Shown here in pieces: positions 1-64,000 of a stretch of DNA of 64,000 nucleotides. Source of the stretch: Chthoniobacteraceae bacterium (lineage in GTDB: Bacteria; Verrucomicrobiota; Verrucomicrobiia; Chthoniobacterales; Chthoniobacteraceae); the NCBI GenBank assembly GCA_028293625.1, contig JAQGOL010000010.1, positions 62,001-126,000 on the forward strand, given 5' to 3'. A program made the position numbers and the translations under genes. Position 1 is the first letter of the stretch. Each line of letters opens with the position of its first letter. Under the pieces are notes generated by a model. That model had not been told where the DNA came from and searched no databases. It saw nothing but the letters and a program-made list of their open reading frames with translations.

Positions 1-30
1 ATCTCAAACCAGCCACTCAAAAGGGCGTAG
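1..30 (+). CDS. C-terminal tail of an upstream gene (partial)
   Basis: Frame 1 is open from the window edge and ends in TAG at 28-30, giving the tail ISNQPLKRA. The TAG shares a base with the GTG start of the HPr-like gene, a typical translational-coupling arrangement. Genes directly before HPr in bacteria are often HPr kinase/phosphorylase or another PTS component, but nine residues are too few to identify this one. Confidence 0.4.
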   Translation: MSNQPLKRA

Positions 31-296
31 TGGAATGGGAACTGCGGGTCCTCAATAAGGAAGGCATTCACGCCCGGCCCGCGGCTGCTTTTGTTCGATG
101 CGCCCGCAGTTTTCTCTGCGAGATCGAGATCATCAAAGGCGGCACCAGCTTCTCGGCCAAAAGCATCCTCTCGGTGCTGACTGCCAATCTCAACCGCGAC
201 ACGCACTTTATCCTGCGGGCTTCCGGTGTCGACGCAACGGCTGCCGCCGAGCAGATCCGCCAGCTGCTTGAAAGCTTCGAGCACGAGGAGGGCTAA
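30..296 (+). CDS. ptsH: HPr-family phosphocarrier protein
   Basis: 88 residues, the normal HPr length. HPr carries a phosphoryl group from enzyme I to PTS enzyme IIA, or acts as a regulatory phosphoprotein. The active-site segment GIHARPAA is present, with the phosphorylatable histidine at residue 14. A serine in AKSIL (residue 45) sits where HPr kinase modifies Ser46 in other bacteria, but the usual glycine-rich context after it is replaced by SVLTANL. The start is GTG at 30, overlapping the stop of the preceding gene; no ATG lies in frame nearby. No enzyme I or enzyme II gene is visible, so a regulatory role is as likely as sugar transport. The family is clear; the partner proteins are not. 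Confidence 0.85.
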   Translation: MEWELRVLNKEGIHARPAAAFVRCARSFLCEIEIIKGGTSFSAKSILSVLTANLNRDTHFILRASGVDATAAAEQIRQLLESFEHEEG

Positions 297-525
297 ATCT
301 GGCCGAAGCGGGTTGCAGCTTGCGAAAAAGGAAGTCGTTGCCAACAGCAAGACGATCCGGCGCCTGGGCAATCGATGCGCGCGCGCAATTTTTTCTCGGG
401 AACCAAAAAAACCGTTGAATTACTCTAGTATATAAATATAGATTAAAGAAGTCATCTGATTCGCGCTCCATTTTTGCCGTTTCCAATTCAGCGCGACCCG
501 GAAAATTGACCCGCCACATTGCCCC

Positions 526-1320
526 ATGACGACTCTGCTTTCATCTCCGCCCGCCTCACACAATATCGTCTCGGAACTCCTTGCCCCGCTGCTTGAAACC
601 GCACAGGAATCCGAAAGCCTGATTGCGAGCCAGCATCCCGTGCTGATTGGCAATCAGCGCATTGAGATTCCCAAGTTCATGCTTCTTGGGGCGCGGGGAG
701 GCGGCAAACCGATCCGGCTCGCGCTCTTTGCCGGACTCGATGCGGGGCTGCCTGAAAGCATCATTGCGCTGGCCAGGCTGCTGTTTGAATTTGAACTCAA
801 TCCGGCCCTGGCCCGCGATTATGCGCTCTTTGCTTATCCCGTGGTTAACCTGCCGGGCTTTGACGAAAACCCGCTGCCGTTGCGTGCATTTGAAGGGCGC
901 TATCGCAAAGAAACAACCGATGCAGACGTTGAGTTCTTCAAAGGCGAACTGCGCAAATGGTTCTTTGATGGAATGATCACACTTCGAACCGATCTGAATG
1001 CCGAAGGGTTTTATGCCACGGTGCGCAGCGAGGTTCTCGCCCGCGAAGTCGTTGAACCGGCCGTTGCCACTGCGGGCAAAACAATTCCGCTCCATGAAAG
1101 CCCGATTAGAATCCGCCCGTCGGACCGTCACTCGCGACTTTCCGATTACGTCCAGGGGAGGCTCGCTCCACCGGCCGATATTCGTCCCTATCCGTTCGAG
1201 ATTGAACTATTTGCACCGGGCCGCATTCCGACAGAAGATCGTGTGCGGGGGCTTTTTGTGGCGGTGCATGAGATTCTGCGGCATTACCGGGACATGATTT
1301 CCCACGCGCAGAACTTATAA
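526..1320 (+). CDS. M14 carboxypeptidase-like protein, probably lacking zinc ligands
   Basis: 264 residues with no signal peptide. The layout resembles M14 zinc carboxypeptidases and succinylglutamate desuccinylase-like proteins. A beta strand leads to FAGLDAGLPES (about 68-78), where active members have a histidine-containing zinc motif. It is followed by YPVVNLPGFDENPLPLR (about 104-120), resembling the conserved asparagine/arginine region, and by RTDLNAEGFYATV (about 151-163), which resembles the segment holding the third zinc ligand. The first motif has no histidine, so the protein may not bind zinc or may act on something else. It stands alone, 229 bp after the HPr gene and just before the tRNA-like element. 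The fold assignment is an inference; a hypothetical protein is the conservative name. Confidence 0.5.
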   Translation: MTTLLSSPPASHNIVSELLAPLLETAQESESLIASQHPVLIGNQRIEIPKFMLLGARGGGKPIRLALFAGLDAGLPESIIALARLLFEFELNPALARDYALFAYPVVNLPGFDENPLPLRAFEGRYRKETTDADVEFFKGELRKWFFDGMITLRTDLNAEGFYATVRSEVLAREVVEPAVATAGKTIPLHESPIRIRPSDRHSRLSDYVQGRLAPPADIRPYPFEIELFAPGRIPTEDRVRGLFVAVHEILRHYRDMISHAQNL

Positions 1321-1332
1321 CATTTTTACAAA

Positions 1333-1405
1333 GGCGGGGTAGCCAAGTGGCAAGGCACGGTCTCCGCAAGGGCCGTATACGCAGTGTTCGATTCCTGCCC
1401 CCGCC
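1333..1405 (+). tRNA. tRNA-Cys-like (GCA), irregular, possibly a pseudogene
   Basis: A full cloverleaf can be drawn. The acceptor stem GGCGGGG (1333-1339) pairs perfectly with CCCCGCC (1399-1405). The D stem is GCC/GGC at 1342-1344 and 1354-1356, and the T loop is TTCGATT at 1387-1393. The anticodon reads GCA (1366-1368), specifying cysteine. Two irregularities stand out. A five-pair anticodon stem with a seven-base loop forms only if T1361 is bulged, and the base before the anticodon is then C, not the nearly universal U33. The T stem is perfect only if T1385 is bulged. No CCA is encoded. It could be a functional odd tRNA, a decaying copy, or a sequence error. Confidence 0.6.
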
Positions 1406-1406
1406 T

Positions 1407-1934
1407 CTTCTTTTGCTCATTGCGAGCGACTTACGCTAAAGGTACTCATAAAGGCAAAAGTCAGAACAATAATCAGGACAGGCTCACCGAATTCACAGAT
1501 GTTTGCCCGTGTTTTGAGAAGGCGTTGCGAGCGGCATAGTCAATCCAGCAATCGGTGCGACCGCTGGGGATGAAGTGCCGTATCAACAGAGCAGTTTGAC
1601 CAGGTGATCAAAAGTGTCCGTCAAGGCGTTGTCTGGACAAGGTATAATTGCGCGGGTTAATTGAAGCTCTTTTCGCTGCTTGAAATTTGCTCGGAGGTCG
1701 ATCCCGATAAGAACTCGAACGCAGCCATTTCCCGCGAATTCCTTACCGACCGCGGCGCCCGAGGCTCATGGTCGAAAGCGCATTACTTCGGCCGCCAGCA
1801 GCATCTTGATGCCGTTCAGACGTTAACCACAAAGGCGTGTCGCCGTGCCGGCTAAGGACATTATTGTGTAAGGAGCACCAATCCGCTCGCAGCAAAGATC
1901 TTCACTCTTTGTTGCTCCCTGAGTAAGAGGGGGC
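1407..1934. other. 528-bp intergenic stretch without a supported gene
   Basis: Between the tRNA-like element and the lipoprotein gene I see no convincing gene. A TATAAT box lies at 1643-1648, but no good -35 sequence lies about 17 bp upstream. A short TTG-started frame (1661-1855) follows it and matches nothing I recognise. I saw no integrase fragment or repeat of the tRNA end. Confidence 0.5.
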
Positions 1935-2351
1935 ATGATTAACCGCTTCCTTCTATCGTTTGTCCTGATGTTTTCAGGCTGCGCACTATCACATACGGGA
2001 AGCGGGGTGCGCGGTTCGCTTGCACCCGGCCAATCGGTTCAAATTGTTGCTACATCTGATGACCATGATCCAGGGATCAAAAATGCAATCAGCTCGGAAC
2101 TGGCGCAGAGGTCTATCGGGACTGTTGAACAGAAGGCACAAGGAGCCTTGTCTTTGACCTATTACGATGACTGGAAGTGGGATCTGGTGATGTATTTATG
2201 GACGCTTGATCTCAAGCTGTCCGACGCCACGGGCAGGCCTCTGGCTACAGCCAACTTTCACCACAAGGGATTGCATAGCTTCCCAAATAATCGATTGGTT
2301 GTGAAAACCCTCTTCGAGAAGTGGGATGAAGCCGGTGTCTTCAAGCGGTGA
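1935..2351 (+). CDS. Small predicted lipoprotein of unknown function
   Basis: 138 residues beginning with a short lipoprotein signal peptide: positively charged N-terminus, hydrophobic LLSFVLMF, then the lipobox FSGC with the lipidated cysteine at residue 16. The mature part (TSDDHDPGIKNAISSELAQR and the following residues) suggests a small alpha/beta domain, with a central strand pair around YYDDWKWDLVMYLWTLDLKL. It resembles short hypothetical lipoproteins that pair a helical region with a Trp/Asp-rich sheet, but I cannot name a family. A purine-rich AGAGGGGG just before the ATG is a plausible ribosome-binding site. It stands alone and is probably anchored in the outer membrane facing the periplasm. 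Confidence 0.7.
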   Translation: MINRFLLSFVLMFSGCALSHTGSGVRGSLAPGQSVQIVATSDDHDPGIKNAISSELAQRSIGTVEQKAQGALSLTYYDDWKWDLVMYLWTLDLKLSDATGRPLATANFHHKGLHSFPNNRLVVKTLFEKWDEAGVFKR

Positions 2352-2456
2352 ATCATCGGTTTTTTTCGCTCCGTCCAAACCCTTCAGCTCGGCAAGCCGC
2401 CCTCTTTGCAAGCATTGCCCTTGCACGGGTAAAAAAACGGTTCCATGGTCTGAAGT

Positions 2457-3554
2457 ATGAGCACTTGTCCGGCTCCGGAAGATGTGGCTGAACGCTCTTT
2501 AGCGTTTGATCAACTTCATTCCGACCTTGCTGAATTGCATTTGGAACGGGGCGAACGGCATTTCCGTCGTCTGCTCGATAAACTTCCGGCGGGAGCTTAT
2601 ACTTGCGATGCCAGCGGGCTGATTAATTATTATAACCAGCATGCGGTGGAACTTTGGGGACGCGAGCCGCTTCTGAACAATCCGGCGGATCGTTTTTGCG
2701 GTTCGCACAAGCTCTTCACAAAAGAGGGCGTGCCAATTGTGCATTCCCAATGCTGGATGGCATTGGCCTTGCAGAATAACAAAGAATACAACGGTTACGA
2801 GATCATCATCGAGCGACCGCATGGGCCTCGGATTACCGTTTTGGCTTATGCCAACCCGATCCATAATGACGCCGGCCAGCTAATCGGCGCCGTGAATATT
2901 CTGGTCAATGTAACTGAATTAAAAAACGCGCAGGAAAGGGAGGTGCTTCTCAGGAAAGAGATCCATCACCGCGTCAAAAACAACCTCCAGGTTATTTCCA
3001 GCCTGCTCTATCTGCAGTCCCGGCACGTTGATGATCCGCAAATGCAGGAACTTCTCAGGGAAAGCCAGTCGCGCACTCGTTCCATCGCCCTTATCCATGA
3101 AAAGCTCTATCAATCCAGCGGGGATTCGAAGATCGAACTTGGGCCCTACATCAAGGAATTAGTGGAAGGCCTGTTTGATTCCTATCGCGTCAGCCCTTCG
3201 GCCGTGCAGCTTAAAGTGCGAACCGAAAAGGTCTGCCTCGATCTTGATGCCGTGATCCCGTGCGGCTTGATTATTACCGAACTGGTTTCCAATGCGCTTA
3301 AATATGCTTTTCCTGATGGTAGAAAAGGGACGATTACAATTGATGTCTACTTCGCCGGCGAGGATGCGCTCGGATTGAGAGTGCGTGATGACGGGATTGG
3401 ATTGCCGGAGGGATTCTCGGTTGAACAGGCGCTCACCCTCGGCACCCGCCTTATAAAAGATCTAACTTCTCAACTAAACGGCACTATTGAATTCAGGAGT
3501 GAGCACGGCACCGAAGTTAACATCGTCTTTCCGAAGCCTTGTGTGCCGCATTAG
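2457..3554 (+). CDS. PAS-domain sensor histidine kinase, HisKA_2 type
   Basis: 365 residues, no membrane segment, so a cytoplasmic sensor. A PAS domain spans about 35-155 (FRRLLDKLPAGAYTCDASG to the PAC-like end GAVNILVNVTELK). The dimerisation/phosphotransfer segment is HisKA_2: [17 protein letters not shown] at 168-184, with phosphoacceptor His170 or His171, and the conserved [19 protein letters not shown]. The ATPase domain has N-box [11 protein letters not shown] (275-285) and G1 box DDGIGLPEGF. The C-terminal half is nearly the same module that ends the two giant kinases in this window. The gene converges on a response regulator with a phosphatase domain, 72 bp away, which is a plausible partner. 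The ligand of the PAS domain is unknown. Confidence 0.9.
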   Translation: MSTCPAPEDVAERSLAFDQLHSDLAELHLERGERHFRRLLDKLPAGAYTCDASGLINYYNQHAVELWGREPLLNNPADRFCGSHKLFTKEGVPIVHSQCWMALALQNNKEYNGYEIIIERPHGPRITVLAYANPIHNDAGQLIGAVNILVNVTELKNAQEREVLLRKEIHHRVKNNLQVISSLLYLQSRHVDDPQMQELLRESQSRTRSIALIHEKLYQSSGDSKIELGPYIKELVEGLFDSYRVSPSAVQLKVRTEKVCLDLDAVIPCGLIITELVSNALKYAFPDGRKGTITIDVYFAGEDALGLRVRDDGIGLPEGFSVEQALTLGTRLIKDLTSQLNGTIEFRSEHGTEVNIVFPKPCVPH

Positions 3555-3626
3555 GTGCGATTGGCTCCAATCGCCAAACCCTCCGTCGGCGTGACTCGGG
3601 CGACGCGTTGCTTTGGCTTCGCAAAC

Positions 3627-4856
3627 TCAACCGCATCGCTTGACCTCCATTCCCACCAGACAGACATCATCAGGGAACTCGCGTCCCGCCGCGAAGTTTT
3701 GCACATCCCTTAGCAACTCGGAAAAAATCTTGGAGTTGGGAAGCTGAACCCGTTCGCGCACCGCTTTTACCAACCGGTTCTCGCTGTATTGCTCATCGCC
3801 GGGATCTTCCACTTCGAAAATGCCATCGGTAAATAACATCACGGAATCGCCGGCCGCCATTGGACGGGTCCGTGATTCGTAGGTGATATCTTTAAAAAGC
3901 CCAAGGGCGGGTCCTTGTTTGCTATCGGCCTGAATGGGGGTTGCATCGCCCAGCTTGCGAGACAAATACAAAGGGCTTGGATGAGCAGCGTTTGCGTAGC
4001 TGATGGCTGAAGTAGCCACGTCAGCGATCAGATAAAAAGCAGTGGCAAATACAACGGCTTCATTCTGCTCAAAGACGCGTGCCAGAACTTTATTGATGTT
4101 GGTTAGTAACGCACCGGGATCGGTAACATCCGCCCGGACGCTAAACTCTTCCACCAGCGCACGGATCATCGCCGTCACCAGCGCGGCGGAAACATTGTGC
4201 CCCATGACATCGCAAATAAAAACGCCGGCCGCGGTATCCGAAACGCGCATGACGTCGAAGAAATCGCCGCTGATCTGGCCGCTCGGAGTATAGACACTCT
4301 CAAAATGCAGCGCGCTTTCAGTCAACGATGCGCCGCGTGGAATGCACGGAAACCGCGAGGGGAGCATCCCAATCTGCATTTCATGGGCGATCCGGAGTTC
4401 CATTTCGAGGTCCTCGTTTTTGAGGCGCAACTCCCGGGTGACAACCTGAAGATCCTTGTATGCCTGCTGGAGCCGGCGATCCATCTCGCGCTTGTGCAGC
4501 GCCATCTCAAGAGTGGCACGCAGTTCGCTCTCGGAGAAAGGTTTGATCAAATAGCCATACGGCTCGGTCTCCTTGGCCCGCTCGAGCGTGTTCTCGTCGC
4601 AGTAAGCCGTCACGTAGATGGACGGGACATCCAATCGTGCGCGGATTTCCTTGGCGACGGCAATGCCGTCGACATCGCCTTTCAAAACAATGTCCATGAG
4701 CACCAAGTCAGGGCGCTTTTCCGCCACCATCTGAAGCGCTTTTTCGGCGCAGTTGGCGATCCCGTCCACCTCGTAACCCATTCCCTTGAGGCGCGCTTCG
4801 AGTTCCCGGGCGACGAGGATCTCGTCTTCAATGATGAGGATATGTGCCTTGGCCAT
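3627..4856 (-). CDS. Response regulator with SpoIIE/PP2C-type serine phosphatase domain
   Basis: 409 residues. The N-terminal receiver domain (about 1-125) has the acidic pair E10/D11, phosphoacceptor Asp55 in LVLMD, Thr83 and Lys105 in LIKPF. A coiled-coil linker (about 125-165) leads to a PPM/SpoIIE phosphatase domain with metal-binding motifs SGDFFD (196-201), CDVMGHN (215-221), LFTDGIFE (341-348) and PDDVCLV (395-401). This is the RsbU-like class that dephosphorylates an anti-sigma-factor antagonist in partner-switching systems. No anti-sigma or STAS gene is adjacent, so the target lies elsewhere. The facing HisKA_2 kinase is the obvious candidate phosphodonor; that link is inferred from position. 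Confidence 0.9.
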   Translation of the reverse strand: MAKAHILIIEDEILVARELEARLKGMGYEVDGIANCAEKALQMVAEKRPDLVLMDIVLKGDVDGIAVAKEIRARLDVPSIYVTAYCDENTLERAKETEPYGYLIKPFSESELRATLEMALHKREMDRRLQQAYKDLQVVTRELRLKNEDLEMELRIAHEMQIGMLPSRFPCIPRGASLTESALHFESVYTPSGQISGDFFDVMRVSDTAAGVFICDVMGHNVSAALVTAMIRALVEEFSVRADVTDPGALLTNINKVLARVFEQNEAVVFATAFYLIADVATSAISYANAAHPSPLYLSRKLGDATPIQADSKQGPALGLFKDITYESRTRPMAAGDSVMLFTDGIFEVEDPGDEQYSENRLVKAVRERVQLPNSKIFSELLRDVQNFAAGREFPDDVCLVGMEVKRCG

Positions 4857-5330
4857 ATTTAATTGGAATGAGAAATCTGCCGGACCGACCGCGCCTCAAA
4901 CCGGCTCGCAGGCTTAGTAATCGATAAGCATTTTTGGCGACTTAAGTTCACCCTGAAAATCGTGCGGTCCGGCGCTTTGCTAACATCACCCCGAGTGGTG
5001 GGGGCGGGAGAAAACCTCTCTCCAACCACGGTAGCCATCCTTCGGGAAAAGCGCTCTGTCTGTGGCGACATTTTTTAACCACCTCCATCCGCGGCGTACC
5101 GGCAAACGTCGCGTCAATCAATCTGCAAAAAAAACCGTCAACCTGATAGATCGCCCAGTCAAACGGAAAGCCCAGGAAAGAGGAAGTAAAAGCCCTTGAA
5201 GAGTCCCGATACATTGCTCTTGTTCGGCCCTGCCCCGGCTATCGAGCTAAAGTAATCGCGGCAGCGACGCGGAACGCAATACACGGCTGGCGTTCCGGCA
5301 TCCCGCCGCCGTGTCTCTACGCCTCACATA
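4857..5330. other. 474-bp gap upstream of the polyketide locus
   Basis: This is the shared 5' region of the response-regulator gene (leftward) and the FAD oxidoreductase (rightward), so promoters for both should lie here. I could not pick out a convincing -35/-10 pair. Two overlapping minus-strand frames at 4859-5214 encode low-complexity, arginine-rich sequence matching no family I know, and I do not call them genes. Confidence 0.4.
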
Positions 5331-6728
5331 TTGAAATCCAATCATGCACTGGTTATTGGCGGTAGCGTTGCCGGATTAATGGCGGCGCGGGTTCTTGCCA
5401 ATCACTTTGAGAAGGTGACGCTTCTGGAGCGGGATGCTGAAATTGATGAGAGACAGCCGCGCAAAGGAGTGCCCCAGGGACGCCAATTCCATGCTTTGCT
5501 GACAAGCGGCCTCGGGATTCTGGCCGGCTATTTTCCAGGCTTTATCGAAGAACTCTCGGCCGATGGAGTCGATTCGCTGGCGTTTCCCGAAGAGCTCCGG
5601 TGGTTCCAATACGGCTCGTGGAAAAACCGCGCCCCCTGCGATCTGGTCATCTATCCCGAAGCACGGGTACGCCTGGAAGGGCGGCTGCGGGCTCGGGTGC
5701 GCAAACTGCGGGGAGTCAAAATCCAGACGGGGAGCAAGGTGGAAGCCTTGGAATTTGACTGTGAACAGGTCACCGGCGTGCGCCTCACGCAGGATGGCCG
5801 CGCCGAGTCGATATCGGCGGATCTGATCGTGGACGCTTCCGGCCGTGGCAGCCAAATCGTAAAATGGCTGCGCGCGGCGGGCTACCCGGCACCGCCTTGC
5901 GAAACCATGGAAGTCGACATGGTTTCCGTGACTCGCATCTATTGGAAGACGGCGGGTATACGCGACTGGAAAGCCATCGGTGTCCATCCACTTCCGGCGC
6001 TGGCCCGTGGCGGCCATTTATTCCCCCTTGATGCCGAGCGTTGGATAGTCACTTTGTTCGGCTATCTGGGAGAGCATCCCCCTGCCGACCCGGAAGGTTT
6101 CCTGCTCTTTGCGCGGACGCTTTCCACGCCGGATTTGTATGAAGCCATCGCATCGGCCGTTCCGGCTGGTGAGATCGTCCGCTCTCGATATTCAAGGCAA
6201 ACGCGGCACCGCTTTGACCGCGTGGAGCGGTTCCCCGCCGGGCTGCTGCTGATTGGCGATGCCATGTGCAGCTTTGATCCGGTCTTTGGCCAGGGAATGT
6301 CGGTGGCATGCAAAGAAGCGCGCGCTCTGGATCAATTGCTTGGATTACAAAAGCCCAACGCAATTCTCTGGAAAGACTATTTCCGGCGCTGCAGATCCAT
6401 CCTCAATCTGCCGTGGATGTTGACGCTCTGCGAAGGATTGCGTTTTCCGCGAATGAAAGGCCGGCGCACGCTGAAAATCCGGTTTTTACAATGGTATACC
6501 GGGCACCTCTTCTCGCTCAGTGCGACAAACCCCCAGGTCTGCGGCGCCTTCCTAAAGGTCCTGCATCTGGAAGCCGCCGAGCCGGTTTTATTTCATCCCG
6601 CGATCGTCATGCGGGTCCTCCTGCGCGCGCTCCGGGGCTGGAGCGCCGCTCCTCCGCCCTTGAGCTACGAGCCGATGCGCAGGCCATCAAAATACATCCA
6701 TGATCTCACTCCTGACACCGCTGATTGA
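5331..6728 (+). CDS. FAD-dependent oxidoreductase (monooxygenase/halogenase-like) paired with the PKS
   Basis: 465 residues of the group-A flavin monooxygenase / tryptophan halogenase / geranylgeranyl reductase type. The N-terminal Rossmann motif is VIGGSVAGLMAAR (8-20). The second FAD motif is LIVDASGRGS (165-174), and the third is LLIGDAMCSFDPVFGQGMS (306-324), which contacts the flavin ribityl chain. The halogenase lysine and WxWxIP motifs were not seen, so hydroxylation, epoxidation or another oxidation is more likely than halogenation. The start is TTG at 5331; no ATG or GTG lies in frame close by before the Rossmann motif. The last 29 bp overlap the PKS gene, implying co-translation and a role in tailoring the polyketide or preparing its substrate. 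The substrate is unknown. Confidence 0.85.
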   Translation: MKSNHALVIGGSVAGLMAARVLANHFEKVTLLERDAEIDERQPRKGVPQGRQFHALLTSGLGILAGYFPGFIEELSADGVDSLAFPEELRWFQYGSWKNRAPCDLVIYPEARVRLEGRLRARVRKLRGVKIQTGSKVEALEFDCEQVTGVRLTQDGRAESISADLIVDASGRGSQIVKWLRAAGYPAPPCETMEVDMVSVTRIYWKTAGIRDWKAIGVHPLPALARGGHLFPLDAERWIVTLFGYLGEHPPADPEGFLLFARTLSTPDLYEAIASAVPAGEIVRSRYSRQTRHRFDRVERFPAGLLLIGDAMCSFDPVFGQGMSVACKEARALDQLLGLQKPNAILWKDYFRRCRSILNLPWMLTLCEGLRFPRMKGRRTLKIRFLQWYTGHLFSLSATNPQVCGAFLKVLHLEAAEPVLFHPAIVMRVLLRALRGWSAAPPPLSYEPMRRPSKYIHDLTPDTAD

Positions 6729-9700
6729 ACCTGTCCTGCCCAGAGAACCGCTCGCAATCATTGGCATTGGCTGCCGATTTCCCGGCGACGCCAATAGCCC
6801 CGGTGAACTCTGGCATAATTTACTCAACGGGGTTGACTCCATTGTCCCGGTGCCGCCGGAGCGATGGGATCGGGACGTTTTCCATCATCCCGACTCGCTT
6901 CGTGCCGGAAAAATCAAAAGCACCCACGGCGGGTTTATCCGTGGCATCGACGAATTTGATGCGGAATTTTTCGGCTATTTTCCTGCGGAAGCTTCACGAA
7001 TTGATCCCCAGCAAAGAATGCTGCTTGAGGTCACGCACGAGGCGATGGAAGACGCGGGGCTTCGCCGCGAGCGGCTGGCCGGCTCACGGACCGCGGTGTT
7101 TATCGGGGCATTTCTTTATGATTACCTCTGCATGCAAACCGATGCCTCGCAGCGAAACCAGATCTCGCCGGATGGAGCGATGGGAGTGGCCCTTTGCGGT
7201 CTCTCCAACCGCATCAGCTATGAGTTCAATCTCAAAGGCCCAAGCCTGACGCTCGACACCGCCTGTTCCTCCTCGCTCACCGCCATCCATCTTGCGTGCC
7301 GGAGCATTTGGAATAATGAAGCTGACATGGCGATCGCGGGCGGCGTCAACGCGCTTTTACGTCCGGAAAGTTCCATCATTATGTCCCGGGCAGGATTCCT
7401 CAGCCCGGACGGACGCTGCAAGGCGTTTGATGCCTCGGCCAATGGATACGTTCGCAGCGAGGGCGCCGGCGCGGTCATTCTCAAACCGCTCTCGCATGCG
7501 CAACGCGACGGCGATCCGATCTGGGCCGTTGTGCTCGGAAGCGCCTGCAATCAGGATGGCTACGTTCCGGCCGGGTTTACCGTGCCGAGCGTGGTGGCGC
7601 AGGAGTCGATGTTAAAAGCGGCATACCGGGATGCCGGCATTGATCCCTCGCATGTGGCGTTTGTGGAAGCGCACGGTCCAGGCACTCCGCTGGGCGACCC
7701 GATCGAGACGGCGGCGCTCGGGTCCATTCTTGGAGGCGACCGTCTTTTCGGGAATGAATTGTTGCTTGGGTCGATCAAAACAAACGTAGGCCATCTGGAA
7801 GGGGCATCGGGAGTGGCCGGGTTTATCAAGGCGGCGCTTGTGCTTCGGCACCGGGCCGTGCCGGCAAATCTGCATTTTCAAACGCCCAATCCGGCGATCG
7901 ATTTCACAGGGCTCAGGGTTCCCACGCAAACCGTGGCACTGCTCACGGGAGACAAACCGCTTTTGGCCGGGGTGAACTCATTTGGAGCCGGAGGCACCAA
8001 CGTGCATATCGTCATCAAGGAAGCGCCTTTGACGGCCATCCTCGGGAGTCCGGAGAACGAAAGCACGGATAGCAGAGAAGAAGGCACGCCAATGCCGTTG
8101 ATCATCAGCACCCGAAGCGAAGCGGCTTTGAGCGAGGCCGTGCGCCGTTGGGAACGTTACCTCGGCTCAAGCATCTCTTCATTGCGCGACATTGCGCACA
8201 CCGCAATGGAACGCCGCTCTCGGTATGCCCACGGCCTTGTCGTAACCGGTGAAACCAAGGAGCAGATCCTCGAAAAACTGGCCACTTTCACAAAAGGAAA
8301 ACCGTCGGGCACACGCGCCGTAAAGCACGAAGGAAACGCGATGCCACGGGTCGGTTTCCTCTACTCCGGACAGGGTGGCCAATGGGTTGCGATGGGCCGC
8401 CTGCTGTGGAGAAGTGATCCCACTTTCCGCCGTGTGCTCGACCAGATCGACGGGTTATTTTTCGACCTCGCAGGTTGGTCGTTGCAGGAGGAAATGTTCC
8501 AGCCCGCGGAACAAACCCGCATTAATAAGACGACCATCGTCCAACCGTCCATCATGGCCGTGCAGGTGGCGCTTACGGAAGTCCTGAAAGCACGCGGCCT
8601 TGTCCCTCACGGGGTGGCGGGACATTCGATCGGGGAAGTGGCCGCCGCCCACGCCAGCGGAGCTCTCACCCTCGGTCAAGCCGTGGAGGTGATCTTCCAT
8701 CGTTCCCATATCCAGGCAAGGCAGGCGGGCGCCGGAGGAATGCTCGCGGCCGGGATTTCAGCGCAGGAGGGCCAAGCCCTGGTGATGGAAGTCGGGGGAA
8801 CGCTTTCGCTGGCCGCAGTCAATGGCCCCGCAATGGTTGCGCTGAGCGGCGATTTTACCGCGATCGGAGAAGCCACCGAGCTCCTTGCCGGACGCGGTCT
8901 TTTTCATCGCCGGATCAATGTGGAAGTGCCTTATCACAGCGTGCTTATGGAGCCGTTGAAAGCCGATCTGCTTAGTTCCCTTTCACCGGTGCGCGGCGCC
9001 GCGGCAGCGCTTCCACTCTATTCCACGGTGAGCGGTAAACAGGAGGATGGGACTCATTTGGCTGGGGACTATTGGTATCAAAATGTGCGTAAGCCCGTGC
9101 TCTTTACCGACGCGCTCACCGCGATGATCGCCGATGGATTCGATACTTTTTTGGAAATCGGACCGCATCCCGTTCTCCTGAGCGGCGCTCAAGCGGTGAT
9201 TGAGAAACTGGAGAGCCGGGCCGCGGTTTTTGCCTCCATGCGGCGAGGCGAACCCGAGGATGCCACGCTGGTGGAGGCACTCGGCGCCTTGCATCTGCGC
9301 GGGGTGCCAATTGATTGGTCGCTGATCTTCAATGGCTCGGGCCGGTGGGTGGCCGATCTCCCCAAACACCCGTGGTTGCGTCAACGCCACTGGTTTGAAA
9401 TGCCCGAATTGCGAGAGCAACGACTCGGCCACGGACAACGCCATCCGTTTCTTAAACGGACGATCGCGCTGGCAGCCGACGCGAATATTTTCGCGGTGGA
9501 ACTCGAAATGGATGCGGCGGTCAGCACCTGGCTCCAGGATCATCAGGTTAACGAGGCGGTCGTTGTTCCGGGCACCGCACACATCGAAATGGCGGTCTCC
9601 GCCGCGCAAGCTTATCGGCCGGCGGTCCCGGTTTTTCTGGAAGATATCCGCTTTGAATCGGCCCTGATTCTGCCCGATGCCAATCAGCTTCCGCTGGAGA

Positions 9701-12700
9701 CACGTTTGGAGATCCTTTCCGTGGAAGGCGATTACACCATTAGCAGCAGGGCGCGCGAGGAGGGGGCCAATCCGTGGCGCCGCCATTCCCAGGGCCGCAT
9801 CCACTTTTTCCAGGATGCTTTTCGCTCGTCGGCTCCTCGCTTTGCTGAAGTGCGTCCCCGATTTGGCCAGGAAGATGAATTGGCCGTTGAGCCGTTCTAC
9901 GCTGCGCTGGCCGCCTCGGGACTTCATTACGGCCTTTCGTTTCGATGCCTGCGCCGGCTCTGGCACCGTGGCAATGAAGTACTCGCGGAACTCGAACTCC
10001 CGGAAGCACTCCAGCATGAAGCGCCGCGCTTCATTTTTCATCCCGCACTCCTGGATGCTTGTCTTCACGCGGGTTTTGCCGACGTCCTTCGCCGTGGAAT
10101 TCCGGGCCGGATTTATCTCCCGCACTCCATTGCGCGGCTCAAAATTCACGACTCGCCCAAGGGCCCGACTGTTTGGGCGCATTTACGGATCTCGCGCAAT
10201 GACGAGCATTCGCTCGATTCGGATCTGTGGGCTTACCGGCCCGATGGGACCGTGGTGGCGGAGTTGCAGGGAAGCGTAAATCGCCGGCTCCTTACCGGAC
10301 AGGAATCAGCGCCCTCGGGCATTTACGAATTTGCCTGGCGCGAGGCCGCGATTGAGAAAACGGTCCCGCTCCCAAAAGAGGAATTGCGACGTTGCGTGAT
10401 TGTAGGCGCCGCGTCCGGTTTGGCGGGAGAGCTGGCGGCGCGCCTGCATGGAATACAAACCGAGCTAATTGCCCCGGTGGGCGACTGGTGGGCGCAAGTT
10501 TGCGTCCGCAGCCTCGATCGCCGCACCCATCTGATCTGCCTGTGGGCCGCGGACGAAAAACCCGATGCGGATTTGCCCGCGCGGATTGAAGCGCTGATTG
10601 CACCGATGCTCACGCTGGGACGCGGCCTGGCCGGGAGCCGCCTGCAACCGCGGGTTTACGTGGTCACCATTGGCGCCTCCGCTGTCAGTGATTCGGATCC
10701 CGAAATCGACCTTGCCCAAGCCACGATGATCGGGTTGGCGCGAGTGCTGCGAAATGAATGTCCCAATGTGCCTTTGAAGGTCATTGATCTCGACTCAAAG
10801 GAGCATGCAATCGAGCTCCTGAGGGCGGAGATCCACCATTGGCGCCTCGATCTTGATGAAGTGGAAATCGCCTGCCGCGCCAATCGCCGGTGGGTGCGCG
10901 AACTTGCTTCAGTAGAACTGGCTGAAGTGGAAATCGCCCGCGCTCTTCCGCTTCCCGCGCTCGGTTCAAGTTATCGCGCCGATCCTGCCGGACGCGGTTC
11001 AATCGAGCATCTCAGGTTCCGCCGGACCCAGGCGATCCGATGCGGTGCGGCGGAAGTGGAAATCGAAGTCGAAGCCGCTGCGTTAAACTTCAAAGACGTG
11101 ATGAACATGATGGGTTTGTTAAATCCACGGGCAATCATAGGAGGTTTGGCCGGAGATCAGCTGGGTCTGGAGGTAGCTGGCCGGATTGTTTCATTGGGTG
11201 CGAATACGGGCAGATTCGAGATTGGAGACGAGGTAATGGCGAGGGTGGCGCATGGCTTTGGAGGCCGGGTCATAGCGCAGGCAAGCGGCACGGTGCGAAA
11301 GCCCGATACGCTCAGTTTCGCACAGGCCGCCGCTGTCCCGGTTGTCTCTTTAACGGCGTTTTACAGCCTTTGTTACCTGGGCCGCATGGAGCACGGCGAT
11401 GTGGTGCTTATCCACTCGGCAACCGGCGGCGTCGGCCTCGCCGCGGTTGCTCTGGCTCAATGGAAGGGCGCGGTGATTATCGCCACGGCCGGGACCGAAA
11501 CCAAGCGTGACTACCTTCGCAGCCTCGGGATTGAACATGTCTTTGATTCGCGCTCACTCGGCTTCCGCGATCAGATCATGTCCATTACAAACGAGCGCGG
11601 CGTCGATCTGGTGCTTAACTCGCTGACCGGACAGGCTCTTCATGAAAGCGTGCGCTGCCTGGCGCCGTTTGGCCGGTTTTTGGAAATCGGCAAAACCGAC
11701 ATTTACAAAAACACGAAGATGCCGATGGAGCGTCTCGGGGAAAATATTTCCTATCACATCGTCGATGTTGATCGGCTCGCCATCCAAAAGCCGGCCATGC
11801 ATTCGCGGCTGCTCATCCAAGTGGCGCAGCTCTTTGCGGACGGCCACCTTGCCCCGCCAAAGATCACCGAGTTTCCCATGTCGCGGCTGGCCGACGCCAT
11901 GCGGCTGATGACGCGCTCCCAGCATACCGGCAAAATCGTGTTAAAAACCGCGGGAGACTCTGTTCCAACGCTTCCGCCACGGCACTTCTCCTGCCATCGA
12001 GACCGTGCATACCTTGTCACGGGCGGTACCGGTGGATTTGGGCTGCAACTCGCCGTCTGGCTGGCAGACAAAGGCGCGGGAGCCCTGATCCTGGTCAGCC
12101 GCGGCGGGATCAAAAACGAAGCTGACCAGCGTGTGATCGAAGAACTTCGCGACGCTGGAGTGCAGGTGCTTGTTCACCCTCTCGATGTGACCGACAAGGT
12201 TGCGCTCGGTCATTTGCTCGATACATGGCCGCCCGGTTTTCCGCCTCTCTCCGGAATCGTCCATAGCGCGGCTATTCTTGAGGACGCTTCATTGGCCAAT
12301 ATGGAGAGCGACCGATTTTGGCGGGTTTTTCAACCCAAAGCCATTGGCGCGTGGAATCTCCACCTCGCGGCCAGTGAACGCGGATTGAAGCTCGATTTTT
12401 TCCTCATGATTTCCTCCATCTCCTCGGCGCTGGGGATCTTCGGGCAATCAAACTACGCGTGCGCCAACTACTTTCTCGATAGCCTTGCACAGGTTCGAAG
12501 CTCGCAAGGTTTAAATGCGACCACCGTCAACCTCGGAGTTCTTGGTGACTATGCAGGAATGTCCCGGCGCGCCGAGGATCGCCAAGGCGTTCTCACCCTG
12601 TTGGAAAGCCAGGGGTTTGGGGTCATGCATCTTGGCGAACTGCTTACAAAGATCGAAAACGCCATGGCCCACGGCACGCCGCAGCGAGTCATTGCCGACG

Positions 12701-13974
12701 TCGATTGGGAGAAATTCAAACGCGCCTATCCGCATCTGACCAAGGACTCGCGTTATGCAACGCTCCTCACCAGGATCGGCATTGCGCGGCCGGCACTCCA
12801 TTGCGGGAATCTGCGGGCGATACTTGCCGCGCTGGAACCTGAGGAACGTCGGATGGCCCTTGCCCGGCAATTGGTTCATGAGCTTGGAAAGATCCTTGGA
12901 ACCATGGGCGACAGCATTCCTATGGAGACCGAGCTCGATCGGCTCGGCCTCGACTCGCTGGCGCTGACCCAGCTGCAACTTTGGATAGTGCGAAGTCTCG
13001 ATGTCAATTACCCGATCATGAAGCTGCTGAAGGGACAGCGCATCGACGCTCTGGCGGCCGATCTGCTCGCGATCACCAGTTCCCCGGAGCCAGGCCTCCC
13101 GCCAGCCAATAGCGTCACAGCCATTGAAGGGGATGCGTTGACGCAGGAAACCACATGGGAAATCGTCAGCCCCTGGATCGTGCGCGCGCGTGGTGCCGAA
13201 ACAGCTCCCATGCGGATGATCTGTTTTCATTCGATGGGGGTTGGCGCCTCGCTGTTTACTCATTTCCTTCTTCATCCCCCACCCAATGTGGAAATCCTGG
13301 CCATCCAACTGCCCGGCCGTGAAAACCGGCATGCCGAACCGCCACCGGACCAATTTTCAAAGGTGATCGATGGTTTGGTGGAAGCGCTGGAGCCGTGGCT
13401 CGATAAACCTTTCTGTTTTTGGGGACACAGTTTTGGCGGCATTGTGGCCTGGGAAGTCGCCCGCCGTGTCCGCCGCGATCACGGCCTTGAGCCGTTTCAT
13501 TTTGTGGTTTCGGGAACGATCGCGCCGCATCTTGTGCCGGTCTGGCAAAAGCGCGATGTCCTTTCACGGGCCATGTTGAACGACAACCCGATTGAATACC
13601 TCATCTCGCTGGCGCGCTTTGTGGAAGATCCGGAGTTCCTCAACCGGATTCTCCCCTTGATGCGCGCCGATTATCCGCTGCTGATGACTTATCAGCACAC
13701 TCCGGACGTGCCGTTGTCCTGTGGGCTGACAGCCTTCAGCGCTTTGCAGGATGACTTTGTTTATCCCGATGAAACCGCGCAGTGGCGCGCTTACACCCAA
13801 AACAAATTTGTTTTTCACACAGTCGATGGCGATCACTGGTTTTTAAATCGTAACCGCGAGCTGATCTCGGCCAAACTCGCCCGGATTTGCAGCGAGGCGG
13901 CGCCGGGGGAGCGGCATAAAAAGCGGCGCGGGAAACGCTCGTGCCGGATCACGGCGCAGAGTCCGGGAAAGTGA
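6700..13974 (+). CDS. Single-module highly reducing type I polyketide synthase with thioesterase
   Basis: 2,424 residues, a complete reducing module. KS about 15-440, with DTACSSS active Cys189, His325 (EAHGPGT) and His365 (NVGHLEG). AT about 550-870, GHSIGE Ser643. DH about 920-1200, His948 and Asp1119 (HPALLDACLH). A structural psi-KR region about 1200-1430. ER about 1450-1750, nucleotide motif HSATGGVGLAA at 1572-1582. KR about 1768-1960, TGGTGGFG at 1774-1781 and Tyr1919. ACP about 2040-2110, GLDSL Ser2086. A type-II-like thioesterase about 2170-2400, GHSFGG Ser2244 and His2379. No methyltransferase domain. The layout suggests an iterative enzyme building a reduced chain and releasing it through its own thioesterase. 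Oddities are EAHGPGT for EAHGTGT in the KS and Glu952 where the DH motif usually has glycine. ATG at 6700 overlaps the oxidoreductase. Confidence 0.95.
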   Translation: MISLLTPLIEPVLPREPLAIIGIGCRFPGDANSPGELWHNLLNGVDSIVPVPPERWDRDVFHHPDSLRAGKIKSTHGGFIRGIDEFDAEFFGYFPAEASRIDPQQRMLLEVTHEAMEDAGLRRERLAGSRTAVFIGAFLYDYLCMQTDASQRNQISPDGAMGVALCGLSNRISYEFNLKGPSLTLDTACSSSLTAIHLACRSIWNNEADMAIAGGVNALLRPESSIIMSRAGFLSPDGRCKAFDASANGYVRSEGAGAVILKPLSHAQRDGDPIWAVVLGSACNQDGYVPAGFTVPSVVAQESMLKAAYRDAGIDPSHVAFVEAHGPGTPLGDPIETAALGSILGGDRLFGNELLLGSIKTNVGHLEGASGVAGFIKAALVLRHRAVPANLHFQTPNPAIDFTGLRVPTQTVALLTGDKPLLAGVNSFGAGGTNVHIVIKEAPLTAILGSPENESTDSREEGTPMPLIISTRSEAALSEAVRRWERYLGSSISSLRDIAHTAMERRSRYAHGLVVTGETKEQILEKLATFTKGKPSGTRAVKHEGNAMPRVGFLYSGQGGQWVAMGRLLWRSDPTFRRVLDQIDGLFFDLAGWSLQEEMFQPAEQTRINKTTIVQPSIMAVQVALTEVLKARGLVPHGVAGHSIGEVAAAHASGALTLGQAVEVIFHRSHIQARQAGAGGMLAAGISAQEGQALVMEVGGTLSLAAVNGPAMVALSGDFTAIGEATELLAGRGLFHRRINVEVPYHSVLMEPLKADLLSSLSPVRGAAAALPLYSTVSGKQEDGTHLAGDYWYQNVRKPVLFTDALTAMIADGFDTFLEIGPHPVLLSGAQAVIEKLESRAAVFASMRRGEPEDATLVEALGALHLRGVPIDWSLIFNGSGRWVADLPKHPWLRQRHWFEMPELREQRLGHGQRHPFLKRTIALAADANIFAVELEMDAAVSTWLQDHQVNEAVVVPGTAHIEMAVSAAQAYRPAVPVFLEDIRFESALILPDANQLPLETRLEILSVEGDYTISSRAREEGANPWRRHSQGRIHFFQDAFRSSAPRFAEVRPRFGQEDELAVEPFYAALAASGLHYGLSFRCLRRLWHRGNEVLAELELPEALQHEAPRFIFHPALLDACLHAGFADVLRRGIPGRIYLPHSIARLKIHDSPKGPTVWAHLRISRNDEHSLDSDLWAYRPDGTVVAELQGSVNRRLLTGQESAPSGIYEFAWREAAIEKTVPLPKEELRRCVIVGAASGLAGELAARLHGIQTELIAPVGDWWAQVCVRSLDRRTHLICLWAADEKPDADLPARIEALIAPMLTLGRGLAGSRLQPRVYVVTIGASAVSDSDPEIDLAQATMIGLARVLRNECPNVPLKVIDLDSKEHAIELLRAEIHHWRLDLDEVEIACRANRRWVRELASVELAEVEIARALPLPALGSSYRADPAGRGSIEHLRFRRTQAIRCGAAEVEIEVEAAALNFKDVMNMMGLLNPRAIIGGLAGDQLGLEVAGRIVSLGANTGRFEIGDEVMARVAHGFGGRVIAQASGTVRKPDTLSFAQAAAVPVVSLTAFYSLCYLGRMEHGDVVLIHSATGGVGLAAVALAQWKGAVIIATAGTETKRDYLRSLGIEHVFDSRSLGFRDQIMSITNERGVDLVLNSLTGQALHESVRCLAPFGRFLEIGKTDIYKNTKMPMERLGENISYHIVDVDRLAIQKPAMHSRLLIQVAQLFADGHLAPPKITEFPMSRLADAMRLMTRSQHTGKIVLKTAGDSVPTLPPRHFSCHRDRAYLVTGGTGGFGLQLAVWLADKGAGALILVSRGGIKNEADQRVIEELRDAGVQVLVHPLDVTDKVALGHLLDTWPPGFPPLSGIVHSAAILEDASLANMESDRFWRVFQPKAIGAWNLHLAASERGLKLDFFLMISSISSALGIFGQSNYACANYFLDSLAQVRSSQGLNATTVNLGVLGDYAGMSRRAEDRQGVLTLLESQGFGVMHLGELLTKIENAMAHGTPQRVIADVDWEKFKRAYPHLTKDSRYATLLTRIGIARPALHCGNLRAILAALEPEERRMALARQLVHELGKILGTMGDSIPMETELDRLGLDSLALTQLQLWIVRSLDVNYPIMKLLKGQRIDALAADLLAITSSPEPGLPPANSVTAIEGDALTQETTWEIVSPWIVRARGAETAPMRMICFHSMGVGASLFTHFLLHPPPNVEILAIQLPGRENRHAEPPPDQFSKVIDGLVEALEPWLDKPFCFWGHSFGGIVAWEVARRVRRDHGLEPFHFVVSGTIAPHLVPVWQKRDVLSRAMLNDNPIEYLISLARFVEDPEFLNRILPLMRADYPLLMTYQHTPDVPLSCGLTAFSALQDDFVYPDETAQWRAYTQNKFVFHTVDGDHWFLNRNRELISAKLARICSEAAPGERHKKRRGKRSCRITAQSPGK

Positions 13975-16900
13975 TATCCACCACCGTGCCGTTCTCGCTC
14001 TTGAACTCAACCGTTCCGTTTAATTGCAAGGTAAGGTCGCGCACCAGCCGGACGCCAAGCGTGGAGGTTTTACCAAGATCAAAACCGGCGGGAAGGCCAC
14101 GGCCGGTGTCACGGACGCGCAGTTTAAAAAAGCCGTTCTGCGCGGGATGGAAATCAATTTCAATTTCGCCCCCTGTTTGCTCCGGGAACGCGTACTTGAG
14201 CGCATTGGAAACCAATTCGTTGATGATTAACCCGCATGGCACCGCCACATCGGGACTCAGCAGCACTCCTTCCGCTTTGATGTTGAGCCGGACGGAGCCC
14301 CGCTTGGGTTGATACGAATCGATCAGGCTGGCCGCGAGCTGCCGGGTGTAGACGTCAAAATCAATCTGTTTTACATCGCTCGACTGATAAAGTTTCTCGT
14401 GAATCAGCGCGATGGTGCGGGTGCGGGACTGGCTTTCCCGAAGCACCTCCTGGGTACCAGGATCGCGGGAATCGAGCGATTGCAGATAAAGAAGACTGGA
14501 GATCACCTGAAGATTATTTTTCACCCGGTGATGCACCTCCTTTCGCAAGAGCTCCTCTTTTTCCAAAGAACGCCGCAGTTGCATCGTGCGCTGTTCCACC
14601 CGCTCTTCCAATTCTGCATTGAGTTGGTGCACCTCTTCTTCCGCCTGTTTGCGCACATGATTTTCCTGCTGCAGCTCAGTATACAAAACTGCGTTCCGCA
14701 ATGAGATCGCGGCCTGCGAAGCGAGCAGTTCCAGCACGGCGAGCCGGTCGGAGGTAAACGCGCCGGGAACCAGATTATTTTCAAGATAAAGGAGACCAAC
14801 CAAAGCACTCTGGTTAAGAATCGGCAGGCATAAAACGGACTTGGGCTTTTCCTGGACGATGTATTCATCCTGTGCAAAACGCGCGTCGCTCGTTGCCTCT
14901 TTCAAAAGCACCTTTTCATGAGTCCGAATGACGTAATGGATGATCGACAAGGGAACCTTGGATGAAGCAGGCGCCGGGGCGGCCGGACGCGACTGCCCGC
15001 ATTCAAGGGTCGCGGCGATTTTAAAATCATCAGCCAGCAGCAACGCCACTTTCTGAGCGCCGGCACTTTCCTGAACGATTCGAAGAAGGATATCCAATAG
15101 ATGAGAGAGATCGATCTCGCTGGAAATGGCTTGCGAGGCTTTGACCACCGTCATCAAATCCAATTGCTCGTGACCGGTGGCAACCGTGCCGCGCTCCGGC
15201 GACATCGGGTCGAGAAGCCATGGGTGGAGCGCTTCAAGTTGGCGGACCTTTCCTTCCGCACCCCACCGCGCATAACAACCGCGAGCCTCGTGCAAATAAG
15301 CTTTCGCACTGACTTCAAAACCACGCTCCATGTAAAAGCGGAAGGCCAATTCATACGCGATGCCTTCATTCGGGACGAACCCATTCTCATGTGCCGAACG
15401 GATCGCCTGCTCATAAAAATCTGCCGCTTTGGGATCATCCCCTCGAATCCGCGCCAGCTCAGCGGAAACCAGCGCGTATGCGTGAAAAAAGGTTTCCGGA
15501 CAGTTCCCGGCCCATTCGCCTAATTTGGCGTGATGCATCTGTAAAAGCGCCAAAGAGGGTTCCGGTCCGCCCTTTCGAAATTGAGCTGCCAAGGCGAGCG
15601 CATCGAAATAGTGATACTGAAATTCGGGAATGGTGCCGAGCAACGACCAAAGTAGCGAGCGCGCGATCGATCCGGCGATTAGCGCTTCTTCAAATTCCCC
15701 GAAGAGAAAGCGCGCCTGCAATTTCACGATGTAATAACCGCACGACACAATCGACGGGCCGGACCCGGCCAGGTCGGTTTCATAGGAGTGTTCGCTAAAA
15801 TCAGCACTCTCAAAGGTCGCTACGCGGGTGCTTATTCCGCGGATGGCCAGAATGAGCCGCTGCAGGCCAAGAATCATTTGCGAACTGGCACTCGATCGCG
15901 CTTTGCGGGTGAACTCCAGGAACCGTTCGGATTCCGCATCCACCGTGTCCAGCGCGTCGCCCCGGACGAATTTTTGCAAGACAGTCTGCACACCGCAATA
16001 ACAGGCAAATATCAGATCGCCGACATCGCCGGCCACTTTGAATCCACGCTCCAGCCAATCAAGGCAACTTGAGAGCGGACGCAGCCAGGGGTTGATCATG
16101 CCGCCCACCATGAAATGGATTTCCGCTTTGTGAGCCAGGAGCTCAGGGCGCTCGACAAGCCTTGTAATCAGCTGGCCAAATTCAAAGCCTTCGCGGTATT
16201 GGCCAAAAGCTGGGCCCATGGACACGCCCAGCGCCCCGTACGCGATCACCGAGACGCGTGAGTTGCCATGCTGGATACTCACATTCACCATCCGGCAGCA
16301 GCAGAACAGGTAGAGGTTCCGATCGGTGAAAAAGCTCGCCGGCTGGAGCGCTGCCAGGACAAGCAGCACGGCCTCCTTTTGAGTATCCGCCATGGGCGCC
16401 AAATCCGCCAGCTGTCCAATGGAGCGGCTCCCGAGATGTTTCCAAATCAGATTATATTCAAGCTTCACCTGCGCGTCCTCGGGATGCGCGTCGATTTCCA
16501 TGCCGAGAATACGGAGCCCGTCGATAGCGCAATCAACCGCCTCGCGAAGTTCCCATGCCAGGGTATGGACATCGATCTCCCCACGCACCACTTCCGCCTG
16601 TGCAAGTGCGGTTTTCGCATGAACTCGCAAGGCGCGAAATTGGAGCAACGCCTCCTCAAAATGGCTGCTTAGGTATGCGCACTGCGCCTGCTCAAAATGA
16701 AGCCGATAGGCAAGTTCATGCCTCGATACCCACGCATTCCCATCAAGGAGTTTGATCCCAATGCCAAGATAATGAGTCGCGCAATGATAAGCGCACGACT
16801 CTCTGGCTCTTGTCCCGGCAGTCAGGTTGAGTCCGGCAAGTTTAAACCGCTCGTTTTGGGAACAAATCAAAGGCGCCCCAAGGTTGAGCTGTTGAACAAT

Positions 16901-19024
16901 TTGAAAGACGTTGCTTCTCAGTTCCCTTGGCGGCGTGCTGACAAGAAGCAACCGGCCAATCCTAAGATGCGTTTTTTGGCGGCATTCCACGGAGGCAAGC
17001 CCATACGCCGATTGCCGTACCTGATCGTGCAGAAACCGATACTCTTCGCCATGCTTCAGGATGAGCCCCTGGCGGAACGCCCCACGCAGGTCAGCGCTGA
17101 TCTCTTCTTCGGTTTCCCCGGCGACCCTTGCAAGCAGGCCGATCGATTCTTCATGGCCAAGGCACGACGCCAGATGCATGGCGTTGCGGGTGGAGGCCGG
17201 GAGTTCGCTCAATTTCTCGACCATAAAATCGACCATGTTATCGGTGTAACTCTGCGCCCGTATCCCAGCGAGATCCCATTGCCACGCCCCCGCCCGGCTC
17301 TCAAAACCGATCAGCCCTTCGCGCTCAAGCGTGGTCAGAAACTGAATTGCGAAAAAGGGATTGCCCCCGGTTTTTTCATGCACCAGCCGGACAAGCGGCT
17401 CGACGCGGGCAGTCTCGCAATGAAGCGTTTCGGCCGTCAATTGGCTGATCTCTTCAAATGAAAGCGGCTCGAGAAAAATATTCCGCATCGGAACCCCGGC
17501 ATCGCGAATTTTCGCCAGACTCAAGCTAAGTGGATGAACTGGAGTCATCTCGTTATCTCGATAGGTGCCGATCACAAACAAATGCCGGGTATCGGAGTCG
17601 GCAAGAATAACTTCCAGCAAGTCCAGACTGGCGGAATCGCTCCATTGGAGGTCATCAAGAAAAAGCACCAAAGGATGCTCAGCAGTGGCAAACAGACGCA
17701 GGAACTTTGCAAACACCAAATGAAAGCGGTGCTTCGCCTGGTTCATCGGCAATGTCACCACCGGCGGTTGCGGGCCGAGTATCCATTCCAAATCCGGAAT
17801 CAGCTCAACGATCAATTGACCGTTAAGACCCAAGGCCAATTGCAGGCTCGCTTTCCACCAGTTAAGACGCTCTTCGCTCTGAGCCAGAATTTGCCGGACC
17901 AGTTCCCGAAACCCTTCCGCAATGGTTGCATAAGGAATATCGCGTCTGAATTGATTGAACTTGGCAAAAGTAAAAAACGCCCGCCTGATGGCGATCGATC
18001 CCTGCAGCTCCCAGACCAGCGCCGATTTTCCCACTCCGGAGGAGCCTGACACAAGCGCCAGCTCGGACCTGCCATCACTAATGACTCGTCCAAAAACGCT
18101 CAGCAGTTCTTTTAACTCCGCCTCGCGCCCATAAAGTTTGCCCGTCACTTCAAGGCGCTCGGAAAAATCAGATTGTCCCAGGGAAAACCGGGCGATCCGT
18201 CCCGTGGCGCGCCATTCCTGCAAACAGTGCTCCAAGTCAAATTGAAGGCCGGCCACACCATGATAGCGATCTTCAGCCGCCTTGGCTAAAAGCCGCATCA
18301 CAATTTCTGAAAGCGCCTCGGGAATCTCGAGCCGAAGCGTGGAGGGAGGCTTGGGCGCCTGCGCGATATGGCAATGGATCCATTCGAGCGGATCGCTCGC
18401 TTCGAAGGGGAGCGCATTGGTAAGAATCTGATAAAAAGTGACTCCCAGGGAATAGAAGTCACTGCGGTAATCCATTACCCGGTTGATGCGTCCTGTCTGC
18501 TCAGGCGACATATAGGCAAGCGTCCCCTCCAAAAAATTCCGGCCGTCGCCGGCTTCCTGCGGCAACAGCGAGGCGATTGCAAATCCGGCAATCCGCACAT
18601 CGCCTGTTTGGCTATTGTAAAAGAGATTCTGCGGTCTGATATCCTTGTGAATAAGATCGTGCCGATGGATTTCGCCCAGGGACTGCGTGGCTGAAATCGC
18701 AATTTGCAAGAACCGCTCGATGGCTACCGGGTGAGTGAGAAGATCGGAAACCGGACTTTGGTTTCCATCGTCTTCAAGCACCAGGACGGGGCGTCCGGCA
18801 TAATGTTCAATTTGCAGCGGCCTTACAACCCGCGACGAAGCCAATCCATGGGCGGCCTCGTATTCATGCTCAATCTTGCGAATCACCGCCCTGGAGGGAT
18901 TCCGCGCCATCGGGACTTTAAGAAGGACCAATCCGCCATTCCTCTCGCGCGAGCCTCGATAAAGAGCAAACTCCCCCGTCTCGCAAATTATCCGCGCTGT
19001 CGTGTACCCTGGAAATGCGTTCAT
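13949..19024 (-). CDS. Giant multidomain sensor kinase (kinase-like, AAA ATPase, TPR-like, GAF, HisKA_2)
   Basis: 1,691 residues from the ATG at 19024. I chose that start because MNAFPGYTT aligns with MSEFSGYTT of the paralogue at 24038; a longer frame to 19138 would run toward the divergent gene. Order: protein-kinase-like domain (about 1-270) with Lys36 and IHKDIRPQN (Asp128), but RIAGFA where DFG is expected. Then an AAA/STAND-type ATPase, Walker A GSSGVGKS (327-334) and Walker [11 protein letters not shown], a long helical TPR-like region, a GAF domain, a coiled coil, HisKA_2 ([10 protein letters not shown], His1498/1499) and a histidine-kinase ATPase ([22 protein letters not shown]). There is no PAS domain, unlike the paralogue. 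It converges on the PKS with a 26-bp overlap of 3' ends. The signal and partner are unknown. Confidence 0.9.
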   Translation of the reverse strand: MNAFPGYTTARIICETGEFALYRGSRERNGGLVLLKVPMARNPSRAVIRKIEHEYEAAHGLASSRVVRPLQIEHYAGRPVLVLEDDGNQSPVSDLLTHPVAIERFLQIAISATQSLGEIHRHDLIHKDIRPQNLFYNSQTGDVRIAGFAIASLLPQEAGDGRNFLEGTLAYMSPEQTGRINRVMDYRSDFYSLGVTFYQILTNALPFEASDPLEWIHCHIAQAPKPPSTLRLEIPEALSEIVMRLLAKAAEDRYHGVAGLQFDLEHCLQEWRATGRIARFSLGQSDFSERLEVTGKLYGREAELKELLSVFGRVISDGRSELALVSGSSGVGKSALVWELQGSIAIRRAFFTFAKFNQFRRDIPYATIAEGFRELVRQILAQSEERLNWWKASLQLALGLNGQLIVELIPDLEWILGPQPPVVTLPMNQAKHRFHLVFAKFLRLFATAEHPLVLFLDDLQWSDSASLDLLEVILADSDTRHLFVIGTYRDNEMTPVHPLSLSLAKIRDAGVPMRNIFLEPLSFEEISQLTAETLHCETARVEPLVRLVHEKTGGNPFFAIQFLTTLEREGLIGFESRAGAWQWDLAGIRAQSYTDNMVDFMVEKLSELPASTRNAMHLASCLGHEESIGLLARVAGETEEEISADLRGAFRQGLILKHGEEYRFLHDQVRQSAYGLASVECRQKTHLRIGRLLLVSTPPRELRSNVFQIVQQLNLGAPLICSQNERFKLAGLNLTAGTRARESCAYHCATHYLGIGIKLLDGNAWVSRHELAYRLHFEQAQCAYLSSHFEEALLQFRALRVHAKTALAQAEVVRGEIDVHTLAWELREAVDCAIDGLRILGMEIDAHPEDAQVKLEYNLIWKHLGSRSIGQLADLAPMADTQKEAVLLVLAALQPASFFTDRNLYLFCCCRMVNVSIQHGNSRVSVIAYGALGVSMGPAFGQYREGFEFGQLITRLVERPELLAHKAEIHFMVGGMINPWLRPLSSCLDWLERGFKVAGDVGDLIFACYCGVQTVLQKFVRGDALDTVDAESERFLEFTRKARSSASSQMILGLQRLILAIRGISTRVATFESADFSEHSYETDLAGSGPSIVSCGYYIVKLQARFLFGEFEEALIAGSIARSLLWSLLGTIPEFQYHYFDALALAAQFRKGGPEPSLALLQMHHAKLGEWAGNCPETFFHAYALVSAELARIRGDDPKAADFYEQAIRSAHENGFVPNEGIAYELAFRFYMERGFEVSAKAYLHEARGCYARWGAEGKVRQLEALHPWLLDPMSPERGTVATGHEQLDLMTVVKASQAISSEIDLSHLLDILLRIVQESAGAQKVALLLADDFKIAATLECGQSRPAAPAPASSKVPLSIIHYVIRTHEKVLLKEATSDARFAQDEYIVQEKPKSVLCLPILNQSALVGLLYLENNLVPGAFTSDRLAVLELLASQAAISLRNAVLYTELQQENHVRKQAEEEVHQLNAELEERVEQRTMQLRRSLEKEELLRKEVHHRVKNNLQVISSLLYLQSLDSRDPGTQEVLRESQSRTRTIALIHEKLYQSSDVKQIDFDVYTRQLAASLIDSYQPKRGSVRLNIKAEGVLLSPDVAVPCGLIINELVSNALKYAFPEQTGGEIEIDFHPAQNGFFKLRVRDTGRGLPAGFDLGKTSTLGVRLVRDLTLQLNGTVEFKSENGTVVDITFPDSAP

Positions 19025-19164
19025 GGGTAAAGCCGCCAATGGTGCCCGCCTTGATCTTCGCGCCATATCTTGTACGACGCAACCAACGGGAGTACGGTCC
19101 GGGACGGCTTGCATAAAGCGCGGGATTGCAAATTTCAAAGCGCTCTGTAGGGGGTTGCAGCCTG

Positions 19165-20019
19165 ATGAAGATACGACGTTACAAGAGGCTTCGGGGAAAA
19201 GTCGCGTTTCTGGCCGTTGTCATCGGCACGCTTTGTTTTTCAGAAACCGGCAAGGGCGACGTGGCGATCGAGCCGCCCGCGCGGGCCACTCGTTCCTTTG
19301 CTCCGCGGAAAGAGGTAAACTATCGCGAACCCCCGCGCCAATACATCGGGCGCAAGCTCGACAAATGGAGTTTCCAACTCGAGCGCGAGCTCATTGAGCA
19401 GCGGCCCGATGAGGCGGACCAAGTGGTCAAACGACTCGAGGCAAAACTCGAGCAGACACTGCAGCTATTTCCGGCGAATGCCCGCGAGCGCCTGCGGACG
19501 CTTTCGATCTTTGTCATGCTCGGTTCGCAGTCGGCAAATGGCGGGCAAGACAACGGCGCCGAGTATTTCCGGCGAATCGACCCCGACTTTCGTGCGCATC
19601 TTGACCCAAGCTGGCGCAACGTCCTGGTCATTTACTCCGCCTCCAATTACCTCTGGCAGGACGAGCATTGGGCGACGCAGTTGCTCGTGCATGAGTTGAG
19701 CCACGCATGGCATCTCCAGCAGTGGCCCGAAAAGCAGACGGACATTTTTTCCGCGTGGCAGCAGGCAATGGCGGCCGGGCTTTATCACGGCGTAAAAGAC
19801 GTAAACGGCGCGTCACTCGACAAATCTTACGCGGCATTCAATCAGCTTGAATATTTTGCGGAGTTGTCGTGCGCCTATTTCTGGCGAGGCGAATACGAAC
19901 CGTTTGATCGGGAGGCATTACGGCTCTACGACCCGGCCGGCTTTACAATGATCGAAAAAATGTGGGGCGTCCGGATGCCCCCGCCGCCGCCTTCCGCGAG
20001 TGCCGGGCTAAACGAATGA
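19165..20019 (+). CDS. Exported HExxH zinc-metalloprotease-like protein
   Basis: 284 residues from ATG 19165, chosen because a signal peptide follows directly (basic MKIRRYKRLRGK, then hydrophobic VAFLAVVIGTLCF). An upstream ATG at 19126 would add 13 residues that spoil it. The catalytic motif is LLVHELSHAWH with His176, Glu177 and His180. NQLEYFAELSCAYF, about 55 residues later, supplies a likely third ligand (Glu233), a spacing and wording like M34/anthrax lethal-factor-type and related gluzincin proteases. The tail is proline-rich. It is probably periplasmic or secreted; the target is unknown. The stop overlaps the start of the EamA transporter gene (ATGA), so the two are likely co-transcribed. 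It is divergent from the giant kinase with a 140-bp gap. Confidence 0.7.
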   Translation: MKIRRYKRLRGKVAFLAVVIGTLCFSETGKGDVAIEPPARATRSFAPRKEVNYREPPRQYIGRKLDKWSFQLERELIEQRPDEADQVVKRLEAKLEQTLQLFPANARERLRTLSIFVMLGSQSANGGQDNGAEYFRRIDPDFRAHLDPSWRNVLVIYSASNYLWQDEHWATQLLVHELSHAWHLQQWPEKQTDIFSAWQQAMAAGLYHGVKDVNGASLDKSYAAFNQLEYFAELSCAYFWRGEYEPFDREALRLYDPAGFTMIEKMWGVRMPPPPPSASAGLNE

Positions 20020-20885
20020 AATCACGCACCGCACTGGCGAGCCTGCATGCCGCCGTGTTGTTGTTTGGCCTTTCCGGACTGATCGGCAAGGCGGTGGGCA
20101 GTCCCGCGCTGGTTGTTACCTGCCTGCGTTCGCTGGTCGGCGCGGCCGCGTTGACAGTAGTCCTGGCGCTGCGCCATGAGCCGATGCCGGTGGCTTGGCG
20201 CGGCTATTCAGGCCGTTTATTCGCGGGCGGAATTTTGTTGGCCGCGCACTGGTGGGCGTTCTTCGCCTCCATCCAATGCAGCACGGTTTCACTCGCTCTT
20301 CTGACGTATGCAAGCTACCCGCTTTTTGTGACGCTGCTCGGCTGGCTGCTGCTGGGTGAACGGCCGCGGCGCATGGAGGCGCTGGCGTGCGCCTTGGTGA
20401 TCGCGGGCCTTCTCTTTGTGGTGCCAGACTGGCACTTTGGTTCACAAACAGGCATCGCCACGGCGCTCGGCCTTGCCGCCGGTCTTACCTTCGCCATGCT
20501 CACCTTGCTGAACCGCCGAATCCTCAGCGTTGTTCCTTTGGTTCCACTCGTTACCGGGCAAACCGCGGTAGCCGGCTTGGTTCTCCTGCCTCTGACTGCG
20601 GGACAACTCTCATCGATACCCGCGCGCGATTGGGCGTGGCTGATATTGCTTGGCGTTGTTTTTACGGGCCTTGCCCACGGCTTGTTTACCGCCTCACTTC
20701 GAGATGTGCGCGTGGCCGTGGTGGGGGTGGTGGCGGCATTGGAACCGGTCTATGGCATCGCAGCCGCATGGATATTTCTTGGTGAAATCCCTTCCGTGTT
20801 GATGCTCTGCGGAGCGTCGTTGATCATCGGCGCCAGTTGCCTGAGCATCCTGCCAGCGGACACGCGTGGCCGCCGGGGCGTTTGA
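20016..20885 (+). CDS. EamA/DMT-family membrane transporter
   Basis: 289 residues from ATG 20016, which overlaps the previous stop in an ATGA. About ten hydrophobic segments in two repeats give the EamA drug/metabolite transporter layout. The first repeat includes LHAAVLLFGLSGLIGKAV and a conserved loop after the fourth helix (SLALLTYASYPLFVTLLGWL, then LLGERPR). The second has the matching VVAALEPVYGIAAAWIFLGE near the C-terminus. Family members export amino acids, metabolites or drugs across the inner membrane using the proton gradient; the substrate cannot be read here. Starts further upstream are unlikely because they would overlap the protease gene. Confidence 0.88.
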   Translation: MKSRTALASLHAAVLLFGLSGLIGKAVGSPALVVTCLRSLVGAAALTVVLALRHEPMPVAWRGYSGRLFAGGILLAAHWWAFFASIQCSTVSLALLTYASYPLFVTLLGWLLLGERPRRMEALACALVIAGLLFVVPDWHFGSQTGIATALGLAAGLTFAMLTLLNRRILSVVPLVPLVTGQTAVAGLVLLPLTAGQLSSIPARDWAWLILLGVVFTGLAHGLFTASLRDVRVAVVGVVAALEPVYGIAAAWIFLGEIPSVLMLCGASLIIGASCLSILPADTRGRRGV

Positions 20886-20974
20886 GCAACGGCGCTTTCC
20901 ACGCTCTCCAAATGCGGCGCTTGTTAGCCGGATTCGCTCCCTTACAATGCCGTCGCCCTCCACGCATCCGTGTT

Positions 20975-23920
20975 ATGAACCGCTTCCTCCAGCTCCTCTT
21001 CACTCTTTGCGCCGCGTCCGCCTACGGCGCAATTACCATCACAGGTATTGTTGATAAGACAAAGTATGACGCGCCGCGAAGCTTTACAGTTGCAGCCGAT
21101 CCGAATGCCGCGGCCACGCTGGCTACCCTGGATGGCGTGACGACGGCCGTCGGTTCGGCCGTGAACGTCACTGCGTTTGGTTATCATGAACTCAGGGCAG
21201 AAAGCCGCACGGCAGATGGCGCCCTGGTTGATACAAAAACCATCCGTTTTATCGCGCGCGATGCACGCCGCGGTGACACGGAAGATGGCATCCCGCCGCA
21301 CACGCCTTTCCGCACGGTCAATGATGCTCCATCGGCGTTCTCAGGGCTGGCGCTAAAAGTAATCGCCCCGGCCTTCTGGCCCGCCGGATTGCCGGTGCCG
21401 ATCGGGGCCGTGCTCCGCGATGGATCAAACGAAACCGTGCGGCTCAATGGCATTGTCAGCTTTGGGGCGTTTCCTCGGACAACATTGCAGATGCGGCGCG
21501 GCTGGGGCTCGCTGCTCGGCCCCGCGCTGACCGGCTCCGGCCCGTTGAACCTTGCAGCTGCTGTAAACGGGCTTGCCGCAAATCGGACAATGACGCTCGA
21601 AGCAGCGCCGGTATTCACGGACGTCAGCGGCGCCATTGCGGCAAATACCATCTGGCCTGAAAACTCGCGCATTCACATCAGCGGCACGCTGATTATCAAC
21701 ACAGATATCACGCTGAAAATCGGGGCCGGCTCGATCGTCCTCATTTCCACTGGAACCGGCGCGGCGGGCAGCGCGGCGGAGGTCGTGGTAAATGGCACAT
21801 TGCAACTCAACGGCACGGAGGCGAGCCCGGTGGTTTTTGCGCCGAAAACCGCGGGCCAATTCTGGGGTGGGATCGAGTTGCCATCGGCGAAATCATCGGT
21901 GACGGCAACCCATACGATCTTCACCGGCTCGGGCGAGGATGCGACGTGGTTTGACACCCATGGCGGTTACTCCACTCACAAGCCGAATCAGGCGCTTTTC
22001 CTTGTTTCAGGAAGCGGCTCGGGAACAGGCATTGGTGCCCAGATCCATTTGAGTGATTGCTTTTGCTTTGGTCTTGCCGGGCAGGAGATGAACAGCAAAA
22101 CGAATACCTGGATTGATCTCCAGCGCACGCTGATGCAGCGCGCAATTACCTGCGGCGAACTCAACGGCAGCAAGGTCACAATCGACCGGTCGGCGCTGAT
22201 GGAATTCCCAAGCGAGGATCCCGGGTTTGCGGACGCGGACAACGACGCGCTTTACCTCACCAACGGCGACCTTTTGCTCACCAACAATGTGATCGGGTTC
22301 GGCAAGGACGACGGCGTTGATAGCGGCGGCAACGGCGGCGACAATCCCTTTACCGCCGCCGCGGATGTGACCCCTTATTTGTCCCAAGGCAACTGGTATG
22401 AAGGGACATTTCACGAGGGCAATTCGCTTTCCGGCACACGGAACGTCACATTCAGCGGATGCGTCTTCTTAAACTGCGGGCAAGGCGTTGAAGCTGGCTA
22501 CAGCGCGAACGCCACAGGAGACGGACCCAACGCCATTGTCGATGGATGCCTTTTTGCAAGCAATATGGTAGCCGTGCGATGGGGCGACAATTACGGGCCC
22601 GGTTACAACTACAACGCCACGCTGGAAGTAAAGAACTCGCTCCTTCTTAACAGCATTTATCGCGATACTTTCAGCGGGCAGTGGCACCCCACGCAGGCAA
22701 ACGCCTGGATCTATCAGACCACCGCCACCAACTCATTCGGACGGCCTTACTTTAATGTCCACGACAATTACCTTTCATTGCCGGACACAGCACATCATCC
22801 CGCCAACCTGACATGGAATCCGTCAAATCCCGCGCATGCGGCGATGCTGGCGCCGTTCATGCCGGTACCGGGATCGGCGGTGGGCGTTGCGGTCACTTCG
22901 TATGCACCGGCGCAAAGCGATACGGCGCAATATCCCGGCGATTTCACCGTGCGGTTAAGCACGTTTTCCTCACAAGCAGTCAGCGTCAATTGGTCGGTCA
23001 TCGCGAAGTCGAATCCGTTCGGCGATTCGCAGACGGTGCTCGCAACCGGCACCCTCACGTTTGCTCCGGGCGAGACGTTGAAAACAATTGTCGCGCCCAT
23101 CGCAAATGCCAGCTCCTACGGGTTCATTCAGCTGGCGCTCTCCGATGCGGTCAATGGCGAGGTAACGGGCCAGGCATGGTATTTCAAATCGCCCGCAGCT
23201 GACCCGAATCTCATCCCCCGCGGCGCCGGCGGCTGGCGGTACCGCGAGACAAGGAGCGAGCCGCCGACTAACTGGAAGCAGCTCAATTTTGAAGAGCCTG
23301 GCGACTGGCTCCCATGCACGCTTCCGGCTGGCTTCGGCATAAGCGGGGTTGTTTTTGGGACGAATGTCACGCCTGGCCTTTCCACTGATCGCACCCGGGC
23401 TTTTTACTTCCGAAAAAAATTCACGGTCGCCAACCCGGCCGCTATCCGCGGGATTCAGCTCCGGATTCTGCGCGATGACGCGGCGGTTGTCTGGCTGAAC
23501 AATGAGGCCGCGCCTGCCGCGGTCTCTGCCGATGGCACATTCAACCCGCCTTACACTTACGCAATGAGCGGCACGGCCAGCGCGGTGCCGAACTCAACGA
23601 ACACGGCAAATTATCTCACGTTCACCATCCCGGCTTCAAAGCTTGTTGCCGGCGAAAACGTGCTCGCAATCGAAGTGCATCAATCCTCGCTTACCTCAAG
23701 CGATCTGATTCTGGATTGTGAGCTCATCGCGGATTACCCGGCGCCCTTCGAGTTGTATCTGACCCGCGCCGGCTCGCGCCCCCTGCTCTATTGGGCTGAT
23801 CCCGAAACAACTCTTGAGGAAACAACCGACTTAAGCACCTGGACCACTTTGCCAGGCGTGCGGAGTCCGCTGCTGATCGAGCTCCTGGCTCCTAAAAAAT
23901 TCTTCAGGCTGCGCAAATAA
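20975..23920 (+). CDS. Large secreted right-handed beta-helix protein
   Basis: 981 residues from ATG 20975, followed by a clear signal peptide (MNRFLQLLFTLCAASAYG). The first 200 residues look like an immunoglobulin-like or beta-sandwich region. About 210-600 has the repeated short strands, asparagine turns and GxxV-type periodicity of a parallel beta-helix (for example TWIDLQRTLMQRAITCGEL and NGDLLLTNNVIGFGKDDGVD). After a Calx-beta-like stretch there is a jelly-roll-like module (WKQLNFEEPGDWLPCTLP to FYFRKKFTV) and the tail KKFFRLRK, a C-terminal signature common in verrucomicrobial secreted proteins. Similar proteins act on or bind polysaccharides, but no catalytic residues can be assigned. 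An exported structural or carbohydrate-related role is inferred. Confidence 0.75.
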   Translation: MNRFLQLLFTLCAASAYGAITITGIVDKTKYDAPRSFTVAADPNAAATLATLDGVTTAVGSAVNVTAFGYHELRAESRTADGALVDTKTIRFIARDARRGDTEDGIPPHTPFRTVNDAPSAFSGLALKVIAPAFWPAGLPVPIGAVLRDGSNETVRLNGIVSFGAFPRTTLQMRRGWGSLLGPALTGSGPLNLAAAVNGLAANRTMTLEAAPVFTDVSGAIAANTIWPENSRIHISGTLIINTDITLKIGAGSIVLISTGTGAAGSAAEVVVNGTLQLNGTEASPVVFAPKTAGQFWGGIELPSAKSSVTATHTIFTGSGEDATWFDTHGGYSTHKPNQALFLVSGSGSGTGIGAQIHLSDCFCFGLAGQEMNSKTNTWIDLQRTLMQRAITCGELNGSKVTIDRSALMEFPSEDPGFADADNDALYLTNGDLLLTNNVIGFGKDDGVDSGGNGGDNPFTAAADVTPYLSQGNWYEGTFHEGNSLSGTRNVTFSGCVFLNCGQGVEAGYSANATGDGPNAIVDGCLFASNMVAVRWGDNYGPGYNYNATLEVKNSLLLNSIYRDTFSGQWHPTQANAWIYQTTATNSFGRPYFNVHDNYLSLPDTAHHPANLTWNPSNPAHAAMLAPFMPVPGSAVGVAVTSYAPAQSDTAQYPGDFTVRLSTFSSQAVSVNWSVIAKSNPFGDSQTVLATGTLTFAPGETLKTIVAPIANASSYGFIQLALSDAVNGEVTGQAWYFKSPAADPNLIPRGAGGWRYRETRSEPPTNWKQLNFEEPGDWLPCTLPAGFGISGVVFGTNVTPGLSTDRTRAFYFRKKFTVANPAAIRGIQLRILRDDAAVVWLNNEAAPAAVSADGTFNPPYTYAMSGTASAVPNSTNTANYLTFTIPASKLVAGENVLAIEVHQSSLTSSDLILDCELIADYPAPFELYLTRAGSRPLLYWADPETTLEETTDLSTWTTLPGVRSPLLIELLAPKKFFRLRK

Positions 23921-24037
23921 GCTGCCGATAAATTTCCCCGGGCCGTTCCGGCCAAAAGCGGCGGCACCTTCTTTACCCCGGCAGGTGACGGACTTGCAGC
24001 GCATGGAATTCAGCGCGAAAGTCACTGGGGGTCACGC

Positions 24038-27000
24038 ATGAGCGAGTTCTCAGGATACACGACACGCGAGACGATTTGCAAAGCGGGGGATTTTACCCTC
24101 TACCGGGCATCTCGCGGAGAAGAACCGCCGGTTTTGCTGAAGCTGCCCCGTGCCCGGTCCTCGTCCGACCCTGTGATCCGCCGGCTTGAACACGAGTATA
24201 AGATCGCGCATGGACTCGACCCGGCATTGATTGTTTGCCCGCTGGGATTGGAACGGGACGCGGATTGCACTCTCCTGGTGCTCGAAGATGACGGGGCACA
24301 AGTTAGTTTGGCGGACCTTGCCGGCGCTCCGATGGCGATCGAGCAGTTCCTGAAAATCGCCCTTGGGAGCGTCGCGGCGCTGGCGGAAATTCATCGGCAC
24401 AATCTGATACACAAAGATCTCAAGCCGCAAAACATCCTGTTCAACCCTCACACGGGCCAGGTCAGAATCACCGGCTTTGGAATCGCCTCCCGGTTGCCGC
24501 GCGAGCGCCAATCGCCCCAGCCGCCCGAGATCATCGCCGGCACACTGGCTTACATGGCGCCTGAGCAGACCGGGCGCATGAACCGTTCGATTGATTCCCG
24601 CAGCGACCTCTACTCGCTGGGCGTTGCATTTTACGAACTGCTGACAGGCGAGCTTCCGTTTCACGCGGGCGACCCGATGGGATGGGTCCATTGCCATATC
24701 GCACGGCAACCGATTGCGCCCGCCGAATGCAGAACCCAAACACCCGCGCAGATCTCAGCCATTGTTATGAAGCTCTTGGCAAAGATGGCCGAGGAGCGCT
24801 ACCAGACCGTGGCGGGCCTTGAGGTTGATCTCCGGCGTTGCCTGGCGGAGTGGCAATCTTTCGGCCGGATTATTCCGTTCCTGACCGGAGCGCACGATAT
24901 TCCGGACCGTTTGTTCATTCCGGAAAAGCTGTATGGGAGAAAAACCGAGATTGCAGCCTTGCTTGCGATCCTTAACCGGGTTGTCAGCGATGGGACACCG
25001 GAGCTTGTGCTCGTGTCTGGTTACTCCGGGATTGGCAAGTCTTCAGTCGTCCACGAGCTTAACAAGATGTTGGTGCCGTCGCGCGGGATCTTTGCCGCCG
25101 GCAAGTTCGACCAAGATAAACGAGATATCCCTTATGCGACTCTTGGACAAGCGTTTCAAACGCTCGTTTCCCAGATCCTGGCAAAAAGCGAGGAGGAGAT
25201 GGAGTGTTGGAGGGAGAGCCTCCGCGAGGCGGTCGGCCCGAATGGCCAGCTGATCGTCAATCTTATTCCCGAGCTTGAGCTCCTTATTGGAAGTCAGACG
25301 CCCGTTCCTGATCTCCCGGCTCGTGACGCGCAAAACCGCTTCCAGAGAGTGTTCCGGCGCTTCCTAAGCGTATTCGCCCGGCGCGAACATCCCCTCGTCC
25401 TCTTTCTCGATGATCTGCAGTGGCTGGATGTGGCAAGCCTCAGACTCATTGATTATCTTCTTAACCAACCTGAGCTTCGCTACATTCTGATAATCGGCGC
25501 TTACCGGGAGAACGAGGTCAAACCCGGCCATCCTTTGCTGGATACTCTGGATACGATTCGCAAATCCGGGGCTCGCGTCCAGGAGATCGTCATCGGACCG
25601 CTTTCTCCCAAGGATTTGAATCAGCTCGTTGCAGGCGCGCTTCATTGCCGGGAAACCGAAGCCGCACCGCTGGCCCGATTGGTTCACGAGAAGACCGCGG
25701 GCAATCCATTTTTCGCGATCCAGTTTCTAATCGCCCTCTTTGAAGAGCATCTTCTTGAGTTCAATACGGAAACCGCCGCTTGGAAATGGGACCTGGATCG
25801 CATCCATGCCAAAGGGTTGACCGATAACGTCATTGATTTGATGGTAGGAAAACTCAAGCGCCTCCCCCCCGAAACCCAGCAGGCATTGGAGTCGCTTGCT
25901 TGTCTGGGCAACAGCGCCCCGGTCGCCACCCTGGCTATCGCTCATGAGAAATCCGAGGAAGAGATCCACGCGGTGCTCTGGGAAGCTGTTCGCATGGGGC
26001 TGCTGTTTAATCCTGGCAATACCTACAAGTTTCTCCATGACCGGGTGCAGGAGGCGGCTTATTCCCTGATTCCGGAGCAAATGCGAGCGGCGAGGCATCT
26101 GCGGATCGGCCGCCGATTAGTGGCCCGCTTAAACAGAGCGGCGATTGAGGAGGCGGTCTTTGAGATTGTAAACCAGTTCAACCGCAACCTTGAACTCATC
26201 ACCGATAACGGTGAAAAAGAATTGCTGCGCAAGCTCAATTTTTTGGCCGGGAAAAAGGCGAAAGCGGCCATTGCCTATGCCTCGGCACGCTCCTACCTCG
26301 CGCAGTCAATCGCCCTCCTGCCGCAGGAGGCGTGGAGCATGCATTACGAAGAGACCTTCCAGATTCATCTGGAGCGCTCTGAATGCGAATATCTCCTCGG
26401 CAATTTTGAACGGGCGGACGACTTTTTTAATTCGATTCTCGAGAACGCCCGCTCCAATGTTGACCGGGCACGAGTCTACCGACTGCGTCTGCGACTCTAT
26501 GAAGTCTCCGGGCGATACGACGATGGCATGAAGGCCGCATTCGAAGCGCTTGGACTCTTCGGCGTGACATGGCCCAAGTCCGGCAGCGAGATTCAGGCAG
26601 CCTTTGAAGCCGAGCATCAGGAAGTAGCCACCAACCTTCGCGGCCGGCGCATCGCCGGGCTCGTTGATGCGCCGATTGTCAACGACCCCGACATCCTGGC
26701 GATCCTTGGTCTGCTTGTCGACGCAATGCCCTGCGTTTACATTGCACAGTCGGAACTTTTTCCCTTGCTGGCCCTCAAAGCCCTGAACGTCTCCCTCCGC
26801 CACGGCAATGCGGAGGAATCTCCCTTTGCCTACATCTGTTACGGCATGATCCTGGTAGGAACCCTGGGCGATATCCCGTCGGGCTTTCAGTTTTCCGAAC
26901 TGGCGGTCGAACTCAATAAAAGGTTCAACGACATCAAGTTGAAAGGGACGCTCCTCTATATTCATGGGGCCCACATCAATATCTGGTGGCGGCACATTGC

Positions 27001-29497
27001 GACCAGTTCCCCGATCCTTGAGCAAGCGTTTGCCGCCTGCCTAGATGCCGGCAATCTTGTTTATGCCGGCTTTAACGCCTTCCTGAGGGTCTGGCACGCT
27101 GTGGAAAAGGGCGACCCGCTCAAGGAGGTTCTTAAACTCGCCCGTAGATCGAAGGCATTTGCCGCGCAAAGCCACAATGACGTCTCCTACCAGACGATCC
27201 GGCTTGAGGAGCAGTTTGTGGCAGGTTTGATGACAACGCTGCCGGCCCCAATGATGAATTGCAAGGAAGGGCTTTTTGACGAAGCGGAGTCTTTGGCGGT
27301 ACTCACCAAAGCCGCATTTGTCTCCGGAGTCGCCTATTTCCAGATCATGAAGCAGATCACTGCATTCCTCTATGGGCGCTATCCCGAGGCCCTTCGATGG
27401 GCTGTCGAAACAGTGCCAATCCTTCCCTCCATCATGGACTTCATGATCGAGTCCACTTACCACTTCTATCATGCACTGACCTTGAGTGCGCTCCATCCGC
27501 AGCTCCCTCCCGCGCAGCAAAACGAGTCGATGGAGCTTCTTAAGCAAAAACTGCAAAAGCTCGAACGGTGGTCGGATAATTGCGCGGAAAACCATCTAAA
27601 TCGCCACGCCTTGGTCTCGGCCGAAATCGCCCGCCTCCAGGGCCGCGATCTGGACGCCATGCGCCTCTATGATCAAGCCATTCAATCGGCGCGGGTCAAT
27701 GGATTCATCCATCACATGGCCATCGCCAATGAACTCGCCGCCAGGTTCTATTTCGCGCGAAACTTCGAATCCATCGCTCAGACTTATCTCCGCGAGGCAC
27801 GCAGTTGCTACCTGCAATGGGGAGCCGATGGAAAGGTCAGCCAACTTGATCAACTTTACCCATGGCTCCTGGAAAGAAAGCCGCTTGAACTCGATACGAT
27901 TGCCGCCAATCCTGAGCAGTTGGACTTGATGACGGTCATCAAGGCATCCCAGGCAATTTCAAGCGAGATCACCCTGGACGGGCTGGTAAAGACGCTGCTT
28001 CGTATTGTGATCGAAAACGCAGGCGCGCAAAAAGCATTTCTCATCCTGGCCCGCAACGGCGATTTACATCTTGAGGGCGAAGCCAATGCCGGACGCGAAG
28101 AGGTCAAGTTTTTCCCGGTCGGCGCGGTGACTTCTTCTTCGAAACTTCCCCACTCTCTGATCAACTACGTCACGCGAAGCCGCAAAAAAGTAATCCTTGA
28201 AAACGCCGCAGCCGATCCTGTTTTTTCCGGCGACGACTATATAGCGCGGGAGAAACCGAAGTCCGTGTTATGTCTGCCGATCCTCAAACAAGGTTCTTTG
28301 GTTGGCCTCCTTTACCTTGAAAATCGCGCGGCGACAGGCGCGTTTACCCCTCATCGACTTGCCGTACTCGAATTGCTCGCTTCGCAGGCGGCGATTTCTT
28401 TACAGAATGCGACGCTCTACTGTGCCTTGCAGAAAAGCGAGGAACGGCTGCGGGGCATTGTTGATAATACCACCGCGCTGGTTTACTTAAAAGATATTCA
28501 AGGCCGCTACGTCCTGGTTAATCGGCAATATGAGAAGGTATTTCGCGTCACTAACGAGGATGTAAAAAACCGAACTGACTACGATCTCTTTCCGGGAGAG
28601 ATCGCGGACAAGCTCCGAGCGATGGATCACAAAGTAATCGCACTCGGGCAACCGTTGGAATGGGAGGAGGTGACTCCTCAATACGACGGAATGCACACCT
28701 ATATTTCAATCAAATTCCCTCTCTTTGACCATGCCGGGAAGCCGTATGCTGTCTGCGGTATTTCCACCGATATTACCCAGCGCAAGCGAGCCGAGGAAGA
28801 GATTCGCGAGCTCAATACCACGCTGGAGGGGCGGGTGGAAAAGCGCACGGCGGAGCTGCGGAAGTCCCTGGAAAAAGAGGAACTTCTAAGAAAAGAGATC
28901 CATCATCGGGTCAAAAATAATCTACAGGTTATTTCAAGCCTCCTCTTCCTTCAGTCGCTTAATGTCAAAGATCCTCATACGCTGGAGGTGCTCCGGGAAA
29001 GCCAGTCGCGCACCCGATCCATTGCGCTGATTCATGAGAAGCTCTACAAAAGCAGCGACTTAAGGAAGATCGATTTTGCCGGGTATGTCCGGGAGTTGGC
29101 CATCATTTTGTTCGACTCCTATCGGGTCCGAAGCGAGGCCGTACAGCTGAAGGTGCAATCCGAAGGAGTTTACCTCGCGCTCGACGCGGCCATTCCATGC
29201 GGGTTGATTATTAACGAACTCGTATCCAACGCGCTCAAGCATGCCTTTGTAAAAAGGCAAAGAGGCGAAATCGAAATCCATTTCCAGCCTGCTGTTCATG
29301 GCGTTTTCCATCTGGAAGTCCGCGACAACGGCATTGGATTCCCCATCGGTTTTAATCCTGAAAATGCCACCACGCTGGGAGTAAGACTGGTGCGCGATCT
29401 CACCCTGCAATTAAACGGGACTGTCGAGTTTAATAACGACCATGGAGCCGTGGTCCATCTCGCGTTTCAGGAGTCCGATGATGGGGAACCGATATAA
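24038..29497 (+). CDS. Giant multidomain sensor kinase with PAS domain (paralogue of the 13949-19024 gene)
   Basis: 1,819 residues. The protein-kinase-like domain (about 1-270) has Lys35 in VLLKLP and IHKDLKPQN at 124-132, but RITGFGIAS with Gly146 in place of the DFG aspartate. The AAA/STAND ATPase has Walker A GYSGIGKS (328-335) and Walker [14 protein letters not shown] long TPR-like helical region is followed by GAF (about 1295-1460), a PAS_4 domain (about 1467-1590, [19 protein letters not shown]), a coiled coil, HisKA_2 ([10 protein letters not shown], His1622/1623) and HATPase ([19 protein letters not shown]). It matches the architecture of the minus-strand paralogue closely except for the added PAS. 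Such multi-sensor kinases are soluble and integrate several signals; no cognate receiver is adjacent. ATG at 24038 follows GGGGG, a weak ribosome-binding site. Confidence 0.92.
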
Positions 29498-29546
29498 ATC
29501 CACGGCAACTTCTCAAGGCAGCCGGGGGTTTTCGTAACTCCCTTTG

Positions 29547-31799
29547 CTACTCCATCAGTTTCCGCAAGGTGACAATGGCCTCGGCGAGATTGCGGCGATG
29601 AATAAGATAAAGGTCGAGTTGAGTTGAATAGGTACCCGTTTCATTTACCAATCCATCAAGCGAAAGAAGCCTGCGCGCGCCTTCTACAACAGGACCGCTG
29701 ATATTCTGCCGCCCGGCTTGCTCGAGGAGTGTGTTAAGAGTCCAGAGATATTCATAATCCTCCAGCCCGTCTCGCAACGCCTCCAGGCGAATCGAAGAAC
29801 GCGGATTCAAATCAGCCCCTGGATATAGCAAATACCCGTCGCCGTTATAGCGTCCGAAAGTATTGGCCACCCACGGCGCATCCGGCCATTTGCCGTCCTT
29901 TTTTTGTCCATTCACTCCCCAGGAGTTCGCCGACCAATACTCAAATCCGTTGACCTTGTATTTCCAGCAGATCAGGGGGCTGACACGGAGATCCAGGAGC
30001 GGATATTCAATAAAGAAATTGGGATGATCCATCGGATAAGCGCAGACTGCCAACCAGGCTTCCGCCCCTTTCTTCTGTGCCTGAGCGACGCCGGTTTTAT
30101 GATACTGGGCGACATAGACATCAAAGACGTCGGCAAATCCCGTCAATTCGCGCACCCCCTCAGGTTCGTTCAGGCACTGCAGGATGCGCACGCGAGGGGC
30201 GGCGGCGTGGATGGCATCGTCAATCTTCCTGACCTCGGGCCAAGCCGACTTGGGCGCTTCATCGTAGACGTAGACATAGGCCAAATCCAGCCACCCCTTT
30301 TTATCCAGATGATCGCCGTAAGCCCTGATCATACCACTGAATTGCTGAGTAAATTGCGGAGTGTAAGCACTCTTCTTTTCACGCGCCAGGTTCGGAGCGG
30401 TGCCCATAATGAAGGCGTTCATGCCTTTGGCAATCAGGCGCTCCAACTTCACGTCGACGTCGCTAAAGTCGAATTTTCCATTCTCATCCGGGCGCACTTG
30501 GCCGGCAATTTCTCCGCCCGGCCCAAGGCGATGTTCAAGGAGGCAATCCTGGTAATTGCCAAGTGCCTCCGCTTGCTTTTGCTCGTCCTCCGGGGAATCG
30601 CCCAGGCCATACCAGCCGCGGAGAGAACCGCCGCCCAGCCAGGTGAGCGTGCGCAGATGGGTTTGATCAGTGAGTGCGAAGTCCCATATTGTCAGCGTGA
30701 CCGGAATGATCGTTGGACTCTGTGCCTCCGGCGTAATGGTGATGGTTCCAGAGTAATTGCCCGGAGGACATTGCTTGGGAGTCTTTAGGGTAATCCAAAT
30801 CGGAGTACGCGCGAGTTTTTCAACAGTGAATGGACCCGCCGGCATGAGGGGATCCGGATAGCTGCCTAAACCGTGCTCGGTGAAATAGGGAGGTGTCGCA
30901 ATCGTTGTGATATAATCCACCCGCTCCCATTTGGCTGTACTGGCCGGAATCACCGCATCGTGGGGACCTTTCAAGTCCGAGATCCGGACTTGCCTAATGG
31001 TTACGGCCCGCCACGGAGCTTCGATCACCACCTGCATTGATTCATACTCATTACGAGCGGCGCCAAGCTCAATGGCGGACCGTGGGACCGCAACGAAATC
31101 GCCTTCGCGGAAGACCTTTTCCAACGCGGGAACCACATTCACTCGATAGCCCGCAGAATCTGCCGGCTCGGCGATCAGCTTGGGTTTCCTGCGGGCGGGT
31201 CCGACCTCGGCGGGGCCCTTTAGATCAACGGGCTGGACGGAAAAATCGTCCACCCAGATTGTGCCTTCGCAGCTGGTATAGAGAAAGACGACAATACTTT
31301 GCGGAGCATCCAGGTTGCCATTGGGAATCACCACGCGATGACTAAAGCGTGTCCATTCGTAGGTTCCGGTCTTTAGGTCCTTGCTTCCCCAGCCATCACC
31401 GGGCGCGCCTTCAAAGTTCAGGAATATCCGGCCGCCATCGGCACCGATGGCTTTGATCCAGCAGGAGACTTCAATGGTTGTGCCGGGTGCGAGCTGCAAA
31501 GGCGAACTGGCGATGCCACCGCGGCCTTTCTTGGCACAAACAATCTGACAGGAACACAGGCCCTCATGGGCTTGGTTGGAACGAGCGATGGAATAATTTC
31601 CCTGTTCCCAGCCGGCGCCAAAAGCCCAGTCGTCAAAGGGAGCCTCGACGGTGCCTCCGTACCAATCCCTAACATTCGGAGCCAGCTTGGGCAGCCACGC
31701 TTCACCCTTGGTTTCTTCAAAGCTGCCATTCAAAATCAGCTCACCGGCATGGATTGTGGATGCCAGCCCGCATACGGCAATGACTTTGAGTAGTTTCAT
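29547..31799 (-). CDS. Secreted DUF4091-type glycoside hydrolase (GH123-like)
   Basis: 750 residues from the ATG at 31799, which precedes a signal peptide (MKLLKVIAVCGLASTIHA). An N-terminal carbohydrate-binding-like beta-sandwich (about 20-180, GELILNGSFEE to IWVDDFSV) is followed by a second beta domain and a (beta/alpha)8-like catalytic domain. The segment YVYVYDEAPK holds Asp513-Glu514; in GH123 and related DUF4091 enzymes an Asp-Glu pair assists a substrate-assisted hydrolysis of N-acetylhexosamines. The C-terminal LRDGLEDYEYLW is the DUF4091 signature. It is probably exported to degrade glycans. It converges on the giant kinase, 49 bp apart, with the DUF3833 gene upstream on the same strand. 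Substrate not determined. Confidence 0.82.
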   Translation of the reverse strand: MKLLKVIAVCGLASTIHAGELILNGSFEETKGEAWLPKLAPNVRDWYGGTVEAPFDDWAFGAGWEQGNYSIARSNQAHEGLCSCQIVCAKKGRGGIASSPLQLAPGTTIEVSCWIKAIGADGGRIFLNFEGAPGDGWGSKDLKTGTYEWTRFSHRVVIPNGNLDAPQSIVVFLYTSCEGTIWVDDFSVQPVDLKGPAEVGPARRKPKLIAEPADSAGYRVNVVPALEKVFREGDFVAVPRSAIELGAARNEYESMQVVIEAPWRAVTIRQVRISDLKGPHDAVIPASTAKWERVDYITTIATPPYFTEHGLGSYPDPLMPAGPFTVEKLARTPIWITLKTPKQCPPGNYSGTITITPEAQSPTIIPVTLTIWDFALTDQTHLRTLTWLGGGSLRGWYGLGDSPEDEQKQAEALGNYQDCLLEHRLGPGGEIAGQVRPDENGKFDFSDVDVKLERLIAKGMNAFIMGTAPNLAREKKSAYTPQFTQQFSGMIRAYGDHLDKKGWLDLAYVYVYDEAPKSAWPEVRKIDDAIHAAAPRVRILQCLNEPEGVRELTGFADVFDVYVAQYHKTGVAQAQKKGAEAWLAVCAYPMDHPNFFIEYPLLDLRVSPLICWKYKVNGFEYWSANSWGVNGQKKDGKWPDAPWVANTFGRYNGDGYLLYPGADLNPRSSIRLEALRDGLEDYEYLWTLNTLLEQAGRQNISGPVVEGARRLLSLDGLVNETGTYSTQLDLYLIHRRNLAEAIVTLRKLME

Positions 31800-31874
31800 T
31801 TGCAAGGGAGTCCGGCGTTGAGGATAACCTGGCACGCGCGGACGTTTGCAGCGATAAATCGCGCGAAACAGGTC

Positions 31875-32402
31875 TTACGGCACGCGGCTGAATTGTTCAG
31901 TCACCTGGGCAAGGATGATGCCGGCTTTGCGGATGGTGTCACGGTTGATCATGGTCTTACCGTCGGGCTGGAAATACATACGCTGAGTCATAGTGACGTT
32001 AAAAAGCGGATTGGACGGTTTTAATGCCAGCTTGAAAGTCCACCGGAAAAGATTGCCGTTTAGCTCACCGTGCGCCGTTCCGATGATATCATTGGCGGTG
32101 GCTTCAAAATGGCGGCTGTCGATCCGGCGCATCCGCCATGAGCGATGCTGGCGCTGGCCCTTTTCAAACACAAGTTCCTGCTCCATGCGCAGTTCGCCGT
32201 TGATCATCCGGCCTTGGGTTTCGGTCTTAATCCATTGAGTTGGCTCGCCGGAGCGACTTTCCATGACGCCCCACGAATGGGTCTGTCCGGTAAAGAACCT
32301 CAATGGATCGAATGCCGGTTTGTTGGAAACCCGGGGCTGCGCCGCGTGGGCGGCGGCGTGCATGGAAATCAAAAGGGTGAACAGAGTCAAAAGTCGTTTC
32401 AT
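31875..32402 (-). CDS. DUF3833-family exported protein
   Basis: 175 residues from the ATG at 32402, selected because a signal peptide starts there (MKRLLTLFTLLISMHAAAHA). The mature protein has the DUF3833 pattern: FDPLRFFTGQTHSWGVMESR near the start, RSWRMRRIDSRHFEATANDIIG in the middle and a lipocalin-like run of strands to the end. Members are periplasmic proteins of unknown function, sometimes beside lipid or polyketide-like lipid genes. The gene is divergent from the alpha/beta hydrolase (88-bp gap with presumably both promoters) and precedes the DUF4091 gene by 75 bp on the same strand. Confidence 0.75.
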   Translation of the reverse strand: MKRLLTLFTLLISMHAAAHAAQPRVSNKPAFDPLRFFTGQTHSWGVMESRSGEPTQWIKTETQGRMINGELRMEQELVFEKGQRQHRSWRMRRIDSRHFEATANDIIGTAHGELNGNLFRWTFKLALKPSNPLFNVTMTQRMYFQPDGKTMINRDTIRKAGIILAQVTEQFSRVP

Positions 32403-32490
32403 GGGTGGGATCAATACGTGAGGGATGGCGGTTGCAGCGAACTCAATGCATTGTTCCAAGGAAAAGCTTTGCGAGCATAACCGTTTCCCC

Positions 32491-33357
32491 ATGTTGACCA
32501 ACCCACCGCGATTAAAGAAATTGGCCATCTCGTTCATTCGCGTCCCCGCCCTGGTGCTTATGTTCTTCGCCCTTTTACTTTTACTAACACAGCATAGCCT
32601 TATCTATCATCCAAGCAGCTATGGGAAAACCTATACGCTTGAACTCCCGAAAGGCGCCGTCGCGCTCGATTACAATACAAATCAAGGCGCGCAACGTTCA
32701 TTCTATATTCCACCGCGCAACTCGGAAATAAAGGCGCCTGACAGGATCTGGGTCATGTTTGGAGGAAACGGAACACGGGCGTTGGATTGGGCCGACTTTA
32801 TCGCGGATTGCCCGCTCAAAAATGATGCTTTTGTGTTGATCGAGTATCCGGGATACGGCTTCTGCAAAGGATCCGCGTCACCCAAGTCGATAGAAGAATC
32901 GGCTGAAAAAGCGGTGAGCCTGGTTGGAAACAATCTGCATCTCGCGCAGACGGACCTGGAATCGAGGCTGAACATTGCCGCGCATTCAATCGGATGCGGC
33001 GCCGCGCTCAATTTCGCGGTTCAGCATTCACCCGGCAAAGTCGTTCTGATCGCGCCGTTTACGACTTTAAGGGATATGGCCCGGAGAGTTGTTGGAATGC
33101 CTCTTTGTTATCTCTTGCTTAGCAATTTTGACAACCGCACAAGGATTCGTGAGCTGGCCGCATCGCCGCGTCCGCCAGCGATCACCATTTTTCACGGAGC
33201 GGAAGATACTATTATCCCTGAACGGATGGGCCGCGAACTCGCCCTGATTTCACCGAAGATCACCCGTTTTGAAAGTGTGCCCGATGCCGATCACAACGAT
33301 GTGGTCTCGGCGGCGCGCTTCCGGATTTTCGGCACGATGGATCGTGAGCGCGAATAG
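32491..33357 (+). CDS. Membrane-anchored alpha/beta hydrolase
   Basis: 288 residues from ATG 32491. An N-terminal hydrophobic anchor (about 13-32, VPALVLMFFALLLLLTQHS) is followed by a periplasm-facing alpha/beta hydrolase fold. The nucleophile elbow is AAHSIGCG with Ser166, the acid is in HGAEDTIIPE, and the histidine is in DADHNDV near the end. The strand VMFGGNGTRALDW gives the oxyanion-hole region. The family resembles BEM46/YfhR-type serine hydrolases. Substrate unknown. Promoter and regulation are probably shared with the divergent DUF3833 gene; the aminotransferase gene follows on the same strand. Confidence 0.82.
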   Translation: MLTNPPRLKKLAISFIRVPALVLMFFALLLLLTQHSLIYHPSSYGKTYTLELPKGAVALDYNTNQGAQRSFYIPPRNSEIKAPDRIWVMFGGNGTRALDWADFIADCPLKNDAFVLIEYPGYGFCKGSASPKSIEESAEKAVSLVGNNLHLAQTDLESRLNIAAHSIGCGAALNFAVQHSPGKVVLIAPFTTLRDMARRVVGMPLCYLLLSNFDNRTRIRELAASPRPPAITIFHGAEDTIIPERMGRELALISPKITRFESVPDADHNDVVSAARFRIFGTMDRERE

Positions 33358-33448
33358 TCGGAGTGTTAAACGCCTTTGCTTCGCCGAAAATCAGTTCGCG
33401 GTGACTCTCCGCTCGACGCTGGACCGGGTCGTTTCGCATCCTGCCAGG

Positions 33449-34585
33449 ATGCAGGTCCCGCTTCTTGATCTTCAACTCCAATATCAGCCGCTTAAAGCAC
33501 GTATTCTTGCCGAGATCGAGGCGGTGGCCGATTCGCAGGGACTCATCCTTGGACCGCGTGTTGAAGCGTTTGAAAAGGCGGTGGCCGAATACTGCGGGGC
33601 TTCGCATGCCTTTGGCGTTTCCTCCGGCACAGACGCGCAATTGGTGCTGTTGATGGCGCTGGGAATCGGACCGGGCGATCTGGTGCTCACGACTCCTTAC
33701 ACATTTTTCGCCACGGCGGGATGCGTGAGCCGGGTTGGGGCAACGCCAGTCTTCGTCGACATCGATCCGCTCACTTACAATATCTCGGTGCCCGCGCTGG
33801 AGGCGGCCCTTGAGAAGCATTCAAACGTCAAGGCCATCATTCCTGTGCATCTCTTTGGGTGTTGCGCGGACATGGACGCGATCGTGGCTCTGGGCAAAAA
33901 ATACGGGGTGCCGGTGCTGGAAGATGCCGCCCAGGCGCTCGGGGCCCGGCATGCTCTCGGCGGGGCCGGCGCAATTGGTGAAGCCGGCTGGTTCTCGTTT
34001 TACCCGACAAAAAACCTCGGGGCCTTTGGCGATGCCGGCATGGTCGTTTGCAAGGACCCGGCATTGGCGGCGCGCATTAAGGCGATGCGAAATCACGGGA
34101 TGGAGCCCCGTTATTTCCATCAATGGATCGGAGGCAACTTCCGGATCGACGCAATCCAGGCGGCGGTGCTTCAGGTTAAACTTCCCCATCTTGATTCCTG
34201 GAGCGCCGGACGCCGGGCGCGTGCGGCCTTTTATCGCAAGGAATTCACTGCAATGGGCCTCGACTCGACGGTCACGCTTCCGGTGGAACCGTGGGCCGGC
34301 ACCGGCGTGGAGAACCACCACATTTACAATCAGTTTGTCATCCGCGCGCCCGGCCGCGACGCGTTGCGAGCCCAGCTGCAAATAGACGGAATCGGCGCGG
34401 AAATCTATTACCCGCTCCCTTTGCATCTCCAGGAATGCTTCGCGTCGCTTGGATATCGGAAAGGCGATTTCCCTGAATCCGAGCGCGCGGCTCGGGAAAC
34501 ATTGGCGCTTCCGATCTTTCCGGAGCTAACCGAGGAGCAACAGCACTACGTGGTGAGCCAAATCGCGATGTTTTACCAGCGGTAA
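33449..34585 (+). CDS. DegT/DnrJ/EryC1/StrS-family PLP-dependent sugar aminotransferase
   Basis: 378 residues from ATG 33449 (MQVPLLDLQLQYQPLKARI), the normal start for this family. The PLP-binding lysine is Lys188 in SFYPTKNLGAFGD. Other signatures are SSGTDAQLVLLMALGIGPGD, VHLFGCCADMDAI, EDAAQALGA and AMRNHGM. Members transfer an amino group from glutamate to a keto-sugar nucleotide in the synthesis of surface polysaccharides or modified sugars. No other nucleotide-sugar gene is immediately adjacent; the epimerase at 38782-39729 may be a pathway partner, but that is inference. The gene ends 23 bp before the convergent prolyl-tRNA synthetase. It could also belong to an antibiotic-sugar or lipid A-type pathway. 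Confidence 0.9.
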   Translation: MQVPLLDLQLQYQPLKARILAEIEAVADSQGLILGPRVEAFEKAVAEYCGASHAFGVSSGTDAQLVLLMALGIGPGDLVLTTPYTFFATAGCVSRVGATPVFVDIDPLTYNISVPALEAALEKHSNVKAIIPVHLFGCCADMDAIVALGKKYGVPVLEDAAQALGARHALGGAGAIGEAGWFSFYPTKNLGAFGDAGMVVCKDPALAARIKAMRNHGMEPRYFHQWIGGNFRIDAIQAAVLQVKLPHLDSWSAGRRARAAFYRKEFTAMGLDSTVTLPVEPWAGTGVENHHIYNQFVIRAPGRDALRAQLQIDGIGAEIYYPLPLHLQECFASLGYRKGDFPESERAARETLALPIFPELTEEQQHYVVSQIAMFYQR

Positions 34586-34608
34586 GCCAGCCACGAAAAG
34601 ACTGCTCC

Positions 34609-36132
34609 TCAATACGACTTCGCGAAGACCACGCGGCGGGCGCTCGGTTCGCCGGTGAAGATGCAGGTGCCCGGCTCGGCATCATCGAATGGAATGCAGC
34701 GGATGGTGACTTTAAGCTCGGACTTGATCTTTTCCTCGACCTCGCGCGAGCCATTCCAGTGCGCCAGGGCAAAACCGCCGTGGATCTCGGGACGCTCGCT
34801 GTTTTTGGGCGTGAAGAAGGCATAGAACTCTTCTTTGCTTTCAATGACAGCCGTATGGGCGCTGCGCAAAGCGGTGGCCCGGACGAGCAAAGCGTCCTGC
34901 ATGGCTTCCAGGGTCTTGGCGACTCCGGCCACAAAATCCGCTGTCGTGAGGAATTCTTTTTCTTTAGGCCCCTTGTCGCGGCGGGCAACGGCAACGGTGC
35001 CTTTTTCCAGATCGCGCGGACCGATTTCCACCCGGATTGGAACTCCTTTTTTAATCCACTCCCACGTTTTCTGTCCGCCGCCGAAATCGCGTTTGTCGAT
35101 TTCCACACGCACCGGCACCCCGGCATAAGTCTGGGAACGAAGTTCGGCGGCGAGCTTGTCGACCGCGGCCATGACGGCGTCGCGCGAGTCGGGTTTGGGA
35201 ATGATCGGCAGGATGACGATATGCGCCGGTGCGATGCGGGGTGGCAAAACCAGTCCATCGTCATCGGCATGGGCCATGATCACGGTGCCGATCATGCGGG
35301 TGCTTACGCCCCAGCTGGTGGTCCAGGCGAGTTCCTGCGTGTTTGAGCGCGAGAGAAACTGGATGCCGCTGGCCTTGGCAAAGTTCTGTCCAAGAAAATG
35401 CGAAGTGCCGGCCTGGATCGCTTTTCTGTCCTGCACCATGGCCTCAATACAAAGCGTCTGCACCGCGCCAGGGAAACGTTCCGATTCGCTTTTCTCGCCG
35501 GTGAAAACCGGCAAGGCGAGGTATTCACGGGCGAATTGTTCGTAAACGCCCAGCATCCGGGTGGTCTCCTCGCGGGCTTCCACCTCGGTCTCATGCGCGG
35601 TGTGCCCTTCCTGCCAGAGAAATTCTGCGGTCCGCAGGAAAAGCCGGGGCCGCATTTCCCAACGCACGACATTGGCCCATTGATTAATAAGAATGGGAAG
35701 ATCGCGCCAGGAACGCACCCATTTGGCGTAAGTGGCACCAATAATCGTCTCGCTGGTGGGGCGCACGACGAGTGGCTCGGTCAGTTCCGCGGAAGGCGCG
35801 GGACGCAGCCCGCCTTTGCCATCGGATTCAAGGCGATGATGGGTCACGACCGCGCATTCCTTGGCAAATCCTTCCACGTGCTCGGCTTCCTTGGCCATGT
35901 AACTGAGCGGGATGAAGAGCGGGAAATAGGCGTTTTTATGGCCGGTCTCCTTGAACATGCCATCCAGCACGCGCTGCATGTTCTCCCAAATGCCGTATCC
36001 CCACGGCTTGATCACCATGCAACCGCGCACGTCGCTGTTTTCGGCAAGATCGGCTGCCTTGACGACCTGCTGATACCACTCGGGGAAATCTTCGTCGCGG
36101 CGCGGGCTGATGGCGTTTTGGGGTTGGCTCAT
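34609..36132 (-). CDS. proS: Prolyl-tRNA synthetase, eukaryote/archaea-like type
   Basis: 507 residues from the ATG at 36132 (MSQPQNAISPRRDEDFPEWY), the conserved beginning of this class. It charges tRNA-Pro with proline. Class II core signatures are present: VVRPTSETIIG (motif 2 region), WANVVRWEMRPR, LRTAEFLWQEGHTAH and the motif 3 region AWTTSWGVSTRMIG. The anticodon-binding domain follows, and the C-terminal extension ends in FAKSY, the terminal-tyrosine tail of the eukaryote/archaea-like ProRS. There is no bacterial-type editing insertion in the middle, so this is the short form. Last gene of the minus-strand set 36132-39729 (84 bp after the M20 peptidase); possibly transcribed with it. 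Confidence 0.93.
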   Translation of the reverse strand: MSQPQNAISPRRDEDFPEWYQQVVKAADLAENSDVRGCMVIKPWGYGIWENMQRVLDGMFKETGHKNAYFPLFIPLSYMAKEAEHVEGFAKECAVVTHHRLESDGKGGLRPAPSAELTEPLVVRPTSETIIGATYAKWVRSWRDLPILINQWANVVRWEMRPRLFLRTAEFLWQEGHTAHETEVEAREETTRMLGVYEQFAREYLALPVFTGEKSESERFPGAVQTLCIEAMVQDRKAIQAGTSHFLGQNFAKASGIQFLSRSNTQELAWTTSWGVSTRMIGTVIMAHADDDGLVLPPRIAPAHIVILPIIPKPDSRDAVMAAVDKLAAELRSQTYAGVPVRVEIDKRDFGGGQKTWEWIKKGVPIRVEIGPRDLEKGTVAVARRDKGPKEKEFLTTADFVAGVAKTLEAMQDALLVRATALRSAHTAVIESKEEFYAFFTPKNSERPEIHGGFALAHWNGSREVEEKIKSELKVTIRCIPFDDAEPGTCIFTGEPSARRVVFAKSY

Positions 36133-36215
36133 AAAAAAGGGCCGCGAAACTACCCGCGCCGTCTCTCCCCCGCAAGACTGCGAAGGGAAGAACTTTTTAA
36201 ATCGCCAATAATGGA

Positions 36216-37337
36216 TCAGCCGCTTTTCAGGCCGCTTAGGAACCGGCGGAAAAAATCGACGCCGCGCTGCAGTTCCGACACCGCGATCCATTCATCCTCG
36301 GTATGCGCCTGCGCGATGGAACCGGGACCCATGGCGATGGCGGCCACTCCTTTTTGCGCGAAAATAGCGGCGTCGCAAAACCAGGGGGCTCCGATCGATT
36401 TGGCGCCGCATTGGCCAAGCAACGAAATAAGCGGATGCGCGGGATCGGTCCACATCGGCTGGGAGCAGACGCTGCTGATTTCAAGATCGGAGCAAACCGC
36501 GCGAAGCTGGGCGCTGACTCGCTCAAGAATCGTCTCGTCACCGGGAATGGTCCGGATGTCGACGTGCGCCTCACAGAAATCGGGCACGATGTTGGTCTTG
36601 CTTCCGCCGCGCACCACTCCGGCGCTGATCGTGGGTGACCCGAGCACTGGGTGGCGTACTTTTCCAAGGGCTGGCGCCACTTCATCGCGGATGCACCGTA
36701 AGACATCCGCCATCTTGTAAATGGCGTTCTCCCCGCGCTCCGGAGCCGACGCGTGGACCGCTTTGCCACGGGCGGTTAATGAAAGCCAGAGAGCGCCCTT
36801 ATGGGTGTGGACCACGTCGAGTCCGGTCGGTTCGCCGGCAATCACAAAATCAAAGGGTTCCTCGGCAGCAAGCGCTTTTGCCCCATACTGGCCGGTTTCC
36901 TCGCTCATTAAACCGGCGAACCAGATTTCGTGACTGAGGGTGGGGATCAAATCAAGCGATTCGCGCAAGGCCCACAGCATGGAAGCCATCGGACCTTTGG
37001 TGTCGCTTGAGCCACGGCCCCAGATCCGGTCATCGCGCAATTCACCTCCAAAAGGATCGATGGTCATGCCGGCCACGCTCACCGTATCGGTATGCGGAGC
37101 GAACAAAAGCCGCGGTTTATTAGGCCGATCGCTTGGGAAACGTGCCACGACATTCGGTCTGCCGGGCTGCACTTCACGCAGGCCGGCCTCGGCGCCGAGG
37201 GTGGTTAAAAACGAGCATAGCTCCTCGGCGATCCGCTGTTCGCCAATGCCGTCCGTGCCGGGATCGCCGGCGGGATTCACGCTCGGGATTCGCACCAGGG
37301 CCTGTAAAAGTTCCACAACAGAGGTTGGCGAAATCAT
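36216..37337 (-). CDS. M20-family metallopeptidase (ArgE/DapE/CPG2-like)
   Basis: 373 residues. Zinc-binding and catalytic residues of the M20 family are visible: FAPHTDTV with His82/Asp84, GRGSSDTKGP with Asp112, SEETG with catalytic Glu146/147, and GEPTG with Glu169, which likely helps bind zinc. The dimerisation domain lies between about 180 and 290 (HASAPERGENAIYKM). Members hydrolyse N-acyl amino acids or small peptides (acetylornithine deacetylase, succinyl-diaminopimelate desuccinylase, carboxypeptidase G2); the exact substrate is not readable. The ATG (37337) overlaps the stop of the PQQ-like propeller gene by 4 bp, and it lies upstream of prolyl-tRNA synthetase. Confidence 0.88.
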   Translation of the reverse strand: MISPTSVVELLQALVRIPSVNPAGDPGTDGIGEQRIAEELCSFLTTLGAEAGLREVQPGRPNVVARFPSDRPNKPRLLFAPHTDTVSVAGMTIDPFGGELRDDRIWGRGSSDTKGPMASMLWALRESLDLIPTLSHEIWFAGLMSEETGQYGAKALAAEEPFDFVIAGEPTGLDVVHTHKGALWLSLTARGKAVHASAPERGENAIYKMADVLRCIRDEVAPALGKVRHPVLGSPTISAGVVRGGSKTNIVPDFCEAHVDIRTIPGDETILERVSAQLRAVCSDLEISSVCSQPMWTDPAHPLISLLGQCGAKSIGAPWFCDAAIFAQKGVAAIAMGPGSIAQAHTEDEWIAVSELQRGVDFFRRFLSGLKSG

Positions 37338-38785
37338 GGGAGAGAGGTTTTGTCCGTGAACGCCCGAAGATGCGAGCCGGTTCGCACATAAATGGCATTG
37401 CCGACAATGGCAGGCGTCGCGAGCAGCAGCTCGCCGAGAACATTCCGCGCCAGGACCGTCAGTTTGTCAGCCGCCGCATCGAGCACCACCACCGTGCCGC
37501 GGCTTGAAGCGGCATATATCTTCCCGGCGGCAAAAACCGGCGACGCGTAATAATCGCCCTCGGCCCCGAGCCGCTGTTTTTCGTAAAGAAGCTTGCCCGA
37601 GTGCGCCTCGTAACAGGTGGCAAATCCGCCATCCTTGGCCAGGAAAAGCCGGTCTTCATACGCAAGCGGCGAAGAGACGTACGAAGCGCCACGTTCGTTT
37701 TGCCAGACAACGTGGGAGTCGGTCACATCGCCAAGACCACCAGGTTTGATGCAAAGCACCGCGTTTTTCCCGGTCCGCATATACGACTGGATCGGATCCC
37801 ATTCCCAGCGTTCAAGGACGTTGTTTTGGTTATCGTCCATGATCCCGAGAAAATCCCGGAGCGGACTGTCAGCGAGTTCAACCAGGGAAATATCACCGCT
37901 TTTATCGCCATCATGCCGGACAAGGAGCTCGTCATATTCGGGATTGGGCTCGTTGCCGCTGCCCGAACTCCAGGTCGCAATATAAAGGTTGCCATCAGGA
38001 CCGGCCGCCGCGGTCGTGCATGGGTAAGCGGAAAGTCCCCTCGCCCACCAACGCTCCCTGCCGGTTTTTAAATCATACGCTTTGGCGCGCAATTCGCCGA
38101 TGCAGACCAGGGCGCCATCCCAGACCACGGGCGTGCAGTAGCTGACCTGAAATTCCTTGCGCGAAGTATGCCAGACCTCCTTGCCTGTTTTTACATTAAA
38201 CGCGTAAAGACCGCCCGCATCGCCCTGTTCATCGCGCAGCAAATAGACAAGCCCCTCGAAGATGACCGGCGAATTGCCGGTGCCAAAGCCGTCGGCGCTC
38301 CTGATGACCGGCATCGGGACCGACCAAAGCTCTTTGCCTTCAAAATCATGGCAAACGAGGCCGCACGATCCAAAATAGGTGACCACGTGTTCGCCATCGG
38401 TGGCACAGGAAGGACCGGCCGGAGTGCCGAATTTATCAAAAAACGGTTCGATCGCCTCGGCCTTCGCCTCGCGTTTCCAGAGAAGCGTTCCATCGCTGCA
38501 CTGAATACAAAGCGTTTCAAGTTTACCTGAAGCAAAGCCGGTAAGAAAAACACGGCCGCCCCAAATCACTGGCGACGATCCGCCGGGCGGGACTTCGACT
38601 TTCCAGAGGCAGTTTTTTTGAGAATCGAACTCGACCGGCGGCCTTGCATCGGGGGCGGCGATGCCAGTGGCATTGGGGCCGCGAAACTGAGGCCATGGAG
38701 CGGGCGGTTCCGCATGAAGCAAGAGAGCGCTGGAAAAAAACAGGCCGCCCGCGCATCGAATTGCCGTGCGCATCGAAAAAATCAT
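37334..38785 (-). CDS. PQQ-like beta-propeller protein with inserted EF-hand-like loops
   Basis: 483 residues from the ATG at 38785, chosen because it overlaps the epimerase stop as ATGA; a second in-frame ATG lies four codons later. After a signal-like N-terminus come propeller repeats of the outer membrane beta-barrel-assembly / PQQ-binding type (PWPQFRGPNATGIA, SPVIWGGRVFLTGF, GGLYAFNVKTGKEVW). This repeat family is common in PVC bacteria, often secreted and without bound PQQ. Within the propeller, about residues 292-303 (DGDKSGDISLVE) and 317-328 (DDNQNNVLERWE) read like two EF-hand calcium loops. The function is unknown: it may be structural or bind ligands. The 3' end overlaps the M20 gene by 4 bp. 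Confidence 0.8.
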   Translation of the reverse strand: MIFSMRTAIRCAGGLFFSSALLLHAEPPAPWPQFRGPNATGIAAPDARPPVEFDSQKNCLWKVEVPPGGSSPVIWGGRVFLTGFASGKLETLCIQCSDGTLLWKREAKAEAIEPFFDKFGTPAGPSCATDGEHVVTYFGSCGLVCHDFEGKELWSVPMPVIRSADGFGTGNSPVIFEGLVYLLRDEQGDAGGLYAFNVKTGKEVWHTSRKEFQVSYCTPVVWDGALVCIGELRAKAYDLKTGRERWWARGLSAYPCTTAAAGPDGNLYIATWSSGSGNEPNPEYDELLVRHDGDKSGDISLVELADSPLRDFLGIMDDNQNNVLERWEWDPIQSYMRTGKNAVLCIKPGGLGDVTDSHVVWQNERGASYVSSPLAYEDRLFLAKDGGFATCYEAHSGKLLYEKQRLGAEGDYYASPVFAAGKIYAASSRGTVVVLDAAADKLTVLARNVLGELLLATPAIVGNAIYVRTGSHLRAFTDKTSLP

Positions 38786-39729
38786 GACGTTTGGGAGGCC
38801 AGATACCATTCCACGAACTTTGGAATCCCATCAGCAACCTGGGTGTGGGGATTATATCCAAGAAGCGCCCGAGCCTTGGAAATATCCGCATACGTAAGCG
38901 GCACATCGCCGGGCTGATCGGGCATTTGATTAATCAGCGCCTTTTTCCCAAGCGCCGATTCAATGGAGAAAATCAGTTCGCTTAAAGTGGTGGTCTGGCT
39001 TTCACCGAGGTTGAAGACATCGCAAAGGGGGCCCTCGTAGCTCAGGCAGGCGACTATTCCCTGCACGATGTCGTCGATGTAAGTGTAATCGCGCCGGGTC
39101 GATCCGTCGCCAAACTGGTTGATTGCGCGTCCCTCGAGGATGGCTTTGGTAAATGCATGGATGGCGAGATCCGGGCGCTGGCGCGGTCCGTAAACGGTAA
39201 AAAAGCGCAGGTTAACAGTCCGCATCCCATAAAGATGGGAGTAATTTGAGCAAAGCTGCTCGCTGGCCAGCTTCGTGGCGGCGTAGGGGGAGATGGTTTG
39301 GTTTAAGCACATGTCCTCACGAAAAGGAGCCGTTTTTAAGACCCCATAGACGGACGAGCTCGACGCGCAAATAAACCGGGGAACGCCGGCTTGCCGGGCC
39401 GCTTCAAGAAGGTTGAAAGTGCCGGTGATATTGGTGTCGATATAAAGCTGAGGCTCTTTGATGGAAGGACGCACCCCGGCCCGGCCAGCCAGATGCACGA
39501 TTGCGTCGAAATGGCCCTCGCAAATAATCCGTTTTACACCGGAAGCATCGCGAATATCGACCTCATGCACAGGCACATCCGGGAGGCCAGCCAGATTGGC
39601 CCGTTTAATGGCTGGATTATAAAAGTCGTTAAAATCGTCCAATACAACTGGCCGATGACCCAGTTCCACGCATTTCCCCACAAAATGCGAGCCGATAAAG
39701 CCCGCTCCGCCGGTGACAAGAATGTCCAT
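38782..39729 (-). CDS. NAD-dependent nucleotide-sugar epimerase (UDP-glucuronate 4-epimerase-like)
   Basis: 315 residues. The Rossmann motif GGAGFIGSH (7-15), catalytic SSVYG serine segment and SPYAATK (Tyr/Lys) of extended short-chain dehydrogenases are present, as are the sugar-nucleotide-binding segments RFFTVYGPRQRPD and DGSTRRDYTYIDD. Wording is closest to UDP-glucuronate 4-epimerase / GalE-type enzymes, which invert the C4 hydroxyl of a UDP-sugar via a keto intermediate. It supplies building blocks for surface polysaccharide. First gene of the minus-strand set, with a 4-bp overlap to the propeller gene. The upstream 93 bp to the ETxRIxLP gene should hold divergent promoters. Exact sugar not determined. 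Confidence 0.88.
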   Translation of the reverse strand: MDILVTGGAGFIGSHFVGKCVELGHRPVVLDDFNDFYNPAIKRANLAGLPDVPVHEVDIRDASGVKRIICEGHFDAIVHLAGRAGVRPSIKEPQLYIDTNITGTFNLLEAARQAGVPRFICASSSSVYGVLKTAPFREDMCLNQTISPYAATKLASEQLCSNYSHLYGMRTVNLRFFTVYGPRQRPDLAIHAFTKAILEGRAINQFGDGSTRRDYTYIDDIVQGIVACLSYEGPLCDVFNLGESQTTTLSELIFSIESALGKKALINQMPDQPGDVPLTYADISKARALLGYNPHTQVADGIPKFVEWYLASQTS

Positions 39730-39822
39730 TGCGCCATCCTATCTAAGAGCGAAAAATTCGGGCAAGCGAAAGTTCCTAACCGGGCGCACTCAATCGAGTT
39801 GACACCAATTGAGGTGAGTGAG

Positions 39823-40536
39823 ATGACAGCTGGAAATTCTCCCTCTATGCCCGAAGAAATTCCTCCCGCCCCGTCCGAGTCGTCCCACGACATCGCAAAA
39901 AGCGAAACCATTCGTATCACGCTGCCGCCTAAAAACGAGCAGCCGGCGATGAAGCGGGAAACTGTCCGCATCAACGTACCGAGTCAGACGGAACCGACGG
40001 GCTCATCGCTTCCCAAACCTCCCGGATCGATGCCGCCGCCACCTTCGGCACCAATGCCTCCGGCCCCTTCTCGTCTTTTTGTTCCCCCGCCTCCCGGCAG
40101 CGCCCCAACGCCTCCCGGCGCCCCTTCCCTTCCTTCGATCAAACCAGGCGGCGCACCGATGCCTCCCAAGCCGCCATCCCTTGGCGCAAAACCGACCGTG
40201 CCACTCAAGCCAGCGCCGCTGAGCGCCGGCCCAACCCCTTCTCCGGAAGGGGCTCCACGCGCCGCGGCGCCGAAAAAGGAGACCGCCCGCATCACGCTCC
40301 CGGCGGAAAGTGCCAAGCAGCCTTTGCCCCGGGCTACCGTTAAAATGCAGCAGACCCAGCCGCTGGTGAGCCGTCCGGCTCCTGCGATGAGTTCTGCGGC
40401 TATCTCCCAGTCGCTTCCGGCCGCTGAGGCGGAAGCTGATTCAGCGATTAACATCCTCGCCATTGCGGCCTTGGTCATTTCGATCCTCGCATTTGCCATC
40501 GCTTTCCTTGCATTCAACGGCGCTTCGCCCCTTTAG
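39823..40536 (+). CDS. Proline-rich repeat protein with a C-terminal membrane anchor
   Basis: 237 residues from ATG 39823. The short repeat (K/R/S)ET(I/V/A)RI(T/N)(L/V)P occurs at residues 27-35, 45-53 and 152-160, with a weaker copy RATVKM at 170-175. Between the second and third copies lies a proline-rich linker (about 62-150). The C-terminus is a single hydrophobic helix (about 209-230, INILAIAALVISILAFAIAF). The N-terminal part is therefore probably cytoplasmic and disordered, tethered to the inner membrane by its tail. Function unknown: the repeats could be threonine phosphorylation sites or peptide ligands, but that is speculation. Thioredoxin starts 8 bp after the stop, so the two may be co-transcribed. 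Frames running further upstream overlap the epimerase and are not real. Confidence 0.65.
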   Translation: MTAGNSPSMPEEIPPAPSESSHDIAKSETIRITLPPKNEQPAMKRETVRINVPSQTEPTGSSLPKPPGSMPPPPSAPMPPAPSRLFVPPPPGSAPTPPGAPSLPSIKPGGAPMPPKPPSLGAKPTVPLKPAPLSAGPTPSPEGAPRAAAPKKETARITLPAESAKQPLPRATVKMQQTQPLVSRPAPAMSSAAISQSLPAAEAEADSAINILAIAALVISILAFAIAFLAFNGASPL

Positions 40537-40544
40537 TTTTTATC

Positions 40545-40877
40545 ATGGCCAGCCAAAACGTTCTCACCATCACCGACGCTAATTTCGAAGACGAAGTTTT
40601 GAAGTCGACTGTTCCCGTTCTGCTCGATTTTTGGGCTCCGTGGTGCGGTCCGTGCCGTTTGATCGGTCCGATCATTGATGAGATGGCTGATGAGCGTGTT
40701 GGCAAAGCCAAGGTTGGAAAAATTAACGTCGATGAAAACCAGCAGCTTGCTGCCCGTTTTCGCGTCTCTTCAATTCCCATCCTGCTCTTTCTTCAAAACG
40801 GCGAAGTCAAAGATCAAGTGCTCGGCGCAGGCACAAGCAAAGCCTCCCTTCTGGCCAAGCTCGACGCGCTGAGTTAG
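40545..40877 (+). CDS. trxA: Thioredoxin
   Basis: 110 residues, typical thioredoxin length. The redox motif is WCGPC with Cys34 and Cys37, in the normal context LLDFWAPWCGPCRLIGP. The cis-proline segment is VSSIPILLFLQNGE. It reduces disulfides in cytoplasmic proteins, using electrons from thioredoxin reductase, which is not in this window. It lies 8 bp after the repeat protein and ends 19 bp before a strong hairpin terminator, so it likely closes that transcript. Confidence 0.97.
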   Translation: MASQNVLTITDANFEDEVLKSTVPVLLDFWAPWCGPCRLIGPIIDEMADERVGKAKVGKINVDENQQLAARFRVSSIPILLFLQNGEVKDQVLGAGTSKASLLAKLDALS

Positions 40878-40896
40878 TTTTCCCTCAAGACAAATT

Positions 40897-40934
40897 AAAA
40901 CGCCGCGCATCTTCTGAGAGGTGCGCGGCGTTTT
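40897..40934. terminator. Strong hairpin between trxA and ppnP, likely bidirectional
   Basis: Stem of about 14 pairs, 40897-40910 with 40921-40934 (AAAACGCCGCGCAT pairing with its near-complement, one G-U pair), around a 10-base loop. The outer AAAA/TTTT pairs give a T-run on either strand, so it can end both trxA (plus) and ppnP (minus). Confidence 0.85.
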
Positions 40935-40965
40935 AACGTACAGATCGTCCTGCCGGGCAACGCCC

Positions 40966-41292
40966 TTAATCGAGGAACGAACAGATATACTCGCAAATTT
41001 CCTCCCCAACCTCGATGGCAAATCCGCTCTGGGCAGATACTTCAAACGCCTCGCCGGCCCCATAGACACGCGTTTCCGATTCGCCATCGAGAATCACCGA
41101 AGCCTTGCCCGCGACGATTTCCATTCGCTCAGCTTTCTCGGTGCCAAAATGGAACTTGCCCGGAAAGATCAGTCCCAGAGTTCGTTTGCTGCCGTCTTTG
41201 AAAAGAAGCGTATGGCTGACAACTTTGCCCTCAAAATAGACATTGGCTTTTGCAATCGCGGTAACGTTTTCAAACTGTGTGGGAATGGCCAT
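40966..41292 (-). CDS. ppnP: Pyrimidine/purine nucleoside phosphorylase PpnP (DUF1255)
   Basis: 108 residues of a small cupin-like fold, the usual DUF1255 length. Family-typical segments are KRTLGLIFPGKFHFGT and ERMEIVAGKASVILDGE, followed by YGAGEAFEVSAQSGFAIEV. E. coli PpnP (YaiE) phosphorolyses several nucleosides to a base and ribose 1-phosphate. It is transcribed leftward toward the bidirectional terminator. Alone on its strand; the 245 bp between its start and treZ should contain divergent promoters. Confidence 0.85.
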   Translation of the reverse strand: MAIPTQFENVTAIAKANVYFEGKVVSHTLLFKDGSKRTLGLIFPGKFHFGTEKAERMEIVAGKASVILDGESETRVYGAGEAFEVSAQSGFAIEVGEEICEYICSFLD

Positions 41293-41537
41293 AGGCAGCT
41301 CAGTCTTCCGGCACCGGCATGAATGTCAAGGCAGCTGGCGATATCGCAATCTGCCGCGATTAGTTCGAGCCAAACCAACCGCTCTTCGCCGCGAGCCCGA
41401 TTTGGGTGTTTAGAACCTACCACCTCTTCATGCGCTCCAAGCGCCTGCTTTATCCACCACTCTTTTTAACAAGCGCCTGCTGAATCCGGCTGGAGTCGGC
41501 AACTGTGCAACCCTTCTGGAAATTCAGAATCTCACCA

Positions 41538-43466
41538 ATGGGCACGCCCTTAAATTCCAACGGACAACCCGCCTTCAAAACTTCGCTGCCCGGACGCCGC
41601 CTCCCGGTCGGCGCCGAACCCCATCCCGATGGCGGAGTTCATTTCCGAGTTTGGGCACCGGCGGCAAAGCGGCTCTTTGTCCGATTCGCACAAGCGCGTG
41701 ATCTCGCCAAATCTTTTTCGGAGATTGAGTTACTGGCGGAATCCGGCGGTTACTTCTCCGGGGTGGTAAAAGAGGCAAAGGTCGGCGATCACTATAAATT
41801 CGTTTTGGAAAGTGGCGCGTTTCCGGACCCGGTTTCCCGCTTTCAACCAGACGGTCCCCACGGAGCATCTCGCATCGTAGAACCATCAAGCTACTCGTGG
41901 ACGGACAAGGAATGGCGTGGCATCCCCGAGGTGCCAATCATCTATGAACTTCACATTGGCACCTTTACCCAGGAAGGGACTTGGGCGGCGGCGACAAAGC
42001 AACTCGCTGAACTTGCCGATCTGGGAATCAATGTCATTGAACTACTGCCGGTGGCCGATTTTCCTGGCAACCACGGCTGGGGTTACGATGGAGTCAACCT
42101 GTTTGCCCCTACCCGGCTTTATGGGGAGCCCGATGAGTTCCGTGCATTTGTTGATTGTGCCCACAGTCACGGCATCGCGGTGATCCTTGATGTCGTCTAC
42201 AATCATTTCGGACCGGATGGTAACTACATCAAACAGTTCTCTCCTCACTATATCAGTGAGCGTTACAAAAATGAGTGGGGCGAGGCTATCAATTTTGATG
42301 ACGAGCAGAGCGGCCCGGTCCGGGAGTTTTTTCTCTCCAATGCAGGCTACTGGATAGATGAATACCACCTTGACGGACTTCGGCTTGATGCCACCCAGCA
42401 GATTTTCGACGAGTCAAAAGAGCATATCATTGCTGCTATTACGCGGCGCGTGCGCGAGACCGCTCCACTACGCAAAACCTATCTGGTAGCCGAGAACGAA
42501 TCGCAAAATACCGAGCTCGTACGTTCTGTAAGCCAGGGCGGCTACGGGATGGATTCGGTTTGGAACGACGATTTTCACCATAGCGCAATCGTTGCCCTAA
42601 CCGGACGCAATGAAGCCTATTACACCGATTATGAAGGAGGCCCGCAGGAGTTTATCTCCGCTGCCAAATGGGGCTTTATTTATCAGGGCCAACGTTACAG
42701 ATGGCAGAAAAAACGGCGCGGCACCCCGGGCCTTGATTTGAAGGCGTCAAATTTTGTGACGTTTATTCAAAACCACGATCAGATTGCCAACTCGCTCTGG
42801 GGCAGGAGAATCCACGCGCTGACGAGTCCGAGCCAGTTGCGCGCCATGACGGCGTTGCTGTTACTTGGCCCAGGCACGCCGATGCTTTTCCAGGGCCAGG
42901 AGTTCGCCGCGTCGACGCCGTTTTATTACTTTGCCGATCACAACCCTGAACTGGCGTTGCTGGTCGCCAAAGGACGCAAAGAGTTTCTTAAACAATTTCC
43001 AAGCATAGCACAGCCGGCATCGACCATCGTATTGCAAAACCCGGAAAGGAGAGAGACTTTCCTTAGTTCCAAACTCAGGTTTGAGGATCGGATTCGATTC
43101 AAGGAAATCTACCTTCTTCACCGCGACCTGATTCATCTGCGCAAAAGTGACCCGCTCCTAAGCAATGCACAACGCGGCAATTTTGACGGCGCGGTTCTGG
43201 GGAAGAGCGCCTTTTTGCTGCGCTTCTTTGGTACCGAAGGCGATGACCGCCTTTTGATCATCAATCTTGGAAAAGATCTTCACCTTGATCCTGCGCCCGA
43301 TCCCCTGCTGGCTCCGGTGGCAAACTGCGAGTGGAAACTGATCTGGTCGAGCGAGGATCCGCGTTACGGCGGCAACGGTACTCCGCCCGTTGATAGTGAA
43401 GAGAACTGGAAGATTCCGGCATTCTCGGCCGTTCTTCTTTCGCCAATGAAAGCCCCCAAGATTTAA
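41538..43466 (+). CDS. treZ: Malto-oligosyltrehalose trehalohydrolase
   Basis: 642 residues. It cleaves trehalose from maltooligosyl-trehalose. An N-terminal carbohydrate-binding-like beta domain (about 10-110, FRVWAPAAKRLFVRF) precedes the GH13 barrel. Catalytic residues are Asp284 (LRLDATQQ), Glu319 (VAENESQ) and Asp414 (QNHDQ). GYGMDSVWNDDFHHS is a TreZ-specific signature. I prefer ATG 41538 to the upstream GTG at 41505, which would add 11 residues outside the domain. Four bases separate its stop from the amylo-1,6-glucosidase gene, so it heads a glycogen/trehalose operon. TreY, which normally makes its substrate, is absent from the window. Confidence 0.92.
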   Translation: MGTPLNSNGQPAFKTSLPGRRLPVGAEPHPDGGVHFRVWAPAAKRLFVRFAQARDLAKSFSEIELLAESGGYFSGVVKEAKVGDHYKFVLESGAFPDPVSRFQPDGPHGASRIVEPSSYSWTDKEWRGIPEVPIIYELHIGTFTQEGTWAAATKQLAELADLGINVIELLPVADFPGNHGWGYDGVNLFAPTRLYGEPDEFRAFVDCAHSHGIAVILDVVYNHFGPDGNYIKQFSPHYISERYKNEWGEAINFDDEQSGPVREFFLSNAGYWIDEYHLDGLRLDATQQIFDESKEHIIAAITRRVRETAPLRKTYLVAENESQNTELVRSVSQGGYGMDSVWNDDFHHSAIVALTGRNEAYYTDYEGGPQEFISAAKWGFIYQGQRYRWQKKRRGTPGLDLKASNFVTFIQNHDQIANSLWGRRIHALTSPSQLRAMTALLLLGPGTPMLFQGQEFAASTPFYYFADHNPELALLVAKGRKEFLKQFPSIAQPASTIVLQNPERRETFLSSKLRFEDRIRFKEIYLLHRDLIHLRKSDPLLSNAQRGNFDGAVLGKSAFLLRFFGTEGDDRLLIINLGKDLHLDPAPDPLLAPVANCEWKLIWSSEDPRYGGNGTPPVDSEENWKIPAFSAVLLSPMKAPKI

Positions 43467-43470
43467 TCCA

Positions 43471-45513
43471 ATGCTAACTCGATCAATTAACATCGCCCAA
43501 TCGCAGACTGACGATGCCCGCGCTTTGCTTCGCCGTGAATGGCTGCTGGCCAATGGACTTGGAGGTTATTCTTCCGGCACCATTTCCGGATCGGTTTCCC
43601 GTCGATATCATGGACTGCTGATCGCGGCGCTGCCTGCCCCGCTCGGCCGTGTAGTGATGCTAAACCATCTCTCCGAGCATCTCCTTCTTGCAAACGGAAC
43701 CTGGCTGCTAATCGGCGGCGAAGAACCTGCAACTTCCGCCGGCGCTTTTCCTGAAACACACTACGTCCGGGAGTTTCGTCTGGAAAATGGGTTACCTATC
43801 TGGCGCTATGAAGCCGATGGTATTGTTTTGGAAAAACGGCTCTTATTACTTCACGGCCAAAACACGGTGTATGTGACCTATAAGCTCCTTTCCGGGCATA
43901 CCTCCGTGCAGCTTCGCATTACTCCATCGGTGCATTTTCGGCGGCACGAACACGATGTGGATGAAGTTTTCCAAGAGGATTACACACTCACAATCCATGG
44001 ACGGCAGTACGAAGTCTCCGCAGGCGAACCATTTTATCCACTGCGGCTCTATGTACATGACGAAAATGCTTTATTCTCCCACACAGGGGGAAAACGCCGC
44101 GAGATCAGCTACCAGGGGGAAGCCGATCGGGGTTACCGCGCGAGTGGAATTGTCTGGAGCCCGGGAAACTTTACCCTTCATTTAACCCCGGAGCGCTCAT
44201 CCACCCTGGTTGCTTCCTCTGAACCGTGGGCGGCCATTATGGCAATTGATCCGGACCGGGCAATCGCCTCGGAATCCGAAAGACGCGCCCGTTTGATTTC
44301 CAATGCGCATGTGCAGGCACAGGATGGCCCTGCCGCGGAATTGGTCCTCGCGGCCGACCAATTCATCATCAGCCCTGCTGCGCGGGTCGAAGATGCCATC
44401 CGTTCGCGTGCCAGTGGGGAGGAAGTACGCACCGTTATTGCCGGCTACCATTGGTTTACGGATTGGGGCCGCGACACGATGATCAGCCTTGAAGGGTTGA
44501 CCCTCATGACGGGCAGAATGGCGGAAGCCAGATGGATCCTGCGCACTTTTGCCGAGTATGTGCGCGATGGACTCATTCCTAACTTATTTCCTGAGGGCCA
44601 CTGTGAAGGACTTTACCATACCGCTGACGCCACGATGTGGTTTTTCCACGCGCTGGATCGCTACCTTTATCATAGTCAGGATCGGGAAACCTTGCGGCTT
44701 TTGTTGCCAAAGCTGGTTGAAATTGTGGAGTGCCATCTTCGCGGCACTTCATTCGGGATTGGAGTTGATCCCAATGACGGCTTATTAAAACAAGGCGCCG
44801 AAGGGTATCAGTTAACTTGGATGGATGCGAAAGTGGACGGCTGGGTCGTCACGCCAAGACGCGGCAAGGCAGTTGAAATCAACGCACTTTGGTACAACGC
44901 CCTGAACCTCCTGGCAGGGTGGCTTGCCGAGGAACAAGGTGCTAACGCCGCCGAGCTTTATCTGGATCATGCAAGAAAAGCTCGCGCATCTTTTAACAGC
45001 CGGTTTTGGTCGCCTGAACGCAATTACTTGCTCGATGTTGTCGATGGCGAAGCGGGAGACGATCCAGCCTGCCGGCCCAATCAGATTCTGTCGATTTCGC
45101 TCACCCACCCCGTGCTCGATGAAGTTCATTGGGCCGCTGTCCTTGGAAAGGTTCAAACCGAGTTGCTCACTCCCGTAGGCCTGCGTTCACTTAGCCGCGA
45201 GCATCCGGACTATAAGCCGTACTACTTTGGCGATCTGCGCGCCCGTGACGCGGCCTACCATCAAGGCACCGTCTGGGGATGGTTGATTGGACCATTCGTC
45301 GATGCATGGCTTAAAGTGCATCCCAACGATCAGGCAGGCGCACGCGGATTTATTGAAGGGATGCTTCCCCATTTTGATGAGGCCTGCATCGGGTCGATCA
45401 GCGAAGTGTTCGATGCTGAGGCCCCATTTACGCCCCGTGGCTGTATTGCCCAGGCGTGGAGTGTGGCGGAAGTCCTCCGTTGCTGGGTGAAAACCGCGCC
45501 GGTAATTCAATAA
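43471..45513 (+). CDS. Amylo-alpha-1,6-glucosidase (glycogen-debranching-like)
   Basis: 680 residues. The N-terminal domain is of the GDE type (REWLLANGLGGYSSGTISGS, SRRYHGLLIAAL). The C-terminal (alpha/alpha)6-barrel begins near YHWFTDWGRDTMISLEGL with WGRD at 332-335, and contains FPEGHCEGLYHTADATMWF and EVFDAEAPFTPRGCIAQAWS. It hydrolyses alpha-1,6 branch points left on glycogen or limit dextrins. It sits between treZ and treS-mak in the same operon, consistent with feeding maltodextrin metabolism. Family confident; exact substrate preference not. Confidence 0.9.
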   Translation: MLTRSINIAQSQTDDARALLRREWLLANGLGGYSSGTISGSVSRRYHGLLIAALPAPLGRVVMLNHLSEHLLLANGTWLLIGGEEPATSAGAFPETHYVREFRLENGLPIWRYEADGIVLEKRLLLLHGQNTVYVTYKLLSGHTSVQLRITPSVHFRRHEHDVDEVFQEDYTLTIHGRQYEVSAGEPFYPLRLYVHDENALFSHTGGKRREISYQGEADRGYRASGIVWSPGNFTLHLTPERSSTLVASSEPWAAIMAIDPDRAIASESERRARLISNAHVQAQDGPAAELVLAADQFIISPAARVEDAIRSRASGEEVRTVIAGYHWFTDWGRDTMISLEGLTLMTGRMAEARWILRTFAEYVRDGLIPNLFPEGHCEGLYHTADATMWFFHALDRYLYHSQDRETLRLLLPKLVEIVECHLRGTSFGIGVDPNDGLLKQGAEGYQLTWMDAKVDGWVVTPRRGKAVEINALWYNALNLLAGWLAEEQGANAAELYLDHARKARASFNSRFWSPERNYLLDVVDGEAGDDPACRPNQILSISLTHPVLDEVHWAAVLGKVQTELLTPVGLRSLSREHPDYKPYYFGDLRARDAAYHQGTVWGWLIGPFVDAWLKVHPNDQAGARGFIEGMLPHFDEACIGSISEVFDAEAPFTPRGCIAQAWSVAEVLRCWVKTAPVIQ

Positions 45514-45639
45514 GCCGCCGGGAAAATGTTCAAAAGAGTGGTTAGCCCTCACGCGGGTTGATTGTCGACGGCGTTAATCAACCTGCTAATTTCATGCCAT
45601 GTGCGCGCGCCCACCAGAGCCAGCACGTTGAAAGAAACT

Positions 45640-48600
45640 ATGACTACGCCCCTGTGGTTCAAAGATGCAGTCGTCTACGAGCTGCACATCAAAACATTTC
45701 AAGACAGCAACGGCGACGGAATAGGAGATTTCCGAGGACTCCTTGAGCGCCTCGATTACTTCTCCGAACTGGGGATTACCGCTCTCTGGCTGCTTCCTTT
45801 CTATCCCTCCCCGCTACGCGATGACGGTTACGACATTGCCGATTATTTCGCCGTTCATCCGAGTTATGGGACTGTAGACGATTTTCGCGCTTTCCTCGAG
45901 GAAGCGCATCGCCGCGGCATTCGCGTCATCACAGAGCTGGTACTGAACCATACATCCAACCAGAACGAATGGTTTCAGCGCTCACGACACGCGCCGGTTG
46001 GTTCGCCGGAGCGCGATTTTTACGTCTGGAGCGATGATCCGCGAAAGTATCGGGAAGCACGGATTATCTTTAAAGACTTTGAGACCTCCAATTGGACGTG
46101 GGATCCGGTTGCAAAATCTTACTTCTGGCACCGGTTCTATTCGCATCAACCTGATCTCAACTTTGAAAATCCGCTGGTGCATGAAGAGCTGTTCCGCGCC
46201 ATCGATTTCTGGCTCGAAATGGGAGTGGACGGCTTGCGGCTCGACGCGGTGCCTTACTTGTATGAGCGCGAAGGAACCAATTGCGAGAATCTGCCGGAGA
46301 CCCATGCGTTTTTGAGGAAGTTGCGCAAGCATATCGACGATAAATTTACCGATCGCATGCTGCTTGCCGAAGCCAACCAGTGGCCTGAAGACGCGGCCGC
46401 TTACTTTGGCAACGGGGATGAGTGTCATATGGAGTTCCATTTCCCGCTTATGCCGCGGATGTTCATGGCGCTGCAAATGGAGGATCGCTACCCGATCATC
46501 GACATCCTGGAGCAGACGCCAACGATCCCGGCGGGCTGCCAGTGGGCTATTTTCCTTCGCAACCACGACGAGTTAACCCTCGAGATGGTGACCGATGAAG
46601 AACGCGACTATATGTATCGCGTTTATGCGCAGGATCCGCGCGCGCGCATCAACCTTGGCATCCGGCGCCGGTTGGCTCCTTTGCTGGGCAATAACCGGCG
46701 CCGCATTGAGTTGATCAATTCGCTGCTCTTTTCCCTGCCGGGAACACCGATCATCTATTACGGCGATGAGATCGGCATGGGCGACAATTTTTATCTTGGC
46801 GACCGCAACGGCGTTAGGACTCCCATGCAATGGAGCGCGGACCGCAATGCCGGTTTCTCAAAAGGCAATCCGCAGCAGCTCTATTTGCCCACCATCATTG
46901 ATCCCGAGTATCACTACGAGTCGGTCAACGTGGAGAACCAGCAAAAAAACGTCTCCTCCCTATTCTGGTGGATGCGCCGGATGCTGGCGGTCCGTCAAAA
47001 TTGGGTGGCGTTCTCCCAAGGGACCATTGAGTTCTTTCAACCCGACAACGCGAAAATCCTCGCCTACGCGCGGCGCTTTGAAGAGCAGACGGTCCTGGTA
47101 ATCGCGAATCTTTCGCGGTTTGTGCAAGTGGCTGAACTCGATTTGTCGGCTTATGCCGGACTGGTTCCCGAGGAGTTGATTGGGCATTCTGTCTTTCCGG
47201 AAATCGGTCAGACTCCGCAGGTCTATACTCTTGCCCCGCATGGATTCTATTGGCTGGCTCTGCGACCGGCGACCGCTTTGAGGAAAGGCGAAATCAAATG
47301 GGATGCACCGGCCGTCACCAGGGAAGCCATCTGGAATCCGAGCTTTGTGCGGCGCCTTGAGAAGGAATTTTTGCCCGCCTATATTCCAGTCTGCCGTTGG
47401 TTTGGAGGAAAGGGGCGCAAAGTACGCGAGATGCATGTGCTGGAAGATGTGCCCGTGAAACTCGAGTCCGGAGTGGCTCACCTCCTTGCTGTGGAGGTCG
47501 CATTTGCCGATGGACTCCTTGATACCTATCTGCTTCCCGTCGCTTTTGAACAGGAAACCAGGCTGATGGAGTTGGGATCCGATGGATCAGTGGCACTGAT
47601 AGTAAAGCTGGCAAACCAGCAGGTACTTTGCGACGCACTTTACCTTCCTGAATTCAGGACGGCGCTGCTAAAGCTGATGCTTGAACGCGGCGCCACGGAT
47701 GGCCGCACCAGGCTTGTCGGCGACAGTGTTATTACTCCCGAACCCGCTTTGCTGGAACGCGCGCTCGCAGGATCGCGGCTGGTCAGTGCGGAGCAATCCA
47801 ATACATCCATCAATTACGCAGACATCTGGTTCTTCAAATTCTACCGCAAGTTCGAGCACGGGATGAATCCGGATTGCGAGCTTACCAAGTATCTTAACGG
47901 GAAGCTTTCTTTTACTCCGACATATACCGGCGCACTGCGCCTGGTGGATTCCAAGGCGGAAGGCATCGTCGGCATGCTGGTTGGCTACACCCAAAATCAG
48001 GGCGACGGCTGGTCTTATTCACTCGATTCGGTGAAACGTTACTTCGAAAGAGTGCTTGAGGCGCGCGTGGAGTTCAACGAGGCAGCCGCCCTGGAATTGA
48101 TTGGTGGCGTCTACACCGAGCGCGCCCGGCAACTTGGCTTCCGGACCGCTGAACTTCATCTTGCATTAAATGCCGGAGAAGCGCTTCCGGAGTTCGCTCC
48201 CGAACTCTTCAGCACTCTCTACCAGCGTTCTTTGTATCAAAGCATGCGAGGATCAGCCAGCAGTGTGCTAAGGCAACTCCGCAAGCAGCTCAGCCAGCTG
48301 CCCGAAGAGATCCAGGCCGACGTTTCCGCTTTGCTGGCCAATCAAACCCAGCTCTTTGACGCGTTCTCGGGTTTGTTAAGCCACAAGATGGATGCCACAA
48401 AAATTCGCATTCATGGCGATTATCATCTCGGCCAGGTCCTTAATACCGGCAAGGACTTTGCGATCATTGACTTTGAAGGTGAACCGAAACTTGCCTTGAG
48501 CGAACGCCGGCTCAAACGTTCTCCATTGCGTGATGTGGCCGGCATGCTGCGTTCTTTTGATTATGTAGCATCCCACGCCCTGAGCATGGATCGTCAGGAT

Positions 48601-48891
48601 GATAGAATCACCCTCGAGCCGTGGGCTCAGGCGTGGGTTGAAACCGTCAGCAAAAGTTTCCTTGATGCTTATTTTGAAGGATGCGGGGAAGCCTCATTTC
48701 TGCCCGCGACCTCGGAAGATACCCGTGTGCTCCTGGAGGCATTCCAGTTAAGCAAAGCCGTTTATGAACTCGGTTATGAGCTTAGCTACCGGCCCGCGTT
48801 CATTCCGATTCCTCTTCGCGCGGTGCAACGCCTTTTAAATGCCAGGAAGCCGGCCACCGAGCCGCCCAATCCAGCGGCGGCTGAGTTGTGA
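45640..48891 (+). CDS. treS: Trehalose synthase fused to maltokinase (TreS-Mak)
   Basis: 1,083 residues, the length of TreS-Mak fusions. The N-terminal half is GH13 TreS (start PLWFKDAVVYELHIKTF), with catalytic Asp202 (LRLDAVPYL), Glu244 (LLAEANQW) and Asp310 (RNHDEL). It interconverts trehalose and maltose. The C-terminal half (about 560-1083) is a maltokinase of aminoglycoside-phosphotransferase fold: VCRWFGGKGRKVREM, and IHGDYHLGQV with Asp927 plus FAIIDFEGEP for metal and ATP. It makes maltose 1-phosphate, the GlgE substrate; GlgE is not in this window. I chose ATG 45640 (MTTPLWFKDAV) because TreS proteins start close to this segment; an upstream ATG at 45562 adds 26 unrelated residues. 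Fused forms are known in actinobacteria and others. Confidence 0.94.
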   Translation: MTTPLWFKDAVVYELHIKTFQDSNGDGIGDFRGLLERLDYFSELGITALWLLPFYPSPLRDDGYDIADYFAVHPSYGTVDDFRAFLEEAHRRGIRVITELVLNHTSNQNEWFQRSRHAPVGSPERDFYVWSDDPRKYREARIIFKDFETSNWTWDPVAKSYFWHRFYSHQPDLNFENPLVHEELFRAIDFWLEMGVDGLRLDAVPYLYEREGTNCENLPETHAFLRKLRKHIDDKFTDRMLLAEANQWPEDAAAYFGNGDECHMEFHFPLMPRMFMALQMEDRYPIIDILEQTPTIPAGCQWAIFLRNHDELTLEMVTDEERDYMYRVYAQDPRARINLGIRRRLAPLLGNNRRRIELINSLLFSLPGTPIIYYGDEIGMGDNFYLGDRNGVRTPMQWSADRNAGFSKGNPQQLYLPTIIDPEYHYESVNVENQQKNVSSLFWWMRRMLAVRQNWVAFSQGTIEFFQPDNAKILAYARRFEEQTVLVIANLSRFVQVAELDLSAYAGLVPEELIGHSVFPEIGQTPQVYTLAPHGFYWLALRPATALRKGEIKWDAPAVTREAIWNPSFVRRLEKEFLPAYIPVCRWFGGKGRKVREMHVLEDVPVKLESGVAHLLAVEVAFADGLLDTYLLPVAFEQETRLMELGSDGSVALIVKLANQQVLCDALYLPEFRTALLKLMLERGATDGRTRLVGDSVITPEPALLERALAGSRLVSAEQSNTSINYADIWFFKFYRKFEHGMNPDCELTKYLNGKLSFTPTYTGALRLVDSKAEGIVGMLVGYTQNQGDGWSYSLDSVKRYFERVLEARVEFNEAAALELIGGVYTERARQLGFRTAELHLALNAGEALPEFAPELFSTLYQRSLYQSMRGSASSVLRQLRKQLSQLPEEIQADVSALLANQTQLFDAFSGLLSHKMDATKIRIHGDYHLGQVLNTGKDFAIIDFEGEPKLALSERRLKRSPLRDVAGMLRSFDYVASHALSMDRQDDRITLEPWAQAWVETVSKSFLDAYFEGCGEASFLPATSEDTRVLLEAFQLSKAVYELGYELSYRPAFIPIPLRAVQRLLNARKPATEPPNPAAAEL

Positions 48892-49043
48892 AATCCTGAA
48901 AAAAGCGGAATTCAGGGGTGCGGGACTCGTGGGGTTGACGCTTCCACGCGTTCAGCTCAATTTTGCTGGCTGTGCACCGGCGAAATCACGACCGGCATGT
49001 GAAGCGCCCGCGTTTAACCCGCAGCAATACTGCACCACCTCTT

Positions 49044-51389
49044 ATGAATCAACTCAAGGTCTGGAAGGGCACACCCTATCCGCTAGGCGCAACAGTTACC
49101 CCGGAAGGGGTCAACTTCGCGATCTTTTCCGAGAAAGCCACCGGCGTCGATCTCTGTCTTTTTGACAATATCGGTTCACCGACTGAAACCTTCAGAGTGC
49201 GCATGAGCGAGCGCACGGACATGGTCTGGCACTGTTTTTTGCCCGAGCTTCGCGAGGGGCAGCTTTATGGCTATCGCGTCTACGGTCCGTATGATCCGGC
49301 CCATGGACATCGGTTCAACGATTCAAAGCTGCTGATTGATCCCTATGCAAAGTCGATCGGCGGCTTGATTGATTGGAGTCCGGACATGTTCGGTTACGTG
49401 CAAAATGGCGCGGAGGATGCCGATCTGGTTCGCGATACTCGCGACGATGCGTGGGGCATTCCCAAGTCCGTGGTCGTCAACGACGCGTTTGATTGGGAAG
49501 GCGACAAGCTGCTTCGGATTCCTTTGGCGGAATCGGTTATTTACGAAGTCCACGTCAAAGGTTTCTCGAAGCTTTGTCCGGATATCCCGGAGGCAATCCG
49601 TGGTTCTTATGCGGCAATCGGAAGTGAGTTCGCCATTGCTTACTTTAAGAAACTCGGCATTACGGCGGTTGAGTTGATGCCGGTGCATCATTTTGTGAAC
49701 GACGAGTTTCTGGAGAGCAAAAAACTTTCCAACTACTGGGGTTATAACTCGATCGGCTACCTTGCCCCGCACTCGGCTTACTCTTCAAAGGGAGTCACAG
49801 GCGGACAAGTCACCGAGTTCAAGGAGATGGTCAAAAACCTCCACGCGGGTGGCATCGAGGTGATCCTCGACGTCGTCTATAATCATACCGGCGAAGGCAA
49901 TCAGATGGGACCGACGCTCTCCTTCCGAGGCGTCGACAATGAAGCTTATTATCGCCTCGTGGCAGACGATAAACGCTATTACATGGATTATACCGGCACG
50001 GGGAATACTCTCAACATGCAGCATCCGCGGGTCCTCCAGTTACTCATGGATAGCCTGCGCTACTGGGTGCTGGAGATGCATGTCGATGGATTCCGCTTTG
50101 ATCTGGCGTCGACTCTGGCGCGCGAGTTGCACGATGTGAGCAAGCTTTCCGCATTCTTCGACTGCATTCACCAGGACCCGGTCCTTTCTGTGGTGAAGCT
50201 GATTGCCGAGCCATGGGACGTCGGTGAAGGCGGCTATCAGGTTGGCAACTTCCCGGTTCTCTGGGCTGAGTGGAACGGAAAATACCGGGACTGCGTGCGC
50301 GCCTATTGGAAAGGCGAAATGGGACAATTAGGCGAATTCGCTTACAGGCTGACAGGTTCCTCCGATCTGTATGAGCACAGCGGACGCCGGCCTTATGCGA
50401 GCATCAATTTGATCACGGCTCACGATGGGTTCACGCTCTACGACACGGTTTCTTACAATGAGAAGCATAACGATGCGAATGGAGAAAATAACGAAGACGG
50501 CCATAACGATAACCGCTCATGGAATTGCGGCGCGGAAGGTCCCACCGACGATGAGGCAATCAATACTCTGCGGCGGCGTCAGATAAGGAACTTCCTTGTC
50601 ACCACCCTCCTTTCCCAGGGCGTTCCCATGCTGGTTGGAGGCGATGAATTTGGCCGGACACAACACGGCAACAACAATGCTTATTGCCAGGACAACGAAA
50701 TCTCCTGGTTTAATTGGGAACACGCCCCATGGCAGAAGGAACTCCTTGAGTTTACTTCCAAAATTATCGGGCTGCGGCGTGAGCACCCCGTTTTTCGCCG
50801 TGAGAAATACTTCCAAGGCAGACGGCTGCGCGGCTCCGACCTAAAGGATCTGATGTGGTTTAACACGACCGGCTCAGCCATGACCGATGGCGATTGGAGT
50901 AGCGGTTACACGCGCTGCCTGGGCATGTTGCTGAGCGGCGATACGATGGATGTAAAGGATGCTTACGGCGAGGTGATCCATGATGATACTTTCCTGCTGC
51001 TCTTTAATGCGCATCACGAAAAAGTGAGCTTTGCGCTCGCGGGAAAACAGGAAGTCACCTGGGAGGTTTGCGTCGATACACGTTATGAATCCGGTTGTCC
51101 GTCCGAGCCAATCACGGCTGTTGCAGGCGACGAGATTGAACTCTTCGAGCGATCGGTTTGCGTGCTCCGTCTGGTCAAGGGTTCCCAGGAAGATGCGCGG
51201 ACGATTTCCTGGAAACAGTCTCAGACAATCGCGCCCAGCGAGCCGCCGGTTCCGCCAAAACCGTCCCGGCACGAGCCCGTCGATCCGACGACAGTCGTCA
51301 CGCGTGCTCGCAAAGCCGCGGTCAAACCGAAAACGCTCAGCGAACTCGCCCAGGGCGCCGTGGAAGATGACAACCCGCCGCTCAAGTAA
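49044..51389 (+). CDS. glgX: Glycogen debranching enzyme GlgX (isoamylase type)
   Basis: 781 residues from ATG 49044 (MNQLKVWKGTPYPLGATVTP), the usual family start. N-terminal CBM48-like domain (about 10-110), then the GH13 isoamylase barrel. Catalytic residues are Asp353 (FRFDLAS), Glu389 (LIAEPWD) and Asp461 (TAHDG). GGDEFGRTQHGNNNAYCQD is typical of GlgX. It removes short branches from phosphorylase-limit glycogen. A lysine/proline-rich tail of about 50 residues (SQTIAPSEPPVPPKPSRHEP onward) extends beyond the usual end. Last gene of the glycan cluster, closed by a strong hairpin terminator at 51420. Confidence 0.93.
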   Translation: MNQLKVWKGTPYPLGATVTPEGVNFAIFSEKATGVDLCLFDNIGSPTETFRVRMSERTDMVWHCFLPELREGQLYGYRVYGPYDPAHGHRFNDSKLLIDPYAKSIGGLIDWSPDMFGYVQNGAEDADLVRDTRDDAWGIPKSVVVNDAFDWEGDKLLRIPLAESVIYEVHVKGFSKLCPDIPEAIRGSYAAIGSEFAIAYFKKLGITAVELMPVHHFVNDEFLESKKLSNYWGYNSIGYLAPHSAYSSKGVTGGQVTEFKEMVKNLHAGGIEVILDVVYNHTGEGNQMGPTLSFRGVDNEAYYRLVADDKRYYMDYTGTGNTLNMQHPRVLQLLMDSLRYWVLEMHVDGFRFDLASTLARELHDVSKLSAFFDCIHQDPVLSVVKLIAEPWDVGEGGYQVGNFPVLWAEWNGKYRDCVRAYWKGEMGQLGEFAYRLTGSSDLYEHSGRRPYASINLITAHDGFTLYDTVSYNEKHNDANGENNEDGHNDNRSWNCGAEGPTDDEAINTLRRRQIRNFLVTTLLSQGVPMLVGGDEFGRTQHGNNNAYCQDNEISWFNWEHAPWQKELLEFTSKIIGLRREHPVFRREKYFQGRRLRGSDLKDLMWFNTTGSAMTDGDWSSGYTRCLGMLLSGDTMDVKDAYGEVIHDDTFLLLFNAHHEKVSFALAGKQEVTWEVCVDTRYESGCPSEPITAVAGDEIELFERSVCVLRLVKGSQEDARTISWKQSQTIAPSEPPVPPKPSRHEPVDPTTVVTRARKAAVKPKTLSELAQGAVEDDNPPLK

Positions 51390-51419
51390 GCGAGGCAGCC
51401 TTAATTAAGGCCGGTATCA

Positions 51420-51466
51420 AGCCTTTCTGGCAGCGGATTTCGCTGTCAGAAGGGCTTTCGCTTTTT
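51420..51466 (+). terminator. Rho-independent terminator after glgX
   Basis: Stem of 16 pairs: 51420-51435 with 51441-51456, two of them G-U wobbles, around a 5-base loop. A T-rich run follows, including TTTTT at 51462-51466. Well placed 31 bp after the glgX stop. Confidence 0.85.
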
Positions 51467-51572
51467 CCCCCGCACTAACGTCGGCCCTTTGCCAATTAAA
51501 GATCCGTGCTAAGAATCAGATCATTCCGGACATTTACCCGGAAGCGTCTTTCTGGTTCCCGATGTTCCCCCC

Positions 51573-54500
51573 ATGTTCCTCAGATCTTCTTTACAGCTCC
51601 TCGTCGCTGGCACTCTCCTGATTCCGGGCCATCTCATTCTCGGCAATGAAGAGCCGCTTCCCGCACGCATTGAGTTTAACCGCGATGTCAGGCCGATCGT
51701 GGCTGAAACCTGTTTCAAATGCCATGGCCCCGACAAAAAAACGCGGGAGGCCAATCGCCGTCTTGATACCCGGGTAGGAGCGCTCGCTGAGAATGATGGG
51801 GTTAAAGCAATTGTTCCCGGCAACCTCGCTCAAAGCGATGTTCATGTGCGCATTCATTCAACCGATAAGGATGAAAAAATGCCACCGCCCGATTCGGGCA
51901 AAAAACTGACCGCGCGGCAGGCGGCGATTTTGGATAGATGGATCGAGCAAGGCGCGGAATACCAGGATCATTGGGCGTATATCGCGCCAGCGCGCCCGGC
52001 GACCGAGCCTGGCGCATCACCTATCGACGCATTGATCCGGGCGCGGCTTGCGGGATTAAGCCAGTCACCCGCGGCGGATCGGCGCACGCTTTTGCGCCGG
52101 CTTTCACTTGATCTCATTGGATTGCCGCCCAAGCCGGAGGAAGTCGAGGAGTTCATCCGGGACGCGGCGCCCGACGCTTATGAAAAGCAGGTCGACGCGT
52201 TGCTTGCCTCGCCCCAATATGGCGAGCGGATGGCAATTCCGTGGCTTGATGTAGTGCGCTTTGCCGACACGATCGGCTATCACTCCGACAACCCGCGCAA
52301 TATCTGGCCCTACCGGGATTACGTGATTAACGCGTTTAATTCCAATAAACGGTTCGATCAATTCACCATCGAACAGCTCGCCGGCGATCTGCTACCTGAA
52401 AGTTCCCAGGAACAAAAAATCGCCTCCGGGTTCAACCGGTTGCTGCTCTCCACCGAGGAAGGCGGCGCGCAGGCCAAGGATTACGAGTCGCGCATGCTCA
52501 CCGATCGCGTCCGGGCCGTGAGCACGGTATGGCTTGGACAAACCATCGGGTGCGCCCAGTGCCACGACCATAAGTTCGACCCGATCACTGCGCGCGACTT
52601 CTATTCATTGGGAGCCTTTTTCGCCGACATCGAAGAGCCGATCATCGGCAAGCGCGAAAGCGGAATGCCTGTTTTGAATCCTGAACAGAAAACCAAATCC
52701 GAAGCGCTTACCGCGCAAATTGCCGGGTTGGAAAAAGAGTTTAACGAGCCGCATCCCGAGCTGATTGCCGCGCAGGAAACATGGGAAAAAGGAATCGCCG
52801 AACAACTCGCCAGGGATGCTGCTGCCTGGACAGTCCTGGAGCCTGCGCAAGCGGTTTCCGAAAAAGCGAATTTCGCTTTGCTCATTGAGCCCGGCGGCAT
52901 CATCCGTTCGACTCGCGAAGCCGGCAAAGCGGAGAATGACGGAAGTGACAGCTACCGGATCACTGTGAACATTCCTAGAAAAGGCGTCACCGGTTTTCGG
53001 ATTGAAGCATTAAAAGGGAACGCACCCGGCGTGGGGGCGGCCGGCAACGGCAACTTTGTTCTGAATGAAGTGACCATCGAACAACCGGAGCCAGGTCCCG
53101 TAAAATTGAGCGCTGCTTCAGCCTCGTTTGAGCAACCCGGGTTTTCGGCAAAAAACGCGATCGATGGCATTGCCGACAAAAAAGAGAACGGCTGGGCAGT
53201 GCTGGGAGCAACCGGCGTTGATCAGGCGCTCTCCATTGAAACCGCCCAGCCGCTTGGAGAACCGGGCACGCTTACATTTGTCTTAAAATTCGGCTGGGGC
53301 GACAACCACGTCATTAACACCCTGCGTCTCAGCGCGACAACACTCCCTCATCCCGCTGCCGTCCAGGAGAGCCTGCCAAAGGAAATCGCGGTTATTTTTA
53401 AGAGCGACCCGGCGACACGCACCGCCACGCAAACCGCGGCACTGACGGCCTATTTCAAGCAAACGGCACCCGAACTTCTCGCGCTGCGCACCCAGCTGGA
53501 GGCTCTCCGCAAAGAAAAAAAGGAGTTCGATGCCTCGGTGCCAACCTCCCTGATCAGCATCCACACCAATTCACCTCGCAAGGTGCGCATCCTGCCTCGG
53601 GGCGATTGGATGAATGAAACCGGCGAAATCGTCGAGCCAGCCCTTCCGCATTACCTTCCTCAACCCACGTTCGAAGCGGATAAAAAGCTAACCCGCCTCG
53701 ACCTGGCGCAATGGATTGTCTCGAAGGAAAATCCGCTGACGGCACGCGTTTTTGTGAACCGGCTTTGGAAGCAGTTCTTCGGAATCGGCCTTTCAAAAGT
53801 GCTCGATGATCTCGGGTCGCAAGGTGAATCGCCCGTGCAAGCCGAGCTGCTTGATTGGCTGGCAAGCGAGTTTATGGAAAGCGGCTGGAACGTAAAACAT
53901 ATGGTGCGCCTTATCGTGACCAGCCAGACCTATCAGCAGGTCTCAACGGCCAGCAAAGAGCTTCAGAAACGGGATCCTTATAATCGCGAGCTGGCGCGCC
54001 AAAGCCGCTGGCGTCTCGATGCCGAATTCGTTCGCGACAACGCCCTCGCGATCGCCGGGCTGCTTGAAAACCCGCTCAAAGTCGGCGGTCCAAGCGCCAA
54101 ACCGTATCAGCCAGAAGGTTACTGGGAAAATCTGAACTTCCCGACGCGCGCCTATCAGGCCGATACCGGTGCCAGCCAATACCGGCGCGGCCTCTACACG
54201 TGGTGGCAGCGCTCTTATCCGCATCCGAGTCTGATTTCGTTCGATGCGCCCAGCCGCGAGGAATGCACGGCGGAACGGGTCCGCTCCAATATTCCCCAGC
54301 AGGCGCTCGTTCTGCTTAACGACCCGAGTTACGTGGAAGCTTCCCGCGCGTTTGCCGGCCGGATTTTAAAGGAATGCGACGGCGACGTCTCCGGACGCAT
54401 CACGTGGGCATTTCGCCAGGCGCTCAATCGGGCTCCGGAGCAGGATGAAATCGCGTTGCTGAGTGAACTGCTCACAAAAAACCGTGCGCTTTATCAGGAC

Positions 54501-54638
54501 GACCCCAAATCGGCCGAGGCGCTTTTAAAGATTGGGTTGAGCACAGAGCCGACCGGGATCGACCGTGCCGAACTGGCTGCCTGGACACAGGTGGCACGCG
54601 TGCTTCTCAACCTGCACGAAACCATCACCCGCTCATGA
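51573..54638 (+). CDS. Secreted PSCyt1-DUF1549-DUF1553 protein
   Basis: 1,021 residues with an N-terminal signal peptide (MFLRSSLQLLVAGTLLIPGH). A cytochrome-c-like planctomycete-type domain follows, with one heme site CFKCH (Cys47, Cys50, His51). DUF1549 is at about 150-360 (RLSLDLIGLPPKPEEVEEF), a middle beta-sandwich region follows, and DUF1553 is at about 700-970 (NRLWKQFFGIGLSKVLDDLG). This combination is frequent in Planctomycetes and Verrucomicrobia and almost always neighbours a DUF1501 gene, as here. It is presumably periplasmic or surface-associated. The role is not established; a part in polysaccharide breakdown or electron transfer has been suggested. It overlaps the DUF1501 gene by 4 bp. 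Confidence 0.92.
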   Translation: MFLRSSLQLLVAGTLLIPGHLILGNEEPLPARIEFNRDVRPIVAETCFKCHGPDKKTREANRRLDTRVGALAENDGVKAIVPGNLAQSDVHVRIHSTDKDEKMPPPDSGKKLTARQAAILDRWIEQGAEYQDHWAYIAPARPATEPGASPIDALIRARLAGLSQSPAADRRTLLRRLSLDLIGLPPKPEEVEEFIRDAAPDAYEKQVDALLASPQYGERMAIPWLDVVRFADTIGYHSDNPRNIWPYRDYVINAFNSNKRFDQFTIEQLAGDLLPESSQEQKIASGFNRLLLSTEEGGAQAKDYESRMLTDRVRAVSTVWLGQTIGCAQCHDHKFDPITARDFYSLGAFFADIEEPIIGKRESGMPVLNPEQKTKSEALTAQIAGLEKEFNEPHPELIAAQETWEKGIAEQLARDAAAWTVLEPAQAVSEKANFALLIEPGGIIRSTREAGKAENDGSDSYRITVNIPRKGVTGFRIEALKGNAPGVGAAGNGNFVLNEVTIEQPEPGPVKLSAASASFEQPGFSAKNAIDGIADKKENGWAVLGATGVDQALSIETAQPLGEPGTLTFVLKFGWGDNHVINTLRLSATTLPHPAAVQESLPKEIAVIFKSDPATRTATQTAALTAYFKQTAPELLALRTQLEALRKEKKEFDASVPTSLISIHTNSPRKVRILPRGDWMNETGEIVEPALPHYLPQPTFEADKKLTRLDLAQWIVSKENPLTARVFVNRLWKQFFGIGLSKVLDDLGSQGESPVQAELLDWLASEFMESGWNVKHMVRLIVTSQTYQQVSTASKELQKRDPYNRELARQSRWRLDAEFVRDNALAIAGLLENPLKVGGPSAKPYQPEGYWENLNFPTRAYQADTGASQYRRGLYTWWQRSYPHPSLISFDAPSREECTAERVRSNIPQQALVLLNDPSYVEASRAFAGRILKECDGDVSGRITWAFRQALNRAPEQDEIALLSELLTKNRALYQDDPKSAEALLKIGLSTEPTGIDRAELAAWTQVARVLLNLHETITRS

Positions 54639-56062
54639 ACGATCGCGTCCAATTTAATGCCCAGCAACTGACCCGGCGCACCTTTCTGGGCGCCACCTCG
54701 CGCGGTCTGGGAACCCTTGCGCTGGCCTCGCTGCTTGATCCGCTCTTTTCCAACGCCGCCGGCGCAGACCATTGGAACGGCCTCCCGCTCAGCTTTCCGG
54801 CTCGCGCCAAACGGGTGATTTTCCTTTCCATGGCTGGCGGGCCCTCTCATCTGGAGACCTTCGATTACAAGCCGAAGCTGGCTGAGATGCATGGCAAGGA
54901 GATGCCCGAGAGCATGACCAAAGGGCAGCAGATCGCGCAGTTGCAGGGCCAACGCCTGCTTTGCCACGGGCCGCAATTTAAATTCGCCAAATTCGGCCAA
55001 TCGGGGGCGGAGATCTGCGAGCTCTTCCCGCAAATTGGCTCGGTGGCGGATGACATTTGCATTGTGCGTTCGATGACAAGCGACGCGATCAATCATGACC
55101 CGGCCCACATGTTCATGAACACCGGCTCGCAGATTGCCGGCCGCCCATCCATGGGATCGTGGGTCACGTATGGATTGGGAAGCGAATCGGCCGATTTGCC
55201 GGGATTCGTTGTCCTTACCTCGCTGGGAAAAGGTGGTCAGAACCAGCCGATCGCCGCCCGGCAATGGGCGGCGGGATTTTTGCCGAGCCGGTTCCAGGGA
55301 GTCCACTTGCGCGGCACCGGCGATCCGGTGCTTTACTTGAACAATCCGCCCGGGGTGACTCGCGACCAGCAACACGACGTGGTCAGCGCCATCAACGTGC
55401 TGAATTCAAAATACGACGCGCTTGTTGACGATCCCGAAATTGCCACACGCATTGCCCAATACGAGATGGCGTTTCAGATGCAGGCCAGCGTTCCCGAGCT
55501 GACCGATGTGAGCAAGGAGCCGCAGCATATCCTCGACCTTTACGGCTGCAAACCGGGTGATGGTTCCTTTGCCTCCAACTGCCTGCTCGCGCGCCGCCTG
55601 GCCGAGCGCGGGGTGCGATTCATCCAGCTTTATCACAAGGACTGGGATCATCATGGCGGGTTAAAAAAAGGGATTGAACTCAAGGCGCAGGAAGTCGATC
55701 GGGCAAGCGCGGCGCTCATCGCCGATCTCAAGCAACGCGATATGTTGAAAGACACCCTGGTGGTCTGGGGCGGCGAGTTTGGACGTACCCCGATGTCCCA
55801 GGGCGGCGACGGCCGCGATCATCATAACAAAGGATTCTCGATCTGGATGGCGGGCGGCGGTGTGCAGGGCGGCATCAGCTACGGCGCCACCGACGATCTC
55901 GGATACGCTGCGGTGGAAGATCCTTTGGAAGTCCACGATCTTCACGCCACCATGCTCCAGCTCCTGGGCATTGATCATAAAACGTTAACCTACAAATTCC
56001 AGGGCCGCGACTTCCGCCTAACCGATGTAAAAGGCAATGTAATCAGCAGGATCCTGAGCTAA
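54635..56062 (+). CDS. Tat-exported DUF1501 protein
   Basis: 475 residues. The N-terminus has a twin-arginine signal (TRRTFLG, Arg14-Arg15, then a hydrophobic stretch), so the protein is exported folded. The body is of DUF1501 type, related to the alkaline phosphatase/sulfatase superfamily (FLSMAGGPSHLETFDYKP, SDAINHDPAHMFMNTG, VVWGGEFGRTPMSQ and DHHNKGFSIWMAGGG). Metal binding is likely. Its ATG overlaps the DUF1549/1553 stop (ATGA), so the proteins are made together and may form a complex. Function unproven. Confidence 0.92.
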   Translation: MNDRVQFNAQQLTRRTFLGATSRGLGTLALASLLDPLFSNAAGADHWNGLPLSFPARAKRVIFLSMAGGPSHLETFDYKPKLAEMHGKEMPESMTKGQQIAQLQGQRLLCHGPQFKFAKFGQSGAEICELFPQIGSVADDICIVRSMTSDAINHDPAHMFMNTGSQIAGRPSMGSWVTYGLGSESADLPGFVVLTSLGKGGQNQPIAARQWAAGFLPSRFQGVHLRGTGDPVLYLNNPPGVTRDQQHDVVSAINVLNSKYDALVDDPEIATRIAQYEMAFQMQASVPELTDVSKEPQHILDLYGCKPGDGSFASNCLLARRLAERGVRFIQLYHKDWDHHGGLKKGIELKAQEVDRASAALIADLKQRDMLKDTLVVWGGEFGRTPMSQGGDGRDHHNKGFSIWMAGGGVQGGISYGATDDLGYAAVEDPLEVHDLHATMLQLLGIDHKTLTYKFQGRDFRLTDVKGNVISRILS

Positions 56063-56071
56063 CCGCGTGAG

Positions 56072-56127
56072 GTGTGGGTCGACGGTATGACTGGTTGCGT
56101 TTGGCACCCCTGCCGGGGTGCGGATTT
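56072..56127 (-). pseudogene. Orphan RAYT 5' end, copy A of a 56-bp direct repeat
   Basis: About 52 of 56 bases match 56831-56886, where copy B covers the first codons of the intact transposase (start codon CAT at 56845-56847 on the top strand). Here that position reads TAT, so the start is lost. It looks like the left-over beginning of another RAYT copy. Confidence 0.65.
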
Positions 56128-56161
56128 CACTCAACGCATTTGATCAAACCCGTGCTGTTTT

Positions 56162-56216
56162 CCAAAAATCGGCCGGACTGGTGCGATTGGTTGATCCGCT
56201 TTGATCTCTCGAACCT
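56162..56216. repeat. Degenerate repeat, left copy
   Basis: A stretch around GGTGCGATTGGTTGATCC is similar (about three quarters of bases by eye) to 57161-57215 in the same orientation, so the two lie on either side of the transposase patch. Origin unclear. Confidence 0.4.
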
Positions 56217-56284
56217 TGTCCGGAAGCGTTTCTCACCGCGCAGGGTTTCTCAATACACCAATGTTAAAACGCTCAGGTGTTTTA

Positions 56285-56387
56285 TATCCCGAAGGGATGA
56301 CCGCCTGTAGCCGGTCGGTAAGCGAGGCACGAGCGCCACCACCGGGAACCAAGATTAAAACACGGCCGCACCCCGGCAGGGGTGCCA
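56285..56387 (+). repeat. Left 103-bp inverted repeat of the RAYT element
   Basis: Its reverse complement matches 56861-56963. The outer 56 bases are identical but for one position and the inner 22 are identical, with a diverged 25-base middle. Each arm holds two small palindromes: GCACCCCxGCxGGGGTGC-type near the gene and ATCCC-GGGAT at the outer end. Confidence 0.8.
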
Positions 56388-56400
56388 GCTGTTTTCCCGG

Positions 56401-56847
56401 CTAATCAAGGTAACGCTCGTCATAGTCGACGCCGGATTTCCGGAGAAACTCAGTCAGTTCCTCCCGGAAGGTTTTCGTGCGGTGATGTTGTTCCTGATTG
56501 GCAATATAAGCCTGCACGGCGGCTTTTGCCGATGCGCTCACCGTAAAGGCCGCGTATCCTTCCTGCCAGCAAAAGACCGGCTCTCGGATTGTCTCTTTTA
56601 CCCAGATGGATGAAGCCTTCTTGAGCTCACGCACCAAATCGGCAAGGCGCTCTGTCGGCTTAAGACCAATCAGAAGATGCACGTGATCGGCAACACCGCC
56701 TACTCCTTGGGGCGTTCCGCCCTGACCTTGCACCACTCCCCCGAGATACTCGTGCAATCGGGCGCGCCAATGTATGGCAATTAAGGTTTCCCGGTTCTTG
56801 GTTGCGAAGACCAGGTGATAGAGCAAACAAGTGTGGGTCGACGGCAT
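56401..56847 (-). CDS. REP-associated tyrosine transposase (IS200/IS605-like Y1)
   Basis: 148 residues. The HUH motif HVHLLI has His55 and His57, and the catalytic tyrosine is likely Tyr114 in VQAYIANQEQHH. It opens with STHTCLLYHLVFATKNR, the common beginning of TnpA_REP proteins, and contains FCWQEGYAAFTVS. These enzymes cut single-stranded DNA at hairpin repeats and spread REP sequences. All key residues remain, so it may be active. The start codon sits inside a direct repeat whose second copy is at 56072-56127. It is transcribed toward the DUF1501 gene. Confidence 0.9.
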   Translation of the reverse strand: MPSTHTCLLYHLVFATKNRETLIAIHWRARLHEYLGGVVQGQGGTPQGVGGVADHVHLLIGLKPTERLADLVRELKKASSIWVKETIREPVFCWQEGYAAFTVSASAKAAVQAYIANQEQHHRTKTFREELTEFLRKSGVDYDERYLD

Positions 56848-56886
56848 GACTGGTTCCGGCTGGCACCCCTGCCGGGGTGCGGATTT
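56831..56886 (-). repeat. Direct repeat copy B, covering the transposase start
   Basis: Carries the first codons of the RAYT gene and the first REP-like palindrome. Copy A is at 56072-56127, in the same orientation. Confidence 0.65.
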
Positions 56887-56963
56887 CTAATGGATCGGTG
56901 ATCCGGTGGTGGCGCTCGTGCCTCGCGTACCGACCGGCTACAGGCGGTCATCCCTTCGGGATA
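56861..56963 (-). repeat. Right 103-bp inverted repeat of the RAYT element
   Basis: Inverted partner of 56285-56387; 22 inner and 55 of 56 outer bases match. Its palindromes can form hairpins on single-stranded DNA. Confidence 0.8.
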
Positions 56964-56983
56964 AGGAACCAGGCCCTTTAATT

Positions 56984-57080
56984 CACCACTCCGCCGAGAT
57001 ATCGGTGCAATCGGGCACCCTCTAATCAATCGGTGGTCCGGTGCTGCCGCTCGTGCCTCGCTGACCGCTGGCAGCAGGCG
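56984..57080 (-). pseudogene. Fragment of a second RAYT element
   Basis: 56984-57020 closely resembles 56731-56768 inside the intact transposase gene (the codons for RLHEYLGGVV). 57021-57080 resembles the outer part of the right inverted repeat (TCTAATxxATCGGTG, then GCTCGTGCCTCGC). Both occur in the same order as in a shortened element, so this is a decayed copy next to the intact one. Confidence 0.6.
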
Positions 57081-57462
57081 TTCACCTTTTTGGAATTACC
57101 AAGCAGGGAGAGATCCCTCACATTTTTCTTAATAACGTTCGCTCAATCCTATGCCGCCTTCCGAAAAACCGTCCGGCCTGGTGCGATCGGTCGATCCTCT
57201 TCACCATCTCGGAACCGAAGATAAACAGCTGCACGAACCCGTCGACGGGAGGGTGTTAAGGTTATGCCGCCAGCGATGTATGGCGGATGGCTCGCCATGA
57301 AAGGAAAACAGCCGGCCGTTCACGGACAAGCGCCGGACATCGATGAGGGTAAGGTTTCCGTTCAAATCTGGTTGCCTGGCGTCAACCGGCTGCCTTTGCC
57401 AGGAAAACGACGGGCGATCGACAGAACCTCATTTTCTGTTCACTGAAAGCGAACAACCTTCC
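57081..57462. other. Gap after the RAYT patch without a supported gene
   Basis: 57161-57215 is the right copy of the degenerate repeat also found at 56162-56216. The remainder shows no gene I can support; short frames here on the plus strand do not resemble known proteins. Confidence 0.4.
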
Positions 57463-57834
57463 TTACCCGGCAATGGGCAAGGCGTAAAATCGCGCCCACT
57501 CGCTTTCTTTAAATCCAAGCAGACCACCGTCGTGGCCCAACAAGAAGGGGCGCTTCACCAAGTTCCCGTTGCCAGCCAATAAAGCGAACGCTTCTTCCTG
57601 GGAGAGTTGAGGCAGGCGCTCTTTCATGTTGAGCGCTTTGTAGTCGAGACCCGACGTGTTGAAGAGCCGCCGCAGATCACCGCCTACATGAGCAAGCATC
57701 GCTTTTAACTCATCGACAGTTGGCGGCTGTTGGCGGATCGGGAGCGCCTCATGGGCGATGCTATTTTCTTTTAAGAACTTTAGCGCTTTGCGGCAGGTAT
57801 CGCACTTTTCGTAAACGTAAACACGGCTGCTCAT
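57463..57834 (-). CDS. ArsC/Spx-family (YffB-like) thioredoxin-fold protein
   Basis: 123 residues, a normal length for the family. The N-terminal motif YEKCDTCRKALKFL has Cys11 and Cys14 in a CxxC arrangement, as in Spx and YffB proteins. LDYKALNMKERLPQL and a late VKRPFLLGHDGGLLGF match the conserved ArsC-like C-terminal half. Members reduce arsenate, bind RNA polymerase or have unknown thiol roles; this one resembles the YffB group rather than a dedicated arsenate reductase. Its ATG overlaps the metF stop by 4 bp, so it is probably translated with metF. Confidence 0.82.
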   Translation of the reverse strand: MSSRVYVYEKCDTCRKALKFLKENSIAHEALPIRQQPPTVDELKAMLAHVGGDLRRLFNTSGLDYKALNMKERLPQLSQEEAFALLAGNGNLVKRPFLLGHDGGLLGFKESEWARFYALPIAG

Positions 57835-58718
57835 GCCAAAGCGAGATTAAGCACGATCCGGCTCGTTGAGAGCGCTTTGTTGAGCGTGTAAAAATGGAGT
57901 CCGGGAACTCCGAACTTCAGCAGCCCCTCGCATTGTTTGGTCGCGTGTTCGATGCCGAACTCGGTTACCGCGGCATCGTCATCGCCAAGCGCTTCAATGC
58001 GCGCGAGAAACGCCTCGGGCATTTTCGCGCCGCAAAGCTGGACAAACCGCTTGGTCTGGTTGCGCGACAAGATCGGTAAAATGCCTGGAATGATCGGCAC
58101 CCGCACCCCAAGCGTGCCGGTGATGTAATCATGGAACTCGAAGAAATCTTCGTTATCAAAAAAGAGCTGGGTGATGATGAAGTCAGCCCCGGCAGCAACT
58201 TTTTCGCCCAAAAAATTCCAATCGGCGTGTTTGCCGTCTTTGCAGGCGATATGCCCTTCCGGGAACCCGGCTGTCCCGATGGAAAATCCGTCCAGGGAAT
58301 GAAGGAACTCGACCAATTCGCGTGAATACTCAAAGCCGCCATCGATTTTGACGAAATCGCCTCCGGTGGGAGGATCGCCGCGAAGGGCGAGAAGGTTGCG
58401 GATGCCGCGGGCATGCGCTTCCAGAGCCACGGCACGCAATTCCTCCTTGGTCGAGCCAACGCAGGTGAGATGCATCATGGCCGGAAGCCCATGGTCGCGC
58501 TGGATGCGATCAACGATGCCGAGCGTCTTTTCGCGTGTGCTACCGCCGGCCCCGTAAGTGACGGAACAATAGTCGGGCTTGAGCGCACTCAGCTCAGGAA
58601 TCGTTTTTTCAAGCAGATTGCGGTCGCCTTCCTCGGTTCTTGGAGGAAAAAACTCAAAGGAAATAGCGGGGCGACCCGCAGCGCGGCAGGCCTCGTGGAT
58701 GTCGCGAATATGAATCAT
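57831..58718 (-). CDS. metF: Methylenetetrahydrofolate reductase
   Basis: 295 residues. It reduces 5,10-methylene-THF to 5-methyl-THF with FAD, supplying methyl groups for methionine. Typical signatures are SFEFFPPRTEEG at the N-terminus, DYCSVTYGAGGSTRE, LTCVGSTKEE, LLALRGDPP and FIITQLFFDNEDFFEF. I chose ATG 58718 (MIHIRDIHEACRAAG) because the FAD-binding SFEFFPP segment then falls at the usual distance; a frame from 58763 would add 15 residues. Followed by the ArsC/Spx gene with a 4-bp overlap. Divergent from the cNMP-binding kinase, leaving 127 bp for two promoters. Confidence 0.95.
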   Translation of the reverse strand: MIHIRDIHEACRAAGRPAISFEFFPPRTEEGDRNLLEKTIPELSALKPDYCSVTYGAGGSTREKTLGIVDRIQRDHGLPAMMHLTCVGSTKEELRAVALEAHARGIRNLLALRGDPPTGGDFVKIDGGFEYSRELVEFLHSLDGFSIGTAGFPEGHIACKDGKHADWNFLGEKVAAGADFIITQLFFDNEDFFEFHDYITGTLGVRVPIIPGILPILSRNQTKRFVQLCGAKMPEAFLARIEALGDDDAAVTEFGIEHATKQCEGLLKFGVPGLHFYTLNKALSTSRIVLNLALA

Positions 58719-58845
58719 GTGGCGGTCGATCTTGCCTGCTTGAAGCAAAGGCCGCAAAGGCAAAGTTGCAGCCGGGCCGGGGACCCGGTAAATGATTCTT
58801 CATTCCCCCACGTTTACCAGTTCCACCCTGTAACGTTTCCACTCC

Positions 58846-59988
58846 ATGCTCGAGCCCCTCCGAAGCCACCTGCAGCTCGATCAGCTTCGCGAAAATCGAC
58901 TTTTCACAGGCGTCGACACCGAAGTCATCGCTGAGATCGGTGCTGCCATGCATCTCATGCGGCTCGCGGAGGGCGACGTGCTCTTTGAAGAAGGCGACCC
59001 GGGCGATTGCCTCTACATTATTTGCAACGGGACGATCCGCATTTCCAAACTGGGCCGCGCCGGCAAACAGGAAACCCTCGGGCTGGTGCAGGCCGGCGAC
59101 TTTTTTGGCGAGATGGCGCTCATCGACGGACAGCCCCGCTCAGCCCAGGCCGTTTGCGTGGAGCCATCGCTGCTCGGCCTCCTGGATCGCAGCGGGTTTG
59201 AACAGATGCTGCTGATTGCGCCGAGCCGTCTGCACATGAATTTCCTGCGCTCAGTGGTGGGCCGGTTGCGTGAAGGCAATGAGCATTTTATGACGGAGCT
59301 GATCCGCAACGAGCGCCTCGCGTTGGTTGGCACCATGGCCAACTCCATCATTCACGATCTCAAAAACCCAATGTGCGTGATCTGCGGCTGCGCTGAGTTG
59401 ATTTCAAGCAAGGCGCCCGATCCGACGGTCAAAAAGCTCACCGACACAATCGGCCGTGCGGTTGACAACATGTTCGATATGACGCAGGAACTCCTCGACT
59501 TTGCGCGAGGCCGGAGCAGCCTGGAATTGCGGCGCACCTGCATCACGGCGCTCATGGAAGAGGTCGATCCGCAAATCAACCACCTGGTTCCTGAGACGAT
59601 CACCCTGGCGCGCGAGGTTCATTGCACGGCCTTTATCACCGCTGATACCGGCCGTTTTGCCCGGATGCTTCTCAACCTGGTAAAAAACTCGATTGAAGCG
59701 ATGAACCAGGGCGGCATGCTTTCTCTTTCAGTCCGGCAGAAATGCAGCCACGTGGTCTTCCGGATCAGCGACACGGGCTGCGGTATCCCGGCCGAACTTC
59801 AGGCACGAATTTTCGAGCCGTTTGTTTCGTTTGGGAAAAGCCAGGGGACGGGCTTGGGCATGGCGATTGTAAAAAGCGTGGTGGAAGCCCACTCGGGCAC
59901 CATTTCCGTCCATAGCGAGGTCGGGGTCGGAACCGAGGTGGAGGTCTCCATCCCGATTTTGCAGTCGGAAAAAAGCGAGGCCGGCTAG
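58846..59988 (+). CDS. Soluble cNMP-binding histidine kinase
   Basis: 380 residues. A cyclic-nucleotide-binding domain at about 15-135 has the phosphate-binding segment FFGEMALIDGQPRSAQA (86-102). The ATP-dependent histidine kinase then follows directly: H-box SIIHDLKNPM with His170, N-box LLNLVKNSIEAM, G1 DTGCGIP, G2 GTGLGM. There is no membrane segment or PAS. The arginine in the phosphate-binding cassette suggests real cAMP/cGMP binding. No receiver gene is adjacent. Probably senses a cytoplasmic nucleotide and phosphorylates an unlinked response regulator. Confidence 0.9.
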   Translation: MLEPLRSHLQLDQLRENRLFTGVDTEVIAEIGAAMHLMRLAEGDVLFEEGDPGDCLYIICNGTIRISKLGRAGKQETLGLVQAGDFFGEMALIDGQPRSAQAVCVEPSLLGLLDRSGFEQMLLIAPSRLHMNFLRSVVGRLREGNEHFMTELIRNERLALVGTMANSIIHDLKNPMCVICGCAELISSKAPDPTVKKLTDTIGRAVDNMFDMTQELLDFARGRSSLELRRTCITALMEEVDPQINHLVPETITLAREVHCTAFITADTGRFARMLLNLVKNSIEAMNQGGMLSLSVRQKCSHVVFRISDTGCGIPAELQARIFEPFVSFGKSQGTGLGMAIVKSVVEAHSGTISVHSEVGVGTEVEVSIPILQSEKSEAG

Positions 59989-60062
59989 ATTTGCGCAATG
60001 CAGATTGCCGAGCGCCGAATATCTGCCGCATAAACGTCTTTAGACAACCCCCCACTCTCCCG

Positions 60063-60779
60063 ATGCTCCGACATTTTCTGCTTTTTGCGCTGCTTGCCAC
60101 CGGTTCACTTCGCGCTGATCTCAAGCCCGATCCGCTTTACGAGTCCCGCGCCGAACACGATCCCAATGGCACCGGCCTCTTTTTCATGCAACGCGAGATC
60201 GCCCATGTGATGGGGCATCAGGCCTGGCAATGGCTGGAACGGCCCGAGCGCGAGGAGGAAGAAGGGACAGACCGTTTGCTTGAGGCCCTTCAGCTTAAAC
60301 CGGGCGAAGCGGTGGCCGACATCGGGGCGGGCAGCGGTTATTTCAGCTGGCGGATGGCGCGGCTGGTCGGGGAGAGCGGCCGGATATTCGCGGTCGAGAT
60401 CCAGCAGGAAATGCTCGATCTGTTGATGAAGAACATGGCCAGGCGCCGGGTGGAAAAGATCGTTGAACCCATTTTGGGAACCATCACGGACCCGAAATTA
60501 AAAGCGGCATCGTGCGACGTGATGCTCATGGTGGACGTTTACCACGAGTTCGATCATCCCTACGAAATGATCGCCAATATGATTCCGGCGCTCAAGCCCG
60601 GCGGCCGCCTGGTATTCGTCGAGTTCCGGCAGGAGGATCCGCAGGTGGCTATCAAGCTTGTGCACAAAATGAGCGAGGCACAGGTTAAAAAAGAGATGAG
60701 TATCCATCCCGGCATCGAATTTGTGCAAACCATCGGCACCCTTCCCCAGCAGCACATCGTCGTTTTTCGCAAAAAATGA
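60063..60779 (+). CDS. Exported SAM-dependent methyltransferase-like protein
   Basis: 238 residues from ATG 60063, directly before a signal-like N-terminus (MLRHFLLFALLATGSLRA). A frame starting 24 codons earlier exists but weakens this. The class I methyltransferase fold has motif I VADIGAGSGYFS and GRIFAVEIQQEMLD, then the acidic loop VYHEFDHPYEM and PGGRLVFVEF. The fold binds S-adenosylmethionine, but SAM is normally cytoplasmic, so an exported enzyme is odd; the segment may be a membrane anchor. Its last four bases overlap the start of prmA. Confidence 0.75.
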   Translation: MLRHFLLFALLATGSLRADLKPDPLYESRAEHDPNGTGLFFMQREIAHVMGHQAWQWLERPEREEEEGTDRLLEALQLKPGEAVADIGAGSGYFSWRMARLVGESGRIFAVEIQQEMLDLLMKNMARRRVEKIVEPILGTITDPKLKAASCDVMLMVDVYHEFDHPYEMIANMIPALKPGGRLVFVEFRQEDPQVAIKLVHKMSEAQVKKEMSIHPGIEFVQTIGTLPQQHIVVFRKK

Positions 60780-61606
60780 TTCATTACATCTGGCGCAAAC
60801 TCAGCGCCGCGAAATGGGAGGACGTCTGGTTGGAACGGCTCACCTCGGTCGGCGATCGAGTCGCCATCACCGCGTTCGCGGGAAAAAAGACGATCCGGAT
60901 TGAAGCGTTCCAGCTCACGCGCGCGCAGGCCGATGAACTCGTGGCCACTTTCGGCGGCGAAGTGCTGGAGCAAAAACGCGAGATCGCCCTCCAGCCCCGC
61001 GCCCGCGCCCCGATCCGGGTCCGGGAAAAGCTGATCATCGCCTCGAGCGAAACCGAGCGCGATGCGCTGGTGAAGGAATATCCCGAGCGGAAGATTATCC
61101 TGATCCCGGCGGGGATGGCGTTTGGGACCGGCGATCACGCGACGACTTCGACCTGCCTGCGTCTTTTAAGCGATGCGTCCGATCAGCTCCGGGATTGGGA
61201 AATGCTCGATCTTGGCTGCGGTACCGCCATTTTGGCCATTGCCGCGCGTTTGCTCGGGGCGAAGAAGGCCGAGGCCGGCGATTTTGATCCGGACGCGGTG
61301 CGTGTTTCCAAGGAGAACGTGCGCGCCAACCAGATCTCCAAATTGAGTGTTAAGAAACTCGATGTCAGGCAATGGACTCCGGAGCGGACTTGGGATGTGG
61401 TGGTCGCCAATATGTTCAGCGGGATTCTGATTGAGGTGGCGGCAAAGATTGTTGCCGCGACCGCCCCGGGTGGACGGCTTATTTTCTCCGGCATCCTGCG
61501 CGACCAGGAAAAGGCAGTTGTCGAAGCCTTTGAAGCAAACGGTTTCCGGATCGACCAGATCGTGCGCAAAGGAAAGTGGATCACCGGAGCGGCGACACGG
61601 ATCTAA
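60776..61606 (+). CDS. prmA: Ribosomal protein L11 methyltransferase
   Basis: 276 residues. Trimethylates L11. The PrmA signature GMAFGTGDHATTSTC is followed by motif I MLDLGCGTAILAIAA and the NMFSGIL motif, in which the family's usual NPPY-like segment appears as VVANMFSGIL. The N-terminal substrate-recognition domain is shorter than in E. coli PrmA (about 293 residues). ATG overlaps the upstream methyltransferase stop (ATGA). Confidence 0.9.
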   Translation: MIHYIWRKLSAAKWEDVWLERLTSVGDRVAITAFAGKKTIRIEAFQLTRAQADELVATFGGEVLEQKREIALQPRARAPIRVREKLIIASSETERDALVKEYPERKIILIPAGMAFGTGDHATTSTCLRLLSDASDQLRDWEMLDLGCGTAILAIAARLLGAKKAEAGDFDPDAVRVSKENVRANQISKLSVKKLDVRQWTPERTWDVVVANMFSGILIEVAAKIVAATAPGGRLIFSGILRDQEKAVVEAFEANGFRIDQIVRKGKWITGAATRI

Positions 61607-61722
61607 GGCTCATTTTGTCCGGAATGCGGACTGAAAAAGCCGCCCGATTCAGATGCAAAATCTGATCGGGCGCGGCATGGTTTCGGGGGTGGAGCAAGCC
61701 CGCGCGGCTGAATCGAAATCCG

Positions 61723-61751
61723 TTGACGGCTTTCGGGATGCGTCGATAGCT
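61723..61751 (+). promoter_or_regulatory. Candidate promoter for the nucleoside diphosphate kinase gene
   Basis: TTGACG (61723-61728) and a weak ATAGCT box (61746-61751) are 17 bp apart, about 107 bp before the ATG of the following gene. The -35 matches the sigma70 consensus at five of six bases; the -10 is poor. Confidence 0.3.
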
Positions 61752-61858
61752 TCACCACCCACCTAAAACCGAAGAATTTTAAACTAAAACCCTGCCTCCG
61801 GTGATTTTTCTCTGAGCAAAGCCATGCTCGGAGCGCTCTCCGTGGGCACTTTTTATCT

Positions 61859-63025
61859 ATGGCCGAAGAACTTTCCTACGTGCTTGTCACGCCTTACTCG
61901 ATTCGCAAATCCCGCACCGGGGGCATTGTCGCACGTCTGATCTCACGCACCGGCCTCGACCTGGTGGCCGCTCGGATGTATGCGCCCAGCAGCGAACTGG
62001 TTGAAAAATACGCCGCCTCCATCGTCACGGAAACCGAGCCGCGCTACCGGGCCACGCAGGAACTCATTCGCAAGTATGTCTTGAAGAACTTCGCGCCGAG
62101 TGAATCCGGGACCCGGCCTCGGGTGATGCTGCTCGTTTTCAAGGGGGAGGATGCGGTGATGAAAATCCGCAGCACGGTGGGGCATATCGTCAATGAACGC
62201 ACCAGCGGCGAGACGATCCGCGACACGTATGGCGATTACATGGCCGACGCGAGCGGCAACGTGACCTACTTCGAGCCCGCCGTCCTCGCTCCGCCCGATA
62301 CGGCAAGCGCCGAGGCCAACCTCAAGCTCTGGACCGCTTACTCAGATTCCGATGGCGGGCTGCTCGATGGCACCGTCGATTTCCCCACCGGCACCAAGGT
62401 TGAAAAGACCCTCGTGCTGATCAAGCCGGACAATTTCCGGTTTCCCAATGCGCGTCCGGGCGGTGTGATCGATCTCTTTTCGCGGACCGGTCTCTACATC
62501 ATTGCTTTCAAGGTGCACCGGATGAGCGTGGCGCAGGCCGAAGAGTTTTACGGCCCCGTGCTTGAAGTGCTCATGGACAAGCTCAAGGACCGTTCGGCCA
62601 GCCTGGCAAAACCGCTTCTTGAAAAGGAATTCAACGTCACGCTCAACGACGAGTCGATGCACAAGCTGGGCGAATTGCTGGGACCCATCAACGGCCGCGA
62701 GAACTGGGAACAGATCGTCAAGTTCATGGCGGGCCTCAAGCCGAGCGATTGTCCGGCGGACAAGCGCAACGAGCCAGGCTCAGAGAAGTGCATTGCGATT
62801 TGTTACCAAGGCGTCGAGGCGGTACGTAAAATTCGCGAAGTACTCGGGCCAACCGATCCTTCCAAAGCGCCTCCCGGATCGATCCGGCGCGAGTTCGGCC
62901 AGACCATCATGGTCAACGCCGCGCATGCCTCGGATTCCGCGGAGAATGCCCAGCGCGAAATGGGGATTATCAATATCACCGAGAATAATCTCAAGCCGCT
63001 GGTGGAAGGTTGGTACACAAAGTAA
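61859..63025 (+). CDS. Double nucleoside diphosphate kinase (first domain degenerate)
   Basis: 388 residues holding two NDK folds. The second domain (about 195-385) has LIKPDNF near its start, PGSIRREFGQ and VNAAHASDSAE with the phosphorylated histidine at 356. The first (about 1-190) begins TPYSIRK rather than KPD and at the equivalent place reads GNVTYFEPAV, with no histidine, so it probably cannot transfer phosphate. NDK converts NDPs to NTPs using ATP. The first domain may be structural or regulatory. The gene follows prmA after 252 bp and precedes the aminotransferase by 51 bp. Confidence 0.85.
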   Translation: MAEELSYVLVTPYSIRKSRTGGIVARLISRTGLDLVAARMYAPSSELVEKYAASIVTETEPRYRATQELIRKYVLKNFAPSESGTRPRVMLLVFKGEDAVMKIRSTVGHIVNERTSGETIRDTYGDYMADASGNVTYFEPAVLAPPDTASAEANLKLWTAYSDSDGGLLDGTVDFPTGTKVEKTLVLIKPDNFRFPNARPGGVIDLFSRTGLYIIAFKVHRMSVAQAEEFYGPVLEVLMDKLKDRSASLAKPLLEKEFNVTLNDESMHKLGELLGPINGRENWEQIVKFMAGLKPSDCPADKRNEPGSEKCIAICYQGVEAVRKIREVLGPTDPSKAPPGSIRREFGQTIMVNAAHASDSAENAQREMGIINITENNLKPLVEGWYTK

Positions 63026-63076
63026 ACGTCCACGCCTTTTAACCCTTTTACGTTCAACTCCTAAATTAAGATCTCT

Positions 63077-64000
63077 ATGGAACTCGCCCAACGCGCCACG
63101 ATTCTGACTCCATCGCTGACTCTGTCGATCGACAGTAAAGCCAAAGCTATGAAGGCCGAAGGTATTGATGTCTGCGGCTTCGGTGCCGGAGAGCCCGACT
63201 TTGATACGCCCGAGCATATCAAAGCGGCATGCATGGCCTCGCTCGACGCGGGTTTTACCAAATATACGCCCAGCAGCGGCACCCCTGAACTGCGTCAGGC
63301 GATTGCCGACAAATTCAAGGCCGACAACGGGATTGATTACAAAAGCAGCCAGATCGTCGTCAGCAATGGCGCCAAACATTCCTGCTATAACGCGATCCTG
63401 GCCACCTGCCAGCCCGGCGATGAAGTCATCATTCCCGCTCCTTATTGGCTGAGCTACCCGGAAATGGTCCGGCTCGCCGGCGCGGAGCCGATCTTCGTGC
63501 AGACCACGCAGGAGAACGATTGGAAGATGACGGCCGAAGAGTTCGAGGGCGCAATGAGCCCGCGCACCAAGATGGTGATCCTTAATTCACCCGGCAATCC
63601 CACCGGCTCGGTTTACAGCAAAGAAGAACTCCAGGCCCTCGTCGATGTCGCCGCTGACGAAGACATTCTGATTCTCTCCGACGAGATCTACGAGAAGCTT
63701 ACCTACGATGGCGCAAAACATGTGAGCGTGGCTTCTTTGCCGGGCGCTTACGACATCACCATCACCGTCAATGGCTTTAGCAAAGCGTATGCGATGACCG
63801 GCTGGCGGCTTGGCTACCTGGGCGCCCCCGAAGCGATCGCCCGCGCGATCGACGCGATCCAGAGCCATAGCACCTCGAATCCGTGTTCGTTTGCACAAAA
63901 AGGCGGACTGGCCGCACTAAAGGGCGACCAGCAGCCCGTCACCGACATGCGGGAAGAGTTCGAGATGCGCCGCGATTACATGTGCGATCGGATCAGCAAG
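63077..64000 (+). CDS. Aspartate/aromatic aminotransferase, class I (3' end beyond window)
   Basis: 308 codons are inside the window; the gene continues past the edge. ATG 63077 begins MELAQRATILTPSLTLSIDSK, typical of aspartate aminotransferases of subgroup Igamma (AspC / prephenate aminotransferase). Signatures: FGAGEPDFDTPEHI, YTPSSGTPELRQAI, NSPGNPTGSVYS, LSDEIYEKL and the PLP lysine Lys236 in NGFSKAYAMTGWRLGY. It exchanges the amino group between aspartate and 2-oxoglutarate, and some members act on prephenate in phenylalanine/tyrosine synthesis. Product choice cannot be decided from this fragment. No clear ribosome-binding site precedes it. Confidence 0.94.
   Translation, partial: MELAQRATILTPSLTLSIDSKAKAMKAEGIDVCGFGAGEPDFDTPEHIKAACMASLDAGFTKYTPSSGTPELRQAIADKFKADNGIDYKSSQIVVSNGAKHSCYNAILATCQPGDEVIIPAPYWLSYPEMVRLAGAEPIFVQTTQENDWKMTAEEFEGAMSPRTKMVILNSPGNPTGSVYSKEELQALVDVAADEDILILSDEIYEKLTYDGAKHVSVASLPGAYDITITVNGFSKAYAMTGWRLGYLGAPEAIARAIDAIQSHSTSNPCSFAQKGGLAALKGDQQPVTDMREEFEMRRDYMCDRISK

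Follow-up and report, generated by a model that had tools for sequence, protein, structure and literature searches.

A predicted phosphothreonine scaffold encoded upstream of trxA and its candidate FHA-domain reader in Verrucomicrobiota

The gene that precedes trxA in the stretch of DNA analysed here (the window, 64,000 nucleotides of a Chthoniobacteraceae genome) encodes a disordered protein with a repeated threonine motif and a C-terminal membrane helix. This protein, which we call X, represents a large undescribed family of Verrucomicrobiota, and its motifs track across the phylum a second protein, FHA-TA, that carries an FHA domain and a C-terminal membrane helix of its own. As read from the sequences, this pattern points to an undescribed docking pair controlled by phosphorylation. 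We consider it fairly likely that X is a phosphothreonine scaffold read by the tail-anchored FHA-TA after the action of a Hanks-type kinase.

Results

The reading frame at 39823-40536 (plus strand), to which the original prediction had assigned the protein, is confirmed as open, but its start is probably 24 nt downstream, since the N-termini of the relatives mostly read M-A/S/P-D/E-E and align with the ATG at 39847 (Table 1); X then has 229 amino acids instead of 237. The proline-rich, disordered chain with one C-terminal helix that had been described from the letters was borne out: the protein contains 23% proline and no cysteine, and in the AF2 model (mean pLDDT 58) the helix at residues 199-225 is the sole secondary structure, the remainder being disordered. 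The C-terminal helices of both X and FHA-TA were assigned from model and hydropathy, and no signal peptide was seen in the N-termini, as judged by eye. X of the window had no match over any curated cut-off in Pfam and NCBIfam, and it was matched once only in the window genome. The inverted repeat behind trxA sits between this gene and a convergent minus-strand ORF (40966-41292); its loop of 12 and its arms were read by eye, and it is absent from the list of the automatic scan. The window genome has a second thioredoxin (G000:C31:392844-393149), 50% identical to that of the window.

Table 1. Features of X and its surroundings in the window
Feature	Position	Strand	Basis or remark
Gene X, disordered Pro-rich protein with C-terminal membrane helix	39847..40536	+	ORF, alignment of relatives, AF2
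Motif 1, KSETIRITLP	39898..39927	+	Thr codon 39907-39909; T21 invariant in 28/28 aligned proteins
Motif 2, KRETVRINVP	39952..39981	+	T39 kept in at least 90% of 28 aligned proteins
Relaxed motif TVPL (T-[IVA]-x-[ILVM]) inside GAKPTVPLKP	40195..40206	+	
Motif 3, KKETARITLP	40273..40302	+	T146 invariant in 28/28 aligned proteins
Motif 4 (weak copy) with conserved tail, LPRATVKMQQTQPL	40324..40365	+	T164 invariant in 28/28
Single C-terminal membrane helix of X, residues 199-225	40441..40521	+	AF2 model
trxA, thioredoxin, 8 nt downstream of X	40545..40877	+	Profile match (PF00085, E 6.2e-28)
13-bp perfect inverted repeat, arms 40897-40909 / 40922-40934, terminator-like	40897..40934	.	By eye

The three clear copies and the weak one (LPRATVKMQQTQPL) of the repeat were recovered as first noted. 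We defined a strict motif by K/R within three residues before the T, R/K at +2 and I/V/L/M at +3, and X of the window carries four copies. A repeat arisen by chance might be suspected in a low-complexity protein so rich in proline; however, four copies were never reached in 20,000 shuffled versions of the sequence, and the idea is refuted by the alignment of 28 X proteins, where the four threonines are fully (T21, T146 and T164) or nearly (T39) invariant, so that we give it practically no credence. Nor is the gene confined to one species: X was matched in 31 of the 57 genomes of the order Chthoniobacterales, the window's own included, and the 29 named relative loci are mostly Chthoniobacter, Chthoniobacteraceae and Spartobacteria records, with three labelled Prosthecobacter. 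A profile search, which is insensitive for this protein, found X in 24 of 387 genomes of the phylum only. An ORF with a C-terminal helix lay directly upstream of trxA in 77 of 100 fetched regions, three of these ORFs being unrelated (L165, L169 and L244), and KSETARIDLP, RKTIRIKRP and similar sequences represent the motif in other classes.

The spacing to trxA noted at the outset was exact, with 8 nt to its start codon, and the gene order recurs: the first search gave 30 loci, 27 of which have trxA adjoining X, as do 26 of the 29 named loci, the six others being contig ends (L026, L046, L067) or showing no trxA in the fetched flank (L020, L036, L059). Since trxA is the sole neighbour of X that is shared across families among the loci examined, the link is old; as the original prediction proposed, the two genes may share a transcript. 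Upstream of X the genes vary. An epimerase-like gene is found in the window's family, and in L062-L065 the genes before X, all in one direction, presumably correspond to ftsK, rodZ and rimO (names from sequence). In G045 (L140:9457-14396), X is away from trxA, beside ORFs that we take to resemble PilB/GspE and PilC/GspF. In family f17 (L164, L235, L239) a tail-anchored protein of 88-89 aa overlaps the trxA start by 2-3 nt, which suggests translational coupling. A minimal X is encoded in L142 (84-aa ORF) and L147 (79-aa ORF), still upstream of trxA; it is reduced largely to the membrane helix, a short linker and a single motif that lacks Thr. A role of X as redox substrate of TrxA was rejected for the window, where X has no cysteine and thus is not a dithiol substrate of thioredoxin.

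These data bear on whether X might be primarily a membrane adaptor that localises the co-translated TrxA, with the threonine motifs as a secondary regulatory layer. The singular conservation of the trxA neighbour speaks for such a role, as do the protein with a C-terminal helix that still precedes trxA in 19 of the scored genomes, all lacking FHA-TA and a motif array, and the overlapped trxA start (gap -2 or -3) in the three f17 genomes. Against it, X lies away from trxA in G044, G045, G327 and the f18 loci L307, L310, L311 and L312, there are 13 FHA-TA-less genomes without such a protein upstream of trxA, and cysteine is lacking in X of the window and in 49 of the 76 X of genomes with strong FHA-TA matches. 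As the pair of X and trxA persists where the motifs are gone, the link to trxA and the motif are separable. We regard a primary adaptor role as unlikely; it would, in any case, be compatible with X acting as a phosphothreonine scaffold.

The residue preferences of the motif were obtained from 73 deduplicated X proteins (76 entries with strong FHA-TA matches), unfiltered for motif presence. The centre of the strict motif was T in 327 cases and S in 2, in proteins whose total content is 1774 T and 1589 S. Position +3 was I in 229, V in 42, L in 39 and M in 17 of 357 cases (I/L/V/M 327/357, I/V/L 310/357), I/L/V/M making up 19% of all residues. Where the genome lacks FHA-TA (18 X proteins), the strict pattern had T in three cases and S in five. 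A relaxed motif, T-[I/V/A]-x-[I/L/V/M], defined post hoc after family f15 had been seen, is less strict for threonine (413 T to 80 S). The pattern K[KR]ETxRI was also sought in the DNA of eight genomes as a possible genome-wide targeting tag and was discarded as such, with a chance-like 2 of 13 matches outside X. The review PMC8786283 states an absolute requirement of FHA domains for pT and gives pTxx[I/L/V] and pTxx[E/D] as ligand motifs. The X motif agrees with the former in two respects, threonine instead of serine and an aliphatic +3, and would match an FHA ligand if phosphorylated. The original prediction had suggested a docking or phosphorylation site in the ET motif, and this gains indirect support from the strictness for threonine, the aliphatic +3 and the covariation with FHA proteins described below.

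FHA domains occur in 55 of the 57 genomes of the order. A recurrent type of about 170 aa, here FHA-TA, consists of the FHA domain, a linker with RPxxFxNASPF and a C-terminal helix; full-length matches at E<=4.7e-47 were obtained in 40 of these 57 genomes, and its model was matched at E<=1e-5 in 310 of 387 phylum genomes, other FHA proteins included. The FHA-TA of the window genome (L177:7742-8251; G000:C9:187741-188250) scores 69.9 bits with PF00498, for a gathering threshold of 20.7. Arg27, Ser41 and Asn63, which we take to be the conserved pThr pocket positions of the FHA domain, are present in all 57 FHA-TA-type proteins outside genus g4, a count that leaves out four aligned proteins of other types (L297, L299, L301, L302). 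In the AF2 model an FHA fold is joined by a single helix (block means of 93-95 for residues 1-90), and its nearest folds by Foldseek are MDC1 (3umz) at the top, with GarA, OdhI and FhaA among the nearest. The linker is invariant as P..F...SP in 23 aligned proteins, reading RPxxFxNASPF in this order and as a SISPFG-type in other classes, and on this alignment appears to be a second conserved linear motif.

In G046 the genes for X, trxA, a carA-like protein and FHA-TA follow one another in one direction with short gaps, and G036 has the same four genes on a 5.3-kb contig; among the loci compared, FHA-TA was not seen near X outside two genomes of family f2. The neighbours of FHA-TA differ by class. 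What is presumably a carA-like gene directly precedes it in 15 of 21 loci compared, L138 included; an obg-like gene beside it is common to three of eight f15 loci; and a prepilin-like gene (GFTLVE-type N-terminus) lies beside it in 21 of the 26 loci L201-L226 (four of the window's class), with an ftsH-like gene after FHA-TA in two genomes instead (loci L315-L332 were also compared). Since the neighbours of X and of FHA-TA vary, the former upstream and the latter by class, we do not claim a shared pathway from them.

X was scored in 110 genomes, of which, by best E value, 76 had a strong FHA-TA match (E<=1e-19), nine a weak one (above that value), six a pocket-dead protein (g4) and 19 none. For many of the strong genomes outside the order, full length is not established among the matches listed, and that of G345 is partial. 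At least two strict motifs were present in X of 65/76 strong, 5/9 weak, 3/6 pocket-dead and 0/19 FHA-TA-less genomes, in regions that were chosen knowing the FHA-TA status and not at random. With the relaxed motif, the corresponding figures were 76/76, 9/9, 6/6 and 0/19. Fisher's test of strong against none gave p 1.2e-12 for strict motifs, the genomes not being independent; by groups, the median was at least two strict motifs in 34 of 36 groups bearing FHA-TA vs 0 of 9 lacking it.

The scoring drew on 100 trxA regions, of which four had no trxA match (L118, L139, L140, L166) and 19 no upstream ORF with a C-terminal helix. Ten of the latter are FHA-TA-less (L141, L144, L149, L230, L236, L237, L238, L240, L241, L242) and nine bear FHA-TA (L112, L137, L143, L150, L156, L159, L160, L171, L175); in L137, X is present and was missed by the filter, its end overlapping trxA, L143 and L150 are contig ends, and L156 is another trx. 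Left out were L165, L169 and L244 (FHA-TA-less, with the unrelated upstream protein), the duplicate L161, L168 (G180, with a weak FHA match that is not tail-anchored and an X with no motifs) and L172 (X split by a frameshift).

Family f15, which also carries both genes, departs from the strict pattern. It accounts for all 11 strong genomes in which X has less than two strict motifs, the motifs there being of the TIPL, TVAL or TIKL kind; the family keeps its FHA-TA matches, yet 15 of its 16 scored members have 0-1 strict motifs (G427 has three). It fits the pairing only with the relaxed, post hoc motif. In G235 and G122, two members with a weak score, a true FHA-TA may be absent although 6-7 relaxed motifs are kept. 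With the insensitive search for X, no X was found in G238, G268, G131, G031 or four genomes of family f47, all of which have an FHA-TA-type match, that of G268 having been seen in part only. In family f18, where FHA-TA matches are present, G119 and G241 showed no X upstream of the trxA that was read; elsewhere in G119, G241, G250 and G285 there are X-like genes, whose products carry 1-2 strict motifs and 8-12 relaxed ones, and no trxA was found within the fetched flanks of these genes (L307, L310, L311, L312).

A tree of TrxA from 101 genomes called for at least six changes of FHA-TA status and gave three supported independent pairs, of which 3/3 were concordant for the relaxed motif and two to three for the strict one, with none discordant; with only three such pairs, the sign test is not significant (p=0.25). 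This outcome leaves room for shared ancestry, by which the motifs and FHA-TA would both be ancestral and both have been lost in a few divergent lineages without any direct interaction. However, not every genome lacking FHA-TA is small (G223 4.9 Mb, G388 5.4 Mb, G039 3.8 Mb, G048 5.2 Mb), G039 and G048 keep three other FHA matches each, and in genus g4 both partners decay in place, all of which makes us doubt that common descent accounts for the association.

The decay in g4, a genus of the window's family, affects the pocket Arg, Ser and Asn in 7/7 FHA-TA proteins: Arg is changed to Ser, Ser to Ala, and STNG is gone. Two g4 proteins (L153, L280) were taken from their first ATG onwards and might be truncated. 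X has 1-3 strict motifs in the six g4 genomes vs 4-9 in 25 other scored members of the family, and its first threonine is Ser in G020, Met in G034 and kept in G012 and G030, so some of its threonine motifs survive despite the dead pocket. Two f5 genomes without FHA-TA have an X of 79-84 aa reading KKGVVRIPVPP and KKGMARIKVPR, in which only the threonine is replaced (V, M) and KK, R and I are retained. In G042, where no FHA match was found at all, X is 107 aa long and reads KKETVRPLPP, though NETARL is kept, and in G052, its family sister, X and FHA-TA are both intact; in family f13, without FHA-TA, ATIKL is kept in one genome and VAIKL stands in another. On the whole, X and FHA-TA probably work together through phosphothreonine.

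Docking might also be independent of phosphorylation, the KETxRIxLP segment adding as a short beta-strand to the sheet of a partner, with threonine retained for packing and FHA-TA covarying only as part of one larger system. Positions +1, +3 and +5 often hold hydrophobic residues (in a set filtered for proteins with at least one motif) and no kinase gene was seen beside X in the loci compared, both as expected from strand addition. This, however, predicts neither the loss of the g4 pocket alongside motif erosion nor, in the FHA-TA-less f5, the replacement of threonine within an otherwise retained motif, and we find it distinctly improbable.

Protein kinase domains (PF00069, E<=1e-20) were matched in 356 of 387 phylum genomes, and at least six are encoded in the window genome (6 of 31 candidates scored). 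Since 9 of the 17 FHA-TA-less entries of the phylum draw have PF00069 at that threshold, yet lack motif arrays, kinases alone do not explain the covariation.

Discussion

In the mechanism that we propose, X would be a multivalent docking scaffold at the cytoplasmic face of the membrane, where its C-terminal helix would hold it. Its disordered N-terminal chain would offer up to 10 motifs K-x-x-T-x-[RK]-[I/L/V/M] (mostly the relaxed T-[I/V/A]-x-[I/L/V/M] in f15), whose threonines a Hanks-type Ser/Thr kinase may phosphorylate. FHA-TA would then read the phosphothreonines at the membrane, and several FHA-TA molecules might cluster on one X.

Some known FHA proteins resemble parts of this putative system. 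The FHA-TA profile matches mycobacterial FhaA (Rv0020c) in FHA sequence and fold. FhaA with MviN/Rv3910 (PDB 3oun) is an FHA reader acting at the membrane, as proposed for FHA-TA; it is, however, not known to be a tail-anchored protein of about 170 aa, and its ligand is the intracellular pseudokinase domain of MviN/Rv3910, whereas X is a disordered chain with multiple motifs. Of the proteins with solved structures, GarA (6i2q) matches the FHA-TA profile best in sequence, and OdhI (8p5x) also matches. Both are soluble metabolic inhibitors with an intramolecular pThr switch, and they differ from FHA-TA, which has a membrane helix. MDC1, whose FHA domain is the top structural neighbour, reads pThr (complexes 3uot and 3va4) but is a eukaryotic DNA-damage protein.

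The nearest known working analogue would be the reading of TssL pThr14 by Fha in the type VI secretion system (T6SS) of Agrobacterium, where PpkA phosphorylates Thr14 of TssL and Fha then binds (PMC3953482). Both cases have a phosphothreonine of an inner-membrane protein read by an FHA protein after the action of a Ser/Thr kinase (predicted for X), and they differ in that the former has one site on a secretion component and X has several motifs on a disordered tail-anchored chain, with a separate tail-anchored reader. Judged by sequence signatures only, the neighbourhoods of X in the loci compared showed no T6SS genes. One PVC signature protein, with a length from about 53 to more than 80 aa (PMC3444138), differs from X. 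In the open-licence PMC literature no paper joining FHA domain, Verrucomicrobia and phosphothreonine was found; of those retrieved there for FHA domain, Verrucomicrobia and kinase, none appears from its extract to concern X or FHA-TA, and PMC12691757 concerns human TIFA.

Conclusions

On a wider view, which we hold to be about evenly balanced, X and its dedicated FHA-TA would form a phosphothreonine hub of Verrucomicrobiota throughout the phylum, at the inner face of the membrane, co-evolving motif by pocket and possibly assembling phosphorylation-dependent membrane clusters. What is known of the targets of Hanks-type kinases in bacteria comes mostly from a small number of groups or systems such as mycobacteria, streptococci and T6SS. 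The pair described here would give Verrucomicrobiota a predicted substrate-reader module with exact candidate peptides, and it suggests that a conserved low-complexity ORF may be assigned a partner by pairing the loss of a short linear motif with the loss of the reader's pocket.
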